Shown piece by piece: positions 1 through 43,891 of a stretch of 43,891 nt of DNA (positions within the stretch are counted from its first letter, which is position 1; every line of letters begins with the position of its first letter). Origin of the DNA: Deltaproteobacteria bacterium RIFOXYD12_FULL_56_24 (lineage in GTDB: Bacteria > Desulfobacterota > Desulfobulbia > Desulfobulbales > Desulfurivibrionaceae); contig MGTD01000023.1 of NCBI GenBank assembly GCA_001799285.1, positions 1 to 43,891 of the forward strand, read 5' to 3'. The position numbers were made by a program, and so were the translations under genes. The notes under the pieces are model-generated. The model saw only the letters and a program-made list of their open reading frames with translations, searched no databases and was not told the DNA's origin.

Positions 1-243
1 AGGGGGAATTCTCCCCTCGGTTACAACATGCACCACATCTTGCGGCAATTTGACCAGGCTTATGCCCGGTTCAAGGGAGACCTTGGTGAACCTGGCGGCA
101 TCCCCCACGAAGAAGGGGAAAAACTGATGGCCGAAGGACACGACATTCTGGAGCGGTTCAACGCCTTCACGGTCAAGCTCAGCAGGCGAGTGAAATTCGA
201 TTACAGGCCGCCGCGTGTTCTTGAGACAGAGAAATCTGGCTGA
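1..243 (+). CDS. C-terminal part of an unrecognised protein (module A)
   Basis: The frame is open from base 1 to a TGA at 241-243, so this is probably the end of a longer gene; the first ATG is at 28. I do not recognise the family. The tail is basic and aromatic, with the motif KLSRRVKFDYRPPR near the end. The same tail is found in two other places (3781-3867 and 5587-5739), each time running toward a palindrome and a tRNA 3' end. That position is typical for the gene beside the attachment site of a tRNA-targeting element, often an integrase, but I see no tyrosine recombinase motif here. Bases 30-46 match the arm of repeat R3 at 12361-12377 exactly, so the upstream part may itself be a junction. 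Confidence 0.4.
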   Translation, partial: RGNSPLGYNMHHILRQFDQAYARFKGDLGEPGGIPHEEGEKLMAEGHDILERFNAFTVKLSRRVKFDYRPPRVLETEKSG

Positions 244-268
244 CTCAAGGTTGGATAAAAAAAGGGGG

Positions 269-300
269 GGGGGGTTACAGGAAACATCCCGTAACCCCCC
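269..300 (-). terminator. Palindromic terminator of module A
   Basis: An 11-base G run leads into a hairpin: GGGGGGTTAC pairs with GTAACCCCCC around a short loop. Read on the minus strand it lies just after the tRNA-like end at 311-334, as a tRNA terminator would. The equivalent hairpins at 3898-3925 and 5756-5785 differ by paired changes. Confidence 0.55.
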
Positions 301-310
301 TTGATTTTCT

Positions 311-334
311 TGGTGCCCCCTACGGGACTCGAAC
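311..334 (-). pseudogene. tRNA 3'-end remnant (module A)
   Basis: On the minus strand this reads as a T loop (TTCGAGT), a T-stem 3' strand, a seven-base acceptor 3' strand, a discriminator A and an encoded CCA. The rest of a tRNA is absent: the 5' side is an A-rich stretch (plus-strand T run 335-342). This is what remains when an element inserts into a tRNA gene and displaces its 3' end. The sequence differs from the intact tRNA-Arg at 5795-5871, so the parent tRNA is uncertain. Confidence 0.5.
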
Positions 335-677
335 TTTTTTTTTAACGGTTACCCCAAGAGACAACAAGAGATGAATAATTATTTTTATTTTTATCACTCA
401 ATGAATCCACCACGAGACCAATATTTTTTAAAAGTAAAAGTACGCTTCAGTCGGAAGAACCCCAATCGTATGTTCCATGCAACTCATTCTGATTTGCGAA
501 GCCGAACATTTAGCGTTTATCGGTTGTCCCGCAGTGGATAAACCCCGCGGCAATGCAACCTGAGTTCGTGGCAAAGACACCAGAGGGGGCAACAATTTCG
601 CGGGAGGGATGATTGATAAAATTTTGTTGAACTAAGACTCGATGCGCCACCACTCTAAGGGATTTATATAGCGGGCG
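335..677. other. Gene-free accessory spacer
   Basis: AT-rich stretch between the module A tRNA remnant and the IS21-type element. I see no reading frame of useful length, no tRNA and no convincing promoter. The first bases (T run followed by AACGG) resemble those after the module B remnant at 3961-3976, which suggests a shared element boundary. Confidence 0.4.
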
Positions 678-684
678 GGTATCT
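678..684. repeat. Target-site duplication GGTATCT, left copy
   Basis: The same seven bases follow the right end at 1301-1307. Duplications of 4-8 bp are usual for IS21 relatives. Confidence 0.8.
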
Positions 685-710
685 TGTCAATGAGCACCCT
701 AATGGAGCCA
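685..710 (+). repeat. Left terminal inverted repeat of the IS21-type element
   Basis: Twenty-five of 26 bases match the reverse complement of 1275-1300. Confidence 0.85.
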
Positions 711-775
711 GTCCGTGATCGCCCGTAATGGAGCCACCTGCGGTGGCCGACTTTGGGTCTCGGATGGGTGAAAAC

Positions 776-1162
776 TTAGTTGGTTTTTCCTCCTTTTTCA
801 ATGGTTGATTTTGGTGTGTTGGGCGGTGATTTTTCTAACCTGAAACTCTTGCCGTCCAGAATTACGTTATAGGCGCCATGGCGAATTCGATCAATGGTGG
901 CGGCGCCGAGGAGTTTGTTGGGAAAAGCATCGCCCCATTCTGAGAGATCCAGGTTGCTGGTGACGATCGTTCCTTTCCGTTCGTAGCGTTCGGCGATCAG
1001 GTCGTGGAAATCTTCATCCTGGGGAGAACGTAGCGGTTTCAGGCCGAAGTCATCGATAATCAACAGATCGACCTTGGCGAGGGCCACCAGGCGCCGATCA
1101 TAAGAGTTGGTGGCGCGGGCGGCGTTCAGTTGACCGAACAGCTTAGTTTGCGAAACAAACAA
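776..1162 (-). pseudogene. istB: istB fragment (IS21-family helper ATPase, C-terminal part)
   Basis: The frame encodes the second half of an IstB-type AAA+ ATPase, the helper that works with the IstA transposase. Walker B is plain (VDLLIIDDFG), followed by the SPQDEDFHDLIAERYE helix and the TIVTSNLDLSEW sensor region. A usual IstB is about 250 residues; here the Walker A loop is missing. The frame stays open upstream of 1162 with recognisable residues (AIRLGYNALFVSQ), but where GxGKT should be it becomes unrelated sequence. It therefore cannot be an active ATPase. Confidence 0.8.
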
Positions 1163-1274
1163 CGCATTATAACCAAGGCGGATGGCACAAAAATCAGGAT
1201 AGGTACTCCAGTTAGTAGGAAAAGTCCGAGACCCAGTTTTGTTTTAAAGTGGCTCCATTAGGGCGATCACAAGG

Positions 1275-1300
1275 TGGCTCCATTAGGGTGCTCATTAACA
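1275..1300 (-). repeat. Right terminal inverted repeat of the IS21-type element
   Basis: Reverse complement of 685-710 with one mismatch at the fourth base; followed directly by the right target duplication at 1301-1307. Confidence 0.85.
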
Positions 1301-1510
1301 GGTATCTCAATAGCAAGCTGAAAGTTTGATAGGCAGGGTTTGTTCGCAGTTGATTTATCTCACGAGCTGACACCGATCAGAACTTTGTTGCTGCCATTTT
1401 TAACCCCTGACAGGCAGGATAATGCCGTCGGCATGCCAAGACGCAGACCGCCGGAACTTCTCAAGCCACCGGACAATTGAACTATCACCCGGATTTTGAT
1501 GTCTCAAATG

Positions 1511-1538
1511 TTGATTTTTATGACGGTTAGGTTATTAT
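1511..1538 (+). promoter_or_regulatory. Likely promoter of the Fic gene
   Basis: TTGATT (1511-1516), a 16-base spacer and TATTAT (1533-1538) lie 39 bases before the GTG start at 1578. The rest of 1308-1577 shows no gene. Confidence 0.45.
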
Positions 1539-1577
1539 GTCGTCACGAATTGTGTTACGAGACGAAAGGGGTGTCCA

Positions 1578-2954
1578 GTGCCGAAGCATATCGAGGAACA
1601 AGACCTTAAGGCAATTGAGCAGCAGATAGCCGTCTATCATAAAGGAATCGGCATCTCGAAGCTGGAAACAGCTCTTGCGGCATCAGGTATCGCCATGAAT
1701 CGGCGTGCTCTGCTGCGCCGAATGACTATCCTCATTGAAAGCAAACGTGTCCGCGCCACCGGTGCCTTCAAAGGGCGTGTGTACTGGCCGCTGACGACAG
1801 AAGTTTCCTCTGGCGATCAGGAACTCGAAGAATCACTCATACCCCTTTCCAGGGCCGGTCATGAGATTCGCAGGCATGTCCGTCAGCCTATCCAGCTTCG
1901 AGAACCGATAGGATATCGTCGCGATTTTCTCCTGTCCTACCCGAACAATGGACCGTATCTTGACGACGCCACTCGCAAACATCTGCACCAGATTGGCCGT
2001 GTTCACCAAGAATCCGTACCTGCAGGCACCATGGCCCGCCAGGTTATGGGCAGGCTGCTGATCGACCTCTCCTGGGCATCCAGCTACCTGGAAGGGAATA
2101 CCTACTCCCTGCTGGAGACGGAGCGTCTGATCTCCTTCGGCCAGGCTGCTGAGGGGAAGGATGCACTGGAAACCCAGATGATCCTGAACCACAAGCAGGC
2201 CATCGAGTTTCTTGTCGAATCTGCAGACGATATTGGTTTTAACCGGTATTCGATTCTTAACCTTCATGCCATTCTGTCGGACAACCTGCTCCCCAATCCG
2301 GAGGCCTGCGGGCGATTGCGCCAGATTGCCGTCGGCATCGGTGGGTCGGTTTACTCGCCGTTGTCCACTCCACAACTCCTGGACGAGTACTTTCAGCGGG
2401 CTCTTGATACCGCGGAAGCCATCAGCGATCCATTCGAACAGTCGTTTTTCGGGTTGGTGCATCTCTCCTACCTGCAGCCGTTTGGAGACGTCAACAAGCG
2501 GGTGGCACGGCTTGCCGCCAATATCCCGCTGGTTAAACACAATCTTTGCCCGCTCTCCTTTATCGATGTGCCTAAAAAGTCCTATGTCGAAGGGATACTG
2601 GGAGTTTACGAGCTTAATCGCATTGAATTGATGCGCGACGTCTTTGTCTGGGGATACAAGCGGTCCGTCAAACGCTACCTGAGTACTCGGGAAGAATTGG
2701 GCGAGCCGGACCCATTCCGGATGAAGTACCGCACGTTACTTACGGAGATAATTCGTGAAGTAGTTCTCCATGGTGTAGGACAGGCACAGGAGGTAGTAAC
2801 AACCTGGGCCGCAGAACATATTCCGGAGAATGACCAGCAGCGTTTCATCAATCTGGTACATGCCGAGCTGAAAGGCTTGCACGAGGGGAATATTGCAAGA
2901 TTTCGCCTGCGACCTGCCGAATTTGCGGTGTGGAAGGCTAATTTTATTGCATAA
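1578..2954 (+). CDS. Fic-domain protein with altered active-site motif
   Basis: A 458-residue protein of the Fic family, whose members usually transfer AMP or another group to a target hydroxyl. The N-terminal 70 residues look like a winged helix. Around residue 168, SSYLEGN fits the (S/T)xxxE(G/N) inhibitory helix of self-restrained Fic proteins. The core motif near residue 295 is HLSYLQPFGDVNKRVARL. In active Fic enzymes this is HPFxxGNGRxxR, so the catalytic His is a Gln and the GNG loop is VNK. The rest of the fold looks intact, so this seems a natural subfamily rather than decay. The GTG start has AAAGGGG upstream. Its target is unknown. It lies between mobile-element remnants, which fits a toxin or regulatory role. 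Confidence 0.75.
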   Translation: MPKHIEEQDLKAIEQQIAVYHKGIGISKLETALAASGIAMNRRALLRRMTILIESKRVRATGAFKGRVYWPLTTEVSSGDQELEESLIPLSRAGHEIRRHVRQPIQLREPIGYRRDFLLSYPNNGPYLDDATRKHLHQIGRVHQESVPAGTMARQVMGRLLIDLSWASSYLEGNTYSLLETERLISFGQAAEGKDALETQMILNHKQAIEFLVESADDIGFNRYSILNLHAILSDNLLPNPEACGRLRQIAVGIGGSVYSPLSTPQLLDEYFQRALDTAEAISDPFEQSFFGLVHLSYLQPFGDVNKRVARLAANIPLVKHNLCPLSFIDVPKKSYVEGILGVYELNRIELMRDVFVWGYKRSVKRYLSTREELGEPDPFRMKYRTLLTEIIREVVLHGVGQAQEVVTTWAAEHIPENDQQRFINLVHAELKGLHEGNIARFRLRPAEFAVWKANFIA

Positions 2955-2983
2955 GACATTTTCTGTCGCAGACTTGTTTTAAC

Positions 2984-2999
2984 GTCAAGCTAACTTGAC
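2984..2999. promoter_or_regulatory. Inverted repeat, possible operator
   Basis: GTCAAG-CTAA-CTTGAC lies 18 bases before the start of the gene at 3017. It could be an operator. There is no matching -10 box at the right distance, so I do not call a promoter. Confidence 0.3.
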
Positions 3000-3016
3000 A
3001 CAAGGAGAAATAGGAC

Positions 3017-3520
3017 GTGAAAAAGATAACGGAAACACCAAATGAGGCAGAAGTAAAGACGGCGGCTCCTTGTGGTCAAGTTGAGCGCCTGGCTAGCGCG
3101 TTTTTGTGTTACATGGACGGTAATTTCGCATTTTTCACGACACAGGAACTGGCTAAACAGTGGGGTGATGACTGGAATGATGCCCCCTATGAGCACAACG
3201 CTGGTGAGCCATACGGCCCGACAGTTTTTTATAAAGAGACTGGGCCAGAGAACGACCCAAAAGACTGGAACGAAGACGGGACGCCAAAATGGGAGATCAT
3301 AAAAATGGCATGGGACGGCCCGTTCGATCCTCCTTGTGAGAGCCACTCAAATTCACCGTGGAGTGTTGCGCAGATAAACGCAGGGGCGGTAGCGTGGCTC
3401 ACCACCTCTCGGTGGCTGAATAACAAGGATGACACTATTGCCATCTATGCCGGGGTCGATATTGCAGAGTTTAAAAGATTGGTGGAATTAGGCGGCGGTG
3501 CTGTTTATTCGAAGTGCTAA
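3017..3520 (+). CDS. Phage-like hypothetical protein
   Basis: A 167-residue, acidic, soluble protein with no signal peptide or membrane segment. The segment WGDDWNDAPYEHNAGEPY resembles small uncharacterised phage and prophage proteins as I remember them, but no function is established and I assign none. GGAG lies 11 bases before the GTG start. It sits in the accessory segment between the Fic gene and an IS200-type remnant, which agrees with a horizontally acquired origin. Confidence 0.55.
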   Translation: MKKITETPNEAEVKTAAPCGQVERLASAFLCYMDGNFAFFTTQELAKQWGDDWNDAPYEHNAGEPYGPTVFYKETGPENDPKDWNEDGTPKWEIIKMAWDGPFDPPCESHSNSPWSVAQINAGAVAWLTTSRWLNNKDDTIAIYAGVDIAEFKRLVELGGGAVYSKC

Positions 3521-3530
3521 CAAACAGGTA

Positions 3531-3549
3531 AACCCCAGGCTCTGCCGGG
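3531..3549. repeat. IS200-type left-end hairpin
   Basis: CCCC-AGGC-TCT-GCC-GGGG forms a short stem-loop about 85 bases before the transposase start. IS200/IS605 elements carry subterminal hairpins that the TnpA transposase recognises in single-stranded DNA. Confidence 0.45.
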
Positions 3550-3634
3550 GGACTCGCAAAGTTTGACATTTACGGGAATAAGAGGAAATCTCACAATTCT
3601 GAACCGCTCAAAGTTCAAGAAAAGAATACTTCCC

Positions 3635-3817
3635 ATGTCCGACAGTCAAAGCCTAAGCCATACGATGTGGGAATGCAAGTATCACATTGTATGGATACCG
3701 AAGTATCGAAAGAAGACCATATTTGAAGAGCTCCGTAAACATTTGGGAGAAATATTCCGGGAGCTGGCAAGGCAAAGCGATTCAACGCCTTCACGGTCAA
3801 GCTCAGCAGGCGGGTGA
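3635..3817 (+). pseudogene. tnpA: IS200/IS605-type TnpA remnant
   Basis: The frame from the ATG at 3635 begins like a small Y1 transposase: MWECKYHIVWIPKYRKK, then an EIFRELARQ helix. A full TnpA has about 140 residues with an HUH motif and a catalytic Tyr; both are missing. The homology stops near 3775, exactly where module B starts. The last residues to the stop at 3817 come from module B read in the wrong frame. A deletion or recombination therefore fused the two. Confidence 0.75.
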
Positions 3818-3867
3818 AGTTCGACTACAGGCCACCGCGTGTTCTTGAAACAGAGAAATCTGGCTGA
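3781..3867 (+). pseudogene. Module B: 3' end of the same unrecognised reading frame
   Basis: In the frame used at 1-243 this gives FNAFTVKLSRRVKFDY and onward to a TGA, nearly identical to module A. The coding part is cut at its 5' end by the join to tnpA. The tail is followed by a tandem GGTTGGATAAAA duplication, a palindrome and a tRNA-like 3' end, in the same order as in modules A and C. Confidence 0.6.
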
Positions 3868-3897
3868 GATAAAGGTTGGATAAAAGGTTGGATAAAA

Positions 3898-3925
3898 GGG
3901 TTTACAGGAGACATCCTGTAAACCC
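3898..3925 (-). terminator. Palindromic terminator of module B
   Basis: GGGTTTACAGG / CCTGTAAACCC, an 11-bp perfect stem with a six-base loop. Compared with module C, one base pair in the stem has changed on both sides, so pairing is kept. Confidence 0.6.
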
Positions 3926-3935
3926 TTGATTTTCT

Positions 3936-3960
3936 TGGTGACACCTATGGAACTCGAACC
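3936..3960 (-). pseudogene. tRNA 3'-end remnant (module B)
   Basis: On the minus strand: GG, T loop TTCGAGT, T-stem half TCCAT, acceptor half AGGTGTC, discriminator A, CCA. No anticodon or D arm precedes it; instead there is an A run (plus-strand T run). It is the same arrangement as at 311-334 but with a different acceptor sequence. Confidence 0.5.
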
Positions 3961-4010
3961 ATTTTTTTACGGGTATTGGAGTCAACTCACGAAACGGGAA
4001 AAACCGTACG

Positions 4011-4448
4011 CTAAGCGTTTTGATCCTCGGGACTGCTCCAGGGGTTGATGAGCAAAACGCCGGTTGACTCAAAGTCGACCACATTGCGCGTTACGACGGT
4101 CAGACCGTGTACAAGTGCCGTTGCAGCTATAAGCCCGTCACGCACAGGACGAGGGTCTGGCACATGGAGTCGTGCGCTACGAAGTGCAACAGCAGTATCG
4201 ACGGACAGGATACGACCCGTGAAAGCAGGTAAGACGTGATCGTTCAGCCACACGCGAAATACCGCACCCTGCGATGGATCGCGGCGTTCGGCCAGCAACA
4301 CACCGATTTCCAACTCTTGGATGGTAATTACTGACAGATACAAATCGGCGGCATCTATGCTGTCGGCCCAGGCCGCAACATGCCCATCTGCTTTGCCGAG
4401 ACGGATTTTCCGCAACTCGGACACAACATTGGTGTCAAGTAAGTACAT
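4011..4448 (-). CDS. PIN-domain toxin, VapC family
   Basis: A 145-residue PIN-domain protein, probably a metal-dependent RNase toxin. The acidic residues of the family are in place: Asp in YLLDTNVVSEL at the start, Glu in ITIQELEIG, Asp in PRPVRDGLIAATA and Asp in TRNVVDF near the end. The ATG overlaps the antitoxin stop by one base, so the two genes are translationally coupled. As usual, antitoxin comes first and toxin second. The RNA target cannot be read from the sequence. Confidence 0.88.
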   Translation of the reverse strand: MYLLDTNVVSELRKIRLGKADGHVAAWADSIDAADLYLSVITIQELEIGVLLAERRDPSQGAVFRVWLNDHVLPAFTGRILSVDTAVALRSARLHVPDPRPVRDGLIAATALVHGLTVVTRNVVDFESTGVLLINPWSSPEDQNA

Positions 4449-4702
4449 CAGGAGAGATCCGCTGATTGTGCGAGGTCGCGCAATTGTGGTATCTCAAATT
4501 CAATGTCCTCGAGGCCGGGCATCGCCAGTAGATCGGCGATCTTAGTATGCTCGCCAGTGATCTTCTTGTATTCGGCAAATGTCAGTAGCACATGCGCCGG
4601 ACGACCACGATCTGTGATGAATACCGGGCCAGACATTGCCGCTTTTTTTGCCCTGCTGGCGTCCTGGTTAAACTGGCGGCTTGAAAGGGTCGTGATGGTC
4701 AT
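4448..4702 (-). CDS. Phd/YefM-family antitoxin
   Basis: An 84-residue partner of the PIN toxin. The N-terminal half (SSRQFNQDASRAKKAA, then GPVFITDRGRPAHVLLTFAEY) is the Phd/YefM DNA-binding fold. The acidic C-terminal part is probably the toxin-neutralising arm. Such antitoxins normally bind their own promoter, here in the 150-bp gap shared with the divergent higBA pair. Confidence 0.88.
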   Translation of the reverse strand: MTITTLSSRQFNQDASRAKKAAMSGPVFITDRGRPAHVLLTFAEYKKITGEHTKIADLLAMPGLEDIEFEIPQLRDLAQSADLS

Positions 4703-4741
4703 AGCAGCACCTCATTTTTGAAAATAATAACTTATGTAGAT

Positions 4742-4770
4742 ATGTTACCACAAAGATGTTTACGATGCAA
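4742..4770 (-). promoter_or_regulatory. Likely promoter of the Phd/PIN operon
   Basis: On the minus strand TTGCAT (4765-4770), a 17-base spacer and TAACAT (4742-4747), about 40 bases before the antitoxin ATG. Confidence 0.5.
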
Positions 4771-4817
4771 TCAAAAGCCATTTAAAAAACCACCCATTGA
4801 ACACTGTAAAGCGTCAC

Positions 4818-4847
4818 TTGACACTTTACTCCCCTCCATGCTATTGT
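4818..4847 (+). promoter_or_regulatory. Likely promoter of higBA
   Basis: TTGACA (4818-4823), an 18-base spacer and TATTGT (4842-4847). The higB ATG is only five bases after the -10 box, so the transcript has almost no leader, or the promoter is slightly different from this one. Confidence 0.4.
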
Positions 4848-4852
4848 GGCTT

Positions 4853-5143
4853 ATGAAAATCAGAAATATCTTACACAAAGGCCTTTTCCGTTTCATTGAG
4901 GATGATGATTCCAGCGGTATTCAGCCTGCTATTGCTCCCAAGCTTCGGCTGATTATTTCTTTTCTCCAAGACATGGAGCAAGAGAGCGAGCTTAGGTCAA
5001 TTTCCAGCTGGCGAGCGCATCAACTCACCGGAGATCGTAAAGGCACATGGAGCCTTTCTGTTACAAAAAATTGGCGGCTTACGTTCAAGATCAATCAGTC
5101 AGCCATCGAGATTATAGACCTGGATTATGAAGACTATCATTAA
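4853..5143 (+). CDS. higB: HigB-type toxin (RelE superfamily)
   Basis: A 96-residue toxin of the plasmid-maintenance killer type, a ribosome-dependent mRNA endonuclease in characterised members. The signature HQLTGDRKGTWSLSVTKNWR and the ending LDYEDYH fit HigB. I start at the ATG at 4853, which gives the usual family length; the longer frame from 4718 adds 45 residues with no family match. Toxin precedes antitoxin, the order that sets higBA apart from most such pairs. The antitoxin follows after 10 bases. Confidence 0.88.
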   Translation: MKIRNILHKGLFRFIEDDDSSGIQPAIAPKLRLIISFLQDMEQESELRSISSWRAHQLTGDRKGTWSLSVTKNWRLTFKINQSAIEIIDLDYEDYH

Positions 5144-5153
5144 GGAGATGGCC

Positions 5154-5486
5154 ATGGGTACCATGCAAGGCGTCAGAATGAAGAACCCCGCGCATCCCGG
5201 TGGTTTTGTAAGAAGCGAGATTATCGAACCTCTTGGCCTGACTGTTACTGGCGCGGCTCATGCCCTTGGGGTAACCCGTGCGGCTTTGTCTGCTCTGCTT
5301 AACGAGCATGCCCGTCTTTCTCCGGAAATGGCTTTGCGTATTGAAAAGGCTTTCGGTGTTTCAATGGACACGCTGATGCGCATGCAAAATAGTTTTGATA
5401 TTGCCCAGGCCCGCAAGCGTGAGAGGGATATTATAGTTCGTCAATATGTTTCCCCCCCGGAGTCTTCCTCTGTGATCCAGAAGTAA
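5154..5486 (+). CDS. higA: HigA-type antitoxin (XRE helix-turn-helix)
   Basis: A 110-residue antitoxin with the HigA opening NPAHPGGFVRSEIIEPLGL. The helix-turn-helix follows (GAAHALGVTRAALSALLNEHA), then the MALRIEKAFG helix. It neutralises HigB and represses the pair. I chose the ATG at 5154, six bases after AAGGAG; starts at 5127 and 5148 lack spacing for that ribosome site. The C-terminal tail is basic and probably flexible. Confidence 0.88.
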   Translation: MGTMQGVRMKNPAHPGGFVRSEIIEPLGLTVTGAAHALGVTRAALSALLNEHARLSPEMALRIEKAFGVSMDTLMRMQNSFDIAQARKRERDIIVRQYVSPPESSSVIQK

Positions 5487-5586
5487 GCATCACATCCACC
5501 GAATCACGCTGCGGCGGTTGGTTCATGATCTGCCCAGCAAAGGTCGAGTTTATTTTTGCAGCGCGAATAGTTGACGCCTCCCCAAA

Positions 5587-5739
5587 ATGGAAGGGGGAAA
5601 ACTGATGGCCGAAGGACACGACATCGTGGAACGGCTCATCGCCTTCACGGCCAAGCTCAGCAGGCGGGTGAAATTCGACTACAGGCCGCCGCGAGTTATT
5701 GAGACAGAGCAGCCTGGCTGGCCCCAAGGTTGGATATAG
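5587..5739 (+). pseudogene. Module C: short copy of the unrecognised 3' reading-frame end
   Basis: Fifty codons matching the tail of modules A and B (GGKLMAEGHDIVERLIAF, then KLSRRVKFDYRPPRVIE), with a slightly longer end before TAG. It runs toward the intact tRNA-Arg on the other strand. There is no clear ribosome site, so it is probably not expressed. It marks the module edge closest to the whole tRNA. Confidence 0.5.
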
Positions 5740-5755
5740 GGTTGGATAAAAGAAA

Positions 5756-5785
5756 ATGGGTTACAGGAAATATCCTGTAACCCAT
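5756..5785 (-). terminator. Terminator of the tRNA-Arg gene (module C)
   Basis: ATGGGTTACAGG / CCTGTAACCCAT, a 12-bp perfect stem nine bases after the tRNA CCA, followed on the minus strand by TTTTCTTTT. Confidence 0.75.
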
Positions 5786-5794
5786 TGATTTTAT

Positions 5795-5871
5795 TGGTGC
5801 GCCCGGAGGGATTCGAACCCACGACTCCCGGCTTCGAAGGCCGATGCTCTATCCAGCTGAGCTACAGGCGC
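5795..5871 (-). tRNA. tRNA-Arg, anticodon TCG
   Basis: A complete cloverleaf on the minus strand. The acceptor GCGCCTG pairs with CGGGCGC (one G-T), and the D arm GCTCAGCTGGATAGAGC is standard. The anticodon stem TCGGC/GCCGG holds the loop CTTCGAA with anticodon TCG, which reads CGA and related Arg codons. The T arm has GTTCGAATC, and CCA is encoded. It is the intact member of a series of tRNA-linked modules and the probable integration target for the accessory DNA to its left. Confidence 0.95.
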
Positions 5872-5875
5872 ACAG

Positions 5876-5889
5876 TAAGCGATCACAGG
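5876..5889 (+). repeat. Half copy of repeat R3
   Basis: TAAGCGATCACAGG is identical to the outer end of the R3 arm at 12347-12360, and two further bases upstream also match. It lies between the tRNA-Arg and the bioA stop. No second arm is present. Confidence 0.45.
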
Positions 5890-5893
5890 TAGC

Positions 5894-7258
5894 CTACCAG
5901 CCCGCAATATTGCGCGGATCGGAAAGCACCTGCCAAGTCCGTTCCGTGATCTCGTCTATCTCGGCCAGAGTCACGGAAAGCGGCAACCACAAATAGATGA
6001 CATTGCCAAGGGGCCGCAGCAAAAGGCCCTGCTCAAGCCCGGCCAGATAGATCGGCCAGCCGACCCGTTCATGAAAATCATAGGCGGCCTTGGTTTCCCT
6101 GTCCTTCACCAGTTCCATGGCGCTGATCATCCCGAGCTGCCGAAGATCCCCGACCCAGGGCAGGTCGGCAAAGCGGCGCATCCGCGCCTGGAGATGACTG
6201 ATTTTGGCCGGCAACCCGGCCATGGTCCGCTCTTCGGAAAAAACCTGCAACGAGCCAAGGGCCGCGGCGGCGGCCAGCGGATTGCCACTGAAGGTATGGC
6301 CGTGGAAAAAGGTTTTTCCCGCCCCATAGTCGTCATAAAAACCCTGAAAAATCTCCTCGCTGGTCAGGGTTGCCGCCATGGGCAACATACCACCGGTCAA
6401 TCCTTTTGACAAACAGAGAAAATCAGGCGCCACCCCGGCCTGCTCAAGGGCAAACAAGGAACCAGTTCGGCCAAAGCCGGTGGCCACCTCGTCGAAAATC
6501 AAATGCACCCCGTATTCCCTGATCAGGGCGGCGAGCTTTTGCAGATACCTGGCGGGGTAGATGATCATCCCCCCGGCAGCCTGGATCAGCGGCTCGATGA
6601 TCAGGGCGGCAATCCGCGCCCCCTGCTCGGCCAGGAGTTCCGCCAACGGCTGCAGGCAGTGGCAGTTGCAGCTCTCTTGCCTCAAGCCGACCGGACAACG
6701 GTAACAATAAGGGGAGGACAGCCGATGGGAGGGAAAAAGCAGCGGGGCAAAGGGGCCGTGAAATTCCGGCACCCCGCCCAGGCTCATGGTGCCTATGGTA
6801 TCGCCATGGTAGCCGCGCTCTAACCCCACCAGTTGGCAACGATCCGGCTGGCCGACCTGCCGCCAGTACTGGAGCGACATCTTGATCGCGATCTCGCAGG
6901 CGGTGGAGCCATTATCCGAATAAAATACCCGGGAAAGCTTGGCCGGCGCAAGGCGCACCAGCTGTTCCGCCAGGAGAATCGCTCCCTCATGGCTGGTGCC
7001 GGCCAGCAGCACCTGATCGAGCCGTGCCAGCTGAGAGCGAATTTTTTCAGTTATCGTTGGATGACTATGCCCATGGACAATGCACCACCAGGAAGAAATG
7101 GTGTCGAAATAGCTTTTTCCCTGCTGATCGAAAAGGAGAACTCCCTTTGCCCTGTCGATGAGAAGCAGATCGCGGCGGGCATAATCCTGCATCTGGGTGT
7201 AGGGATGCCAGAGGAACCGCCGGTCTTTTTCCTGGAGGGTTGGCACGGAACTCACCAA
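5894..7258 (-). CDS. bioA: Adenosylmethionine-8-amino-7-oxononanoate aminotransferase
   Basis: BioA makes 7,8-diaminopelargonate from KAPA, with S-adenosylmethionine as amino donor and PLP as cofactor, in biotin synthesis. The 454-residue length is normal. Visible landmarks are LWHPYTQMQDY at the start, SSWWCIVHGHSHP, the cofactor-binding GSTACEIAIK and ERGYHGDTIG, IFDEVATGFGRTG with the PLP-ring Asp, and LSKGLTGG with the Schiff-base Lys. WWC and the HPYTQ start separate BioA from other class III transaminases. Its start overlaps the end of hpt by seven bases, so the two are co-transcribed. No other bio gene is in the window. Confidence 0.95.
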   Translation of the reverse strand: MVSSVPTLQEKDRRFLWHPYTQMQDYARRDLLLIDRAKGVLLFDQQGKSYFDTISSWWCIVHGHSHPTITEKIRSQLARLDQVLLAGTSHEGAILLAEQLVRLAPAKLSRVFYSDNGSTACEIAIKMSLQYWRQVGQPDRCQLVGLERGYHGDTIGTMSLGGVPEFHGPFAPLLFPSHRLSSPYCYRCPVGLRQESCNCHCLQPLAELLAEQGARIAALIIEPLIQAAGGMIIYPARYLQKLAALIREYGVHLIFDEVATGFGRTGSLFALEQAGVAPDFLCLSKGLTGGMLPMAATLTSEEIFQGFYDDYGAGKTFFHGHTFSGNPLAAAAALGSLQVFSEERTMAGLPAKISHLQARMRRFADLPWVGDLRQLGMISAMELVKDRETKAAYDFHERVGWPIYLAGLEQGLLLRPLGNVIYLWLPLSVTLAEIDEITERTWQVLSDPRNIAGW

Positions 7259-7776
7259 CCGCTGACAAGCTTGTAGATGGCAGGGTACTGACGATGCTGC
7301 TGGGCATGGTCAAGACCATAACCGACCAGAAAGCCCTCGGGGACCTCAAAACCGACATAATCCACCACCACCTCCACCGCCCGCCTTTCCTTTTTGTCGA
7401 TCATGGCGCAGACCCTGACGGATTCGGCCTTTCTGAGCAGCAATAGTTCCCGGAGGCAGGCAATGGTTCTGCCGGTATCGACAATATCCTCCACCAGCAG
7501 AATATCCTTGCCGGCCAACTCTAGTTCGGTGTCCTTGCTGCACTGGATAGTGCCGGAGGAACAGGTGGAGGAGCCGTAACTCGACACCCGGATAAAATCT
7601 ATCTCCATTGGCAGCTCGATTTCCCGGACCAGATCGGCGAGAAAGATGAAGGCCCCATTTAAAATGCCGATCACCACCAGCCGACGCCCGGCATAGTCCA
7701 AGGTAATGGCCCGGCCAAGCTCTTTGACCCGTCTGGCGATATCGGACCTGGAAACAACCTCTTCCTTCTCAATCAT
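7252..7776 (-). CDS. hpt: Hypoxanthine phosphoribosyltransferase
   Basis: Salvages hypoxanthine or guanine with PRPP to give IMP or GMP. The PRPP loop is VEDIVDTGRT; the N-terminal ILNGAFIFLADL and the central RVSSYGSST flexible loop fit the family. The conserved end (VDYVGFEVPEGFLVGYGLD) binds the purine. I chose the ATG at 7776, preceded by AGAGGGACAG, giving 174 residues as usual. An earlier ATG at 7809 has no ribosome site and lies beside repeat R2. It is the first gene of the hpt-bioA pair. Confidence 0.94.
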   Translation of the reverse strand: MIEKEEVVSRSDIARRVKELGRAITLDYAGRRLVVIGILNGAFIFLADLVREIELPMEIDFIRVSSYGSSTCSSGTIQCSKDTELELAGKDILLVEDIVDTGRTIACLRELLLLRKAESVRVCAMIDKKERRAVEVVVDYVGFEVPEGFLVGYGLDHAQQHRQYPAIYKLVSGW

Positions 7777-7811
7777 CTGTCCCTCTAAAAAATCCATAAT
7801 TAACCGCAAAA

Positions 7812-7920
7812 TTGTTGAAATCGCAAAAAGCCGCGATTACAACGGTTGTCGCTGCATAACCATTTGATTTTGTGTCTCGGACCTGTAACCTTTTTCCCTT
7901 TTTACAAGACCATCAAAATT
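7812..7920 (+). repeat. Dispersed repeat R2, copy a
   Basis: About 109 bp, beginning with an imperfect palindrome (GTTGAAATCGC ... GCGATTACAAC) and ending CCCTTTTTACAAGACCATCA. Other copies are at 15352-15461, 24811-24915 (diverged) and 28968-29075 (inverted). This copy fills the space upstream of hpt, so the hpt promoter must lie in or beyond it. Confidence 0.8.
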
Positions 7921-7938
7921 CATGGCCGAGAATAATCG

Positions 7939-7968
7939 TTGACCATGCCCAGGGGAAACACCTAAAAT
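7939..7968 (+). promoter_or_regulatory. Likely promoter of the rubredoxin gene
   Basis: TTGACC (7939-7944), an 18-base spacer and TAAAAT (7963-7968), 73 bases before the ATG. Confidence 0.5.
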
Positions 7969-8041
7969 AACAGATATAGCCTATTGCCCGGAAGATTTTG
8001 CCAGGCAACCTTCACCTACTAAAAACAAAAAGGAGCCTGCC

Positions 8042-8203
8042 ATGAAACGCTATGAATGTTCGGTCTGTGGTTACATCTATGATCCGGCGGACGGAGACCC
8101 GGACTCCGGCATCGCCCCAGGCACCTCTTTTGAGGCTCTGCCGGAGAACTGGGTCTGCCCCATCTGCGGAGCCAGCAAGGATCAGTTCACCCCCATCGAC
8201 TGA
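8042..8203 (+). CDS. Rubredoxin
   Basis: A 53-residue one-iron electron carrier of the cytoplasm. The two Cys knuckles [10 protein letters not shown] and [11 protein letters not shown] bind the iron, and PENWVCP between them is the family core. Rubredoxins in anaerobes pass electrons to oxygen- and superoxide-detoxifying enzymes such as rubredoxin:oxygen oxidoreductase or rubrerythrin. No such partner is in this window. AAAGGAG precedes the ATG, and a sigma-70-like promoter lies upstream. It appears monocistronic. An inverted pair GAGCCGT/ACGGCTC after the stop might act in termination, but the loop is long. Confidence 0.96.
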
Positions 8204-8296
8204 GCGTTTAGGAGCCGTCATGCAATAAACCGGTACTTTCCTGCCCGTTCGTTACGGCTCTTTATGCCGTTTTGGTCATTCAGATGACGAAATTAT

Positions 8297-8354
8297 TTGC
8301 ACCCAGAGGGTATAAGTTTCGTATGAGCAGGCAAGCTGCTCAACTCAGCTTTAT
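8297..8354 (+). repeat. Dispersed repeat R1, copy a
   Basis: A 58-bp unit with GGGTATAAGTTTCGT in the left half and the palindrome GAGCAG-GCAAG-CTGCTC in the right half, ending CTCAGCTTTAT. It stops nine bases short of the HDOD gene stop. Other copies are at 10333-10390, 24789-24950 (split) and 36601-36659 (inverted). Confidence 0.85.
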
Positions 8355-8362
8355 TACGACGG

Positions 8363-9895
8363 CTAGAGCAGAATATCCCCGGTAATACTCTCCCAGGTTT
8401 TGTCAAGCTCCGCGGAAAACTCATTGGCAAACTGCGGCACATTGACCTCATTAAATGGCGGGTGGTGTTCTTCGATCAACGTCCAGGAAGAAGAGCGCAC
8501 GACATCCTGCATTGTCACCCGAGACGGCCCCAGACAAACGCCCTTCATGGCAGCAAAAATATTCGCCAGATTAACCAAAGCCACCGGCACCTGGTTGTTC
8601 GTAGCCTTGTCCGGCAAATGATGGAAGCGCATCACGTCCAGATATGGTTGTGGCAGGCCAATGCCCTCGGCAAACCAAACACCAGCTAGACCATGATCCA
8701 CGCCGATATAGTCCCGCTCTGCCCTGACCATATCCCGCATCTCTTCTGGGGGCCGAACAAACTGCGGGTAAAAATTCGGCGAAATCCCATCCAGCACCAG
8801 CATGCCCAGATCATGAAGAAGACCACACAGATAAAGATCAGCCGAGGTATTGATCCGAATTACCTCCCGCAGCATCTCGGCGATTCTGCCAACCACAACT
8901 GCATGTTGCCAGAAACCCCGAGAAACCGAGGGAAACCCGCCGAAGGCCTGCAATGCGCTGGCTGCCATGATATTAGCGGCCATAACCTCCTGGACCTGGT
9001 TGACTCCAACAATAACCATGGCGAGGGGAACTGTACTCACCATGCTGGCCCTTCTGTAAAATGGCGAATTGGCCGTCTGAATCAACCGGCAACTCAGCAC
9101 CGGATCAAGGGAGATCAACTCGGCCAGCCGCCTGGTGTTATCAATCCCCCCGCTGCCTTTCATCATGACGCTCATCTCGGCGGCAACAGCGGGGTTCACC
9201 GGCAAAACGACCTCTTGATTCATCCGCTGAGAAAGCTTGGCATGGGTCTGCCGATGATCCTTGTCCGGCATGGGAGGCAGGGAGATGGTTGATCTGGCCG
9301 TTTCTGGCCGGGCCATGCCCTGGTCATCTTTGCCGGAATACTTGGGTGGCTTTTCTTCAGCTTCAGACAGGCCGCCTTCGCCTCCCCTCCTCTGCGAAAT
9401 GGGAGGATTCGCCTCTTCTCCGGTACGGCCAACAACTACTTTATTGGCCAGGTCCAGCCTGCTGACCAGCCGTTCACAAAATCGTTTATAAAATTTCAGC
9501 TGCAGAAAAACATTTGAGGTACTGACAATCTCTGGTTCCACCCGCAAAATAAAGGATTCCGTGCTTGACACCACATCGGCGGTCCGTTTTATTTCCGTGA
9601 CCAGGGCCATCTCCCCGAAGCAATCCCCGCTGGCAATGGTGGTGAGCAGAATCGGTTTTGCTTTACCAGGCAACCGTTTTTCCACCCGAACCTCCCCCTT
9701 GATCAGAATGTAAAAGGCTCGCTCGGTTGTATTTTCCTTGATGATCGCCGTGTTGCGGGCAACCCGAAGCCATTTGCTCACCTTGAGGAACTGCCTGAGC
9801 TCATGATCATCAAAGCCATGGAAAAAACTTACTTTTTTCAGAAATTCAATCTGTTCATCGAGGTCGATCTCTTTATATTTTTTGCCCGAATCCAT
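8363..9895 (-). CDS. Cyclic-nucleotide-binding domain plus HDOD regulator
   Basis: A 510-residue cytoplasmic protein. Residues about 15-130 form a cNMP-binding (CAP-like) domain, with GDCFGEMALVTEIKRTADV as the phosphate-binding cassette. Although the Glu is kept, the usual Arg partner is replaced in part, so ligand binding is uncertain. A low-complexity, charged linker (about 155-225) follows. Residues 226-440 are an HDOD domain, an HD-GYP relative. Unlike many HDOD proteins it keeps a His-Asp pair (LLHDLGML) and later FHHLPD. Such proteins act in signalling, motility and stress. It is last in the rpmH-to-mnmE gene set, 40 bases after the mnmE stop. Confidence 0.85.
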   Translation of the reverse strand: MDSGKKYKEIDLDEQIEFLKKVSFFHGFDDHELRQFLKVSKWLRVARNTAIIKENTTERAFYILIKGEVRVEKRLPGKAKPILLTTIASGDCFGEMALVTEIKRTADVVSSTESFILRVEPEIVSTSNVFLQLKFYKRFCERLVSRLDLANKVVVGRTGEEANPPISQRRGGEGGLSEAEEKPPKYSGKDDQGMARPETARSTISLPPMPDKDHRQTHAKLSQRMNQEVVLPVNPAVAAEMSVMMKGSGGIDNTRRLAELISLDPVLSCRLIQTANSPFYRRASMVSTVPLAMVIVGVNQVQEVMAANIMAASALQAFGGFPSVSRGFWQHAVVVGRIAEMLREVIRINTSADLYLCGLLHDLGMLVLDGISPNFYPQFVRPPEEMRDMVRAERDYIGVDHGLAGVWFAEGIGLPQPYLDVMRFHHLPDKATNNQVPVALVNLANIFAAMKGVCLGPSRVTMQDVVRSSSWTLIEEHHPPFNEVNVPQFANEFSAELDKTWESITGDILL

Positions 9896-9935
9896 GACTT
9901 TTCCTTCGCCGTTGCGCCGCTCTTCGCACTACCGG

Positions 9936-11390
9936 CTATTTTCCGAGACAAAATTCCGCAAAAATCATATCCAGGACATCGTCCGTAGTGGTTTCCCCAA
10001 TGATGTCTCCAAGAAAAGCCATGGCAGCCTGGAGATCAATGGCCAGGAGATCAGGCGGCAGGTCCGCAGCCAGTCCCTCGCCGATCTGGTACACGGCTGC
10101 AAGGGCCCGCTGCAGAGCCGCGGCATGCCGCACATTCGGCGCGGCTGCGCCAGGCTCTTGAAGACCCTGCCCGCCGGTGGCCGCCTCGTACACCGCCTCC
10201 TCCAGGCTGCGAATGCCCTCGCCGGTGGTGGCGGAGATAGCAACAACCGGCACCCCGCGAAAAGCCTCTGTATACAACGCAAGATCCAAGGTGGCCACCC
10301 GGTCGACCTTGTTGACCACCACCACTACCTTCTTGCACCCAGGGGGTATAAGTTTCGTTTGCGCAGGCAAGCTGCTCAACTCAGCTTTATCAGCAGCTAC
10401 CTCAAACAGGGTGCGGTCTTCAGCCTGCAACCCTTCCGCTCCGTCAAGAACCAGCAAAACCAGATCCGCCTCTTCCAGCTTCTGCCGAGCCCGGCGGATG
10501 CCGATTTCTTCCACCGCTTCGGCGGTTTCCCGGATGCCCGCCGTATCGACAATGCGCACCGGCACCCCTTTGATGTCCAACCACTCCTCAATGGTGTCCC
10601 TGGTTGTTCCGGGAAGCTCCGTGACGATGGCCCGGTCTTCCCGGAGAAGACAGTTGAGCAGGCTGGATTTGCCGACATTGGGTCTGCCGAGAATGACCAC
10701 GGAAACCCCTTCCCTGATGACTTTCCCTCCATCCGCCCTGGCCAGCAATCGGGCCAGGGGCTCCTGCACCTCCCGCACCAACCGGGCCTTGAGCGCTTGG
10801 CTGTCGAGGATCTCCACCTCCTCATCGGGGAAATCGATGGCCACCTCAATGATAGCACGAACCGCGACCAGCGCATCACGAATTTTCCAGATCTCTCCCT
10901 GCAATACACCGCGGAGCTGGCTAACCGCCAGGCTGGCGCCCTCTTTGGTTTTAGCGCCCAGCAGCTCGGCAACCGCCTCCGCCTGAGTCAAATCGATCCG
11001 ACCATTAAGAAAAGCCCGTTTGGTGAATTCCCCCGGCTCTGCCAGACGGGTAGAGGGGAAGGTCACGATCTGGGCCAGGATTTCCTGCAAAAGCAGATAA
11101 CTGCCGTGACCGTGAATTTCCACCACATCTTCCCTGGTGTAGGTCCGCGGCGCCCGCATATAAACAGCGAGAACCTCGTCAATGACCTGCCGGGTTTGGG
11201 GATGGACAATGGCGCCGAAATAAAGCCTGTGGCTGATGAAATTTTGCGGGGGGGTTTTCGCTTGAAAAAGCTGCTGAAGGATCGCCTGGGACTGGGGGCC
11301 GCTTACCCGGATGATCCCGATACCGCCGGTGCCGGGCGGCGTCGCGATGGCGGCGATGGTCGCCTCGTTGAAATCCGGGAAATCACGCAT
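9936..11390 (-). CDS. mnmE: tRNA modification GTPase MnmE, with an in-frame repeat insertion
   Basis: MnmE works with MnmG to modify wobble U34 in certain tRNAs. The N-terminal folate-binding part (TIAAIATPPGTGGIGIIRVS), G1 (GRPNVGKSS), G3 (DTAG), G4 (NKVD), G5-like SATTGEG and the C-terminal Cys motif FCLGK are all present. It is 484 residues, some 20-30 longer than many homologues. Residues about 334-353 (KAELSSLPAQTKLIPPGCKK) are encoded by repeat R1 (10333-10390). They sit between the switch region and the strand leading into NKVD. The frame is kept, so the protein is probably made with an added surface loop. Start ATG follows GGAG by six bases. Confidence 0.95.
   Translation of the reverse strand: MRDFPDFNEATIAAIATPPGTGGIGIIRVSGPQSQAILQQLFQAKTPPQNFISHRLYFGAIVHPQTRQVIDEVLAVYMRAPRTYTREDVVEIHGHGSYLLLQEILAQIVTFPSTRLAEPGEFTKRAFLNGRIDLTQAEAVAELLGAKTKEGASLAVSQLRGVLQGEIWKIRDALVAVRAIIEVAIDFPDEEVEILDSQALKARLVREVQEPLARLLARADGGKVIREGVSVVILGRPNVGKSSLLNCLLREDRAIVTELPGTTRDTIEEWLDIKGVPVRIVDTAGIRETAEAVEEIGIRRARQKLEEADLVLLVLDGAEGLQAEDRTLFEVAADKAELSSLPAQTKLIPPGCKKVVVVVNKVDRVATLDLALYTEAFRGVPVVAISATTGEGIRSLEEAVYEAATGGQGLQEPGAAAPNVRHAAALQRALAAVYQIGEGLAADLPPDLLAIDLQAAMAFLGDIIGETTTDDVLDMIFAEFCLGK
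10333..10390 (+). repeat. Dispersed repeat R1, copy b, inside mnmE
   Basis: Nearly identical to 8297-8354 (the palindrome here reads GCGCAG-GCAAG-CTGCTC). It is coding: its reverse strand supplies about 19 codons of mnmE without a stop or a frameshift. Confidence 0.9.
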
Positions 11391-11474
11391 GCCAGACTCC
11401 GGGTGAATAATCTGTTGGTGGGTAGCATTCCAGATAAAAGACTAACAAACTAAAGTCTAATCTACCTGAGCAAG

Positions 11475-12314
11475 TTACTCCCCGCCCTTCTTCTTTCGGG
11501 GCGAACGCCGCCGTCCTTTCCCTGGCAGATAGATGAGCACTTTTTTAAACAGCCCCTCTCCGACGCTGCGGCTTCTGATCCCGGTGTCATCCTGCAAAGC
11601 CATGTGTACCATCCGCCTTTCCGCGGGATTGATGGCGGGAATGGTTCTGGTTTTGCCGGTCTCCTTGACTTCCTGAGCAAGGCGCAGGGCCCGCTCCTGA
11701 AGCTCCGCCATCCGGTTCTCCCGAAATCCTCCGGCATCAAGGGAGAAAAGAATCTTCTGCGGGAATTTCCTGGTGATAATCTTGCGCAACACATATTGCA
11801 GCCCGTCAAGGGTTTGCCCCTCCGTTCCGACAAGGATCTCGACAAATTCTCCGGTGATTTTGGCATGGACCTTGTTGTTCTGATCCTGCTCAATGCTGAT
11901 TTCCGACGGGTAGCCCATGAGCTTCAGAATCTTGGCGATATCCGCCCGAATTGCCTCCATTTCCTCAGGGGTGACCGGATCGCCCGCCTCCTCCTCCGCC
12001 GGCTCATCGTGGTTAACAGCCTCTTCAGCTCTGACCCTCGGCGCACTCGGCCTTCTATCCGCAGCAGGCTTTTCCTGCCTGTTCCTTGGCGGGCTCACTT
12101 TTTTCTCCGAAGCCGGCCGCTTCTGCTCGTGCCCGCCCTCTTTTTTGAGAGACACCTGCACCGCCGCCTTTTTCCGTCCCAAGCCGAAAATACCGGCGGA
12201 ACCGGTGGAGATTATCCGGATATTAAGCTCTTCCCTTGCTACTTTAAGGGCCGCACAGGCACTGTCGATCGCCTCTTCAACATCCGTTCCCTTATATTCC
12301 ATCTTGGCAGACAT
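11475..12314 (-). CDS. jag: Jag/KhpB-type RNA-binding protein
   Basis: A 279-residue protein with the three expected parts. There is a Jag-N domain (YKGTDVEEAIDSACAAL, to about residue 50), a long charged linker rich in Lys, Glu and Pro (55-130), a KH domain (about 135-205) and an R3H domain (ERRMVHMALQDDTGIRSRS). It binds RNA, and in Gram-positive bacteria KhpA/KhpB affect cell division and envelope homeostasis. It lies directly after yidC, as in most rpmH clusters, and its end is 85 bases before the mnmE start. GGAGG precedes the ATG by nine bases; an inner ATG four codons later is possible. Confidence 0.93.
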   Translation of the reverse strand: MSAKMEYKGTDVEEAIDSACAALKVAREELNIRIISTGSAGIFGLGRKKAAVQVSLKKEGGHEQKRPASEKKVSPPRNRQEKPAADRRPSAPRVRAEEAVNHDEPAEEEAGDPVTPEEMEAIRADIAKILKLMGYPSEISIEQDQNNKVHAKITGEFVEILVGTEGQTLDGLQYVLRKIITRKFPQKILFSLDAGGFRENRMAELQERALRLAQEVKETGKTRTIPAINPAERRMVHMALQDDTGIRSRSVGEGLFKKVLIYLPGKGRRRSPRKKKGGE

Positions 12315-12346
12315 CGTATGCTTCCTCCATCTCAGACCATTCTCAG

Positions 12347-12453
12347 TAAGCGATCACAGGGCACCACATCTTGCGGCGATCGATCCGGCTCACGGACAAA
12401 AGTACGCATCGTCGTTCCGCTTGCCGCAACCTGCGGCACCCTGTGACCGCTTA
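12347..12453. repeat. Dispersed inverted-repeat element R3, copy a
   Basis: Two 31-base arms (12347-12377 and 12423-12453), imperfect inverted repeats with about seven mismatches, flank a 45-base centre. The element fills most of the gap between jag and yidC. It resembles the 108-bp element at 38861-38968 in length and in shared blocks (GCACC, CATCT, CCGGCTC). It could fold into a long hairpin in the yidC-jag transcript. Confidence 0.75.
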
Positions 12454-12578
12454 TTCCGTGGTTATTTGACCTCTTGGGACATACCCCGTGATCCGTTACC
12501 ATTCTCCGGCAGCCCGGCGGATTCTCTTGACAATTGCAGCCGGGGCTGCCCCTTACGCACTCCGTAAGTCAGCCAGTT

Positions 12579-14222
12579 TTACGCGGCCTCATGCCGGTTA
12601 ACGAGGTACTGCTGGCCAATGGACAGCAGGTTGTTGACAAACCAGTACAATACCAGACCTGACGCAAAATTCAGGAACATGAAGGTGAAGATCACCGGCA
12701 TGAACATCATGACCTTCTGCTGGGTGGGATCCCCGGTGGCCGGGGTCATTTTCTGCTGGAGGAACATGGTTGCCCCCATCAGCAGGGTCAGCACCGGAAT
12801 CCCTCCGAGAAACGGGAGATCAAAGCCGACCGACAACCGATCCGGCGCGGCCAGATCCGTGATCCAGAGAAAAAAAGGCGCGTGCCGCAGCTCGATGGTC
12901 TGGAGGAGTACCTTGTACAAAGCGAAGAATACCGGGATCTGGATGACCATGGGCAGACAGCCGCCCACAGGATTTACCTTGTAGGTCTGGTAAAGCTTGA
13001 TCATCTCCTGCTGCTGCAGCTGCTTGTCATCCTTGTATTTCTCGCGCAGCTTGGCCATTTTTGGCTGCAGTTTCTGCATGGTCTTCATGGACTTCATGCC
13101 CTTCTGGGAAACCGGCCAGAAGAGAAGCTTGATCAGCACCGTCACCAGAATGATGGCCAGTCCGTAGTTGCCCACATAGCCATAGAAAAAATTGAGCAGG
13201 TAGAGAGTCGGCTTGGCCATCACGTCAAACCAGCCGAAATTGATGCTGCGCTCAAGCTCATGCCCGACGGCCTTGAGCGCTTCCATGGTCTTGGGGCCGA
13301 AATAAACCGAGTAGGTATACTGCTGACGCTGACCCGGCTGGATGACCTCGCTGGCCCCGGCCAGCACCGTGGTCACCCTGTTTTCATCCTGCAGGGAAAA
13401 ATGAGCCGTATGCTGTTCGCCGGTGCGCGGGACAATGCCGCAGAGAAAATAGTTGTCCTCGTAGGCCGCCCAGCCGATCTTGCCGGTAAAACTTTTGCTC
13501 CCCTTTTTCAGATCGTCTGCCTTAATCTCCTCCAGCACCCCATCGTGCAACAGGGCAGGGCCTACGGAAACCATCGCGTTCACTTCGGAAAACGGTCGGT
13601 TGTCAAGGGTCAGATACGGGGCGCCCTGGAGGGGGGCCGCAGTGTTGTTGACCACCTCGATGCTCAGTTCCATCAGATACTGCCGATCAAGGAAACGCAT
13701 GGTGCGGACAATCTCAAGCCCGGAGGGCGACTTGCCGCGCATGCTCAGGGTGGTGGTGCCGTCTTGCTCTTTTTTGCGCGAAACGACTTCATACGCCACC
13801 TGCGGGCTGCTGCCCGGCTCAATCCCCCAGGAAAAATTCAGGGGCAGATTGTCACCGCTCTTTGGCCGAAGGAGTTCCTTGTTGCCGGAATCCTTGGCCA
13901 GGGCCTCCCGGTAATCCTTCAACTGGAAACTCTTCACCATACCGCCCGCTTCCGTAACAACCGCCGAATAGAGGCTGGTCGTTACCGGAATTTCGCGTCC
14001 CAGCCTTATGGCGGCGTCGGCGGTCTGGGCAGACGAAAGGCTTGTCGGGGCAACGGGTGCGGGTACTCCAGCAAGGCTTTTCTCCTCACCCTTGCCGTTT
14101 GCGGGGGAAGAGGCAACCGTGCTTTCCGTGGCCGGCGGGGGAGTGGGGACGAAAAAATACTGATAGCCAAGCAAGATGGCCAAGGAAAGAAAGATGGCCA
14201 AAAAAATTCTCTGTGTTTCCAT
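12579..14222 (-). CDS. yidC: Membrane protein insertase YidC
   Basis: A 547-residue inner-membrane insertase that helps fold and insert membrane proteins, with or without SecYEG. The first helix (IFLAIFLSLAILLGYQYFF) is followed by a Pro/Ser-rich linker and a large periplasmic domain (about 60-330). The conserved five-helix core runs from about 345 (YGLAIILVTVLIKLLFWPVS). The hydrophilic-groove Arg is not certain by eye. The cytoplasmic coiled segment KMAKLREKYKDDKQLQQQEM and VNPVGGCLPMVIQIPVFFAL are typical. The gene lies between yidD and jag. Confidence 0.97.
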   Translation of the reverse strand: METQRIFLAIFLSLAILLGYQYFFVPTPPPATESTVASSPANGKGEEKSLAGVPAPVAPTSLSSAQTADAAIRLGREIPVTTSLYSAVVTEAGGMVKSFQLKDYREALAKDSGNKELLRPKSGDNLPLNFSWGIEPGSSPQVAYEVVSRKKEQDGTTTLSMRGKSPSGLEIVRTMRFLDRQYLMELSIEVVNNTAAPLQGAPYLTLDNRPFSEVNAMVSVGPALLHDGVLEEIKADDLKKGSKSFTGKIGWAAYEDNYFLCGIVPRTGEQHTAHFSLQDENRVTTVLAGASEVIQPGQRQQYTYSVYFGPKTMEALKAVGHELERSINFGWFDVMAKPTLYLLNFFYGYVGNYGLAIILVTVLIKLLFWPVSQKGMKSMKTMQKLQPKMAKLREKYKDDKQLQQQEMIKLYQTYKVNPVGGCLPMVIQIPVFFALYKVLLQTIELRHAPFFLWITDLAAPDRLSVGFDLPFLGGIPVLTLLMGATMFLQQKMTPATGDPTQQKVMMFMPVIFTFMFLNFASGLVLYWFVNNLLSIGQQYLVNRHEAA

Positions 14223-14298
14223 TAAATCAATCCTTATCAGGCTCTATATAAGTTTGGATGAGGCCTGAAGCACCCGGACAACGCCGCCTGCCATCGCC

Positions 14299-14517
14299 TC
14301 AGAAAGACCTGTCCACCGGATCAAACCCGCCGGGGTGAAAAGGATGACAACGGAGGAGACGACGCAGGGCGAGATACAGACCTCGGGCAGTCCCGTGGAG
14401 GGCAAGAGCCTCTATGGCATACTGTGAACAGGTGGGAGAGAAACGGCAGGCCGGCGCGAAAAGTGGCGAAATGCACAGCTGGTAACACCGTATCAGGGCA
14501 ATGAAAAATTTTTTCAC
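14299..14517 (-). CDS. yidD: Membrane protein insertion efficiency factor YidD
   Basis: A 72-residue member of the YidD family (old name UPF0161), a peripheral inner-membrane protein that assists YidC. The Cys-rich core [20 protein letters not shown] and the end [11 protein letters not shown] are characteristic. It is placed between rnpA and yidC, as in most bacteria. Confidence 0.95.
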
Positions 14518-14578
14518 GTCACTCCTTTTTCCGGGGGCAAGACGCCACCTCCAGAAAACATGGCGACCATTAAGGATA

Positions 14579-14965
14579 TCACGAGACCTTCATCGCCACT
14601 GCACCCGAATCTGTTTCCTTCCCAGCCCATTTCCGCCTGGCAAGAAGCGCAGAAACCGCCGCCTCGACTTCCTGGGGAGAATTGGGAACAAACCCTGGTC
14701 GTACGGCAACAACCACATCAGAAAAAGGCTCGATAAAATCTCGATGCTGACGGAAAAATTCCCGGATTATCCTTTTGATCCTGTTTCGACAAACAGCCTG
14801 CCGTACTCCGTGGATACTTATGCCCAGCTTGTTGCCGGCGGTGCTGTTCGGCAGATAAATCAGGGTGAAATTATGACCACGCACCCTTTTCCCCTGATCG
14901 TAAACCTTTTTATACTGCCAGGGCTTGACCAGCAGGAGGGTCTTGGGAAGAATCAGGGTTTTCAT
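14579..14965 (-). CDS. rnpA: Ribonuclease P protein component
   Basis: A 128-residue basic protein that binds RNase P RNA and helps process tRNA 5' ends. The RNA-binding stretch [16 protein letters not shown] is the family signature, after [15 protein letters not shown]. Typical length is 110-130. It starts 35 bases after the rpmH stop and its end is 61 bases before yidD. Confidence 0.95.
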
Positions 14966-15000
14966 GCCAGGCTAACGGTACTTCTCGTCCAGACCGGCAC

Positions 15001-15138
15001 CTAAACAGTCAGCCGTTTACGGCCCTTGGCCCGACGACGGTTGATAACGGCCCGGCCATTCTTTGTCTGCATTCTGGCCCGGAAGCCATGGGTACGGTGC
15101 CTTTTGAGGTTGCTGGGCTGAAAAGTTCTCTTGCTCAT
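15001..15138 (-). CDS. rpmH: Ribosomal protein L34
   Basis: Forty-five residues: [20 protein letters not shown], then [20 protein letters not shown] and LTV. This is the near-invariant L34 sequence of the large ribosomal subunit. It is the first gene of the rpmH-rnpA-yidD-yidC-jag-mnmE set, behind a strong promoter. In many bacteria dnaA and the origin lie just upstream; here that side holds a repeat and hemA instead. Confidence 0.98.
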
Positions 15139-15292
15139 GATCGTCTTCCTTTTTCTCTTCTGTTACGGCCTCTCGTTGGCCTTTTTTCATTCTTTTTTGC
15201 TGTCTTGCAGCAGCTGGAGCCTTGCCTCACGCACCATTAGGGGAAACCTCCCCGAATGCGTAAAAAATTTTCGCCCAGCAATAAAGCTCGCT

Positions 15293-15321
15293 ATAGTACC
15301 CAGAGCCTGGCGACATGTCAA
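15293..15321 (-). promoter_or_regulatory. Strong sigma-70-type promoter of the rpmH operon
   Basis: On the minus strand TTGACA (15316-15321), exactly 17 bases and TACTAT (15293-15298). It gives a leader of roughly 145 bases before rpmH. The leader includes the pair GGGGAGG/CCTCCCC-like around 15240-15255 and GGCC repeats near 15165-15182. Leader control by a ribosomal protein is possible but not shown. Confidence 0.7.
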
Positions 15322-15351
15322 ACACTTTCCCGAAGCGGTTACGGCTCCGAA

Positions 15352-15461
15352 GGTTGTTGAAATCGCAAAAAACCGCAATTACAACGGGTATTCGTGCGTA
15401 ACTTGTAATTTTGTGTCGCGATCCTGTGCCCTTTTTCCCTTTTTACGCGTTCATCAATATT
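15352..15461 (+). repeat. Dispersed repeat R2, copy b
   Basis: About 110 bp, close to copies a and c. Its right end contains the TGA stop of hemA (15454-15456). It lies between hemA and the rpmH promoter. With the 15139-15351 leader and promoter, it accounts for the 315-base gap. Confidence 0.8.
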
Positions 15462-16731
15462 CCTTGTCCAGGCCGAACAGCTGCCGGACCAAAGCCAGCT
15501 TAGTCCGGGAATTATCGCCGGGGCCACCGTTTTTCAAAAAAACCATGGGCTCATGGAGCAACTTGTTGACAATGGCGTTGGCCAGCATCTCCACCGAACG
15601 CCGCTCGCTTTCGGAAAGGGATTTCAGATTGCTCAAGGTTTTCGCCACCTCGGCCTCGCGGATGGCATCGGCCTTTTGTCTTATGGCCGTAATGGTGGGA
15701 GACAGCTCCATGCCTTCCAGCCATTGCCAGAACTTGGCCACCTCCTCGGCGACAATGCCTTCAGCCCGCAAGGCCTCCTTTTCCCGCTCCACCTTATTAA
15801 CATCAACCACGTTTTTCAGGTCGTCGATATCATAGAGGTAGACATTGTCCAGCTCATTAAGCTCCGGATCAAGATCGCGCGGCACCGCGATATCAATGAG
15901 AAAGAGCGGCCGGTTTTTCCGCTGCCGCATGAGAGGCTTGACCTGATCCTTAGTAAGAATCAGGTCGGTAGCCCCGGTGGAACTGACCAGAATATCAACC
16001 TCGGCCAGTTGGGTGGTCAACTCGGCCAACCCCACGGCGGTGCCGTTAAACCGGCGGGCCAGCAAGGCCGCCCGCTCCAAAGTCCGGTTGGCTACGATTA
16101 CCCGGCCAATCCCCTGCCTGACCAGATGCTCAGCCGCCAGTTCGGCCATCTCTCCTGCCCCCACCAGGAGAACAGACTTGTCCTGTAGGTTCCCAAGAAT
16201 TTTTTTTGCCAACTGCACCGCCGCATAGCTGATGGAAACCGCGCTGCCGCCGATATTTGTTTCGGTGCGCACCCTTTTCGCCACGGAAAATGATTTGTGC
16301 AGCAGCCGGTTGAGGATGACCCCGGTGGTTTTCTGTTCCAGCGCTTCGCGGTAAGCCTGCTTCAACTGCCCCAAAATCTGGGGTTCCCCCACCACCATGG
16401 AGTCAAGGCTGGTCGCCACATGGTACAGATGGTCAACCGCCTCCCTGCCCTGATAGAGATAGCTGTACTGCTGGGCTTCGGCGTCGGCAAGACCACTCTT
16501 GGCAAAAAGAAAGCCTCGCACCGCCACTGCTGCCGCAGCAGGGTCGCTGGCCACAAAGATAACCTCCACCCGATTACAGGTTGAGAGGAAGCAACACTCC
16601 TGACAACCCTCGATGTTCATCAGCGTCAAAAGCGGCCCGGCGCAATCCCCGGAAAAGGCCAGCTTCTCCCGCACCGCCACCGGCGCGGTCTTATGGTTCA
16701 CGCCGATGATGACGATACTCTCAGCCAACAT
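15454..16731 (-). CDS. hemA: Glutamyl-tRNA reductase
   Basis: Reduces glutamyl-tRNA to glutamate-1-semialdehyde with NADPH, the first step of C5 tetrapyrrole synthesis. The 425-residue sequence shows NHKTAPVAVREKLAF, the catalytic Cys in STCNRVEVI, the tRNA/substrate segment GEPQILGQLKQAY and a Rossmann motif VLLVGAGEMAELAAEHL. A C-terminal dimerisation helix follows. The start overlaps ccsA by 11 bases, so heme synthesis and cytochrome c assembly are coupled. The next enzyme, HemL, is at 27652-28944. The stop lies within repeat R2 copy b. Confidence 0.97.
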   Translation of the reverse strand: MLAESIVIIGVNHKTAPVAVREKLAFSGDCAGPLLTLMNIEGCQECCFLSTCNRVEVIFVASDPAAAAVAVRGFLFAKSGLADAEAQQYSYLYQGREAVDHLYHVATSLDSMVVGEPQILGQLKQAYREALEQKTTGVILNRLLHKSFSVAKRVRTETNIGGSAVSISYAAVQLAKKILGNLQDKSVLLVGAGEMAELAAEHLVRQGIGRVIVANRTLERAALLARRFNGTAVGLAELTTQLAEVDILVSSTGATDLILTKDQVKPLMRQRKNRPLFLIDIAVPRDLDPELNELDNVYLYDIDDLKNVVDVNKVEREKEALRAEGIVAEEVAKFWQWLEGMELSPTITAIRQKADAIREAEVAKTLSNLKSLSESERRSVEMLANAIVNKLLHEPMVFLKNGGPGDNSRTKLALVRQLFGLDKEY

Positions 16732-17536
16732 AGGAATGCACTCCCCCCAGCAAATAAGTCACACCCCAGAGGGTAAAAAGAACTGCGCCAAACCCGACAA
16801 TAGCCATGATTGCCGCCCTCCTGCGCCGCCAGCCCATGGTGAGCCGCTGATGCAGAATAGCCGCGTAAATGAGCCAGGTGACCAAGGACCAGGTTTCCTT
16901 GGGATCCCATTGCCAGTACGTCCCCCAGGCCTGTTTAGCCCAGACGGAACCAGTGATGATCCCCATGGTCATCAGTAAAAAACCAAGGGCCAGGCAATGC
17001 TGATTGAGGTTGTCAAGTGCCTCCAGGGAAGGTAAGCGGCTGTAAAAGATCCCGAATTTTTTCTTCTTGATCTCATGTTCCAGGAGAAGGTACATGACCC
17101 CGCCACAGAAAGCCAGGGCCATGAAGCCGTTAGCCATAATGGCGATACTGGCATGCGCCGGCAGCCAGTTGCTTCTCAGGGCCGGAGGCAGCGGCACCAT
17201 CTCCTGGGATGAAAAAGCGGCAATCAGCATCAGCAAGGAAATAAGCGGCGCTACAAAAACACCGAAATTTTTCACCCGGTACCGCCACCAGAAAGATAAA
17301 AAGGCCCAGGTCATAGACCAGGCAAAAAAGGAAACCGCTTCATGGTTGCTGGTCAGGGGGGTATGCCCCGCAGCAACATACCGGACAACAAAATACACTG
17401 TATGCAGGAGACCGCCGGTAAGAATAATTGCCCGGGCAACGGCTCGCACCTGTTTCTTCTGGGAAAGAAAATGGACCACATACACGACGGTGGCAAAAAG
17501 ATACAAAGAGAAAGTAAGTTGAAACAACAAGGTCAT
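16721..17536 (-). CDS. ccsA: Cytochrome c assembly protein, CcsA/ResC-HemX type
   Basis: A 271-residue polytopic inner-membrane protein with about eight hydrophobic helices. The tryptophan-rich heme-handling motif is clear: WGTYWQWDPKETWSLVTWL. Single His residues lie in helices before and after it (HTVYF, NHEAVSFF, HASIAIMANG). CcsA-type proteins move heme for cytochrome c maturation by System II; the short HemX form next to hemA may instead influence HemA. The position between sirC and hemA fits either. It overlaps sirC by four bases. Confidence 0.88.
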   Translation of the reverse strand: MTLLFQLTFSLYLFATVVYVVHFLSQKKQVRAVARAIILTGGLLHTVYFVVRYVAAGHTPLTSNHEAVSFFAWSMTWAFLSFWWRYRVKNFGVFVAPLISLLMLIAAFSSQEMVPLPPALRSNWLPAHASIAIMANGFMALAFCGGVMYLLLEHEIKKKKFGIFYSRLPSLEALDNLNQHCLALGFLLMTMGIITGSVWAKQAWGTYWQWDPKETWSLVTWLIYAAILHQRLTMGWRRRRAAIMAIVGFGAVLFTLWGVTYLLGGVHSYVG

Positions 17537-18297
17537 CGCGTCGCTCCCAAAAATTGCTGGTATTCCTGTCGGGCCGTCTCCAGGCAGGCGAGGGAAACAT
17601 CCGGGCCAAGCACCTCCTGGATGTGATTGGCGAGCTTATTCCAGAGGCCTTTTTTAATCCACTCCGCCATCTCTGGATCGGCCAACCTGGCAAAAATCAG
17701 CTTGTTCTCCGCATGCGGCCTGCCGCCGGCCAGCACAGTGTCACGCAGGGAGCCAAGGATGTCCACCAACACCCCGTATTCCTGACCAAACTTGACCTCC
17801 AGCCCCTGGCGCAGGATGCTGGCCAAAGCCGGACTCTTCCCTGCGGTGGAAACGGAAATGGCCAGGTCTCCCCGCCGCGCCGTGGCCGGGAGAATAAAAT
17901 TACACCATTTCGGCACATCCGCCACATTGAGCAAGATGTTCCGCTCTTCGGCCTCGGTATGAATCCGCTCCTGCACCTCCGGATCATCGGTGGCGGCAAT
18001 AACCAGAAAGGCTCCGGCCAGATCCCCCTCCTGATAGAAACGATCCTGCCAGGCAATCGCGCCATCCCGCAGCAGGACGGAAAGCACCTCGCTCAGCTCG
18101 GGACTGATCACCTTGACCTTGGCGCCATGGGCCAGCAGCCCTTGCACCTTGCGCTCACCGACCCGGCCGCCGCCGATGACCAGGCATTGCCGCCCGGCGA
18201 TCTTGAGGCAAACCGGGAAATATTGAAAATTATCCGCAGGCAAGGATTTCCACCCGAACTCTTCCGGCAAGCGCTGCGGCAAACCGGACCGCATCAT
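17533..18297 (-). CDS. Precorrin-2 dehydrogenase / sirohydrochlorin ferrochelatase-type protein (SirC family)
   Basis: Oxidises precorrin-2 to sirohydrochlorin with NAD, toward siroheme (sulfite reductase) or heme in the alternative pathway. The Rossmann motif is CLVIGGGRVGERKVQGLLAHG, shown here in part, followed by LLNVADVPKWCNFILPA and the active-site strip GDLAISVSTAGKSPALA. The longest start (18297) overlaps the previous gene by 68 bases and adds residues with no family match. A TTG at 18243 (LPADNFQYFPV) fits homologues better, with GGTGGAAA upstream, and would give 236 residues. The end matches ccsA by a four-base overlap. Confidence 0.87.
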   Translation of the reverse strand: MMRSGLPQRLPEEFGWKSLPADNFQYFPVCLKIAGRQCLVIGGGRVGERKVQGLLAHGAKVKVISPELSEVLSVLLRDGAIAWQDRFYQEGDLAGAFLVIAATDDPEVQERIHTEAEERNILLNVADVPKWCNFILPATARRGDLAISVSTAGKSPALASILRQGLEVKFGQEYGVLVDILGSLRDTVLAGGRPHAENKLIFARLADPEMAEWIKKGLWNKLANHIQEVLGPDVSLACLETARQEYQQFLGATR

Positions 18298-18862
18298 CGC
18301 TTGTCCCTACAACCTCGCCATAATGCATGGGTATCGCGATCTTGGGCCCGATGGCCACGGCCGCCTGCGCCGCCTCCTCGGCGGTCATAACATAGGTGCC
18401 GGAAACAGGCAATAAGATGATGTCCGCCCTGAGCCCCTTCATCTCCGGGATATAATCGGTATCCCCGGCATGGTAAATCCTTACTCCGTCAACGGTTATA
18501 ATGAACCCCAGCCAGCGATTGGCCTTGGGGTGAAACTTCTTGTTGATGTTGTAGGCAGCAACCGCCTCGATGGTGATCTCCCCCACCTCGCGGTGTTCAC
18601 CTGGAGCAAGGGTCAGGATCTTCCCCGTAAGTTTTGCCGCAGCCTTTGCCTCGGCAACAATGAGCGTGGAGGGCTGCTGAATCATGAGTACATCGGCCGG
18701 CGAGCAATGGTCGTAATGCTCATGGGAAATACAGATGATATCGGCAGGCGGCAAGCCCGGCCCAAGCTTAAAGGGATCGAAGTAGATAACCTTGCCCCCG
18801 CCCCGCAGCAGAAAAGCGTCATGACCGAGCCAGCGAAGGTTTTTAAAAATCTTATCTACCAT
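18230..18862 (-). CDS. Metallo-beta-lactamase-fold hydrolase (UPF0173-like)
   Basis: A 210-residue metal-dependent hydrolase of unknown substrate. The metal motif is SHEHYDHCSPAD (HxHxDH with one Tyr), with further ligands in YHAGDTDYIPEM and a final PMHYGEVVGT. I start at the ATG at 18862, five bases after GGAG; the longer start at 18886 has no ribosome site. It is the first gene of the set that runs through sirC, ccsA and hemA. A role in tetrapyrrole metabolism is not implied by the family. Confidence 0.85.
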   Translation of the reverse strand: MVDKIFKNLRWLGHDAFLLRGGGKVIYFDPFKLGPGLPPADIICISHEHYDHCSPADVLMIQQPSTLIVAEAKAAAKLTGKILTLAPGEHREVGEITIEAVAAYNINKKFHPKANRWLGFIITVDGVRIYHAGDTDYIPEMKGLRADIILLPVSGTYVMTAEEAAQAAVAIGPKIAIPMHYGEVVGTSDDAVRFAAALAGRVRVEILACG

Positions 18863-19087
18863 AACCACTCCACTATTTTTTCCCAAACAAATCTATAATC
18901 AATTTGACACGTTCCGCAATCTATTATAGGAGATAAGCATACAATCTTCTTGCATAACTTAGGATCCGTCACGGAACAGCTTCTATCCGCCAACCCCTTT
19001 GCTTAGAACTCATTAAGCCGTTCGCTGTAGCGCAAGCGGCAGCGGCTTGGCCATTTGCCCCCATCATTTTGCCCCAGGAGATCTCCC

Positions 19088-19480
19088 ATGCCGACAGGTA
19101 CCTTTGTCGTTTCCACCTCCAGGGCCAGGCAATTTATAGACATCACCTCTATGGTGCAAGAGAAAGTTGCGGCAAGCACCATCGCGGATGGCCTCTGCCA
19201 TCTCTACAACCCGCATACCACCGCCGGGCTGACCATCAACGAAGGTGCCGATCCCGCCGTGCAAAGCGACATCCTTGCCGCCCTGCAAAGAATCGTGCCG
19301 CTGGATCGGTACCAACATCTGGAGGGCAATTCTCCGGCCCATGTCATGGCTTCGCTGGTCGGCAGCTCGGTGACGGTTTTTATTGAAAACGGCCGCCTCC
19401 AGCTTGGCACCTGGCAGAAGATCTTCTTCTGCGAGTTTGACGGACCCCGCTCCCGCAAGCTCCTCTGGCGCATCACCTAG
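19088..19480 (+). CDS. yjbQ: YjbQ-family protein (UPF0047)
   Basis: A 130-residue protein of the YjbQ/UPF0047 family, which databases name secondary thiamine-phosphate synthase from weak activity of the E. coli protein. Conserved His and Asp/Glu residues show in LYNPHTTAGLTINEGADP and in the end (ENGRLQLGTWQKIFFCEFD, PRSR). The start follows AGGAGA by seven bases. The next gene starts 36 bases after its stop, and the two appear to lead into ubiD. The true physiological role is open. Confidence 0.9.
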   Translation: MPTGTFVVSTSRARQFIDITSMVQEKVAASTIADGLCHLYNPHTTAGLTINEGADPAVQSDILAALQRIVPLDRYQHLEGNSPAHVMASLVGSSVTVFIENGRLQLGTWQKIFFCEFDGPRSRKLLWRIT

Positions 19481-19516
19481 CAATCATTTTTCAAGACCTT
19501 CTTCCCGAGAAACGCC

Positions 19517-19762
19517 ATGAAAAACACAGAAAAACTCCCCACTTTCCAAAAAACAGAAACCATCTGCTTCGGCCTTAACCGGGAAACCGATGAGCGTTCC
19601 CTGGCAGCATTTCTGCAACGCTTCACCGAACCAGCCTTTTTGCAGACCCTTGTTCCCCGTCTGGAAAAGGAAGAAATCACCTCGCTCCTTGATTTTCTTT
19701 CCCGCCTGATGCATAAGCATTGTAGCGAAAAAGAGTACCACCGTCTGTTCCTCAAAGATTAA
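19517..19762 (+). CDS. Small hypothetical protein
   Basis: Eighty-one residues, probably all helical, with no signal peptide or membrane segment. It has TDERSLAAFLQRFTEP in the middle and a His/Cys cluster near the end (LMHKHCSEKEYHRLF). I do not recognise it. The spacing of 36 bases from yjbQ and 50 to ubiD suggests co-transcription. A metal-binding role for the HKHC cluster is only a guess. Confidence 0.55.
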   Translation: MKNTEKLPTFQKTETICFGLNRETDERSLAAFLQRFTEPAFLQTLVPRLEKEEITSLLDFLSRLMHKHCSEKEYHRLFLKD

Positions 19763-19812
19763 TCCTTCATTTTATACCCGAGAAACAGTAGATCAACAAG
19801 GAGAGCGCTAAG

Positions 19813-21597
19813 GTGAGCCAGACTATTATCAAAGATCTCCGGGCCTTTCTCGAAATACTGCGCCGGGAGGATTCCCTGCTTGAAATTTCCACGCCGGTTG
19901 ACCCGTATCTGGAGATTGCCGAGATCCATCGCCGGGTGATCGCCCAGGGCGGCCCGGCCCTGCTGTTCACCAATGTCAAGGGTAGCACTTTTCCGGTGGT
20001 CACCAACCTCTTCGGTACGGCACGCCGGCTTGAGCTGGCCTTTGGCAAACGGCCCCAACAGTTCGTGGCCGATCTGGTCCGGACGGCGGAGACTCTGATG
20101 CCGCCAAACTTGAGCAAGATCTGGGAGATGCGCTCCTTGCTCAGCCAGGCCGTCAAGGTGGGCTTGAAAAAGGTCCCGGCCGCCAAGGCCCCCATCTTGG
20201 AGGTCTGCCAAACCCCGGCCCGGCTAAGCGAGCTGCCACTGCTCACCTCCTGGGCCACGGACGGCGGCGCCTTTGTCACCCTGCCCCTGGTTTACACCGA
20301 ACACCCGGACGGCAAAGGTCACAACCTGGGCATGTACCGCATCCAGCGCTACGACGACCAGACCACCGGCATCCACTGGCAGATCCACAAGGGCGGCGGC
20401 TACCATTACCATGCCGCGGAAAGCCGCAACGAATCCCTGCCCCTGACCCTGTTCATCGGCGGACCGCCGGCCCTGATGCTGGCCGCCATCGCTCCTCTGC
20501 CGGAAAATATCCCGGAGCTGATGCTGGCCTCCCTGCTGCTCGGCGAAAAGCTACCCATAACCCGCGATCCGGCCGGCGGCCATCCCCTGGTTGCCCACGC
20601 CGAATTCGCAGCCAAAGGCTTTGTTCCGCCCCACATGCGCCGACCCGAAGGCCCCTTTGGCGACCATTACGGCTACAATTCGCTAACCCACGATTACCCG
20701 GTTTTCCATATCGAGCGTCTCTACCATCGCCGCGACGCCATCTATCCGGCCACGGTGGTGGGCCGCCCCCGGCAGGAGGATTTTTACATCGGCGACTATC
20801 TCCAGGATCTTCTCTCCCCGCTCTTCCCCCTGGTGATGAACGGAGTCCGCCAGCTCAAGACCTTTGGCGAGACCGGCTTCCACTGCCTGGCTGCGGCCAA
20901 GGTCAGCAACCGCTACCCCCGCGAGGCCTTTGCCGCCGGCCTGCGCATCCTGGGCGAGGGCCAACTTTCGCTGACCAAGTTCCTGATCCTCACCGACGGC
21001 GAGATCGAGGTTACGGACTTCAAAAAATTGTGGGTCCATGTCCTGGAGCGGATCAACTGGCAGACCGATCTTTTCGTCTTTGCCAATGTCTCCCAGGATA
21101 CCCTGGATTACACCGGCCCCTCAGTAAACAACGGCTCCAAGGCCATGATGATGGGGCTGGGCAAGGAACCCCGCCGCATCCTGCCCGAGTCCTTTCACGG
21201 CGAACTGCCTCAAGGCTGCGGTCGGGCAGAGGTTTTTCTCCCCGGCACCCTGGTGGTCCAAGGGGAGGGCTTTGTCGCGCAGCCGGAATTGCCCGCCCGC
21301 CTGGCCCACTGCCCGGCCCTGGCCGACTGGCAGGTGGTGGTGCTGGTTGACGACGCCCATGCTGCCACGGAGAATTTACAAGAATTTCTCTGGACCGTTT
21401 TTACCCGCTTTGAGCCAGCCGCAGATATCCATGCGGCCGCAACCGAGCTGCGCCGCTTCCACCCAGGCCTTACCCCGCCCATCATCTTTGACTGCCGCCT
21501 GAAGCCTTGGTACCCGGAGGTTCTTGCCGTGGACGAAAAAACCAAACGCCTGGTGGATGAAAAAATCGGCGATATTCTGCCGCTCCGCTTCCGCTGA
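19813..21597 (+). CDS. UbiD-family decarboxylase, extended form
   Basis: UbiD enzymes use prenylated FMN to decarboxylate aromatic or unsaturated acids. This protein has 594 residues against about 490 for E. coli UbiD. The NLGMYRIQ and WQIHKGGGYHYHAAE segments make the cofactor and metal site, and EGPFGDHYGYNS carries the essential Glu. The extra C-terminal 90-100 residues are typical of the long forms linked to the futalosine menaquinone route, so MqnL/MqnP-like decarboxylation is my best guess. The GTG start has AAGGAG nine bases upstream. No ubiX (prFMN supply) or mqn gene is in the window. Confidence 0.9.
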   Translation: MSQTIIKDLRAFLEILRREDSLLEISTPVDPYLEIAEIHRRVIAQGGPALLFTNVKGSTFPVVTNLFGTARRLELAFGKRPQQFVADLVRTAETLMPPNLSKIWEMRSLLSQAVKVGLKKVPAAKAPILEVCQTPARLSELPLLTSWATDGGAFVTLPLVYTEHPDGKGHNLGMYRIQRYDDQTTGIHWQIHKGGGYHYHAAESRNESLPLTLFIGGPPALMLAAIAPLPENIPELMLASLLLGEKLPITRDPAGGHPLVAHAEFAAKGFVPPHMRRPEGPFGDHYGYNSLTHDYPVFHIERLYHRRDAIYPATVVGRPRQEDFYIGDYLQDLLSPLFPLVMNGVRQLKTFGETGFHCLAAAKVSNRYPREAFAAGLRILGEGQLSLTKFLILTDGEIEVTDFKKLWVHVLERINWQTDLFVFANVSQDTLDYTGPSVNNGSKAMMMGLGKEPRRILPESFHGELPQGCGRAEVFLPGTLVVQGEGFVAQPELPARLAHCPALADWQVVVLVDDAHAATENLQEFLWTVFTRFEPAADIHAAATELRRFHPGLTPPIIFDCRLKPWYPEVLAVDEKTKRLVDEKIGDILPLRFR

Positions 21598-21625
21598 ACA
21601 TAAAAATTTTGCTTCATCTTTCTCT

Positions 21626-21653
21626 TAAAGATTGACGACCGTTCTGCCGAATA
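21626..21653 (+). promoter_or_regulatory. Sigma-28 (FliA)-like promoter
   Basis: TAAAGATT (21626-21633) and GCCGAATA (21646-21653) closely resemble TAAAGTTT and GCCGATAA, with a spacer one base longer than the ideal 11. It lies 48 bases before the gene at 21702. Confidence 0.5.
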
Positions 21654-21701
21654 GCTATGGTATAGAGAAGGTAGAAAATCAATAAGCATGGAGCGTCCAT
21701 C

Positions 21702-22136
21702 ATGAAGATCACCGCGATTACTCCCGGCCAGCAGGATGTTTCACCCATCGGCAAGAGCTTCGCCTCGACCAGGGGACCATCTTTTCAGGATGTCCTCGCC
21801 AATGAAATGGCCGTAGCCAAGAATCCGGCCACATCATCAATAGCCGCCACGGCTACCATTGCGCCGATCCCAGCCGAACTCAGGCTGGACAGCCTTAGTC
21901 TGGCGGAAAATACCATCAGCACTCTGGAAAAATTCGGCGACGCCTTGGCCAATCCCTCTTTTTCCGCCCAGGATCTTGAGCCATTTGCCGCAGCCCTGGA
22001 AGATGAAACCGCCGCCCTGGTCAGCCTGAAAAATCAGCTCCCGGAAGGCAACTCTCTCTCCTCCCTGATGGAGCGGGTGGCCACCGCCTCGTATGTCGAG
22101 GCCGCCAAGCTGCGGCGCGGCGACTACCATGCCTGA
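21702..22136 (+). CDS. Hypothetical protein, possibly flagellum-associated
   Basis: A 144-residue soluble protein. The N-terminal 60 residues are Ser/Ala/Pro-rich and probably disordered (SPIGKSFASTRGPSFQDVL); the rest is helical, with SLAENTISTLEKFGDAL and LERVATASYVEAAKLRRG-like helices. I do not recognise the family. The sigma-28-like promoter upstream would put it in the late flagellar or chemotaxis regulon, and the low-complexity start with a helical end is common in flagellar accessory proteins. There are no flagellar genes nearby. GGAG lies eight bases before the ATG. Confidence 0.6.
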   Translation: MKITAITPGQQDVSPIGKSFASTRGPSFQDVLANEMAVAKNPATSSIAATATIAPIPAELRLDSLSLAENTISTLEKFGDALANPSFSAQDLEPFAAALEDETAALVSLKNQLPEGNSLSSLMERVATASYVEAAKLRRGDYHA

Positions 22137-22236
22137 ACCGCTGCTGCCTCGCCCGGAACAACCCGCCCGGAAGCGCCGGTTTTCTTGCCGCTCCTCTGTC
22201 GCGCCCTGCCGCGCCTGATTCCCTAAGCAAACTCTC

Positions 22237-22950
22237 ATGCCCGAAGAAAGGCTGCAAAAAATCCTGGCCAAGGCCGGTATCGCCTCCCGCCGCAATGCCG
22301 AGGAACTGATCCGCCAGGGAAAAGTGACGGTGGATGGCAAGGTTGTAACCGAAATGGGCTGCCGGGTTGACCCGGACAGACAGTCGGTCGCCTTTGAAGG
22401 GCGCCCGTTGCGGCTGGAGGAAGAAAAGATCTATCTTCTGCTCAACAAGCCCCGGGGCTATGTCACCACCCTCCACGACCCGCAGGGCAGACCCATTGTC
22501 TCCTCCCTGCTCGCCGGCATCACCAGCCGGGTTTTTCCCGTGGGCCGCCTTGATTTTGACACCGAGGGTGCCCTCATCCTGACCAATGACGGTGATTTTG
22601 CCGAACGCATTCTCCACCCCCGTTTTGAAATAGAGCGAACCTACCAGGCAGAAGTACGCGGCCTGCCAACCCAGGAAAAAATCCGGGCACTTGAAGAGGG
22701 AATTGAGCTTGAGGGGAAAAAAACCTGGCCGGCCAAGGTCACTGTCATTGCCCGGGAACCGGCGACAACCACCCTGGAGATCACCATCCATGAAGGAAGA
22801 AAACGGCAGGTCCGTATGATGTTCCAGGCCATAGGCCACCGGGTACTCGCGCTCAAGCGCATTGCCTACGGAAGTTTGCGCCTTGGCGCTTTGCCGACCG
22901 GCAAATACCGGCGACTCACCCCTGCCGATCTTGCCCTTATTTCATCTTAA
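22237..22950 (+). CDS. rluB: Pseudouridine synthase, RsuA/RluB family
   Basis: A 237-residue enzyme that isomerises a specific uridine in ribosomal RNA. An S4 RNA-binding domain comes first (ERLQKILAKAGIASRRNAEE, to about residue 60). The catalytic domain has LLNKPRGYVTTLHDPQGRP and the active-site Asp in GRLDFDTEGALILTNDGD. HEGRKRQVRMMFQAIGH and LKRIAYGSLRLG close it. The family splits into RsuA, RluB, RluE and RluF; length and the LDFDTEG motif suit RluB (23S rRNA), but this is not proved. The start ATG lies 100 bases after the previous stop. Confidence 0.9.
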   Translation: MPEERLQKILAKAGIASRRNAEELIRQGKVTVDGKVVTEMGCRVDPDRQSVAFEGRPLRLEEEKIYLLLNKPRGYVTTLHDPQGRPIVSSLLAGITSRVFPVGRLDFDTEGALILTNDGDFAERILHPRFEIERTYQAEVRGLPTQEKIRALEEGIELEGKKTWPAKVTVIAREPATTTLEITIHEGRKRQVRMMFQAIGHRVLALKRIAYGSLRLGALPTGKYRRLTPADLALISS

Positions 22951-23128
22951 AAAAATACTCTTTACAATTGAATAGTTAGCTGTTTAAGATGTTTTATCTT
23001 GCTGAATTCAGGAGCCGCCAAAAAGTTTGCGCGATCAGGACCCTTCCTTTTTGACCAGACGACATACGCAACATTTTCAAAAACGGCTTAATCTTCTTTT
23101 TTTAACGGCAGCACATCGGAGAAGGACG

Positions 23129-23413
23129 ATGAACAAATCGGAGTTGATCGAAGTACTTGCTGAAGAAATGCATGTTCCCTTGCGGGACGCGAGTTCCGCC
23201 GTGACTACTATCCTTGATGCCATGGGCGATGCCCTGGCCAAGGGCGAAAGCATAGAAATCCGGGGCTTTGGCAGTTTTGTGGTCAAGGAGTATGACTCCT
23301 ATTTCGGGCGCAACCCGAAAACCGGAGAAAAAATCAAGGTCAAGCCAAAAAAACTTCCCTTTTTCAAGGTCGGCAAGGAATTGAAGGAACGAGTCAACGA
23401 ATCGACCGATTAG
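23129..23413 (+). CDS. HU/IHF-family DNA-binding protein
   Basis: A 94-residue nucleoid protein that bends DNA. The helical dimer part (KSELIEVLAEEMHVPLRDA) is followed by GFGSFVVKEYDSYFGRNPKTG, the DNA-inserting arm with RNPKTG and the Pro that intercalates. The Lys-rich arm and the ending suit a generic HU or an IHF-alpha/beta-like protein; I cannot separate these. GGAGAAGG lies before the ATG. Its TAG stop overlaps the TAA of rimO on the other strand (23410-23413). A perfect AAGAT-GTTTT-ATCTT hairpin lies upstream near 22986-23000. Confidence 0.92.
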   Translation: MNKSELIEVLAEEMHVPLRDASSAVTTILDAMGDALAKGESIEIRGFGSFVVKEYDSYFGRNPKTGEKIKVKPKKLPFFKVGKELKERVNESTD

Positions 23414-24771
23414 TCAGAGCCTTCTTCCTCTATCGCCGCCGCTATAATCTCACCCACTAAATCATAGGGGTGAGCCTCGGTAATCAGGACATCCACAATC
23501 TCCCCCGGGTTGCCAACCCCAGCATTGATATAAACACAGCCATCTATCTCCGGCGCCTGAAAACGGGTTCTTCCTTCCAGCAGGAGATCGGTTTCCCGGC
23601 TTAAGCCTTCGACCAACACCTTTTCCACCCTGCCAACCATGGCCTGATTCCCGGCCAGGGAGATCCCGCTCTGCAACTCCATGAGCCGCTGCCGCCTCTC
23701 GTTCTTTTCCTCTTCGCTGCAGTGACCGGGCAGATTGTAGGCGGCGCAGCCCTCTTCGTTTGAGTAGGCAAAGATCCCGACATGCGCCAGTTTTTGCGCC
23801 TGCATGAACTCGGCAAGCTGCCGCACATCCTCCTCGGTCTCGCCTGGAAAACCCACCATGAAGGTGGTACGAATGGCGGCCTGGGGGAGGATAGAACTGA
23901 TCAGCGCCAGAAGCGCCTCGATCTGCGCTCGGCCATAGGGGCGGTTCATCGCCTTCAACACGGGATCCGACACATGCTGGAGCGGGATATCCAGATAGGG
24001 GACGACTCGGGGATTGGCCGCCATAAACTCCAGGAGCTGGGCATTGACCCTGGTGGGATAAAGATAGAGCAACCGGAACCAGGGGATATCGCTGGCGGTC
24101 AGCAAGGCGTCCAGCAACTCCACCAGATGCGGGGCGTCAGGACCAAGGTCATGACCATAGGCGGTAAGATCCTGAGCCACCAAGGTCAACTCCCTTACCC
24201 CATTTTCCGCCAACATCCCCACCTCGTTCACCAGATCAGAGAGGCGGCGGCTGCGCAGACCGCCGCGCAGGGAGGGAATCAGGCAATAAGCACACCGGTT
24301 GGAGCACCCCTCGGTCACCTTCATATAAGCCCGGTGCGCCGGCGAAGAAAGCTTCCGCGGCAAGGTGGCATCCACCAGGAAAGTGGGCATGGCCAGATGC
24401 ACCTGCTGCTTTCCCCCCTGACCTAGCCCCTGCAATCTGCTTACGATATTCTGGGTTCCCTCGGTGCCGATGAAAAGATCGACCTCGGGAATTTCCTTGG
24501 CAAGATCAGCACCGTAACGCTGCACCATACAGCCGACCACCACCAGTTTCTTTTCCGGCCGACGCTCCTTGACCTCGGCCAAGGCAAGAATCTCCTCGAT
24601 CCCCTCCTCCACGGCGGACTGGATAAAACCGCAGGTATTGACCAGCAGCAGATCAGCCTCTTCCGCCTCATCACAAGGCACATAACCGGCCTCGACCAGC
24701 AGGCCGAGCATGAGCTCCGTATCGACCAGATTTTTGGGACAGCCAAGACTGACAGTGAAAAAGGTACGCAT
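23410..24771 (-). CDS. rimO: Ribosomal protein S12 methylthiotransferase RimO
   Basis: A radical SAM enzyme that methylthiolates an Asp of ribosomal protein S12. The N-terminal MTTase domain (VSLGCPKNLVDTE, NTCGFI, VVGCMVQRY) binds one cluster through three Cys. The CAYCLIP-type motif (EGCSNRCAYCLIPSLRG) binds the SAM cluster, and a C-terminal TRAM domain follows. I start at the second of two ATGs at 24771, with GAGG at the right distance. The open frame reaches back to 24834, but those 21 codons come from the inserted repeats R1/R2 and are unlikely to be translated. Confidence 0.95.
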   Translation of the reverse strand: MRTFFTVSLGCPKNLVDTELMLGLLVEAGYVPCDEAEEADLLLVNTCGFIQSAVEEGIEEILALAEVKERRPEKKLVVVGCMVQRYGADLAKEIPEVDLFIGTEGTQNIVSRLQGLGQGGKQQVHLAMPTFLVDATLPRKLSSPAHRAYMKVTEGCSNRCAYCLIPSLRGGLRSRRLSDLVNEVGMLAENGVRELTLVAQDLTAYGHDLGPDAPHLVELLDALLTASDIPWFRLLYLYPTRVNAQLLEFMAANPRVVPYLDIPLQHVSDPVLKAMNRPYGRAQIEALLALISSILPQAAIRTTFMVGFPGETEEDVRQLAEFMQAQKLAHVGIFAYSNEEGCAAYNLPGHCSEEEKNERRQRLMELQSGISLAGNQAMVGRVEKVLVEGLSRETDLLLEGRTRFQAPEIDGCVYINAGVGNPGEIVDVLITEAHPYDLVGEIIAAAIEEEGSD

Positions 24772-24788
24772 CATCGCCTCACTATTTT

Positions 24789-24950
24789 TTGCACCCTTCG
24801 GGTATAAGTTTGTTGAAATTGCCAAAAGACGCAATTACAACAGGGCATGTGCATATCTGTTGTAATCTCGTTCCCGACCATTACGGTTCGGGGTTATTGC
24901 AAGACCAGCAAATTACGTAGGAGCAGACAAGCTGCTCAACTCAGCTTTAT
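24789..24950 (+). repeat. Dispersed repeat R1, copy c, split by an R2-like unit
   Basis: Left part (24789-24811) ends at TATAAGTTT and right part (24917-24950) resumes with GAGCAGACAAGCTGCTC and CTCAGCTTTAT. Together they rebuild R1; the 105 bases between are the R2 copy d. The TAA stop of the nucleoside phosphorylase (24947-24949) lies in the R1 end. Confidence 0.75.
24811..24915 (+). repeat. Dispersed repeat R2, copy d, diverged
   Basis: Starts GTTGAAATTGCCAAAAGACG, ends GCAAGACCAGCAAATT; the middle is diverged from copies a-c. It lies inside the R1 copy, so it inserted after R1. Confidence 0.65.
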
Positions 24951-25672
24951 GCTGCGGCCAATCCGCCGACAAAGCGGAAAAGTTCGGCTACTAATCCTTG
25001 TGATCGGTTGCGGAATTCCTTGCTTTGAAAAGCAGGCTGCCATGACTCCTGCCATAAAAGATCAGAGACCATGAGTACGGCGGCCAGCTCAACCCGGCGA
25101 AAGGCCGCGACCTGCATTAGCGCGGAATATTCCATGTCCACGGCGAGAATTCCCTTTTCTCCGTAGCGGACAACCTTTTCCCTGGTCTCGCGATACAGGG
25201 CGTCGGTGGTCCAGATCGGCCCCTCTCTAAGCTCTTTACCCCGGTCGGCAAAAAAAACCTTCAGCTCCTTGCGCAACCGAAGAGAGGATTCACTCCTGCC
25301 CGCCAGGGGATAATGAACTGAGGTTCCCTCCTCGCTGATGGCCCAGGTCGGCAGCACCAGTTCGCCCACGCCAAGAGCCGGGCAAAGCGAACCGCACCAG
25401 CCGCAGACGATGATCCGGCTGGCGCCGAGGGCGATCAGTTTTTCCAGGCAGATCACCGCCATGGGCGAACCAACTGCAGGGCCGGCCCAGAACATGGGAG
25501 GCGATTGGCTACAATGGAGACTACTGTGAAAAAGGAAGTGCCGGGTCCATCCCCCCTGGTCGGAGATCTGCGCCGCCTGACGGGCCTCGGCGGGATTGAC
25601 CAAGAGAATCCCGCAAGAAGGGAGCTGCGGCTCATTTTTACCACGGCAAGGCTGGAGAACGACTTCGCTCAT
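24947..25672 (-). CDS. Nucleoside phosphorylase-like protein
   Basis: A 241-residue member of the purine/uridine phosphorylase superfamily, which splits nucleosides with phosphate. The GPAVGSPMAVICLEKLIALG segment and GWCGSLCPALGVGELVLP match the glycine-rich phosphate and ribose region, and LAVDMEYSALMQVAAF carries the ribose-binding MEYSA motif. Substrate is uncertain; the family includes PNP, UP and MTAN. I start at 25672 (MSEVVLQP). The longer frame to 25729 crosses the atpE terminator, so it is not used. Its C-terminal codons and stop touch repeat R1. Confidence 0.82.
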   Translation of the reverse strand: MSEVVLQPCRGKNEPQLPSCGILLVNPAEARQAAQISDQGGWTRHFLFHSSLHCSQSPPMFWAGPAVGSPMAVICLEKLIALGASRIIVCGWCGSLCPALGVGELVLPTWAISEEGTSVHYPLAGRSESSLRLRKELKVFFADRGKELREGPIWTTDALYRETREKVVRYGEKGILAVDMEYSALMQVAAFRRVELAAVLMVSDLLWQESWQPAFQSKEFRNRSQGLVAELFRFVGGLAAA

Positions 25673-25689
25673 CACCGTTAAACCCCAGA

Positions 25690-25723
25690 AAACGGAAAAG
25701 GCCGCAGGGAACCCCCTGCGGCC
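25690..25723 (-). terminator. Terminator after atpE
   Basis: On the minus strand GGCCGCAGGG / CCCTGCGGCC with a short loop, then TTTTCCGTTTT. It ends only 18 bases before the nucleoside phosphorylase start. Confidence 0.85.
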
Positions 25724-25749
25724 TTCCAAAATTCAAATATCACAAAAAA

Positions 25750-26172
<423 letters not shown>

Positions 26173-26895
26173 TTAGTGGGCATGCTCCATGGCGGCGGAA
26201 AAATAGAGAATCGAAAGCAGCAGAAAAACCAGGGCCTGCACGATGGAGACAAACACGCCGAGACACAAAATCGGCAGCGGGGCAAAGTAAGCGCCCGCCA
26301 ACATGAACAGGATGCCCAGGAGGGTTTCCTTGGCCATGATATTGCCGAAAAGACGAATGGAGAGCGACAAAATCCGGGCAAAATGACTGATGAGCTCAAT
26401 GGGAAGCATCAGGGGAATCAGCCAGGGAATGGGTCCGAGAAAATGCTTGATATAGCCGGCGCCATGGAATTTCACGCCCAAAATGTGGGTGGTGAAGAAG
26501 ACGATCAGGGTGCAGGCCAGGGTAATGTTGAGGTTGGAGGTCGGAGACATGAAGCCCGGCATCAGGCCGATCATGTTCGCCACCAGGATGTAGAGGGCAA
26601 ATGTGGCCAACATGGGGAACATCATCCGCGCCCCTTCCTTGCCCATGTTGTCCGCCATGAAGCCCTCAAGTCCGCCGATGATGACTTCCCAGAAATTCTG
26701 GCCCTTGCCCGGCACCAGGGACATTTTGCCCAGGGTCAGTTTCGGGACAATGATCAGAAAGAGCATAACCAGCCAGGTATAGGTCATGTGCGGAGAAACC
26801 AGCTTGGCCAGCAACGTATCGCCAACCGGACCGTGGGGTACGGGCAACCCCAAATTTTGCAGAATCAACGAAATAAACAGTATTGGATGTTCCAT
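26173..26895 (-). CDS. atpB: ATP synthase F0 subunit a
   Basis: A 240-residue inner-membrane stator that carries the proton half-channels. The essential Arg is in ILSLSIRLFGNIMAKE; ANMIGLMPGF and the last helices (VSIVQALVFLLLSILYF) are typical. The gene lies between atpI-like and atpE, with 69 bases to atpE. Confidence 0.96.
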   Translation of the reverse strand: MEHPILFISLILQNLGLPVPHGPVGDTLLAKLVSPHMTYTWLVMLFLIIVPKLTLGKMSLVPGKGQNFWEVIIGGLEGFMADNMGKEGARMMFPMLATFALYILVANMIGLMPGFMSPTSNLNITLACTLIVFFTTHILGVKFHGAGYIKHFLGPIPWLIPLMLPIELISHFARILSLSIRLFGNIMAKETLLGILFMLAGAYFAPLPILCLGVFVSIVQALVFLLLSILYFSAAMEHAH

Positions 26896-26922
26896 GGACC
26901 GTGCGAAGCCTCCTTAACCTTA

Positions 26923-27327
26923 TTACGATTTTGGCGAGTAAATACTTCTTGCTGCGACCATGACGGCAAGCCCGATACCCAGGAGCACGGTGGACAGGCC
27001 AGCCAACAGCGCGATGGGGTGAACCAACCGGTACCTGACCAGAAGAAAGAGAACACCCACGACCACGGACAGACGCAGATAATATCGCATAAAAAACAGC
27101 GGTTTGACCGCCTCAAGCGGCCCGCTCAACAATCTGAGCAGATCCCTTTTCAAAAACAGGAAGCTCACGTTGGCAATCGCTCCGCCGATAAAAACGGAGA
27201 GGGCATGAAAGCCTGAATACCCCAACCAGCCCAAGCCGGTAAGAACCACCAGCAACAGCCAATTAAAAAGCATGACCTTGCCGAGCGAAACCTCGCCCGG
27301 TGCTTCTTTAAAATCCCCGGCGACCAT
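26923..27327 (-). CDS. ATP synthase subunit I-like membrane protein
   Basis: A 134-residue protein with four predicted helices, in the place of atpI upstream of atpB. AtpI-type proteins help assemble the c-ring. It has FFMRYYLRLSVVVGVLFLL and HPIALLAGLSTVLLGIGLAVM. The sequence is variable in this family, so the call rests on length, topology and position. The start overlaps the atpZ stop by one base. Confidence 0.8.
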   Translation of the reverse strand: MVAGDFKEAPGEVSLGKVMLFNWLLLVVLTGLGWLGYSGFHALSVFIGGAIANVSFLFLKRDLLRLLSGPLEAVKPLFFMRYYLRLSVVVGVLFLLVRYRLVHPIALLAGLSTVLLGIGLAVMVAARSIYSPKS

Positions 27328-27554
27328 CAGAGATCCTTTCGGCTGGCCATGTCATAAAGGTTTTTGAACGCAGCCCCCACCCCCAACCCGAGAAAGATCA
27401 GGGTAAGCCAAGGCGAGGTTCTGCCGGCAAACACCTTATGGTCCAGATAGTAGCCAATGCCAACCCCGATAAAGATGGAGAAGGCCACGGTCATACCGAT
27501 GGTGCTGAACTGAGCCAGCAGCCGCAGGGTATCCTTACGGCTGTTATCGGACAT
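27327..27554 (-). CDS. AtpZ/AtpI-family protein
   Basis: A 75-residue protein with two hydrophobic helices (VAFSIFIGVGIGYYLDH and WLTLIFLGLGVGAAF), a form common at the head of F0 operons and linked to Mg2+ transport or c-ring assembly. I start at 27554; a GTG two codons earlier is also possible. Ninety-one bases separate it from hemL. Confidence 0.82.
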   Translation of the reverse strand: MSDNSRKDTLRLLAQFSTIGMTVAFSIFIGVGIGYYLDHKVFAGRTSPWLTLIFLGLGVGAAFKNLYDMASRKDL

Positions 27555-27651
27555 CTTCACCCCCTGTCGCGCTGCCCGGACAAAGGATCCATCGATTTAC
27601 GACCGATAGGATTACTATCATTGCCTCCCCCCAAAGTCAACGGCTTTTTTC

Positions 27652-28944
27652 TCATCCGGCCAACTTTTTGAATGAGCATTCAGTTTTCTCCAGGGCCATG
27701 GCCAGCTCGGCTTCGCTCTGGGCGGCGGAGATAAAAAGAGCCTCGAACTGGGCGGGCGCCAACCAGATCCCCTGGGCCAGCATCTGCCGAAAATGTTGGC
27801 CATATCGGGCCGTATCCGCCTGCATGGCGGTCTCATAATCAACCACCGGTCCGGCCGTAAAGAAAACGGTCATCATGGAGCCCACCCGATTAAGGGTGGT
27901 CTGGCCGGGAAGATATTTCCCCCCCAGATCGTTCAACCCCTGGGCAAATCGGGATGCCTTATCCTCCAGTGCAGCGTAAAAGCCGGGTTGAGCCAACTGA
28001 CGCATAGTGGCGGCTCCCGCCGCCATGGCCAGAGGATTGCCGGACAGGGTCCCAGCCTGATATACCGGGCCAACCGGGGAAATCATGTCCATAATTTCCC
28101 TTTTGCCGCCATAGGCTCCAACCGGCAAACCACCGCCGATGATCTTGCCAAGGCAGGTAAGATCAGGCAGAACACCATAATATTCCTGCGCTCCGCCCAG
28201 GGATAACCGCAGGCCGGTGATCACCTCGTCGAAGATCAGGACGATCCCCAGCTCGGTGGTAAGAGCGCGCAACTTCTGCAGAAATCCAGGCTGCGGGGCG
28301 ACAACCCCCATGTTTCCGGCAACCGGCTCGATGATCACGCAGGCAATGTCAAGTTTTTTGTCACGCAGGGTCTTTTCCAGAATCTCCGGATCATTGTAAG
28401 GAATAGACATCGTATTCCTGACAATATCCTCGGGCACTCCGGGACTGCCGGGAATACCCAGGGTGATGACCCCGGAGCCTGCTTTGACCAGAAAACTGTC
28501 GGCATGCCCATGGTAACAGCCGTCAAACTTCACCACCAGCTTGCGACCGGTGTAACCCCGAGCCAACCGAATAGCGCTCATGGTCGCCTCGGTTCCCGAA
28601 CTAACGAAACGCACCTTTTCCACCGAGGGCAGAGCTTTAATCACTAACTCGGCAAGCTCGATCTCCAAGGGCGAGTTTGCCCCAAAACTGGTGCCGTCCC
28701 GCAGGGTTTTCTCAATGGCCTCGACCACAGACGGATGATTATGGCCAAGGATCATCGGCCCCCAGGAGCAGACAAAATCGAGAAACTCATTGCCGTCCAC
28801 ATCATGGATTTTTGAGCCGGCAGCTCTTTTAACGAAAAGAGGCTCACAGCCCACGGATTTACAGGCCCGCACCGGGCTGTTCACGCCGCCGGGAATAAGC
28901 TGCTGTGCCTTTACAAACAGGGTATGCGATTGATCGGTATTCAT
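27652..28944 (-). CDS. hemL: Glutamate-1-semialdehyde 2,1-aminomutase
   Basis: Converts glutamate-1-semialdehyde to 5-aminolevulinate, the step after HemA. It is a PLP enzyme of 430 residues. Landmarks are LIPGGVNSPVRACKSVG, FVSSGTEATMSAIRLAR, YHGHADSFLVKAG, IFDEVITGLR with the PLP Asp, and the Schiff-base Lys in GKIIGGGLPVGAYGG. The ATG at 28944 lies nine bases after AAGGAG; a TTG two codons earlier is less likely. It is the first gene before the atpZ-to-atpE set, with repeat R2 just upstream. Confidence 0.96.
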   Translation of the reverse strand: MNTDQSHTLFVKAQQLIPGGVNSPVRACKSVGCEPLFVKRAAGSKIHDVDGNEFLDFVCSWGPMILGHNHPSVVEAIEKTLRDGTSFGANSPLEIELAELVIKALPSVEKVRFVSSGTEATMSAIRLARGYTGRKLVVKFDGCYHGHADSFLVKAGSGVITLGIPGSPGVPEDIVRNTMSIPYNDPEILEKTLRDKKLDIACVIIEPVAGNMGVVAPQPGFLQKLRALTTELGIVLIFDEVITGLRLSLGGAQEYYGVLPDLTCLGKIIGGGLPVGAYGGKREIMDMISPVGPVYQAGTLSGNPLAMAAGAATMRQLAQPGFYAALEDKASRFAQGLNDLGGKYLPGQTTLNRVGSMMTVFFTAGPVVDYETAMQADTARYGQHFRQMLAQGIWLAPAQFEALFISAAQSEAELAMALEKTECSFKKLAG

Positions 28945-28967
28945 GCTCAAGGTCTCCTTGCCTTCTC

Positions 28968-29075
28968 AATGGTGATGGTCTCGTAAAAAGGGAAAAAGTC
29001 ACAGGTCCGCGTCACAAAATCAAATGGTTACGCAGCGGCACCCGTTGTAATCGCGGCTTTTTGCGATTTCAACAA
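28968..29075 (-). repeat. Dispersed repeat R2, copy c (inverted)
   Basis: Reverse complement of the R2 family, about 108 bp, running from ATGGTGATGGTCTCG to TTGCGATTTCAACAA. It begins 24 bases upstream of the hemL start. With 29076-29343, which has no gene, it makes up the 399-base gap. Near 29252 a TTGACA has no good -10 partner. Confidence 0.8.
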
Positions 29076-29343
29076 TGGTGGGGGGCTCGCCCAAAAAAGC
29101 ACCCCTGTCAACAACAATGGCGCAATACCCGCAACCTGCGCTATCCGTCTCCGGCGAGCGGAAAATATAGCAGGCCGTCGGCACGCTGTCAAAATTGTTT
29201 CAAAAAAACTGCATCCCCACAAAAACCCTGCGCTTTTCAATATCCTTTCCCTTGACATGACAAAGCGGTTCATAGCAATATGAGGGTCAGGAGCAATTAA
29301 TCGCAAAAATTATTCTACCCGCAGGATCATAGCAGGAGATGCC

Positions 29344-29784
29344 ATGGAAATACATGACCCTAATCTTCATCTGAAACTTATGGAAATGTGTGATTGCTAT
29401 CTTGGCACAGACTATGCCGCCACCATTCAACAGGTGGCGGATGCCCCCTCCGCCGACACTCAGGAAGACGCGCTCCGTTATCTGGGACTCGCCATTCTTC
29501 TCACTCTGACCGAAAAAGCCAGACAACTTTCTCTCAAGAGAAAAAAAGATAAAATTACCGTCACCATCAAGCACGATGCTGAAAAAACCGCCCTGCGCCC
29601 GCCAACCAGGGCTGTCTTTGACAGGCTCATCGCCATTATGCGCAGCATCATCCATCTGGATGAAGACAAAGGTGGGTTGCCGCTGACCCTTGGTCTTAAA
29701 AATGACCAGATCGAGGTACAGGTAAAGATTGAGCGCACTACGGACAAGGAAACACTCAAGGTTAAATTCCCCGATTTGGATTGA
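29344..29784 (+). CDS. Hypothetical protein, head of the PilZ/ParA set
   Basis: A 146-residue acidic-to-neutral soluble protein that I do not recognise. The first half is helical (LHLKLMEMCDCYLGTD, DALRYLGLAILLTLTEKARQ); the second half alternates charged strands (DKITVTIKHD, DQIEVQVKIERTTDKETLK). No signal peptide. GGAG lies eight bases before the ATG. It is followed after 77 bases by the PilZ-like gene, all on the plus strand. A TTGACA at 29252 may mark the promoter. Confidence 0.6.
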   Translation: MEIHDPNLHLKLMEMCDCYLGTDYAATIQQVADAPSADTQEDALRYLGLAILLTLTEKARQLSLKRKKDKITVTIKHDAEKTALRPPTRAVFDRLIAIMRSIIHLDEDKGGLPLTLGLKNDQIEVQVKIERTTDKETLKVKFPDLD

Positions 29785-29861
29785 ACGCTTCGGCCCTTCC
29801 TGTCAAAGAGCTACAACTGACTGTTTTGCCTGCATCAGCACCTGATAAAAAGGAGCCGGGA

Positions 29862-30332
29862 ATGACCAAGGAAAAAATCGAGCCCGACGAAATAGTGCCC
29901 TGGGAACTAACGGACCTGCCTGTCGCTCCAGTCGGGACCAAGCTCACGGATGCCGATCTGCAAAAAATAATCCGCAAAAACTATCGCGAGCCCATTGTCG
30001 ACGATGATGCGGTATTCGCCAAAATCGATGGCCACACCCACCGGGTCTACGATATCGACAATCGTGGCCTGGGCCTCATCGTCCCCTCCCATGACGTCTT
30101 TCTGGCTGGCGCGTCCTGCAACATCACGCTGCATCTCGGCGACGACACCATTGCTCTTCGGGGAAAAGCCACCCATGTCTCTCCCCACGGGATCTCCGGC
30201 GAGTGCCTCTACGGCATCGAATTCATCGACGTTAACGAAAAAGACGAGCATACCCTGAAGCAGTTCCTGACCGACCACCACGCCAGGATTTTCAGCGAGA
30301 CAAGCTACCCTGCCGACCTTGGCTTGGATTGA
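29862..30332 (+). CDS. PilZ-like domain protein
   Basis: A 156-residue cytoplasmic protein. From about residue 62 it reads as a PilZ beta barrel: VYDIDNRGLGLIVPSHDVFL, THVSPHGISGECLYGIEFID. PilZ domains bind cyclic di-GMP with RxxxR and D/NxSxxG; here the second is degenerate (DNRGLG) and the first is not clear, so binding may be lost or altered. I start at 29862, six bases after AAGGAG. It may link second-messenger level to the ParA-type gene downstream. Confidence 0.65.
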   Translation: MTKEKIEPDEIVPWELTDLPVAPVGTKLTDADLQKIIRKNYREPIVDDDAVFAKIDGHTHRVYDIDNRGLGLIVPSHDVFLAGASCNITLHLGDDTIALRGKATHVSPHGISGECLYGIEFIDVNEKDEHTLKQFLTDHHARIFSETSYPADLGLD

Positions 30333-30364
30333 ACCGTAACCTCTCATTTGTGGCCCGGGGAAAA

Positions 30365-30766
30365 ATGGCGGCAAAAAATAAAATCGACGTCATGAATGAG
30401 CTTTTGAAAGGCTTCGCGGAAGAAACGACGCCTGAGGCTCTATCCATGGCCAAGTTGATTCATTGCCTTGAAGACGCAGCACCCGCCAAGAATCCGGCTA
30501 AAAAACCGCCAAGCCCGCCCTCCCCAAAAAAATCCAGAGAGGATCGCAAGAAGAAATCCACCCACTACCTTTCCAAAGAAATTTTCGCTGATCTGGATGA
30601 AGCGCAGGATAAAATAAACGAACTTGTGCGCCAGCGGACAAAATCCCGGGTTTCAAAGTCGCTGATTGTCGATCAGGCGCTCAGGATGATCCTTCATGAA
30701 TTTGAGGAAAAAGGCGAGAAAAGCCGGCTTACCAAAGAGATAATCAAGGGCCTTCATCGAAAATAA
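30365..30766 (+). CDS. Basic DNA-binding-like protein upstream of parA
   Basis: A 133-residue protein with a Pro/Lys-rich linker (about 50-68) and a basic C-terminal half. The stretch SRVSKSLIVDQALRMILHEF looks like a ribbon-helix-helix or short helix-turn-helix of the kind that lets ParA partners bind DNA. It is placed just before the ParA gene, so a ParB-like adaptor is plausible, but there is no classical ParB domain. A ribosome site GGGG lies four bases before the ATG. Confidence 0.55.
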   Translation: MAAKNKIDVMNELLKGFAEETTPEALSMAKLIHCLEDAAPAKNPAKKPPSPPSPKKSREDRKKKSTHYLSKEIFADLDEAQDKINELVRQRTKSRVSKSLIVDQALRMILHEFEEKGEKSRLTKEIIKGLHRK

Positions 30767-30802
30767 CCAGAAGTTGGCCGCATTTGGCCCGGAGACTTCA
30801 TA

Positions 30803-31795
30803 ATGATTATCACTTGCCCTCATTGCAAAAAACAGCACAATATCGATGAGAAAAGAATCCCGCCCAATGTCAGGATGGCTCGCTGCCAAGGTTGCGGACA
30901 ACAATTTCCCCTCGATATTCCGCGTGAAGAACCAGTTCCTTCCCCATTCCAGCCCGCCACCATCAAGACTGCCCCCCATCCAGCTCCAGCCCCAGCCCCC
31001 GACTCCGCTCCAGCCCCAACGACTCGGGCAAGCCAGGGAACCAGAAGGATCGGCGTCTCTCTTAGCAAGGGAGGGGTCGGCAAGACAACCACCTCAGTGA
31101 ATCTCGCGGCCGGGCTTGCTCTGGCGGGCAAAAGGGTTCTTCTGGTTGACACCGACACCCAGGGGCAATCAAGCTTCATGCTGGGAGTGAAACCCAAGGG
31201 CGGTCTTACCGAACTGGTAACCGAAGAACTCTCCCCCAAGGAGGCAATTATCCAGGCCCGCAAAAACCTGTGGCTCCTGGCCGGCGGTAAATCCCTGGCA
31301 GGCCTCAAGCGGCTAATCGACCGCAAGGATTACGGCGGCGAGCTTACCATTGCCCAGGCCCTGACCCCGCTGGAAAAAGACTACGATTATGTGGTGGTGG
31401 ACACCTCGCCGGGCTGGGATCCCCTAACGGTCAATGTTCTTTTTTATGTCAACGAACTGATGACCCCGGTTTCCCTGGAGGTCATGTCCATCCAGGGGTT
31501 TGGCGAGTTCCTGAAAAGCATCGCCTCCATCCAGAAATTCCGCAAGGAGGTCAGCCTCCGCTACATCCTGCCAACCTTCCGAGACATGCGGGTGAAGAGA
31601 GGGGGCGAGTTTCTGGAGGAGATCGAAAAAATTTACGGGGACAAGGTCTGCACCCCAATCCGCTACAACGTCCGGTTATCCGAGGCTCCGGCCTATGGGC
31701 AGACCATTTTTGAGTTTGCCCCAGGGTCCAATGGCGCTCAGGACTACCGGGAGCTTGTCCGTAAGGTTACCGGCGAACCGAATCTTTTCACCTGA
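30803..31795 (+). CDS. ParA-family ATPase with an N-terminal MJ0042-type zinc ribbon
   Basis: A 330-residue protein with a rare fusion. Residues 1-40 make a zinc ribbon (ITCPHCKKQHN, MARCQGCGQQFPLDIP). Residues 41-80 are a Pro/Ala linker. Residues 82-330 are a ParA ATPase, with deviant Walker A SKGGVGKTTTSVNLA, Walker A' VLLVDTDTQGQSS and Walker B YDYVVVDTSPG. ParA proteins form ATP-dependent dimers on DNA and position cargo. The ribbon may bind a partner or nucleic acid. GGAGA precedes the ATG. Neighbours on both sides form a plus-strand set. Confidence 0.88.
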   Translation: MIITCPHCKKQHNIDEKRIPPNVRMARCQGCGQQFPLDIPREEPVPSPFQPATIKTAPHPAPAPAPDSAPAPTTRASQGTRRIGVSLSKGGVGKTTTSVNLAAGLALAGKRVLLVDTDTQGQSSFMLGVKPKGGLTELVTEELSPKEAIIQARKNLWLLAGGKSLAGLKRLIDRKDYGGELTIAQALTPLEKDYDYVVVDTSPGWDPLTVNVLFYVNELMTPVSLEVMSIQGFGEFLKSIASIQKFRKEVSLRYILPTFRDMRVKRGGEFLEEIEKIYGDKVCTPIRYNVRLSEAPAYGQTIFEFAPGSNGAQDYRELVRKVTGEPNLFT

Positions 31796-31802
31796 GCAGC
31801 CC

Positions 31803-32291
31803 ATGGACTTTGAGAGCAAGCTAATTCCCATTCTCCGCGAGGGGGTCGAGATCGTGAAGATGATCTCTTTTAAAAAGCTGAAAAAAATGTTGGCCGAAAA
31901 ACATCCCGACCATGAAAATGCCTTCATCGCCAAGCTTGCCGGTGCGCTGATCAATGCGATCTTCGGCGCACCAACCCACGAGGAACCATTCGCCTTCTTC
32001 GCTCGGAACCACGCTACCCTCATTGCCCACGAAAAGACCAAGGTGGGGGAGATGCTTGCGGAGCTGCGAATTCCTCTAACCGACGCCCTTCGCATCCAAT
32101 CCTTGTGCGATCACCAAGAGGGCCAGGGCAGCACCGCCACCCTCCAGCAAGCGCAAGAATTGGGAATCCTCCTGACTGACCGCGACCTGCCCTTGCCCCA
32201 CAGATTCATCGAACAAGTTCGCAGACTGGGCAGCACCTTTGGCCTGCTGCTGCCGCCTCAGCCCGACCCAGTCGGGACCGCAACGCCTTAA
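31803..32291 (+). CDS. Hypothetical protein, last of the ParA set
   Basis: A 162-residue helical protein, starting 7 bases after the parA stop, so probably coupled to it. It has basic patches in VKMISFKKLKKMLAEKHPDH and an acidic/Leu helix later (LTDALRIQSLCDHQE). I do not recognise it, and it may be the cargo adaptor for ParA. Its end is 10 bases from the convergent response-regulator stop. Confidence 0.6.
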   Translation: MDFESKLIPILREGVEIVKMISFKKLKKMLAEKHPDHENAFIAKLAGALINAIFGAPTHEEPFAFFARNHATLIAHEKTKVGEMLAELRIPLTDALRIQSLCDHQEGQGSTATLQQAQELGILLTDRDLPLPHRFIEQVRRLGSTFGLLLPPQPDPVGTATP

Positions 32292-32301
32292 AAAGCTGCG
32301 T

Positions 32302-33669
32302 TCAGCCCTCCAACTCGTATTTCTTGATTTTGCGCCAGAGGGAGACCCGGTCGATACCCAGGGATTGGGCCGCCAAGCTCTTGTTGTCCCCATGTTCCTT
32401 CAGCACCCACTCGATATAAGCCCGCTCCTGATCGGCCAGGCTAGGAATTCCGCCGCTTTTCCGGCGAAAGGTCTGGAAACAGGCGCCGCGCAGATCCTCC
32501 GGCAGATGGCAAACCTTAATGGTGTCGCCGCCGGCCAGAGCCACCCCGCGTTCGATGATGTTTTCAAGCTCCCGTACATTGCCCGGAAAATCGTAGCGCA
32601 ACAGAATATCCACTACTTCCGGTTCGATCTCCCGCACCTCCTTGTGCATCAACACCCCGTATTTCCTGATAAAATGCTGAATCAAAAGGGGCAGATCGTC
32701 CTTACGCTCAGCCAGGGGCGGGATGTTGAGTGCCACCACGTTGATCCGGAAGAACAGATCTTGCCGGAAATGCCCCAGCTTTACCTCTTCATGCAGGTTC
32801 CGGTTGGTAGCAGCAAGAAAACGAACATTGACCTTTATCGGCGCAACTCCGCCCAGATGCATCACTTCTTTTTCCTGAATCACCCGGAGAAGCTTGACCT
32901 GCATGGCCGGTGACATCTCGGTGATCTCATCGAGAAAAAGGGTGCCGCCATCTGCCATCTCCACCAGCCCCTTCTTCATTTCCACCGCCCCGGTAAAAGC
33001 CCCCTTTTCGTGGCCGAAGAGTTCATTGGCCAGCAATTCCTCCTGAAAGGCCCCACAATTGACGGAAAGCAGCGGGCCGTTGCGGCGGTTGCTGCAGGCA
33101 TGGACAAAGCGAGCCAGCAATTCCTTGCCCGTGCCTGACTCCCCGCAGATCACGACATTGCTGTCCGAGGTGGCGACCTGGCTGGCCGTGGCCAGCAGTT
33201 TTTTCATTCCGGGATTGTCGGTGATAATCCGGGCTTCTCCCTGAAAGACCTTGAGGTGTTCCCGCAACCTGCTGTTTTCCCGCTTGAGTCTGGTCTTTTC
33301 CAGAGCTTCCCGCACCACTTTCCGAACCTCATCGAGCTTGTATGGCTTGGCAATATAATGGTAAGCCCCGCCCTTCATGGCCTCGATGGCGGAATCCACC
33401 GTGGCGTAGCCGGTGATCATTATCACCTCGGTGTCGGGATACAGCTCCCGGCTGCGCTGCAAAATCTGCATCCCGCCGACCTTTTCCATCTTCAGATCGG
33501 TCAGGACAAGGTCGAAGATATTCTCCTCCAGCAAATGCAGGGCCCGGGGACCGCTTTGGGAGGCGGTGACCGCGTAGCCCTCTTTCTGTAAAACATGCCT
33601 GAGGTTGTGCAGGGCTATTTCTTCGTCGTCAACGACCAAGATCCTTGCCGGATCGTCATTTGTAACCAT
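32302..33669 (-). CDS. Sigma-54-dependent response regulator (NtrC family)
   Basis: A 455-residue activator. The receiver (RILVVDDEE to about 125) has the phospho-acceptor Asp in [11 protein letters not shown]. The AAA+ domain shows Walker [16 protein letters not shown], the GAFTGA loop that contacts sigma-54, and Walker [11 protein letters not shown] Fis-type helix-turn-helix ends it ([20 protein letters not shown]). I start at 33669, since the frame upstream overlaps the kinase and has no family match. The kinase stop (33656) overlaps the start by 14 bases. It is divergent from the operon that has a sigma-54 promoter and GCAAC palindromes, its likely target. Confidence 0.95.
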
Positions 33670-35113
33670 GTTCCTGTTGCTCTCCTGGTAGCCAGATAAT
33701 AAAGGTGGTGCCAAGGCCGGGCCTGCTGTCCACGGTGATGCTTCCACCATGCCACTCGATTATGTCATGCACTATGAACAGCCCGAGGCCGGAGCCCTTG
33801 CCCACATCCTTGGTGGTGAAAAAAGGATCAAAGATCCTGGTTACGTGTTCCGCATCGATCCCCGGCCCGTCATCCTCGATGAGGATTTCCACCTCATCAA
33901 GTCCGGTGCCGCAGCCCGTGCCAAGGGCGGAAATCCAGATATGCCCACGTCCCTGCACTGCGTCGATCCCATTCTTGATCAAGTTGAGCAGCACCTGCTG
34001 CATCCGCTGTTTGTCAACGATAATAGAGAGATCCTCCGGAATGTCCACGGCGATGACCACTTCGCTTGGCGCGTGTCCCCGGATGAGCAAAATGGTTTCC
34101 TCCACCAGCTTTTGAAGAAACAACTTCTCCTTTCTAAATTCCTTGATCCGGGAAAATTCCAGCAGGGTCCGGACGATATCACGAGCCTTGTCCGCCTGGG
34201 TCTCTATCTGGCCGATGAGGTTTTTCTTGAACTCTATATTGTCCTCATCAATCTCCTCGCCCAAAATCTGGGCCGAGGTAGAGATGTTGGAGAGAGGGTT
34301 GTTCAACTCATGAGCCACCCCGGACAACAGGGTGCCCAACGCCGCCAATTTTTCCGATTGCACCAGCTGATGCTGGCGCATCTGCAATTCCCTGGTCATC
34401 CGGTTAAAGGCCGTAAGCAGTGAACGGATTTCCTGTTCCCCTTCGCCCACCGCGATCTCGACAAAATCGCCCTGGGAAATCCTCTTGGTATATCCCTCGA
34501 GAAGTTTCAGGGAATTCACCACTTTCCTTCCCAAAAGAGCGGCGATGGTCAGCGCGGAAACAAACAGACAGACTATGGAGAGAAGAAGAATCGTCTGGGT
34601 CGTTTTCAGGAGAGTCTTGATTTCCCTCTTGACTGCCTCACGGGTTTTCTCCCCGAACTCGGTAAGTTCCTTGCCAGAGGAACGAAGCTGCTCCTCCAGC
34701 TTTTCCTGGGTCACCCCGTTGCCACGATGATCCGGGCCAATCGCCAGGTAATAGGCATGGAGCTGCCCCATATGTCCATTGTAGTCCTCGATCACCCTGC
34801 CCAGCTGCTCCAGTTCCGCGCCGGAAACCGCCAAACGCATGGCCGCCTCGTTATTGGCAAAAATATCCCGGAGTTTCCCCCAGTAAAGCTGGTTTTCCTG
34901 AAAATCCTTTTCCTGGAGGTACAGAAAATAATTCTTTTCGAACCTGCGCAACTCAAGGGTCGTATTAAAAAAATCCTCGATGACCTCGCCGAAGGCGACC
35001 TGCTCTTCCACCCGCTTGACAACCCCATAGGTCAGAACCGCCGAGCCCACCGTAAGGGCGAGCAACAGGTAGAATCCATAGGTAATCTTCTTGCGGATAC
35101 CGAGGTGGAACAT
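33656..35113 (-). CDS. Sensor histidine kinase, membrane-bound
   Basis: A 485-residue kinase for the sigma-54 regulator. Two membrane helices (about 11-32 and 172-195) bracket a 140-residue extracytoplasmic helical domain; the NTTLELRRFEKNYFLYLQ start recalls helical-bimodular sensors. A HAMP linker follows, then the phospho-acceptor His in GVAHELNNPL, and an ATPase domain with NLIKNGIDAV (N box), DDGPGI (G1) and GKGSGLGLFI (G2). The sensed signal is unknown. The Usp and TauE genes suggest a stress or sulfur-oxyanion signal. Confidence 0.94.
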   Translation of the reverse strand: MFHLGIRKKITYGFYLLLALTVGSAVLTYGVVKRVEEQVAFGEVIEDFFNTTLELRRFEKNYFLYLQEKDFQENQLYWGKLRDIFANNEAAMRLAVSGAELEQLGRVIEDYNGHMGQLHAYYLAIGPDHRGNGVTQEKLEEQLRSSGKELTEFGEKTREAVKREIKTLLKTTQTILLLSIVCLFVSALTIAALLGRKVVNSLKLLEGYTKRISQGDFVEIAVGEGEQEIRSLLTAFNRMTRELQMRQHQLVQSEKLAALGTLLSGVAHELNNPLSNISTSAQILGEEIDEDNIEFKKNLIGQIETQADKARDIVRTLLEFSRIKEFRKEKLFLQKLVEETILLIRGHAPSEVVIAVDIPEDLSIIVDKQRMQQVLLNLIKNGIDAVQGRGHIWISALGTGCGTGLDEVEILIEDDGPGIDAEHVTRIFDPFFTTKDVGKGSGLGLFIVHDIIEWHGGSITVDSRPGLGTTFIIWLPGEQQEHGYK

Positions 35114-35192
35114 GCTCTATCTCCATTTGCCGCGTGGAAGCCGATTTGCTGTTCGAAAACACCATACTCCCAGTGAAAAACAAAGTCCAGAG

Positions 35193-35284
35193 GTTGCATT
35201 TGGCAACACACGATTTCTCGTTGCAACACCAAGTTATCTTTTTAAGATTATTAGATATTATTTTTTTGGCAACAATAGTGTTGC
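35193..35284. promoter_or_regulatory. Cluster of GTTGC/GCAAC inverted repeats, likely activator sites
   Basis: Three sites: GTTGC-N5-GCAAC (35193-35207), GTTGCAAC (35220-35227) and GCAACA-ATAG-TGTTGC (35269-35284). The last has ten-base arms with one mismatch when extended. They are 80-170 bases before the sigma-54 promoter, the usual distance for NtrC-type enhancers. The gap 35114-35452 has no gene and is explained by these sites, the promoter and the leader. Confidence 0.6.
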
Positions 35285-35364
35285 AAAACTGAAACAGTGC
35301 CCCTCCGCACCACGAAACAAATTAACCCCCTGAAATAACATGATAAAACATATTAACTTGGGCC

Positions 35365-35380
35365 TGGCACGCTTGTTGCT
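35365..35380 (+). promoter_or_regulatory. Sigma-54 (-24/-12) promoter
   Basis: TGGCACG (35365-35371), N4, TTGCT (35376-35380): the consensus TGGCACG-N4-TTGCW without a mismatch. Transcription would start about 35392, some 60 bases before the first small gene. It needs the activator encoded next door. Confidence 0.9.
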
Positions 35381-35394
35381 GAATGAAACAGTCA

Positions 35395-35429
35395 ATCGCA
35401 ACAGATCCTTACCCTGTTTTATCGCAACA
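35395..35429 (+). repeat. Direct repeat ATCGCAACA in the operon leader
   Basis: ATCGCAACA at 35395-35403 and again at 35421-35429, 26 bases apart, in the expected 5' leader. The GCAACA core is shared with the upstream sites, so the regulator might also bind here and limit transcription. Confidence 0.4.
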
Positions 35430-35452
35430 TACACATACGAAGGAGAAACACC

Positions 35453-35632
35453 ATGCACACCATTTTGAACCGAATCGATCGCCTGATGATGGCCATCACT
35501 TTTGCCGAGGCCAACGAGTCCGAACTGGCACGGGAATGCCTCGGGAACCAAAAACCGAAACAGAACAAACAGGCCGAGCAGACCATCCGGATACCAGACG
35601 GCCAGATTCTGCCGAACCAGACCACCCATTGA
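35453..35632 (+). CDS. Small protein with FAEAxE motif
   Basis: A 59-residue protein, easily missed because of its size. GAAGGAG lies seven bases before the ATG. After MHTILNRIDRLMM it has AITFAEANESELARECL, which matches the starts of the next two genes' proteins, then a basic, Gln/Lys-rich tail with no membrane segment. First gene after the sigma-54 promoter. Function unknown; the shared helix suggests a common docking partner. Confidence 0.7.
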   Translation: MHTILNRIDRLMMAITFAEANESELARECLGNQKPKQNKQAEQTIRIPDGQILPNQTTH

Positions 35633-35660
35633 ACCGAACACCCCGACCTTGGAACGACCC

Positions 35661-36188
35661 ATGAGCGCCCTGACGACGATGTTCAAAAAACTTGAAGAAG
35701 CCATGACCGCGGCGGCCTTTGCCGAGGCCGGCGAATTCGAGACGGCGCGCCAGTTCCTCACGACCAACAAGAATGCCCGCAAGCGGGTACTCCTGGGAAC
35801 CGACAAGCCGGAGATCGCGACCAGAACCATCAGCTACGCCCTGCATCTCTGCCAACGCCTCGGTGGCGGCCTGGAAATTTTCCACATGCTGCACCTGCCG
35901 GAAAACGAAACCGCTTCCGGGCTGGGTCTTGAAAAAGAACCCCTCGCCGCCCTGAACACCGCTCTGCAGGAAAAGGGCGTGGTCTATCAACCGATCAGCG
36001 GGCAGGGCTGCCTGGCGGATGAGGTGCTCCGTCATGCCGGTACCCGACGGGATATCCTCTGCGTTGTCTTCGATGTGCTGGAGCCGGACGGCGCGGGCTG
36101 CCGCAAGGCAAAAGAAAACATGATTGCCAAATTTAAGGCCCTGCACTGCCCTGTCGTGATGTACGCAGGATCATCGGGCAGGGCCTGA
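35661..36188 (+). CDS. FAEAxE-motif protein with a Usp-like domain
   Basis: A 175-residue cytoplasmic protein. The N-terminal helix has MTAAAFAEAGEFETARQFL. From about residue 40 (RKRVLLGTDKPEIATRTISY) it looks like a universal-stress-type Rossmann fold with a parallel sheet, ending HCPVVMYAGSS. The ATP motif Gx2Gx9G(S/T) of true Usp proteins is missing, so nucleotide binding is unlikely. Second gene of the sigma-54 operon. Confidence 0.7.
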   Translation: MSALTTMFKKLEEAMTAAAFAEAGEFETARQFLTTNKNARKRVLLGTDKPEIATRTISYALHLCQRLGGGLEIFHMLHLPENETASGLGLEKEPLAALNTALQEKGVVYQPISGQGCLADEVLRHAGTRRDILCVVFDVLEPDGAGCRKAKENMIAKFKALHCPVVMYAGSSGRA

Positions 36189-36232
36189 CATCCATAACTA
36201 ATTACTAATTTCATATCAACAAGGGAGAAAAA

Positions 36233-36580
36233 ATGGCCATCACCACCTTTGACAAAAACATGTCGGCTGTCGCCTTTGCCGAGGCAGGCGAATACGACAC
36301 CGCCAGCCAGATCCTGGGCGAAAACACAAAAAAGCAGGCCGGCAAATCCCCGGCTCCGGCAGTAAAACGCAAGCCCTACCTGAAAACCGTCACTTTCGGA
36401 GCGATGTCGATTTCCGCCTACGTCCTGCTCTTCACCAACGAAAAGCTGGTCACCGAGGTCTTCACCATGGGCGGCTGGCGCTGGGTGTACCCGGTAGGGG
36501 CAGCATTCTTCTTTTCCTTCATCCACGGGGCCTTTGCCAGCAACCTGCTGAGCGCCCTTGGTCTGGAAGCAAAAAAATAA
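36233..36580 (+). CDS. Membrane protein with N-terminal FAEAxE motif
   Basis: A 115-residue protein. The N-terminus has MSAVAFAEAGEYDTASQIL, then a Lys/Pro-rich link and two membrane helices (TFGAMSISAYVLLFTNEK; VYPVGAAFFFSFIHGAF). GGAG lies seven bases before the ATG. The shared helix now faces the cytoplasm from a membrane anchor, which suggests it recruits a partner to the membrane near the TauE permease. I do not recognise the family. Confidence 0.7.
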   Translation: MAITTFDKNMSAVAFAEAGEYDTASQILGENTKKQAGKSPAPAVKRKPYLKTVTFGAMSISAYVLLFTNEKLVTEVFTMGGWRWVYPVGAAFFFSFIHGAFASNLLSALGLEAKK

Positions 36581-36600
36581 CTCAGCCACCCCGGCTTTTC

Positions 36601-36659
36601 TAAAGCTGAGTTGAGCAGCTTGCCTGCTCAAACGAAACTTATACCCTCTAGGTGCAAAA
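36601..36659 (-). repeat. Dispersed repeat R1, copy d (inverted)
   Basis: The reverse complement of R1: CTGAGTTGAGCAGCTTGCCT, then the end near GGTGCAAAA. It lies between the small membrane protein and the TauE gene. The AAGGAG ribosome site of TauE starts right at its edge (36658). Confidence 0.85.
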
Positions 36660-36674
36660 GGAGATATACCCGCA

Positions 36675-38015
36675 ATGAAGAAGTTATTAATTATCCTCAT
36701 GTTCGCCCTTGCTCCCCTGTCCCTGTTCGCCAACTCGGCCCTGGCCGCCGGCGACGGGCCGTCCAAGGATATGCTCAAGGGCATTATTACCGAAGTGAAC
36801 GCGGCGGAGCGCACCATCGTCTTCCAGAAGGATGACACCAAGGAACTCATCATCCTGGCCATGGGCGAGAAGATGCAGCCCGATGACATGAAAATGAACC
36901 AGAAGGTGCTGATCAATCTGGACAAACATGCCGCCGGTGACAATGTGATGAAGGATATCTCCATCATGTTCATTGATATGAGCGTCAGCAAACTCCTGGC
37001 CCTGCTGGTTATCGGCGCGGTGGGCGGCTTGCTCTCCGGCTTCATCGGCTCAGGCGGCGCCTTTGTCATGACCCCGGCCATGATGTCCCTGGGCGTGCCC
37101 GGCGCGGTGGCGGTGGCCAGCAACATGTGCCACAAGTTCCCCAAGGCCATGGTCGGCGCCTACAAGCGCTGGAAATACGGCCAGGCGGATATCAAGCTCG
37201 GTCTGGTTATGGCCGTCACCGCCGTCATCGGCGTGCAGATCGGGATCAAGATCCAAAAATATATCCTGAACCAATTCGGCGGCGCAGGCTCCAACCTCTA
37301 TATCAGCGCGGTTTTCATGGTTGTCCTGGTTTTTGTCGGCGGCTACGTGTTTTATGATGCCTGGAAACTCGCCAAGGGCGGCGGCAAAGAAACCGTGAGC
37401 AAGCTGGCTGTTGCCATGCAGAAAATCAACCTCCCCCCAATGATGCACTTCAAAACCGCCAAGGTGACCATCTCCGCTTGGATCACCATCCCGGTCGGCC
37501 TGCTCACCGGCATGCTCGCCGCCACCATCGCGGTGGGCGGCTTCGTCGGCGTCCCCGGCATGATCTATGTCATCGGCGCCTCCGCCGTGGTGGCCAGCGC
37601 CACCGAGTTGATCATCGCCTTTGTCATGGGCGCCTGGGGTTCGGTGCAATGGGGTCTTTCCGGCCTGATCGATATCCGCCTCGCCCTGCTGCTCCTGGCC
37701 ACCTCCCTGATCGGCGTCCAACTCGGCGCCCTGGGCACCACCTATGTCAAGGACTACATCATCAAGGTGGTGATGGCCACTACCATGCTCATCGTCGCGG
37801 TCAGCCGCGGGGTAAAGATTCCCGGCTACCTCATCGATCTTGATCTGATGAGTCCCATTGGCGAGGGCACTATTGCCCTGCTCGAAGGCATCAGCTTCTG
37901 GTCCCTGGTGCTCGCCTTGGGTTCAGCCGCTCTCATCATCATCGTGGCCATGGTCAAGGGGATGACCGCCGACCGCCGCAGCAAAAGTGTCCTTGCGGGA
38001 GTAAATCATGGCTAA
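36675..38015 (+). CDS. TauE/SafE-family permease with an N-terminal extracytoplasmic domain
   Basis: A 446-residue inner-membrane protein. A signal peptide (1-24) leads to a soluble beta domain (about 30-95; GIITEVNAAERTIVFQKDD). The permease follows with eight or so helices in two repeats, each with a Gly-rich start (LLSGFIGSGGAFVMTPAMM and AATIAVGGFVGVPGMIYV). TauE/SafE proteins export sulfite, sulfoacetate or related anions. The extra domain is not in simple members and may sense or bind substrate. It ends eight bases inside the Usp gene. Confidence 0.88.
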   Translation: MKKLLIILMFALAPLSLFANSALAAGDGPSKDMLKGIITEVNAAERTIVFQKDDTKELIILAMGEKMQPDDMKMNQKVLINLDKHAAGDNVMKDISIMFIDMSVSKLLALLVIGAVGGLLSGFIGSGGAFVMTPAMMSLGVPGAVAVASNMCHKFPKAMVGAYKRWKYGQADIKLGLVMAVTAVIGVQIGIKIQKYILNQFGGAGSNLYISAVFMVVLVFVGGYVFYDAWKLAKGGGKETVSKLAVAMQKINLPPMMHFKTAKVTISAWITIPVGLLTGMLAATIAVGGFVGVPGMIYVIGASAVVASATELIIAFVMGAWGSVQWGLSGLIDIRLALLLLATSLIGVQLGALGTTYVKDYIIKVVMATTMLIVAVSRGVKIPGYLIDLDLMSPIGEGTIALLEGISFWSLVLALGSAALIIIVAMVKGMTADRRSKSVLAGVNHG

Positions 38016-38865
38016 ATACCGGAAGATCCTCGTTGCCTACGACGGCTCCCCCTCGGCCCAAAATGCCCTTTCCCTGGCCAGCCAGCTGGCCAGGGAGGAC
38101 AAGAGCTGGATCAAGGTGCTGGCCGTAGTGCCGCCCTACCAGGGAGACCTGGAGCTCATCGGGGTTTCGGAGATCAAGGAGGCCATCACCGGACCAGGCC
38201 AGGAGCTGCTGGCCGAAGCCCGGCAACTGGCGGACCGCGAAGGGGTTCACATCCTGACCAATCTAGAACAGGGTGAGCCCTACGAGCAGATCGTCCATGT
38301 CGCCGAAGAGGAAAACTGCGATCTGATTATCATGGGCCGCCGAGGCAAGGGCAAGGTGGAACGGGCCCTCATCGGCAGCGTCACCGCCCGGGTCATCGGA
38401 CATACCGCCAAGGATGTCCTGGTTATCCCGGAAAACGGCAAACTCTCCTGGGAAAATATCCTGCTGGCCACGGACGGCTCGCCCTGCTGCGATAACGCCC
38501 TGGCAAGGGCTTTGGAGATAGCCCAGGAACGGAAAGCCAAACTCAACGCTGTTTCCGTAGTTTACACCAATGACGAATTTTATGCAGTTGGCCAGGCAGT
38601 GATGAAAGAACTTTACCAGGAAGCAGACAAGGTTCTGGACAAGGTCCGCAAATGGGCCGGGGATCTCGGGGTTCAGGCGGAGCTGTTCGTGCGGGATGGC
38701 GAACCCCATCAGGCCATTACCGACCTGGCTGCGGAAATCTCCGCCAGCCTCATCGTCATGGGCTCCCATGGCCGCAAAGGCTTAACCCGCCTGCTCATGG
38801 GCAGCGTAACCGAACGGGTCATCGGTTATGCGGATTGCCCGGTATTAGTCTGCCACCTGTCGTAA
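38008..38865 (+). CDS. Tandem-domain universal stress protein
   Basis: A 285-residue protein with two Usp domains (about 1-140 and 148-285). Both keep the ATP motif: GRRGKGKVERALIGSVTARV and GSHGRKGLTRLLMGSVTERV. The second is the closer match. Its ATG overlaps the TauE stop by eight bases, so the two are coupled, likely as the cytoplasmic regulator of the permease. It is the last gene of the operon, before repeat R3 and a terminator. Confidence 0.92.
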   Translation: MAKYRKILVAYDGSPSAQNALSLASQLAREDKSWIKVLAVVPPYQGDLELIGVSEIKEAITGPGQELLAEARQLADREGVHILTNLEQGEPYEQIVHVAEEENCDLIIMGRRGKGKVERALIGSVTARVIGHTAKDVLVIPENGKLSWENILLATDGSPCCDNALARALEIAQERKAKLNAVSVVYTNDEFYAVGQAVMKELYQEADKVLDKVRKWAGDLGVQAELFVRDGEPHQAITDLAAEISASLIVMGSHGRKGLTRLLMGSVTERVIGYADCPVLVCHLS

Positions 38866-38968
38866 CGGCCCAGCAGCACCGCATCTGCGTTGTCATCGGC
38901 CGGCTCGTGTGCACCAGCACACTTCGCTGGCCTCTTCCTAGCAGCTCCGGCACTGCTGAACCGTTACG
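38861..38968. repeat. Dispersed inverted-repeat element R3, copy b
   Basis: CGTAACGGCCCAGCAGCACC at the left pairs imperfectly with GGCACTGCTGAACCGTTACG at the right; total 108 bp. It overlaps the stop of the tandem Usp gene. Length and inner blocks match 12347-12453. Confidence 0.7.
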
Positions 38969-38987
38969 TTTCCTATGATGTTTCCTG

Positions 38988-39017
38988 CGGGCGCTCATCT
39001 TAGCGCCCGTTTTTTTT
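38988..39017 (+). terminator. Rho-independent terminator of the sigma-54 operon
   Basis: CGGGCGCT-CATCTT-AGCGCCCG followed by eight T residues. Confidence 0.92.
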
Positions 39018-39063
39018 CAGCTGCCCATGGCATTCCCGTCCGCCTTAGGGTATCTTCAGCCCC

Positions 39064-40578
39064 ATGCTTCTCATCTACCCCCCTGTCGCCAAAGCCTGCG
39101 AACCGCCCGCCGGAATTGCCCGTCTGGCCGGGGCCATTCGCGGGCATGGCCTGGACTGCACCCTGCTGGACGCCAACCTGGAAGGCCAGCTGTTCCTGCT
39201 CGCCGCCCCGACTCTTGGCCAGGATACCTGGAGCCTGCGCGCCTGCCGGAATTTCCAGGCTAATCTTGCTGCTCTGCGCACCTCGCAGCTGTACCAGAAT
39301 CCTTCCCGCTACCGGCGGGCGGTAGCTGATGTCAACCGGATGCTGGAGCAGACCGGACGGAGCCACCATCTTGCCCTCAGTCTTGCCAACTATCAGGAGC
39401 AGGGACTTTCTCCCTTGAGCAGCGCCGATCTTATCAGAGCCGCCGAGAGGCCCGCGGCAAACATCTTCTTCCCCTACTTCGCAACCCGGCTTCCCACCCT
39501 CATCGAAGAGACCAGCCCTGCCCTAATCGGCATCTCCTTGAACTACCTGAGCCAAGCCCCCACCACCTTCGCCATGGCCGGCTTTCTCAAAAAGCAGTAT
39601 CCGGAGCTGCCGATCGTCCTGGGGGGCGGACTGGTCACCTCCTGGCTGCGCAGCCCGGACTGGAGCAATCCCTTTGCGGGCTTGATCGACCATTGCCTTG
39701 CCGGCCCCGGCGAAGAAGCGCTGGTCCACCTCCTGGGGGGAGATTTTTTTCCGCGCCACCAGACCCCTTCCTATACCGGCCTGCCGTTGGCTGACTATCT
39801 GGCCCCCGGCCTCATCCTGCCCTACGCCGCCTCTTCCGGCTGCTACTGGAACAAGTGTCTTTTCTGCCCGGAAAAGGCCGAAGGCAATCCCTACCTCCAG
39901 ATTCCCCCGGCTACGGTGCTGGCGGATCTCGCCAGCCTCAAGGACGCCACCCGGCCTGGCAAGCCGGCCCTGCTTCATTTTCTCGACAATGCGGTGAGCC
40001 CGGCCCTGATGGAGGCCCTGGCCGCCGAGCCGCCGGGCCTCGACTGGTACGGCTTTGCCCGGATCAGCCCCTTACTGGCCGATGGTGATTTCTGCCGGGC
40101 ACTGCGTCGCTCCGGCTGCCGGCTGCTGAAGCTTGGCCTTGAATCCGGCGAGCAATCCGTGCTTGACGCCATGCACAAGGGCCAGGATCTGGCCCTGATC
40201 GCCAAGGTTTTACAAGCCCTGGCCCAGGCCGGGATCGCCACCTACATCTATCTGCTCTTCGGCACCCCTTCAGAATCCCTGACCGAAGCGCGCCGGACCC
40301 TTGATTTCGTGGTCCAGCACCATTCGGCCATCACCTTTCTCAATCTGGCCGTGTTCAACATGCCCGTCGGCAGCCCGGAAGCGCCCCTGGTGGCGCGCAG
40401 CGAGTTTTACGGGGGCGATCTTTCCCTGTACACCGATTTCACCCATCCCAAAGGGTGGTCCCGCAAGGAAATCCGGAGGTTTCTTGATCAGGAATTCAAG
40501 CGCCAACCAGCCATTGCCCGGATTCTCCACCGCGACCCGCCCCTTTTTACCTCCAACCATGCCGCTTTTTTCTGCTGA
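39064..40578 (+). CDS. B12-binding-type radical SAM protein
   Basis: A 504-residue protein. The start (LLIYPPVAKACEPPAGIARLAGAI) and GLDCTLLDANLEG fit the cobalamin-binding fold of this class, but the usual DxHxxG is not clear. The radical SAM domain has the cluster motif SSGCYWNKCLFC, which is CX4CX2C rather than CX3CX2C, followed by typical GLESGEQSVLDAMHKGQDL. The substrate is unknown. It stands between a terminator and a promoter, so it is its own unit. No good ribosome site is seen before the ATG. Confidence 0.8.
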   Translation: MLLIYPPVAKACEPPAGIARLAGAIRGHGLDCTLLDANLEGQLFLLAAPTLGQDTWSLRACRNFQANLAALRTSQLYQNPSRYRRAVADVNRMLEQTGRSHHLALSLANYQEQGLSPLSSADLIRAAERPAANIFFPYFATRLPTLIEETSPALIGISLNYLSQAPTTFAMAGFLKKQYPELPIVLGGGLVTSWLRSPDWSNPFAGLIDHCLAGPGEEALVHLLGGDFFPRHQTPSYTGLPLADYLAPGLILPYAASSGCYWNKCLFCPEKAEGNPYLQIPPATVLADLASLKDATRPGKPALLHFLDNAVSPALMEALAAEPPGLDWYGFARISPLLADGDFCRALRRSGCRLLKLGLESGEQSVLDAMHKGQDLALIAKVLQALAQAGIATYIYLLFGTPSESLTEARRTLDFVVQHHSAITFLNLAVFNMPVGSPEAPLVARSEFYGGDLSLYTDFTHPKGWSRKEIRRFLDQEFKRQPAIARILHRDPPLFTSNHAAFFC

Positions 40579-40627
40579 ATTCGGAAAATCCCCGATCCCC
40601 TGATCCTTCTCTGCACCTTTTTTTATT

Positions 40628-40657
40628 TTGACAAAAACCCGGAAGATTGCAGATAAT
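40628..40657 (+). promoter_or_regulatory. Promoter of the single-domain Usp gene
   Basis: TTGACA (40628-40633), 18 bases, GATAAT (40652-40657), 77 bases before the ATG. Confidence 0.6.
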
Positions 40658-40734
40658 GACAGTAAGGTCTTACTTGGCCAGCTCGGCAAAATACCGCGAC
40701 CGGTCCCGCTGCAATTATCCAAAAGGAGAATGCT

Positions 40735-41157
40735 ATGTATAAAAAAATCATGGTTGGCTATGATGGCACGAAATTCAGCGATTGTGCGCTGAAAGAGGCG
40801 ATCCGTCTGGCAAAGGAGTCCGGCGCAAAGCTTCTGGTGGTGACTGCCCCGCAAATCGATGTGGAACTTCAGGCCCTGGCGCCTGAGGCCAATGAGCTGA
40901 TGGAAAAAAAAGCCCGCCTTGATCTGGACCGGGCTGCGGCGAAGGTGCAAAAGGCAGGACTCGTCTGCGAGACAAAGATCGTCGTCACCAGCTCTGCCCA
41001 GGAAGCGCTGGTGGAAATCGCCAAAAAAAACAAGGCCGACCTGATCGTCTTAGGCACCCATGGCCGCACCGGACTTGTCCGGCTGCTCATGGGCAGCACC
41101 ACGGCCAGGGTCATCGGGCATGCGCCCTGCAATGTCCTGGTAGTACGCTGCCCATAA
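40735..41157 (+). CDS. Universal stress protein, single domain
   Basis: A 140-residue Usp with the ATP motif GTHGRTGLVRLLMGSTTARV intact and the opening MYKKIMVGYDGTKFSDCAL. Its closest neighbour in the window is the tandem Usp at 38008-38865. AAAGGAG precedes the ATG, and a sigma-70-like promoter lies upstream. It is a separate unit ending in the hairpin at 41175-41217. Confidence 0.93.
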   Translation: MYKKIMVGYDGTKFSDCALKEAIRLAKESGAKLLVVTAPQIDVELQALAPEANELMEKKARLDLDRAAAKVQKAGLVCETKIVVTSSAQEALVEIAKKNKADLIVLGTHGRTGLVRLLMGSTTARVIGHAPCNVLVVRCP

Positions 41158-41174
41158 CGCCCGTGCCTGGCCGG

Positions 41175-41217
41175 AAAAGCCGTTATCCCCCCTCGGGAAT
41201 GGGGGATAACGGCTTTC
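41175..41217. terminator. Bidirectional terminator between Usp and cbiO
   Basis: AAAGCCGTTATCCCCC pairs perfectly with GGGGGATAACGGCTTT around a nine-base loop. The TAA stop of cbiO (41183-41185) is within the stem. There is no long T run, so its strength is uncertain. Confidence 0.7.
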
Positions 41218-41962
41218 CATTACAGACCGGGCAGCCCTGCATGGCAAAAGGTTTTTCCAGCCGACAGGCAGCAAGCAACGCCGCATCGCGAAAGATCTCC
41301 AGGGTAGGGCCATCGGCCCTGACCTCCCCCTCATGCAGGACGATGGTCCGTTCGCACAGCTCCAGCACCATGTCCAGATCGTGGCTGGTGAAAATCTTTG
41401 TGTGGTGAAAATCCCTTAACAGCGCCATGAGCTGCCGCCGGGCAAAAGGATCAAGGCCGCTGGTCGGCTCATCCATGACCAGAATGTCCGGCGCCATGGC
41501 CAGCACCGTGGCGATGGCCACCCGTTTTTTCTCCCCCCCGGACAGCCGGTATGGCGGCTTGTCGCACAGATGCTCGGCCCCGACCCTGGCCAAAGCCTCC
41601 CTCACCCGCGCTTCCACCTCGTCGCCGGCCAAGCCCAGATTCAAGGGGCCAAAGGCCACATCGTCAAAAACCGTAGGCATGAACAGCTGGTCGTCCGGGT
41701 CCTGAAAAACCATGCCCACCGTACGCCGAATCTCGGGCAGGGTGGCTTTATTAAGAGGAAAATCACCGATGCGGATAGACCCCTGGCTGGTGGCCAGATA
41801 CCCGTTCAAATGAAGAAGCAGGGTAGACTTACCCGCGCCGTTGGCGCCGATGATCGCCACTGATTCGCCATGGGTGATCCGAAAGGAAACGCCTCTCAGG
41901 GCCTCGGTTCCGTCGGGATAGGCATGACGCAGATCCTTGACCTCAACGATATGATGGCTCAT
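41183..41962 (-). CDS. cbiO: ECF transporter ATPase CbiO (cobalt/nickel)
   Basis: A 259-residue cytoplasmic ATPase that powers the cobalt or nickel uptake system. Walker A is GANGAGKSTLLLHL, Q loop VFQDPDDQLF, signature LSGGEKKRVAIA, Walker B ILVMDEPTSGLD, and a switch His in FTSHDLD. The QDPDDQLF form is typical of ECF ATPases. The start overlaps cbiQ by four bases. It has a single ATPase gene, so a homodimer is likely. Confidence 0.95.
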   Translation of the reverse strand: MSHHIVEVKDLRHAYPDGTEALRGVSFRITHGESVAIIGANGAGKSTLLLHLNGYLATSQGSIRIGDFPLNKATLPEIRRTVGMVFQDPDDQLFMPTVFDDVAFGPLNLGLAGDEVEARVREALARVGAEHLCDKPPYRLSGGEKKRVAIATVLAMAPDILVMDEPTSGLDPFARRQLMALLRDFHHTKIFTSHDLDMVLELCERTIVLHEGEVRADGPTLEIFRDAALLAACRLEKPFAMQGCPVCNGKPLSPIPEGG

Positions 41963-42771
41963 CCAAGCACCCCTGTAACAATCGCGCCCAGAAGCTGGGA
42001 GACATTAACCAGACGAAAAAAAAGAAACACCCCAGACCAACCCGCAAGATAAATAAAATCCCTTCCCCCGAACCGGGTGGTCCGCCGCGAATGGAATTCC
42101 CCGGTGAATCCCCTGGCCAGCATGGCGAGATGGATCCTCTCCGCCCGCAGCCAGGTGCGCAGCAGGAGATGGCTTAGCAACGAGCCGTAGGAGCGTAAGC
42201 CCAACCCTTTTTTGCCAAAAGCCCGAAGCTCGCGAGCCCGCGCCGTCCGGCTACCTTCTTCGGTAAGGACAAAAAGATAGCGGTACAGAAAAAGCAGCTG
42301 CACGGTAAAGATCCGGGGCAGGCCCAATTGGTCCAGAGCCTGACAGATGGCGGGAAAGCCGGTTATGCCTACAAGGATGAGAGCTGCGCCGACCGTAAGC
42401 GCCGAGCGGACCAGAATGGAGGCGCAGGAAAGCCAGCCGCCGCTGATGCCAAGGGGCCCGAGACTGACCAGCACCGTCTGATCAAAAAGGGGATTGAATA
42501 TCCCCACCATAAGGGCAAAGGGAAGAACAACCAAAATCTTCCTGCCGATATAGAAAACCGGCAGATCTGCAAGCGCCATGAGCACCGCCGGGTAGAGGAA
42601 AAAAGGAAACAGCGCGGCCAGTTCGTATTTATCCAGGGAAACCACGGCCAGAATAAAGGCCAGAGTCACCAATACCTTGGCCCTGGCATCGAGCCGATGT
42701 ATACCCGTATCCCCGGCGGCCAACAGATCAAGCTGCCTGAAATCCTTTACTGTTCCGGCAATGGATGCCAT
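41959..42771 (-). CDS. cbiQ: ECF transporter T component CbiQ
   Basis: A 270-residue membrane scaffold that couples CbiO to CbiM. Five or so hydrophobic helices, with the coupling-helix motifs ARG-type (RARELRAFGKKG and LAMLARGFTGEF). It starts 22 bases after a hairpin that separates it from cbiMN. Confidence 0.92.
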   Translation of the reverse strand: MASIAGTVKDFRQLDLLAAGDTGIHRLDARAKVLVTLAFILAVVSLDKYELAALFPFFLYPAVLMALADLPVFYIGRKILVVLPFALMVGIFNPLFDQTVLVSLGPLGISGGWLSCASILVRSALTVGAALILVGITGFPAICQALDQLGLPRIFTVQLLFLYRYLFVLTEEGSRTARARELRAFGKKGLGLRSYGSLLSHLLLRTWLRAERIHLAMLARGFTGEFHSRRTTRFGGRDFIYLAGWSGVFLFFRLVNVSQLLGAIVTGVLG

Positions 42772-42792
42772 CCGCCTCCCCCAAGAAAGAAA

Positions 42793-42819
42793 GGGGAAGA
42801 GGCATTCCGCCTCTTCCCC
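42793..42819 (-). terminator. Hairpin between cbiMN and cbiQ
   Basis: GGGGAAGAGGC / GCCTCTTCCCC, an 11-bp perfect stem with a five-base loop, followed on the minus strand by TTTCTTTCTT. It could stop or reduce transcription into cbiQ-cbiO. Confidence 0.75.
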
Positions 42820-42852
42820 GTGTTCGCACGATCCCCGGACTTCCTGGCAACC

Positions 42853-43875
42853 TCAAGCCACCCTGACCGATTTTCTTAAAAGAATCCCGCTCAGCAACGC
42901 CATGGCCAAGGTCATCAGGCCACCGACAATTCCGGCCACGCTGGTTCCCAGGGGCGATTCCGTCCCTGCCTCGTTTTCCGGTTGTTGCGTCGGTTTTTGG
43001 AACGTATAATCGGGCAGGAAGGCGACTGATTCCTGAAGCGCAGCAAGTTTGGCGTGCAGCCCTTGTTCCGGTTCGGCAAGTTCCTCGGTGCCACTGACCT
43101 TGGCAATAGCCCATTCCAGACCGTCCGGTTTTTCCGAGGCAAACCAGGAAACCAGACCGCCGGTTAGCAGGGCCAGGGCGAGAAAGGCTGCCAGGACGTT
43201 GCGCAACGGGGTTGCGTCAAGGGGATTGACTTTCTGGATGCTCTGGATGATTTCCGGCCTGGCCTGGTAGACAAAGTAAACCACGGCTCCGGTCACCAAT
43301 CCCTCCACCACGCCGATGGCCAAATGAATCGGCTGCATGAGGCCGGCAAAGGCGGCAAAGGGCAGGGAGGAAATGCCCGAGGCAACCGTCTCGGAAACCA
43401 CGGCAAAGGCTCCCAGTTGGAGACCAATGATAGCGGCCACCGTGGCGGCCACCGTGATCCGGATCTTGCTCGGTGCGCTGCCGACCAGGGGCTTATAAAT
43501 GAAGGGATAGGCGAGAAAGGCCGGGAAAAACCCGAGATTGAAGATATTGCAACCCAGGGCCAGCAATCCTCCATCGGCAAAAAACAGTGCCTGCACTACG
43601 AGTACCGAGGCAATGGTGATGAAGGCGGCGGTGGGACCTAGCAAAACGGCGAGAAGAAGCCCGCCGCCAAGATGGCCGCTGGAGCCGGTGGCCGGGATGG
43701 TGAAGTTGATCATCTGCGCGGCAAAAATAAAAGCGCCCAGTACCCCCATGAGCGGCGCCTTGCCCGTATCCATTTCCTGGCGCAGCTTTCGGGAACAGTA
43801 TATAATGGTGCCGGCGGCAACAGCCCACATGGTCCCGCCGACTGCGGGGGATAATAACGCATCTGCCATATGCAT
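42853..43875 (-). CDS. CbiM-type metal-binding permease fused to a PDGLE (CbiN-like) domain
   Basis: A 340-residue protein, S component of an ECF cobalt or nickel transporter. The N-terminal HMADALLSPAVGGTMW holds the metal ligands (the free N-terminus and His2), and TGSSGHLGGGLLLAVLLGP and CNIFNLGFFPAF are typical CbiM. From about residue 228 the PDGLE domain follows (SEKPDGLEWAIAKV, then a last membrane helix), replacing a separate CbiN. Whether cobalt or nickel is carried cannot be told. A riboswitch or NikR site would lie upstream, mostly outside the window. Confidence 0.93.
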   Translation of the reverse strand: MHMADALLSPAVGGTMWAVAAGTIIYCSRKLRQEMDTGKAPLMGVLGAFIFAAQMINFTIPATGSSGHLGGGLLLAVLLGPTAAFITIASVLVVQALFFADGGLLALGCNIFNLGFFPAFLAYPFIYKPLVGSAPSKIRITVAATVAAIIGLQLGAFAVVSETVASGISSLPFAAFAGLMQPIHLAIGVVEGLVTGAVVYFVYQARPEIIQSIQKVNPLDATPLRNVLAAFLALALLTGGLVSWFASEKPDGLEWAIAKVSGTEELAEPEQGLHAKLAALQESVAFLPDYTFQKPTQQPENEAGTESPLGTSVAGIVGGLMTLAMALLSGILLRKSVRVA

Positions 43876-43891
43876 GGTGTTTTTCCCTTAT

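Follow-up and report, generated by a model that had tools for sequence, protein, structure and literature searches.

A 24-residue FAEAGE module, a predicted hairpin, shared by unrelated proteins of transporter-linked regulatory operons

In the genome of Deltaproteobacteria bacterium RIFOXYD12_FULL_56_24, three adjacent genes encode otherwise different proteins that share a 24-residue module with the core FAExGE near their N-termini. The module is real and widespread, and lies outside the family libraries that we searched. On balance, and with modest confidence, we infer both docking and a partner: the predicted hairpin of this module would assemble transporter-linked regulatory proteins.

A shared module in three successive proteins

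The three genes lie side by side on the plus strand of the window (the whole stretch of DNA that was analysed, 43,891 nucleotides). The first, orfA (35453-35632; 59 amino acids), carries a FAEAGE-type copy (RIDRLMMAITFAEANESELARECL; 35471-35542, plus strand) that is followed by a tail in which 9 of 29 residues are glutamine or lysine. This copy was matched at E=2.5e-19 by profile A1, in which the copy itself was included, and at 3.3e-10 by profile A4. The second, orfB (35661-36188, starting with the ATG at 35661; 175 amino acids), has a copy at 35688-35759 on the plus strand (KLEEAMTAAAFAEAGEFETARQFL), and then a Usp-like alpha/beta domain (residues 37-172; 35769-36176, plus strand). In orfC (36233-36580; 115 amino acids), the third copy (TFDKNMSAVAFAEAGEYDTASQIL; 36245-36316, plus strand) is followed by two predicted membrane helices, which correspond to hydrophobic segments at about residues 49-68 and 84-111. 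A first-pass annotation of the window had reported the pattern FAEA[GN]Exx[LT]A in these three successive proteins, together with their different continuations, and we found the open reading frames, the sequences and the three continuations to be as it described. Across all six frames, the pattern matches the window three times, always in these genes, against 4e-5 matches expected from composition.

The same annotation spoke of a 'FAEAxE' helix. The motif is real, but the conserved unit is longer and comprises 24 residues, x[FLIW][ED]xx[MF]xA[AIV][TA]FAEAGExx[TE]A[RK]xxL. Counting from the phenylalanine as position 0, conservation among 172 unique copies is 94% for A-3, 90% for F0, 100% for A1, 92% for E2, 86% for G4 and 94% for A9, and motif residues F20, A21, E22 and A29 are among the eight invariant columns of an alignment of 17 orfB members.

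Hosts of the module include tiny basic proteins, a two-helix membrane protein, Usp-like proteins, receiver and pseudo-receiver proteins, and proteins with two or three copies that end in a FLxxVGLxGVRxxYGV-type tail. The motif is C-terminal in receiver and pseudo-receiver hosts; in Usp-like hosts it is N-terminal or inserted within the domain (L122 and L127). We count this modular N-terminal, C-terminal or Usp-inserted placement on unrelated hosts in favour of docking.

No model in Pfam or NCBIfam covers the module, and neither orfA nor orfC matched either library at E<=1. A profile search of the PDB returned two antitoxin entries (E 0.5-0.65), which we judged to be chance matches, and a text match for the string FAEAGE found nothing in the literature searched, which included papers on Desulfovibrio and on Lon. 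The suggestion that the motif may be a new domain is thus supported: the motif recurs on six or more types of host, in several phyla and beside similar gene neighbours, without a Pfam or NCBIfam model.

Several hosts have further features. Many small motif proteins (for example, at L092, L122, L127, L250 and L255) have a conserved basic C-terminal tail, RPxLRV or RPRVYKT, which may be a second docking signal; in the genus of the window, the small motif protein ends differently, in NQTAH. Two PEP-synthase-like open reading frames from Nitrospirota, with one internal FAEAGE copy each, look like fusions (L154:4610-7315 and L245:3697-5799, plus strand). Two others have a transposase-like start and a two-motif protein as their C-terminal end (L252:7049-8572, plus strand; L253:7920-9440, minus strand), perhaps because of an insertion upstream that is read in frame. 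The TSUP permeases at L083:8258-9340 (minus strand) and L102:7530-8672 (plus strand) have an N-terminal extension that weakly resembles the motif (AEYLLEVATLAEAGSYE); this resemblance (VATLAEAG) is very weak (E=16), and we treat a fusion of motif and transporter as a lead.

Predicted fold

In the AF2 model of orfB, which has moderate confidence (mean pLDDT 72; 17 sequences), helices at residues 3-22 and 26-34, which hold the motif, precede the Usp domain. The model of a two-motif protein, also of moderate confidence (mean pLDDT 67; 13 sequences), contains two hairpins, with helices at residues 2-18 and 22-28 and at 35-52 and 56-64. Both models therefore predict, with moderate confidence, an antiparallel helical hairpin of the length found in TPR proteins. 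Residues 37-172 of orfB are predicted to adopt the Usp fold and align with the universal stress protein structure 1q77 over 120 residues (VIA-align; Z 10.2, rmsd 3.5), with the hairpin falling outside this fold. Unlike universal stress proteins (PF00582), orfB has this extra N-terminal hairpin, and its score with the Pfam Usp profile (E=4e-4, 21.4 bits) is below the cut-off of 24.

The module resembles TPR repeats, including TPR_4 (PF07721), in being a helix-turn-helix of similar length and in its spacing, small-x-x-large-x-x-x-G-x-x-x-x-A-x-x-x-large. TPR_4 matched 3 of 48 isolated motif peptides (best E 5.7e-4), and TPR chains dominate the list of PDB structures similar to the two-motif protein, but with Z of at most 3.6, which is little proof alone. 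No model reached its curated cut-off; in whole multi-motif proteins, TPR_4 scored at most 16.7 bits against 27. Whereas TPR proteins build a superhelix from a tandem array of at least three repeats, the module is usually a single isolated copy, with two or three in a few hosts and never more than three, and its FAE core is strongly conserved. From these models and comparisons, we describe the module as a TPR-like hairpin rather than as a member of the TPR family. The proposal that the motif recruits a common partner in the manner of docking peptides fits the modularity and the clustering; in its predicted structure, the module resembles a small folded hairpin of TPR type more than a disordered peptide.

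Distribution across genomes and phyla

A search of the 3.04-Mb host genome with the orfB segment found six places, in the window cluster and in one other cluster, at C41. A seven-copy profile recovered seven copies in the same two clusters. C41 encodes a small two-copy protein and a pair of receiver-type proteins in which the copy is C-terminal, and the neighbours of these genes include a Fis-type HTH gene, kinases and a TSUP permease.

The first profile matched 28 of 38 close relatives, and a 48-row profile found matches in 69 of 394 genomes from across the phylum. According to the first-pass annotation, its reading would fail if the motif proved to be a common helix that is not enriched around operons of this kind; 325 of these 394 genomes have no match. 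When GTDB species genomes were scanned blind with a DNA pattern, at least 118 stretches were found, and among those listed the full module is present in 115 of 118, most with more copies in adjacent genes. Taxa among the stretches listed include Nitrospirota, Thermodesulfobacteriales, the isolate Thermodesulfatator autotrophicus, Thiotrichaceae, Magnetococcales, Latescibacterota, Melioribacteraceae/Ignavibacteriaceae and actinobacterial metagenome-assembled genomes. Pattern matches at L136, L163 and L233 were set aside as chance.

This wide distribution of full modules rules out both a local duplication and a common helix. The motif is rich in alanine and glutamate, as expected if alanine-rich amphipathic helices merely resembled one another by coincidence; yet the modules recovered by the blind scan, and the excess of pattern matches in the window over expectation, led us to reject chance similarity, which we regard as extremely improbable.

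Operon and gene neighbourhood

Upstream of orfA, at 35365-35380 on the plus strand, is a predicted sigma-54 promoter, TGGCACG-CTTG-TTGCT (TGGCACGCTTGTTGCT), that agrees with the consensus at 12 of 12 positions and is the sole site in the window with at least 11 of 12. Across 84 motif clusters, 33 have a strong sigma-54 site (score >=10) upstream, against 0.8 expected from shuffles. Downstream of orfC on the plus strand are a TSUP (TauE/SafE) permease (36675-38015; PF01925, E=1.3e-34, 120.4 bits against a cut-off of 32.6) and a tandem Usp protein with two Usp domains (38008-38865; E=6.5e-66, two stretches). Pfam identifies two divergent genes on the minus strand, a sensor histidine kinase (33656-35113; HAMP, HisKA and HATPase_c) and an NtrC-type sigma-54 response regulator (32302-33750; REC, AAA+ and Fis HTH), the real start of which probably lies downstream of the one listed.

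We examined the context of 65 clusters, from 61 loci and the window. Within 5 kb, 63 of the 65 have two-component genes and 47 have a transporter of the TSUP, DASS or NhaD type; at least two motif genes are adjacent in 46, and each cluster is confined to one strand. In 20 such genomes there are about 138 TSUP genes in 58.7 Mb (about 2.35 per Mb), and at this density one would be expected in about 3% of 12-kb spans; TSUP genes are present in 31 of the 65 clusters (48%), about 17-fold more, which is the operon enrichment that a common helix would lack. Because the clusters were chosen from the best matches and related genomes are not independent, these counts are descriptive and carry no p-value. 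Outside the phylum, two-component genes were present in 34 and a transporter in 25 of 40 pieces of up to 8 kb each. In many loci, a CitMHS/DASS permease with TrkA_C domains (L122:8794-10596, L129:6978-8780) replaces the TSUP permease, and at L127 and L129 it is followed by a gene for an NhaD-like antiporter.

The hairpin might instead be a stabilising cap or a self-dimerisation element that has spread by domain shuffling among neighbouring genes, without docking between proteins. A TPR-like hairpin is able to pack on itself, and single-copy receiver proteins occur without other motif proteins; however, the hosts are very different and their gene neighbourhoods are nonetheless similar, the tiny motif proteins have almost nothing else to cap, and E2 is conserved at 92% at what appears, from our mapping, to be a TPR-consensus position where residues tend to vary and to be exposed. 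We therefore consider this explanation unlikely.

Several genomes have a single copy of the motif, and in the one that we inspected (genus g70) it is on a receiver protein. Pairing between different motif proteins therefore cannot be universal, and we retained docking onto a common partner. In its narrower form, the hairpin would bind one shared partner that lacks the motif, most simply the sensor kinase or a short kinase-like companion. Of the 65 clusters, 55 include a kinase, and all of the single-motif receiver loci L078, L108, L110, L249 and L258 have kinase genes; against this, the kinase types vary between types of locus and no common extra domain was identified among them, which leaves the narrower form possible and somewhat doubtful.

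A REC-Lon protease as companion

A hybrid protease with REC, AAA and Lon parts is encoded divergently from many motif clusters (for example, L098:5388-7403, minus strand; relatives include L092:2498-4516, minus strand), with one per genome where present. It raises the idea that the motif is a recognition tag (a degron or adaptor) for this protease, so that receiver phosphorylation would switch the degradation of tagged regulators. A gene for a REC-Lon protein of 665-825 amino acids lies within 5 kb of 18 of the 65 clusters (22 were labelled by HMM, four of them doubtful), and Pfam confirmed the REC-AAA-Lon_C domain order for one protein. Full-length REC-Lon occurs in 12 of 26 motif genomes, with 10 of the 12 genes no further than about 6 kb from motif genes, and in the fitness data described in passages of PMC10102598, DVU3303-3305 act together. 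However, the other 14 motif genomes, including that of the window, have just Lon proteins without a matching N-terminal part, and a REC-Lon gene is present in 7 of 26 motif-negative genomes. In the six REC-Lon loci from motif-negative genomes that we inspected, no motif was recognisable; these loci and genomes also weigh against the docking explanation. A REC-Lon degron was rejected as a general rule owing to this absence from 14 of 26 motif genomes, and the tag explanation seems to us quite improbable. These counts make REC-Lon a frequent companion and not a defining partner.

Related loci in Desulfovibrio and loci without the motif

According to the passages on these genes in Rajeev et al. 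2011 (PMC3333781), DVU3303 (a Lon-type response regulator), DVU3304 and DVU3305 form a three-component system that regulates DVU3298-3302. Passages of a 2023 study (PMC10102598) describe a chlorate fitness phenotype shared by DVU3303-3305 and linked to the anion transporter DVU3299, as well as a molybdate fitness phenotype for DVU0539-0545. The passages on DVU3298-3305 in both papers make no mention of a shared motif. As described there, the DVU3298-3305 locus of Desulfovibrio vulgaris Hildenborough encodes a REC-Lon, a kinase, a sigma-54 regulator, Usp-type and hypothetical proteins and an anion transporter, as at motif loci; by contrast, the genome of the window has no REC-Lon. Among relatives with this layout from one family, which the locus layout suggests is the Desulfovibrio family, L266 has clear motif copies, and those of L265 and L273 are weak or diverged. 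By the gene content given in the published passages, DVU0539-0545 resembles the window in having a divergent kinase and regulator, Usp proteins, a transporter and a small membrane protein.

Similar operons also occur where the motif is absent. In L267, L268 and L272, from three species within a single family, one in-frame open reading frame joins a Usp-like domain to a membrane domain like that of orfC (orfC profile E 1e-14 to 6e-17). This fusion, seen in that family only, would fit a covalent linkage that replaces docking; a ribosome-binding site and an ATG are kept at the junction, so a separate orfC-like product is possible. L269-L271 lack the small motif protein, and the FAE residues are gone from their Usp relative. 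Fusion and loss represent few events, and we treat them as leads only.

A possible route to control of anion transport

In the mechanism that we propose, each FAEAGE unit would be a single TPR-like helical hairpin acting in assembly; within an operon under sigma-54 and two-component control, it would be carried by a small basic protein, by a Usp-like protein, by a membrane anchor or by proteins with a receiver domain. The hairpin proteins would bind one another or a single common partner, close to the co-encoded TSUP or DASS anion transporter and the sensor kinase, and this hairpin-based association may tune transport after translation. The analysis itself shows the module with its modular placement and operon context, a predicted fold and a sigma-54 promoter sequence; pairing would be either homotypic or with a common partner, and transporter activity would be the output. 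In a 2018 comparative study (PMC5840216), TSUP and DASS proteins count as putative transporters for sulfate in sulfate reducers. A more ambitious reading, which we find plausible and still fall short of favouring, is a new docking code, in which one type of hairpin on sensor, receiver, membrane-anchor and protease-linked proteins would build a post-translational complex on sulfate or oxyanion transporters in sulfur-metabolising bacteria of several phyla.

How sulfate reducers control the uptake of anions is poorly understood, and the small proteins of these operons lack an assigned function; a shared module would tie them into one system. It provides a search handle with which similar systems can be found in new genomes, and it suggests a mechanism behind the known phenotypes with chlorate and molybdate that can be tested in Desulfovibrio vulgaris.
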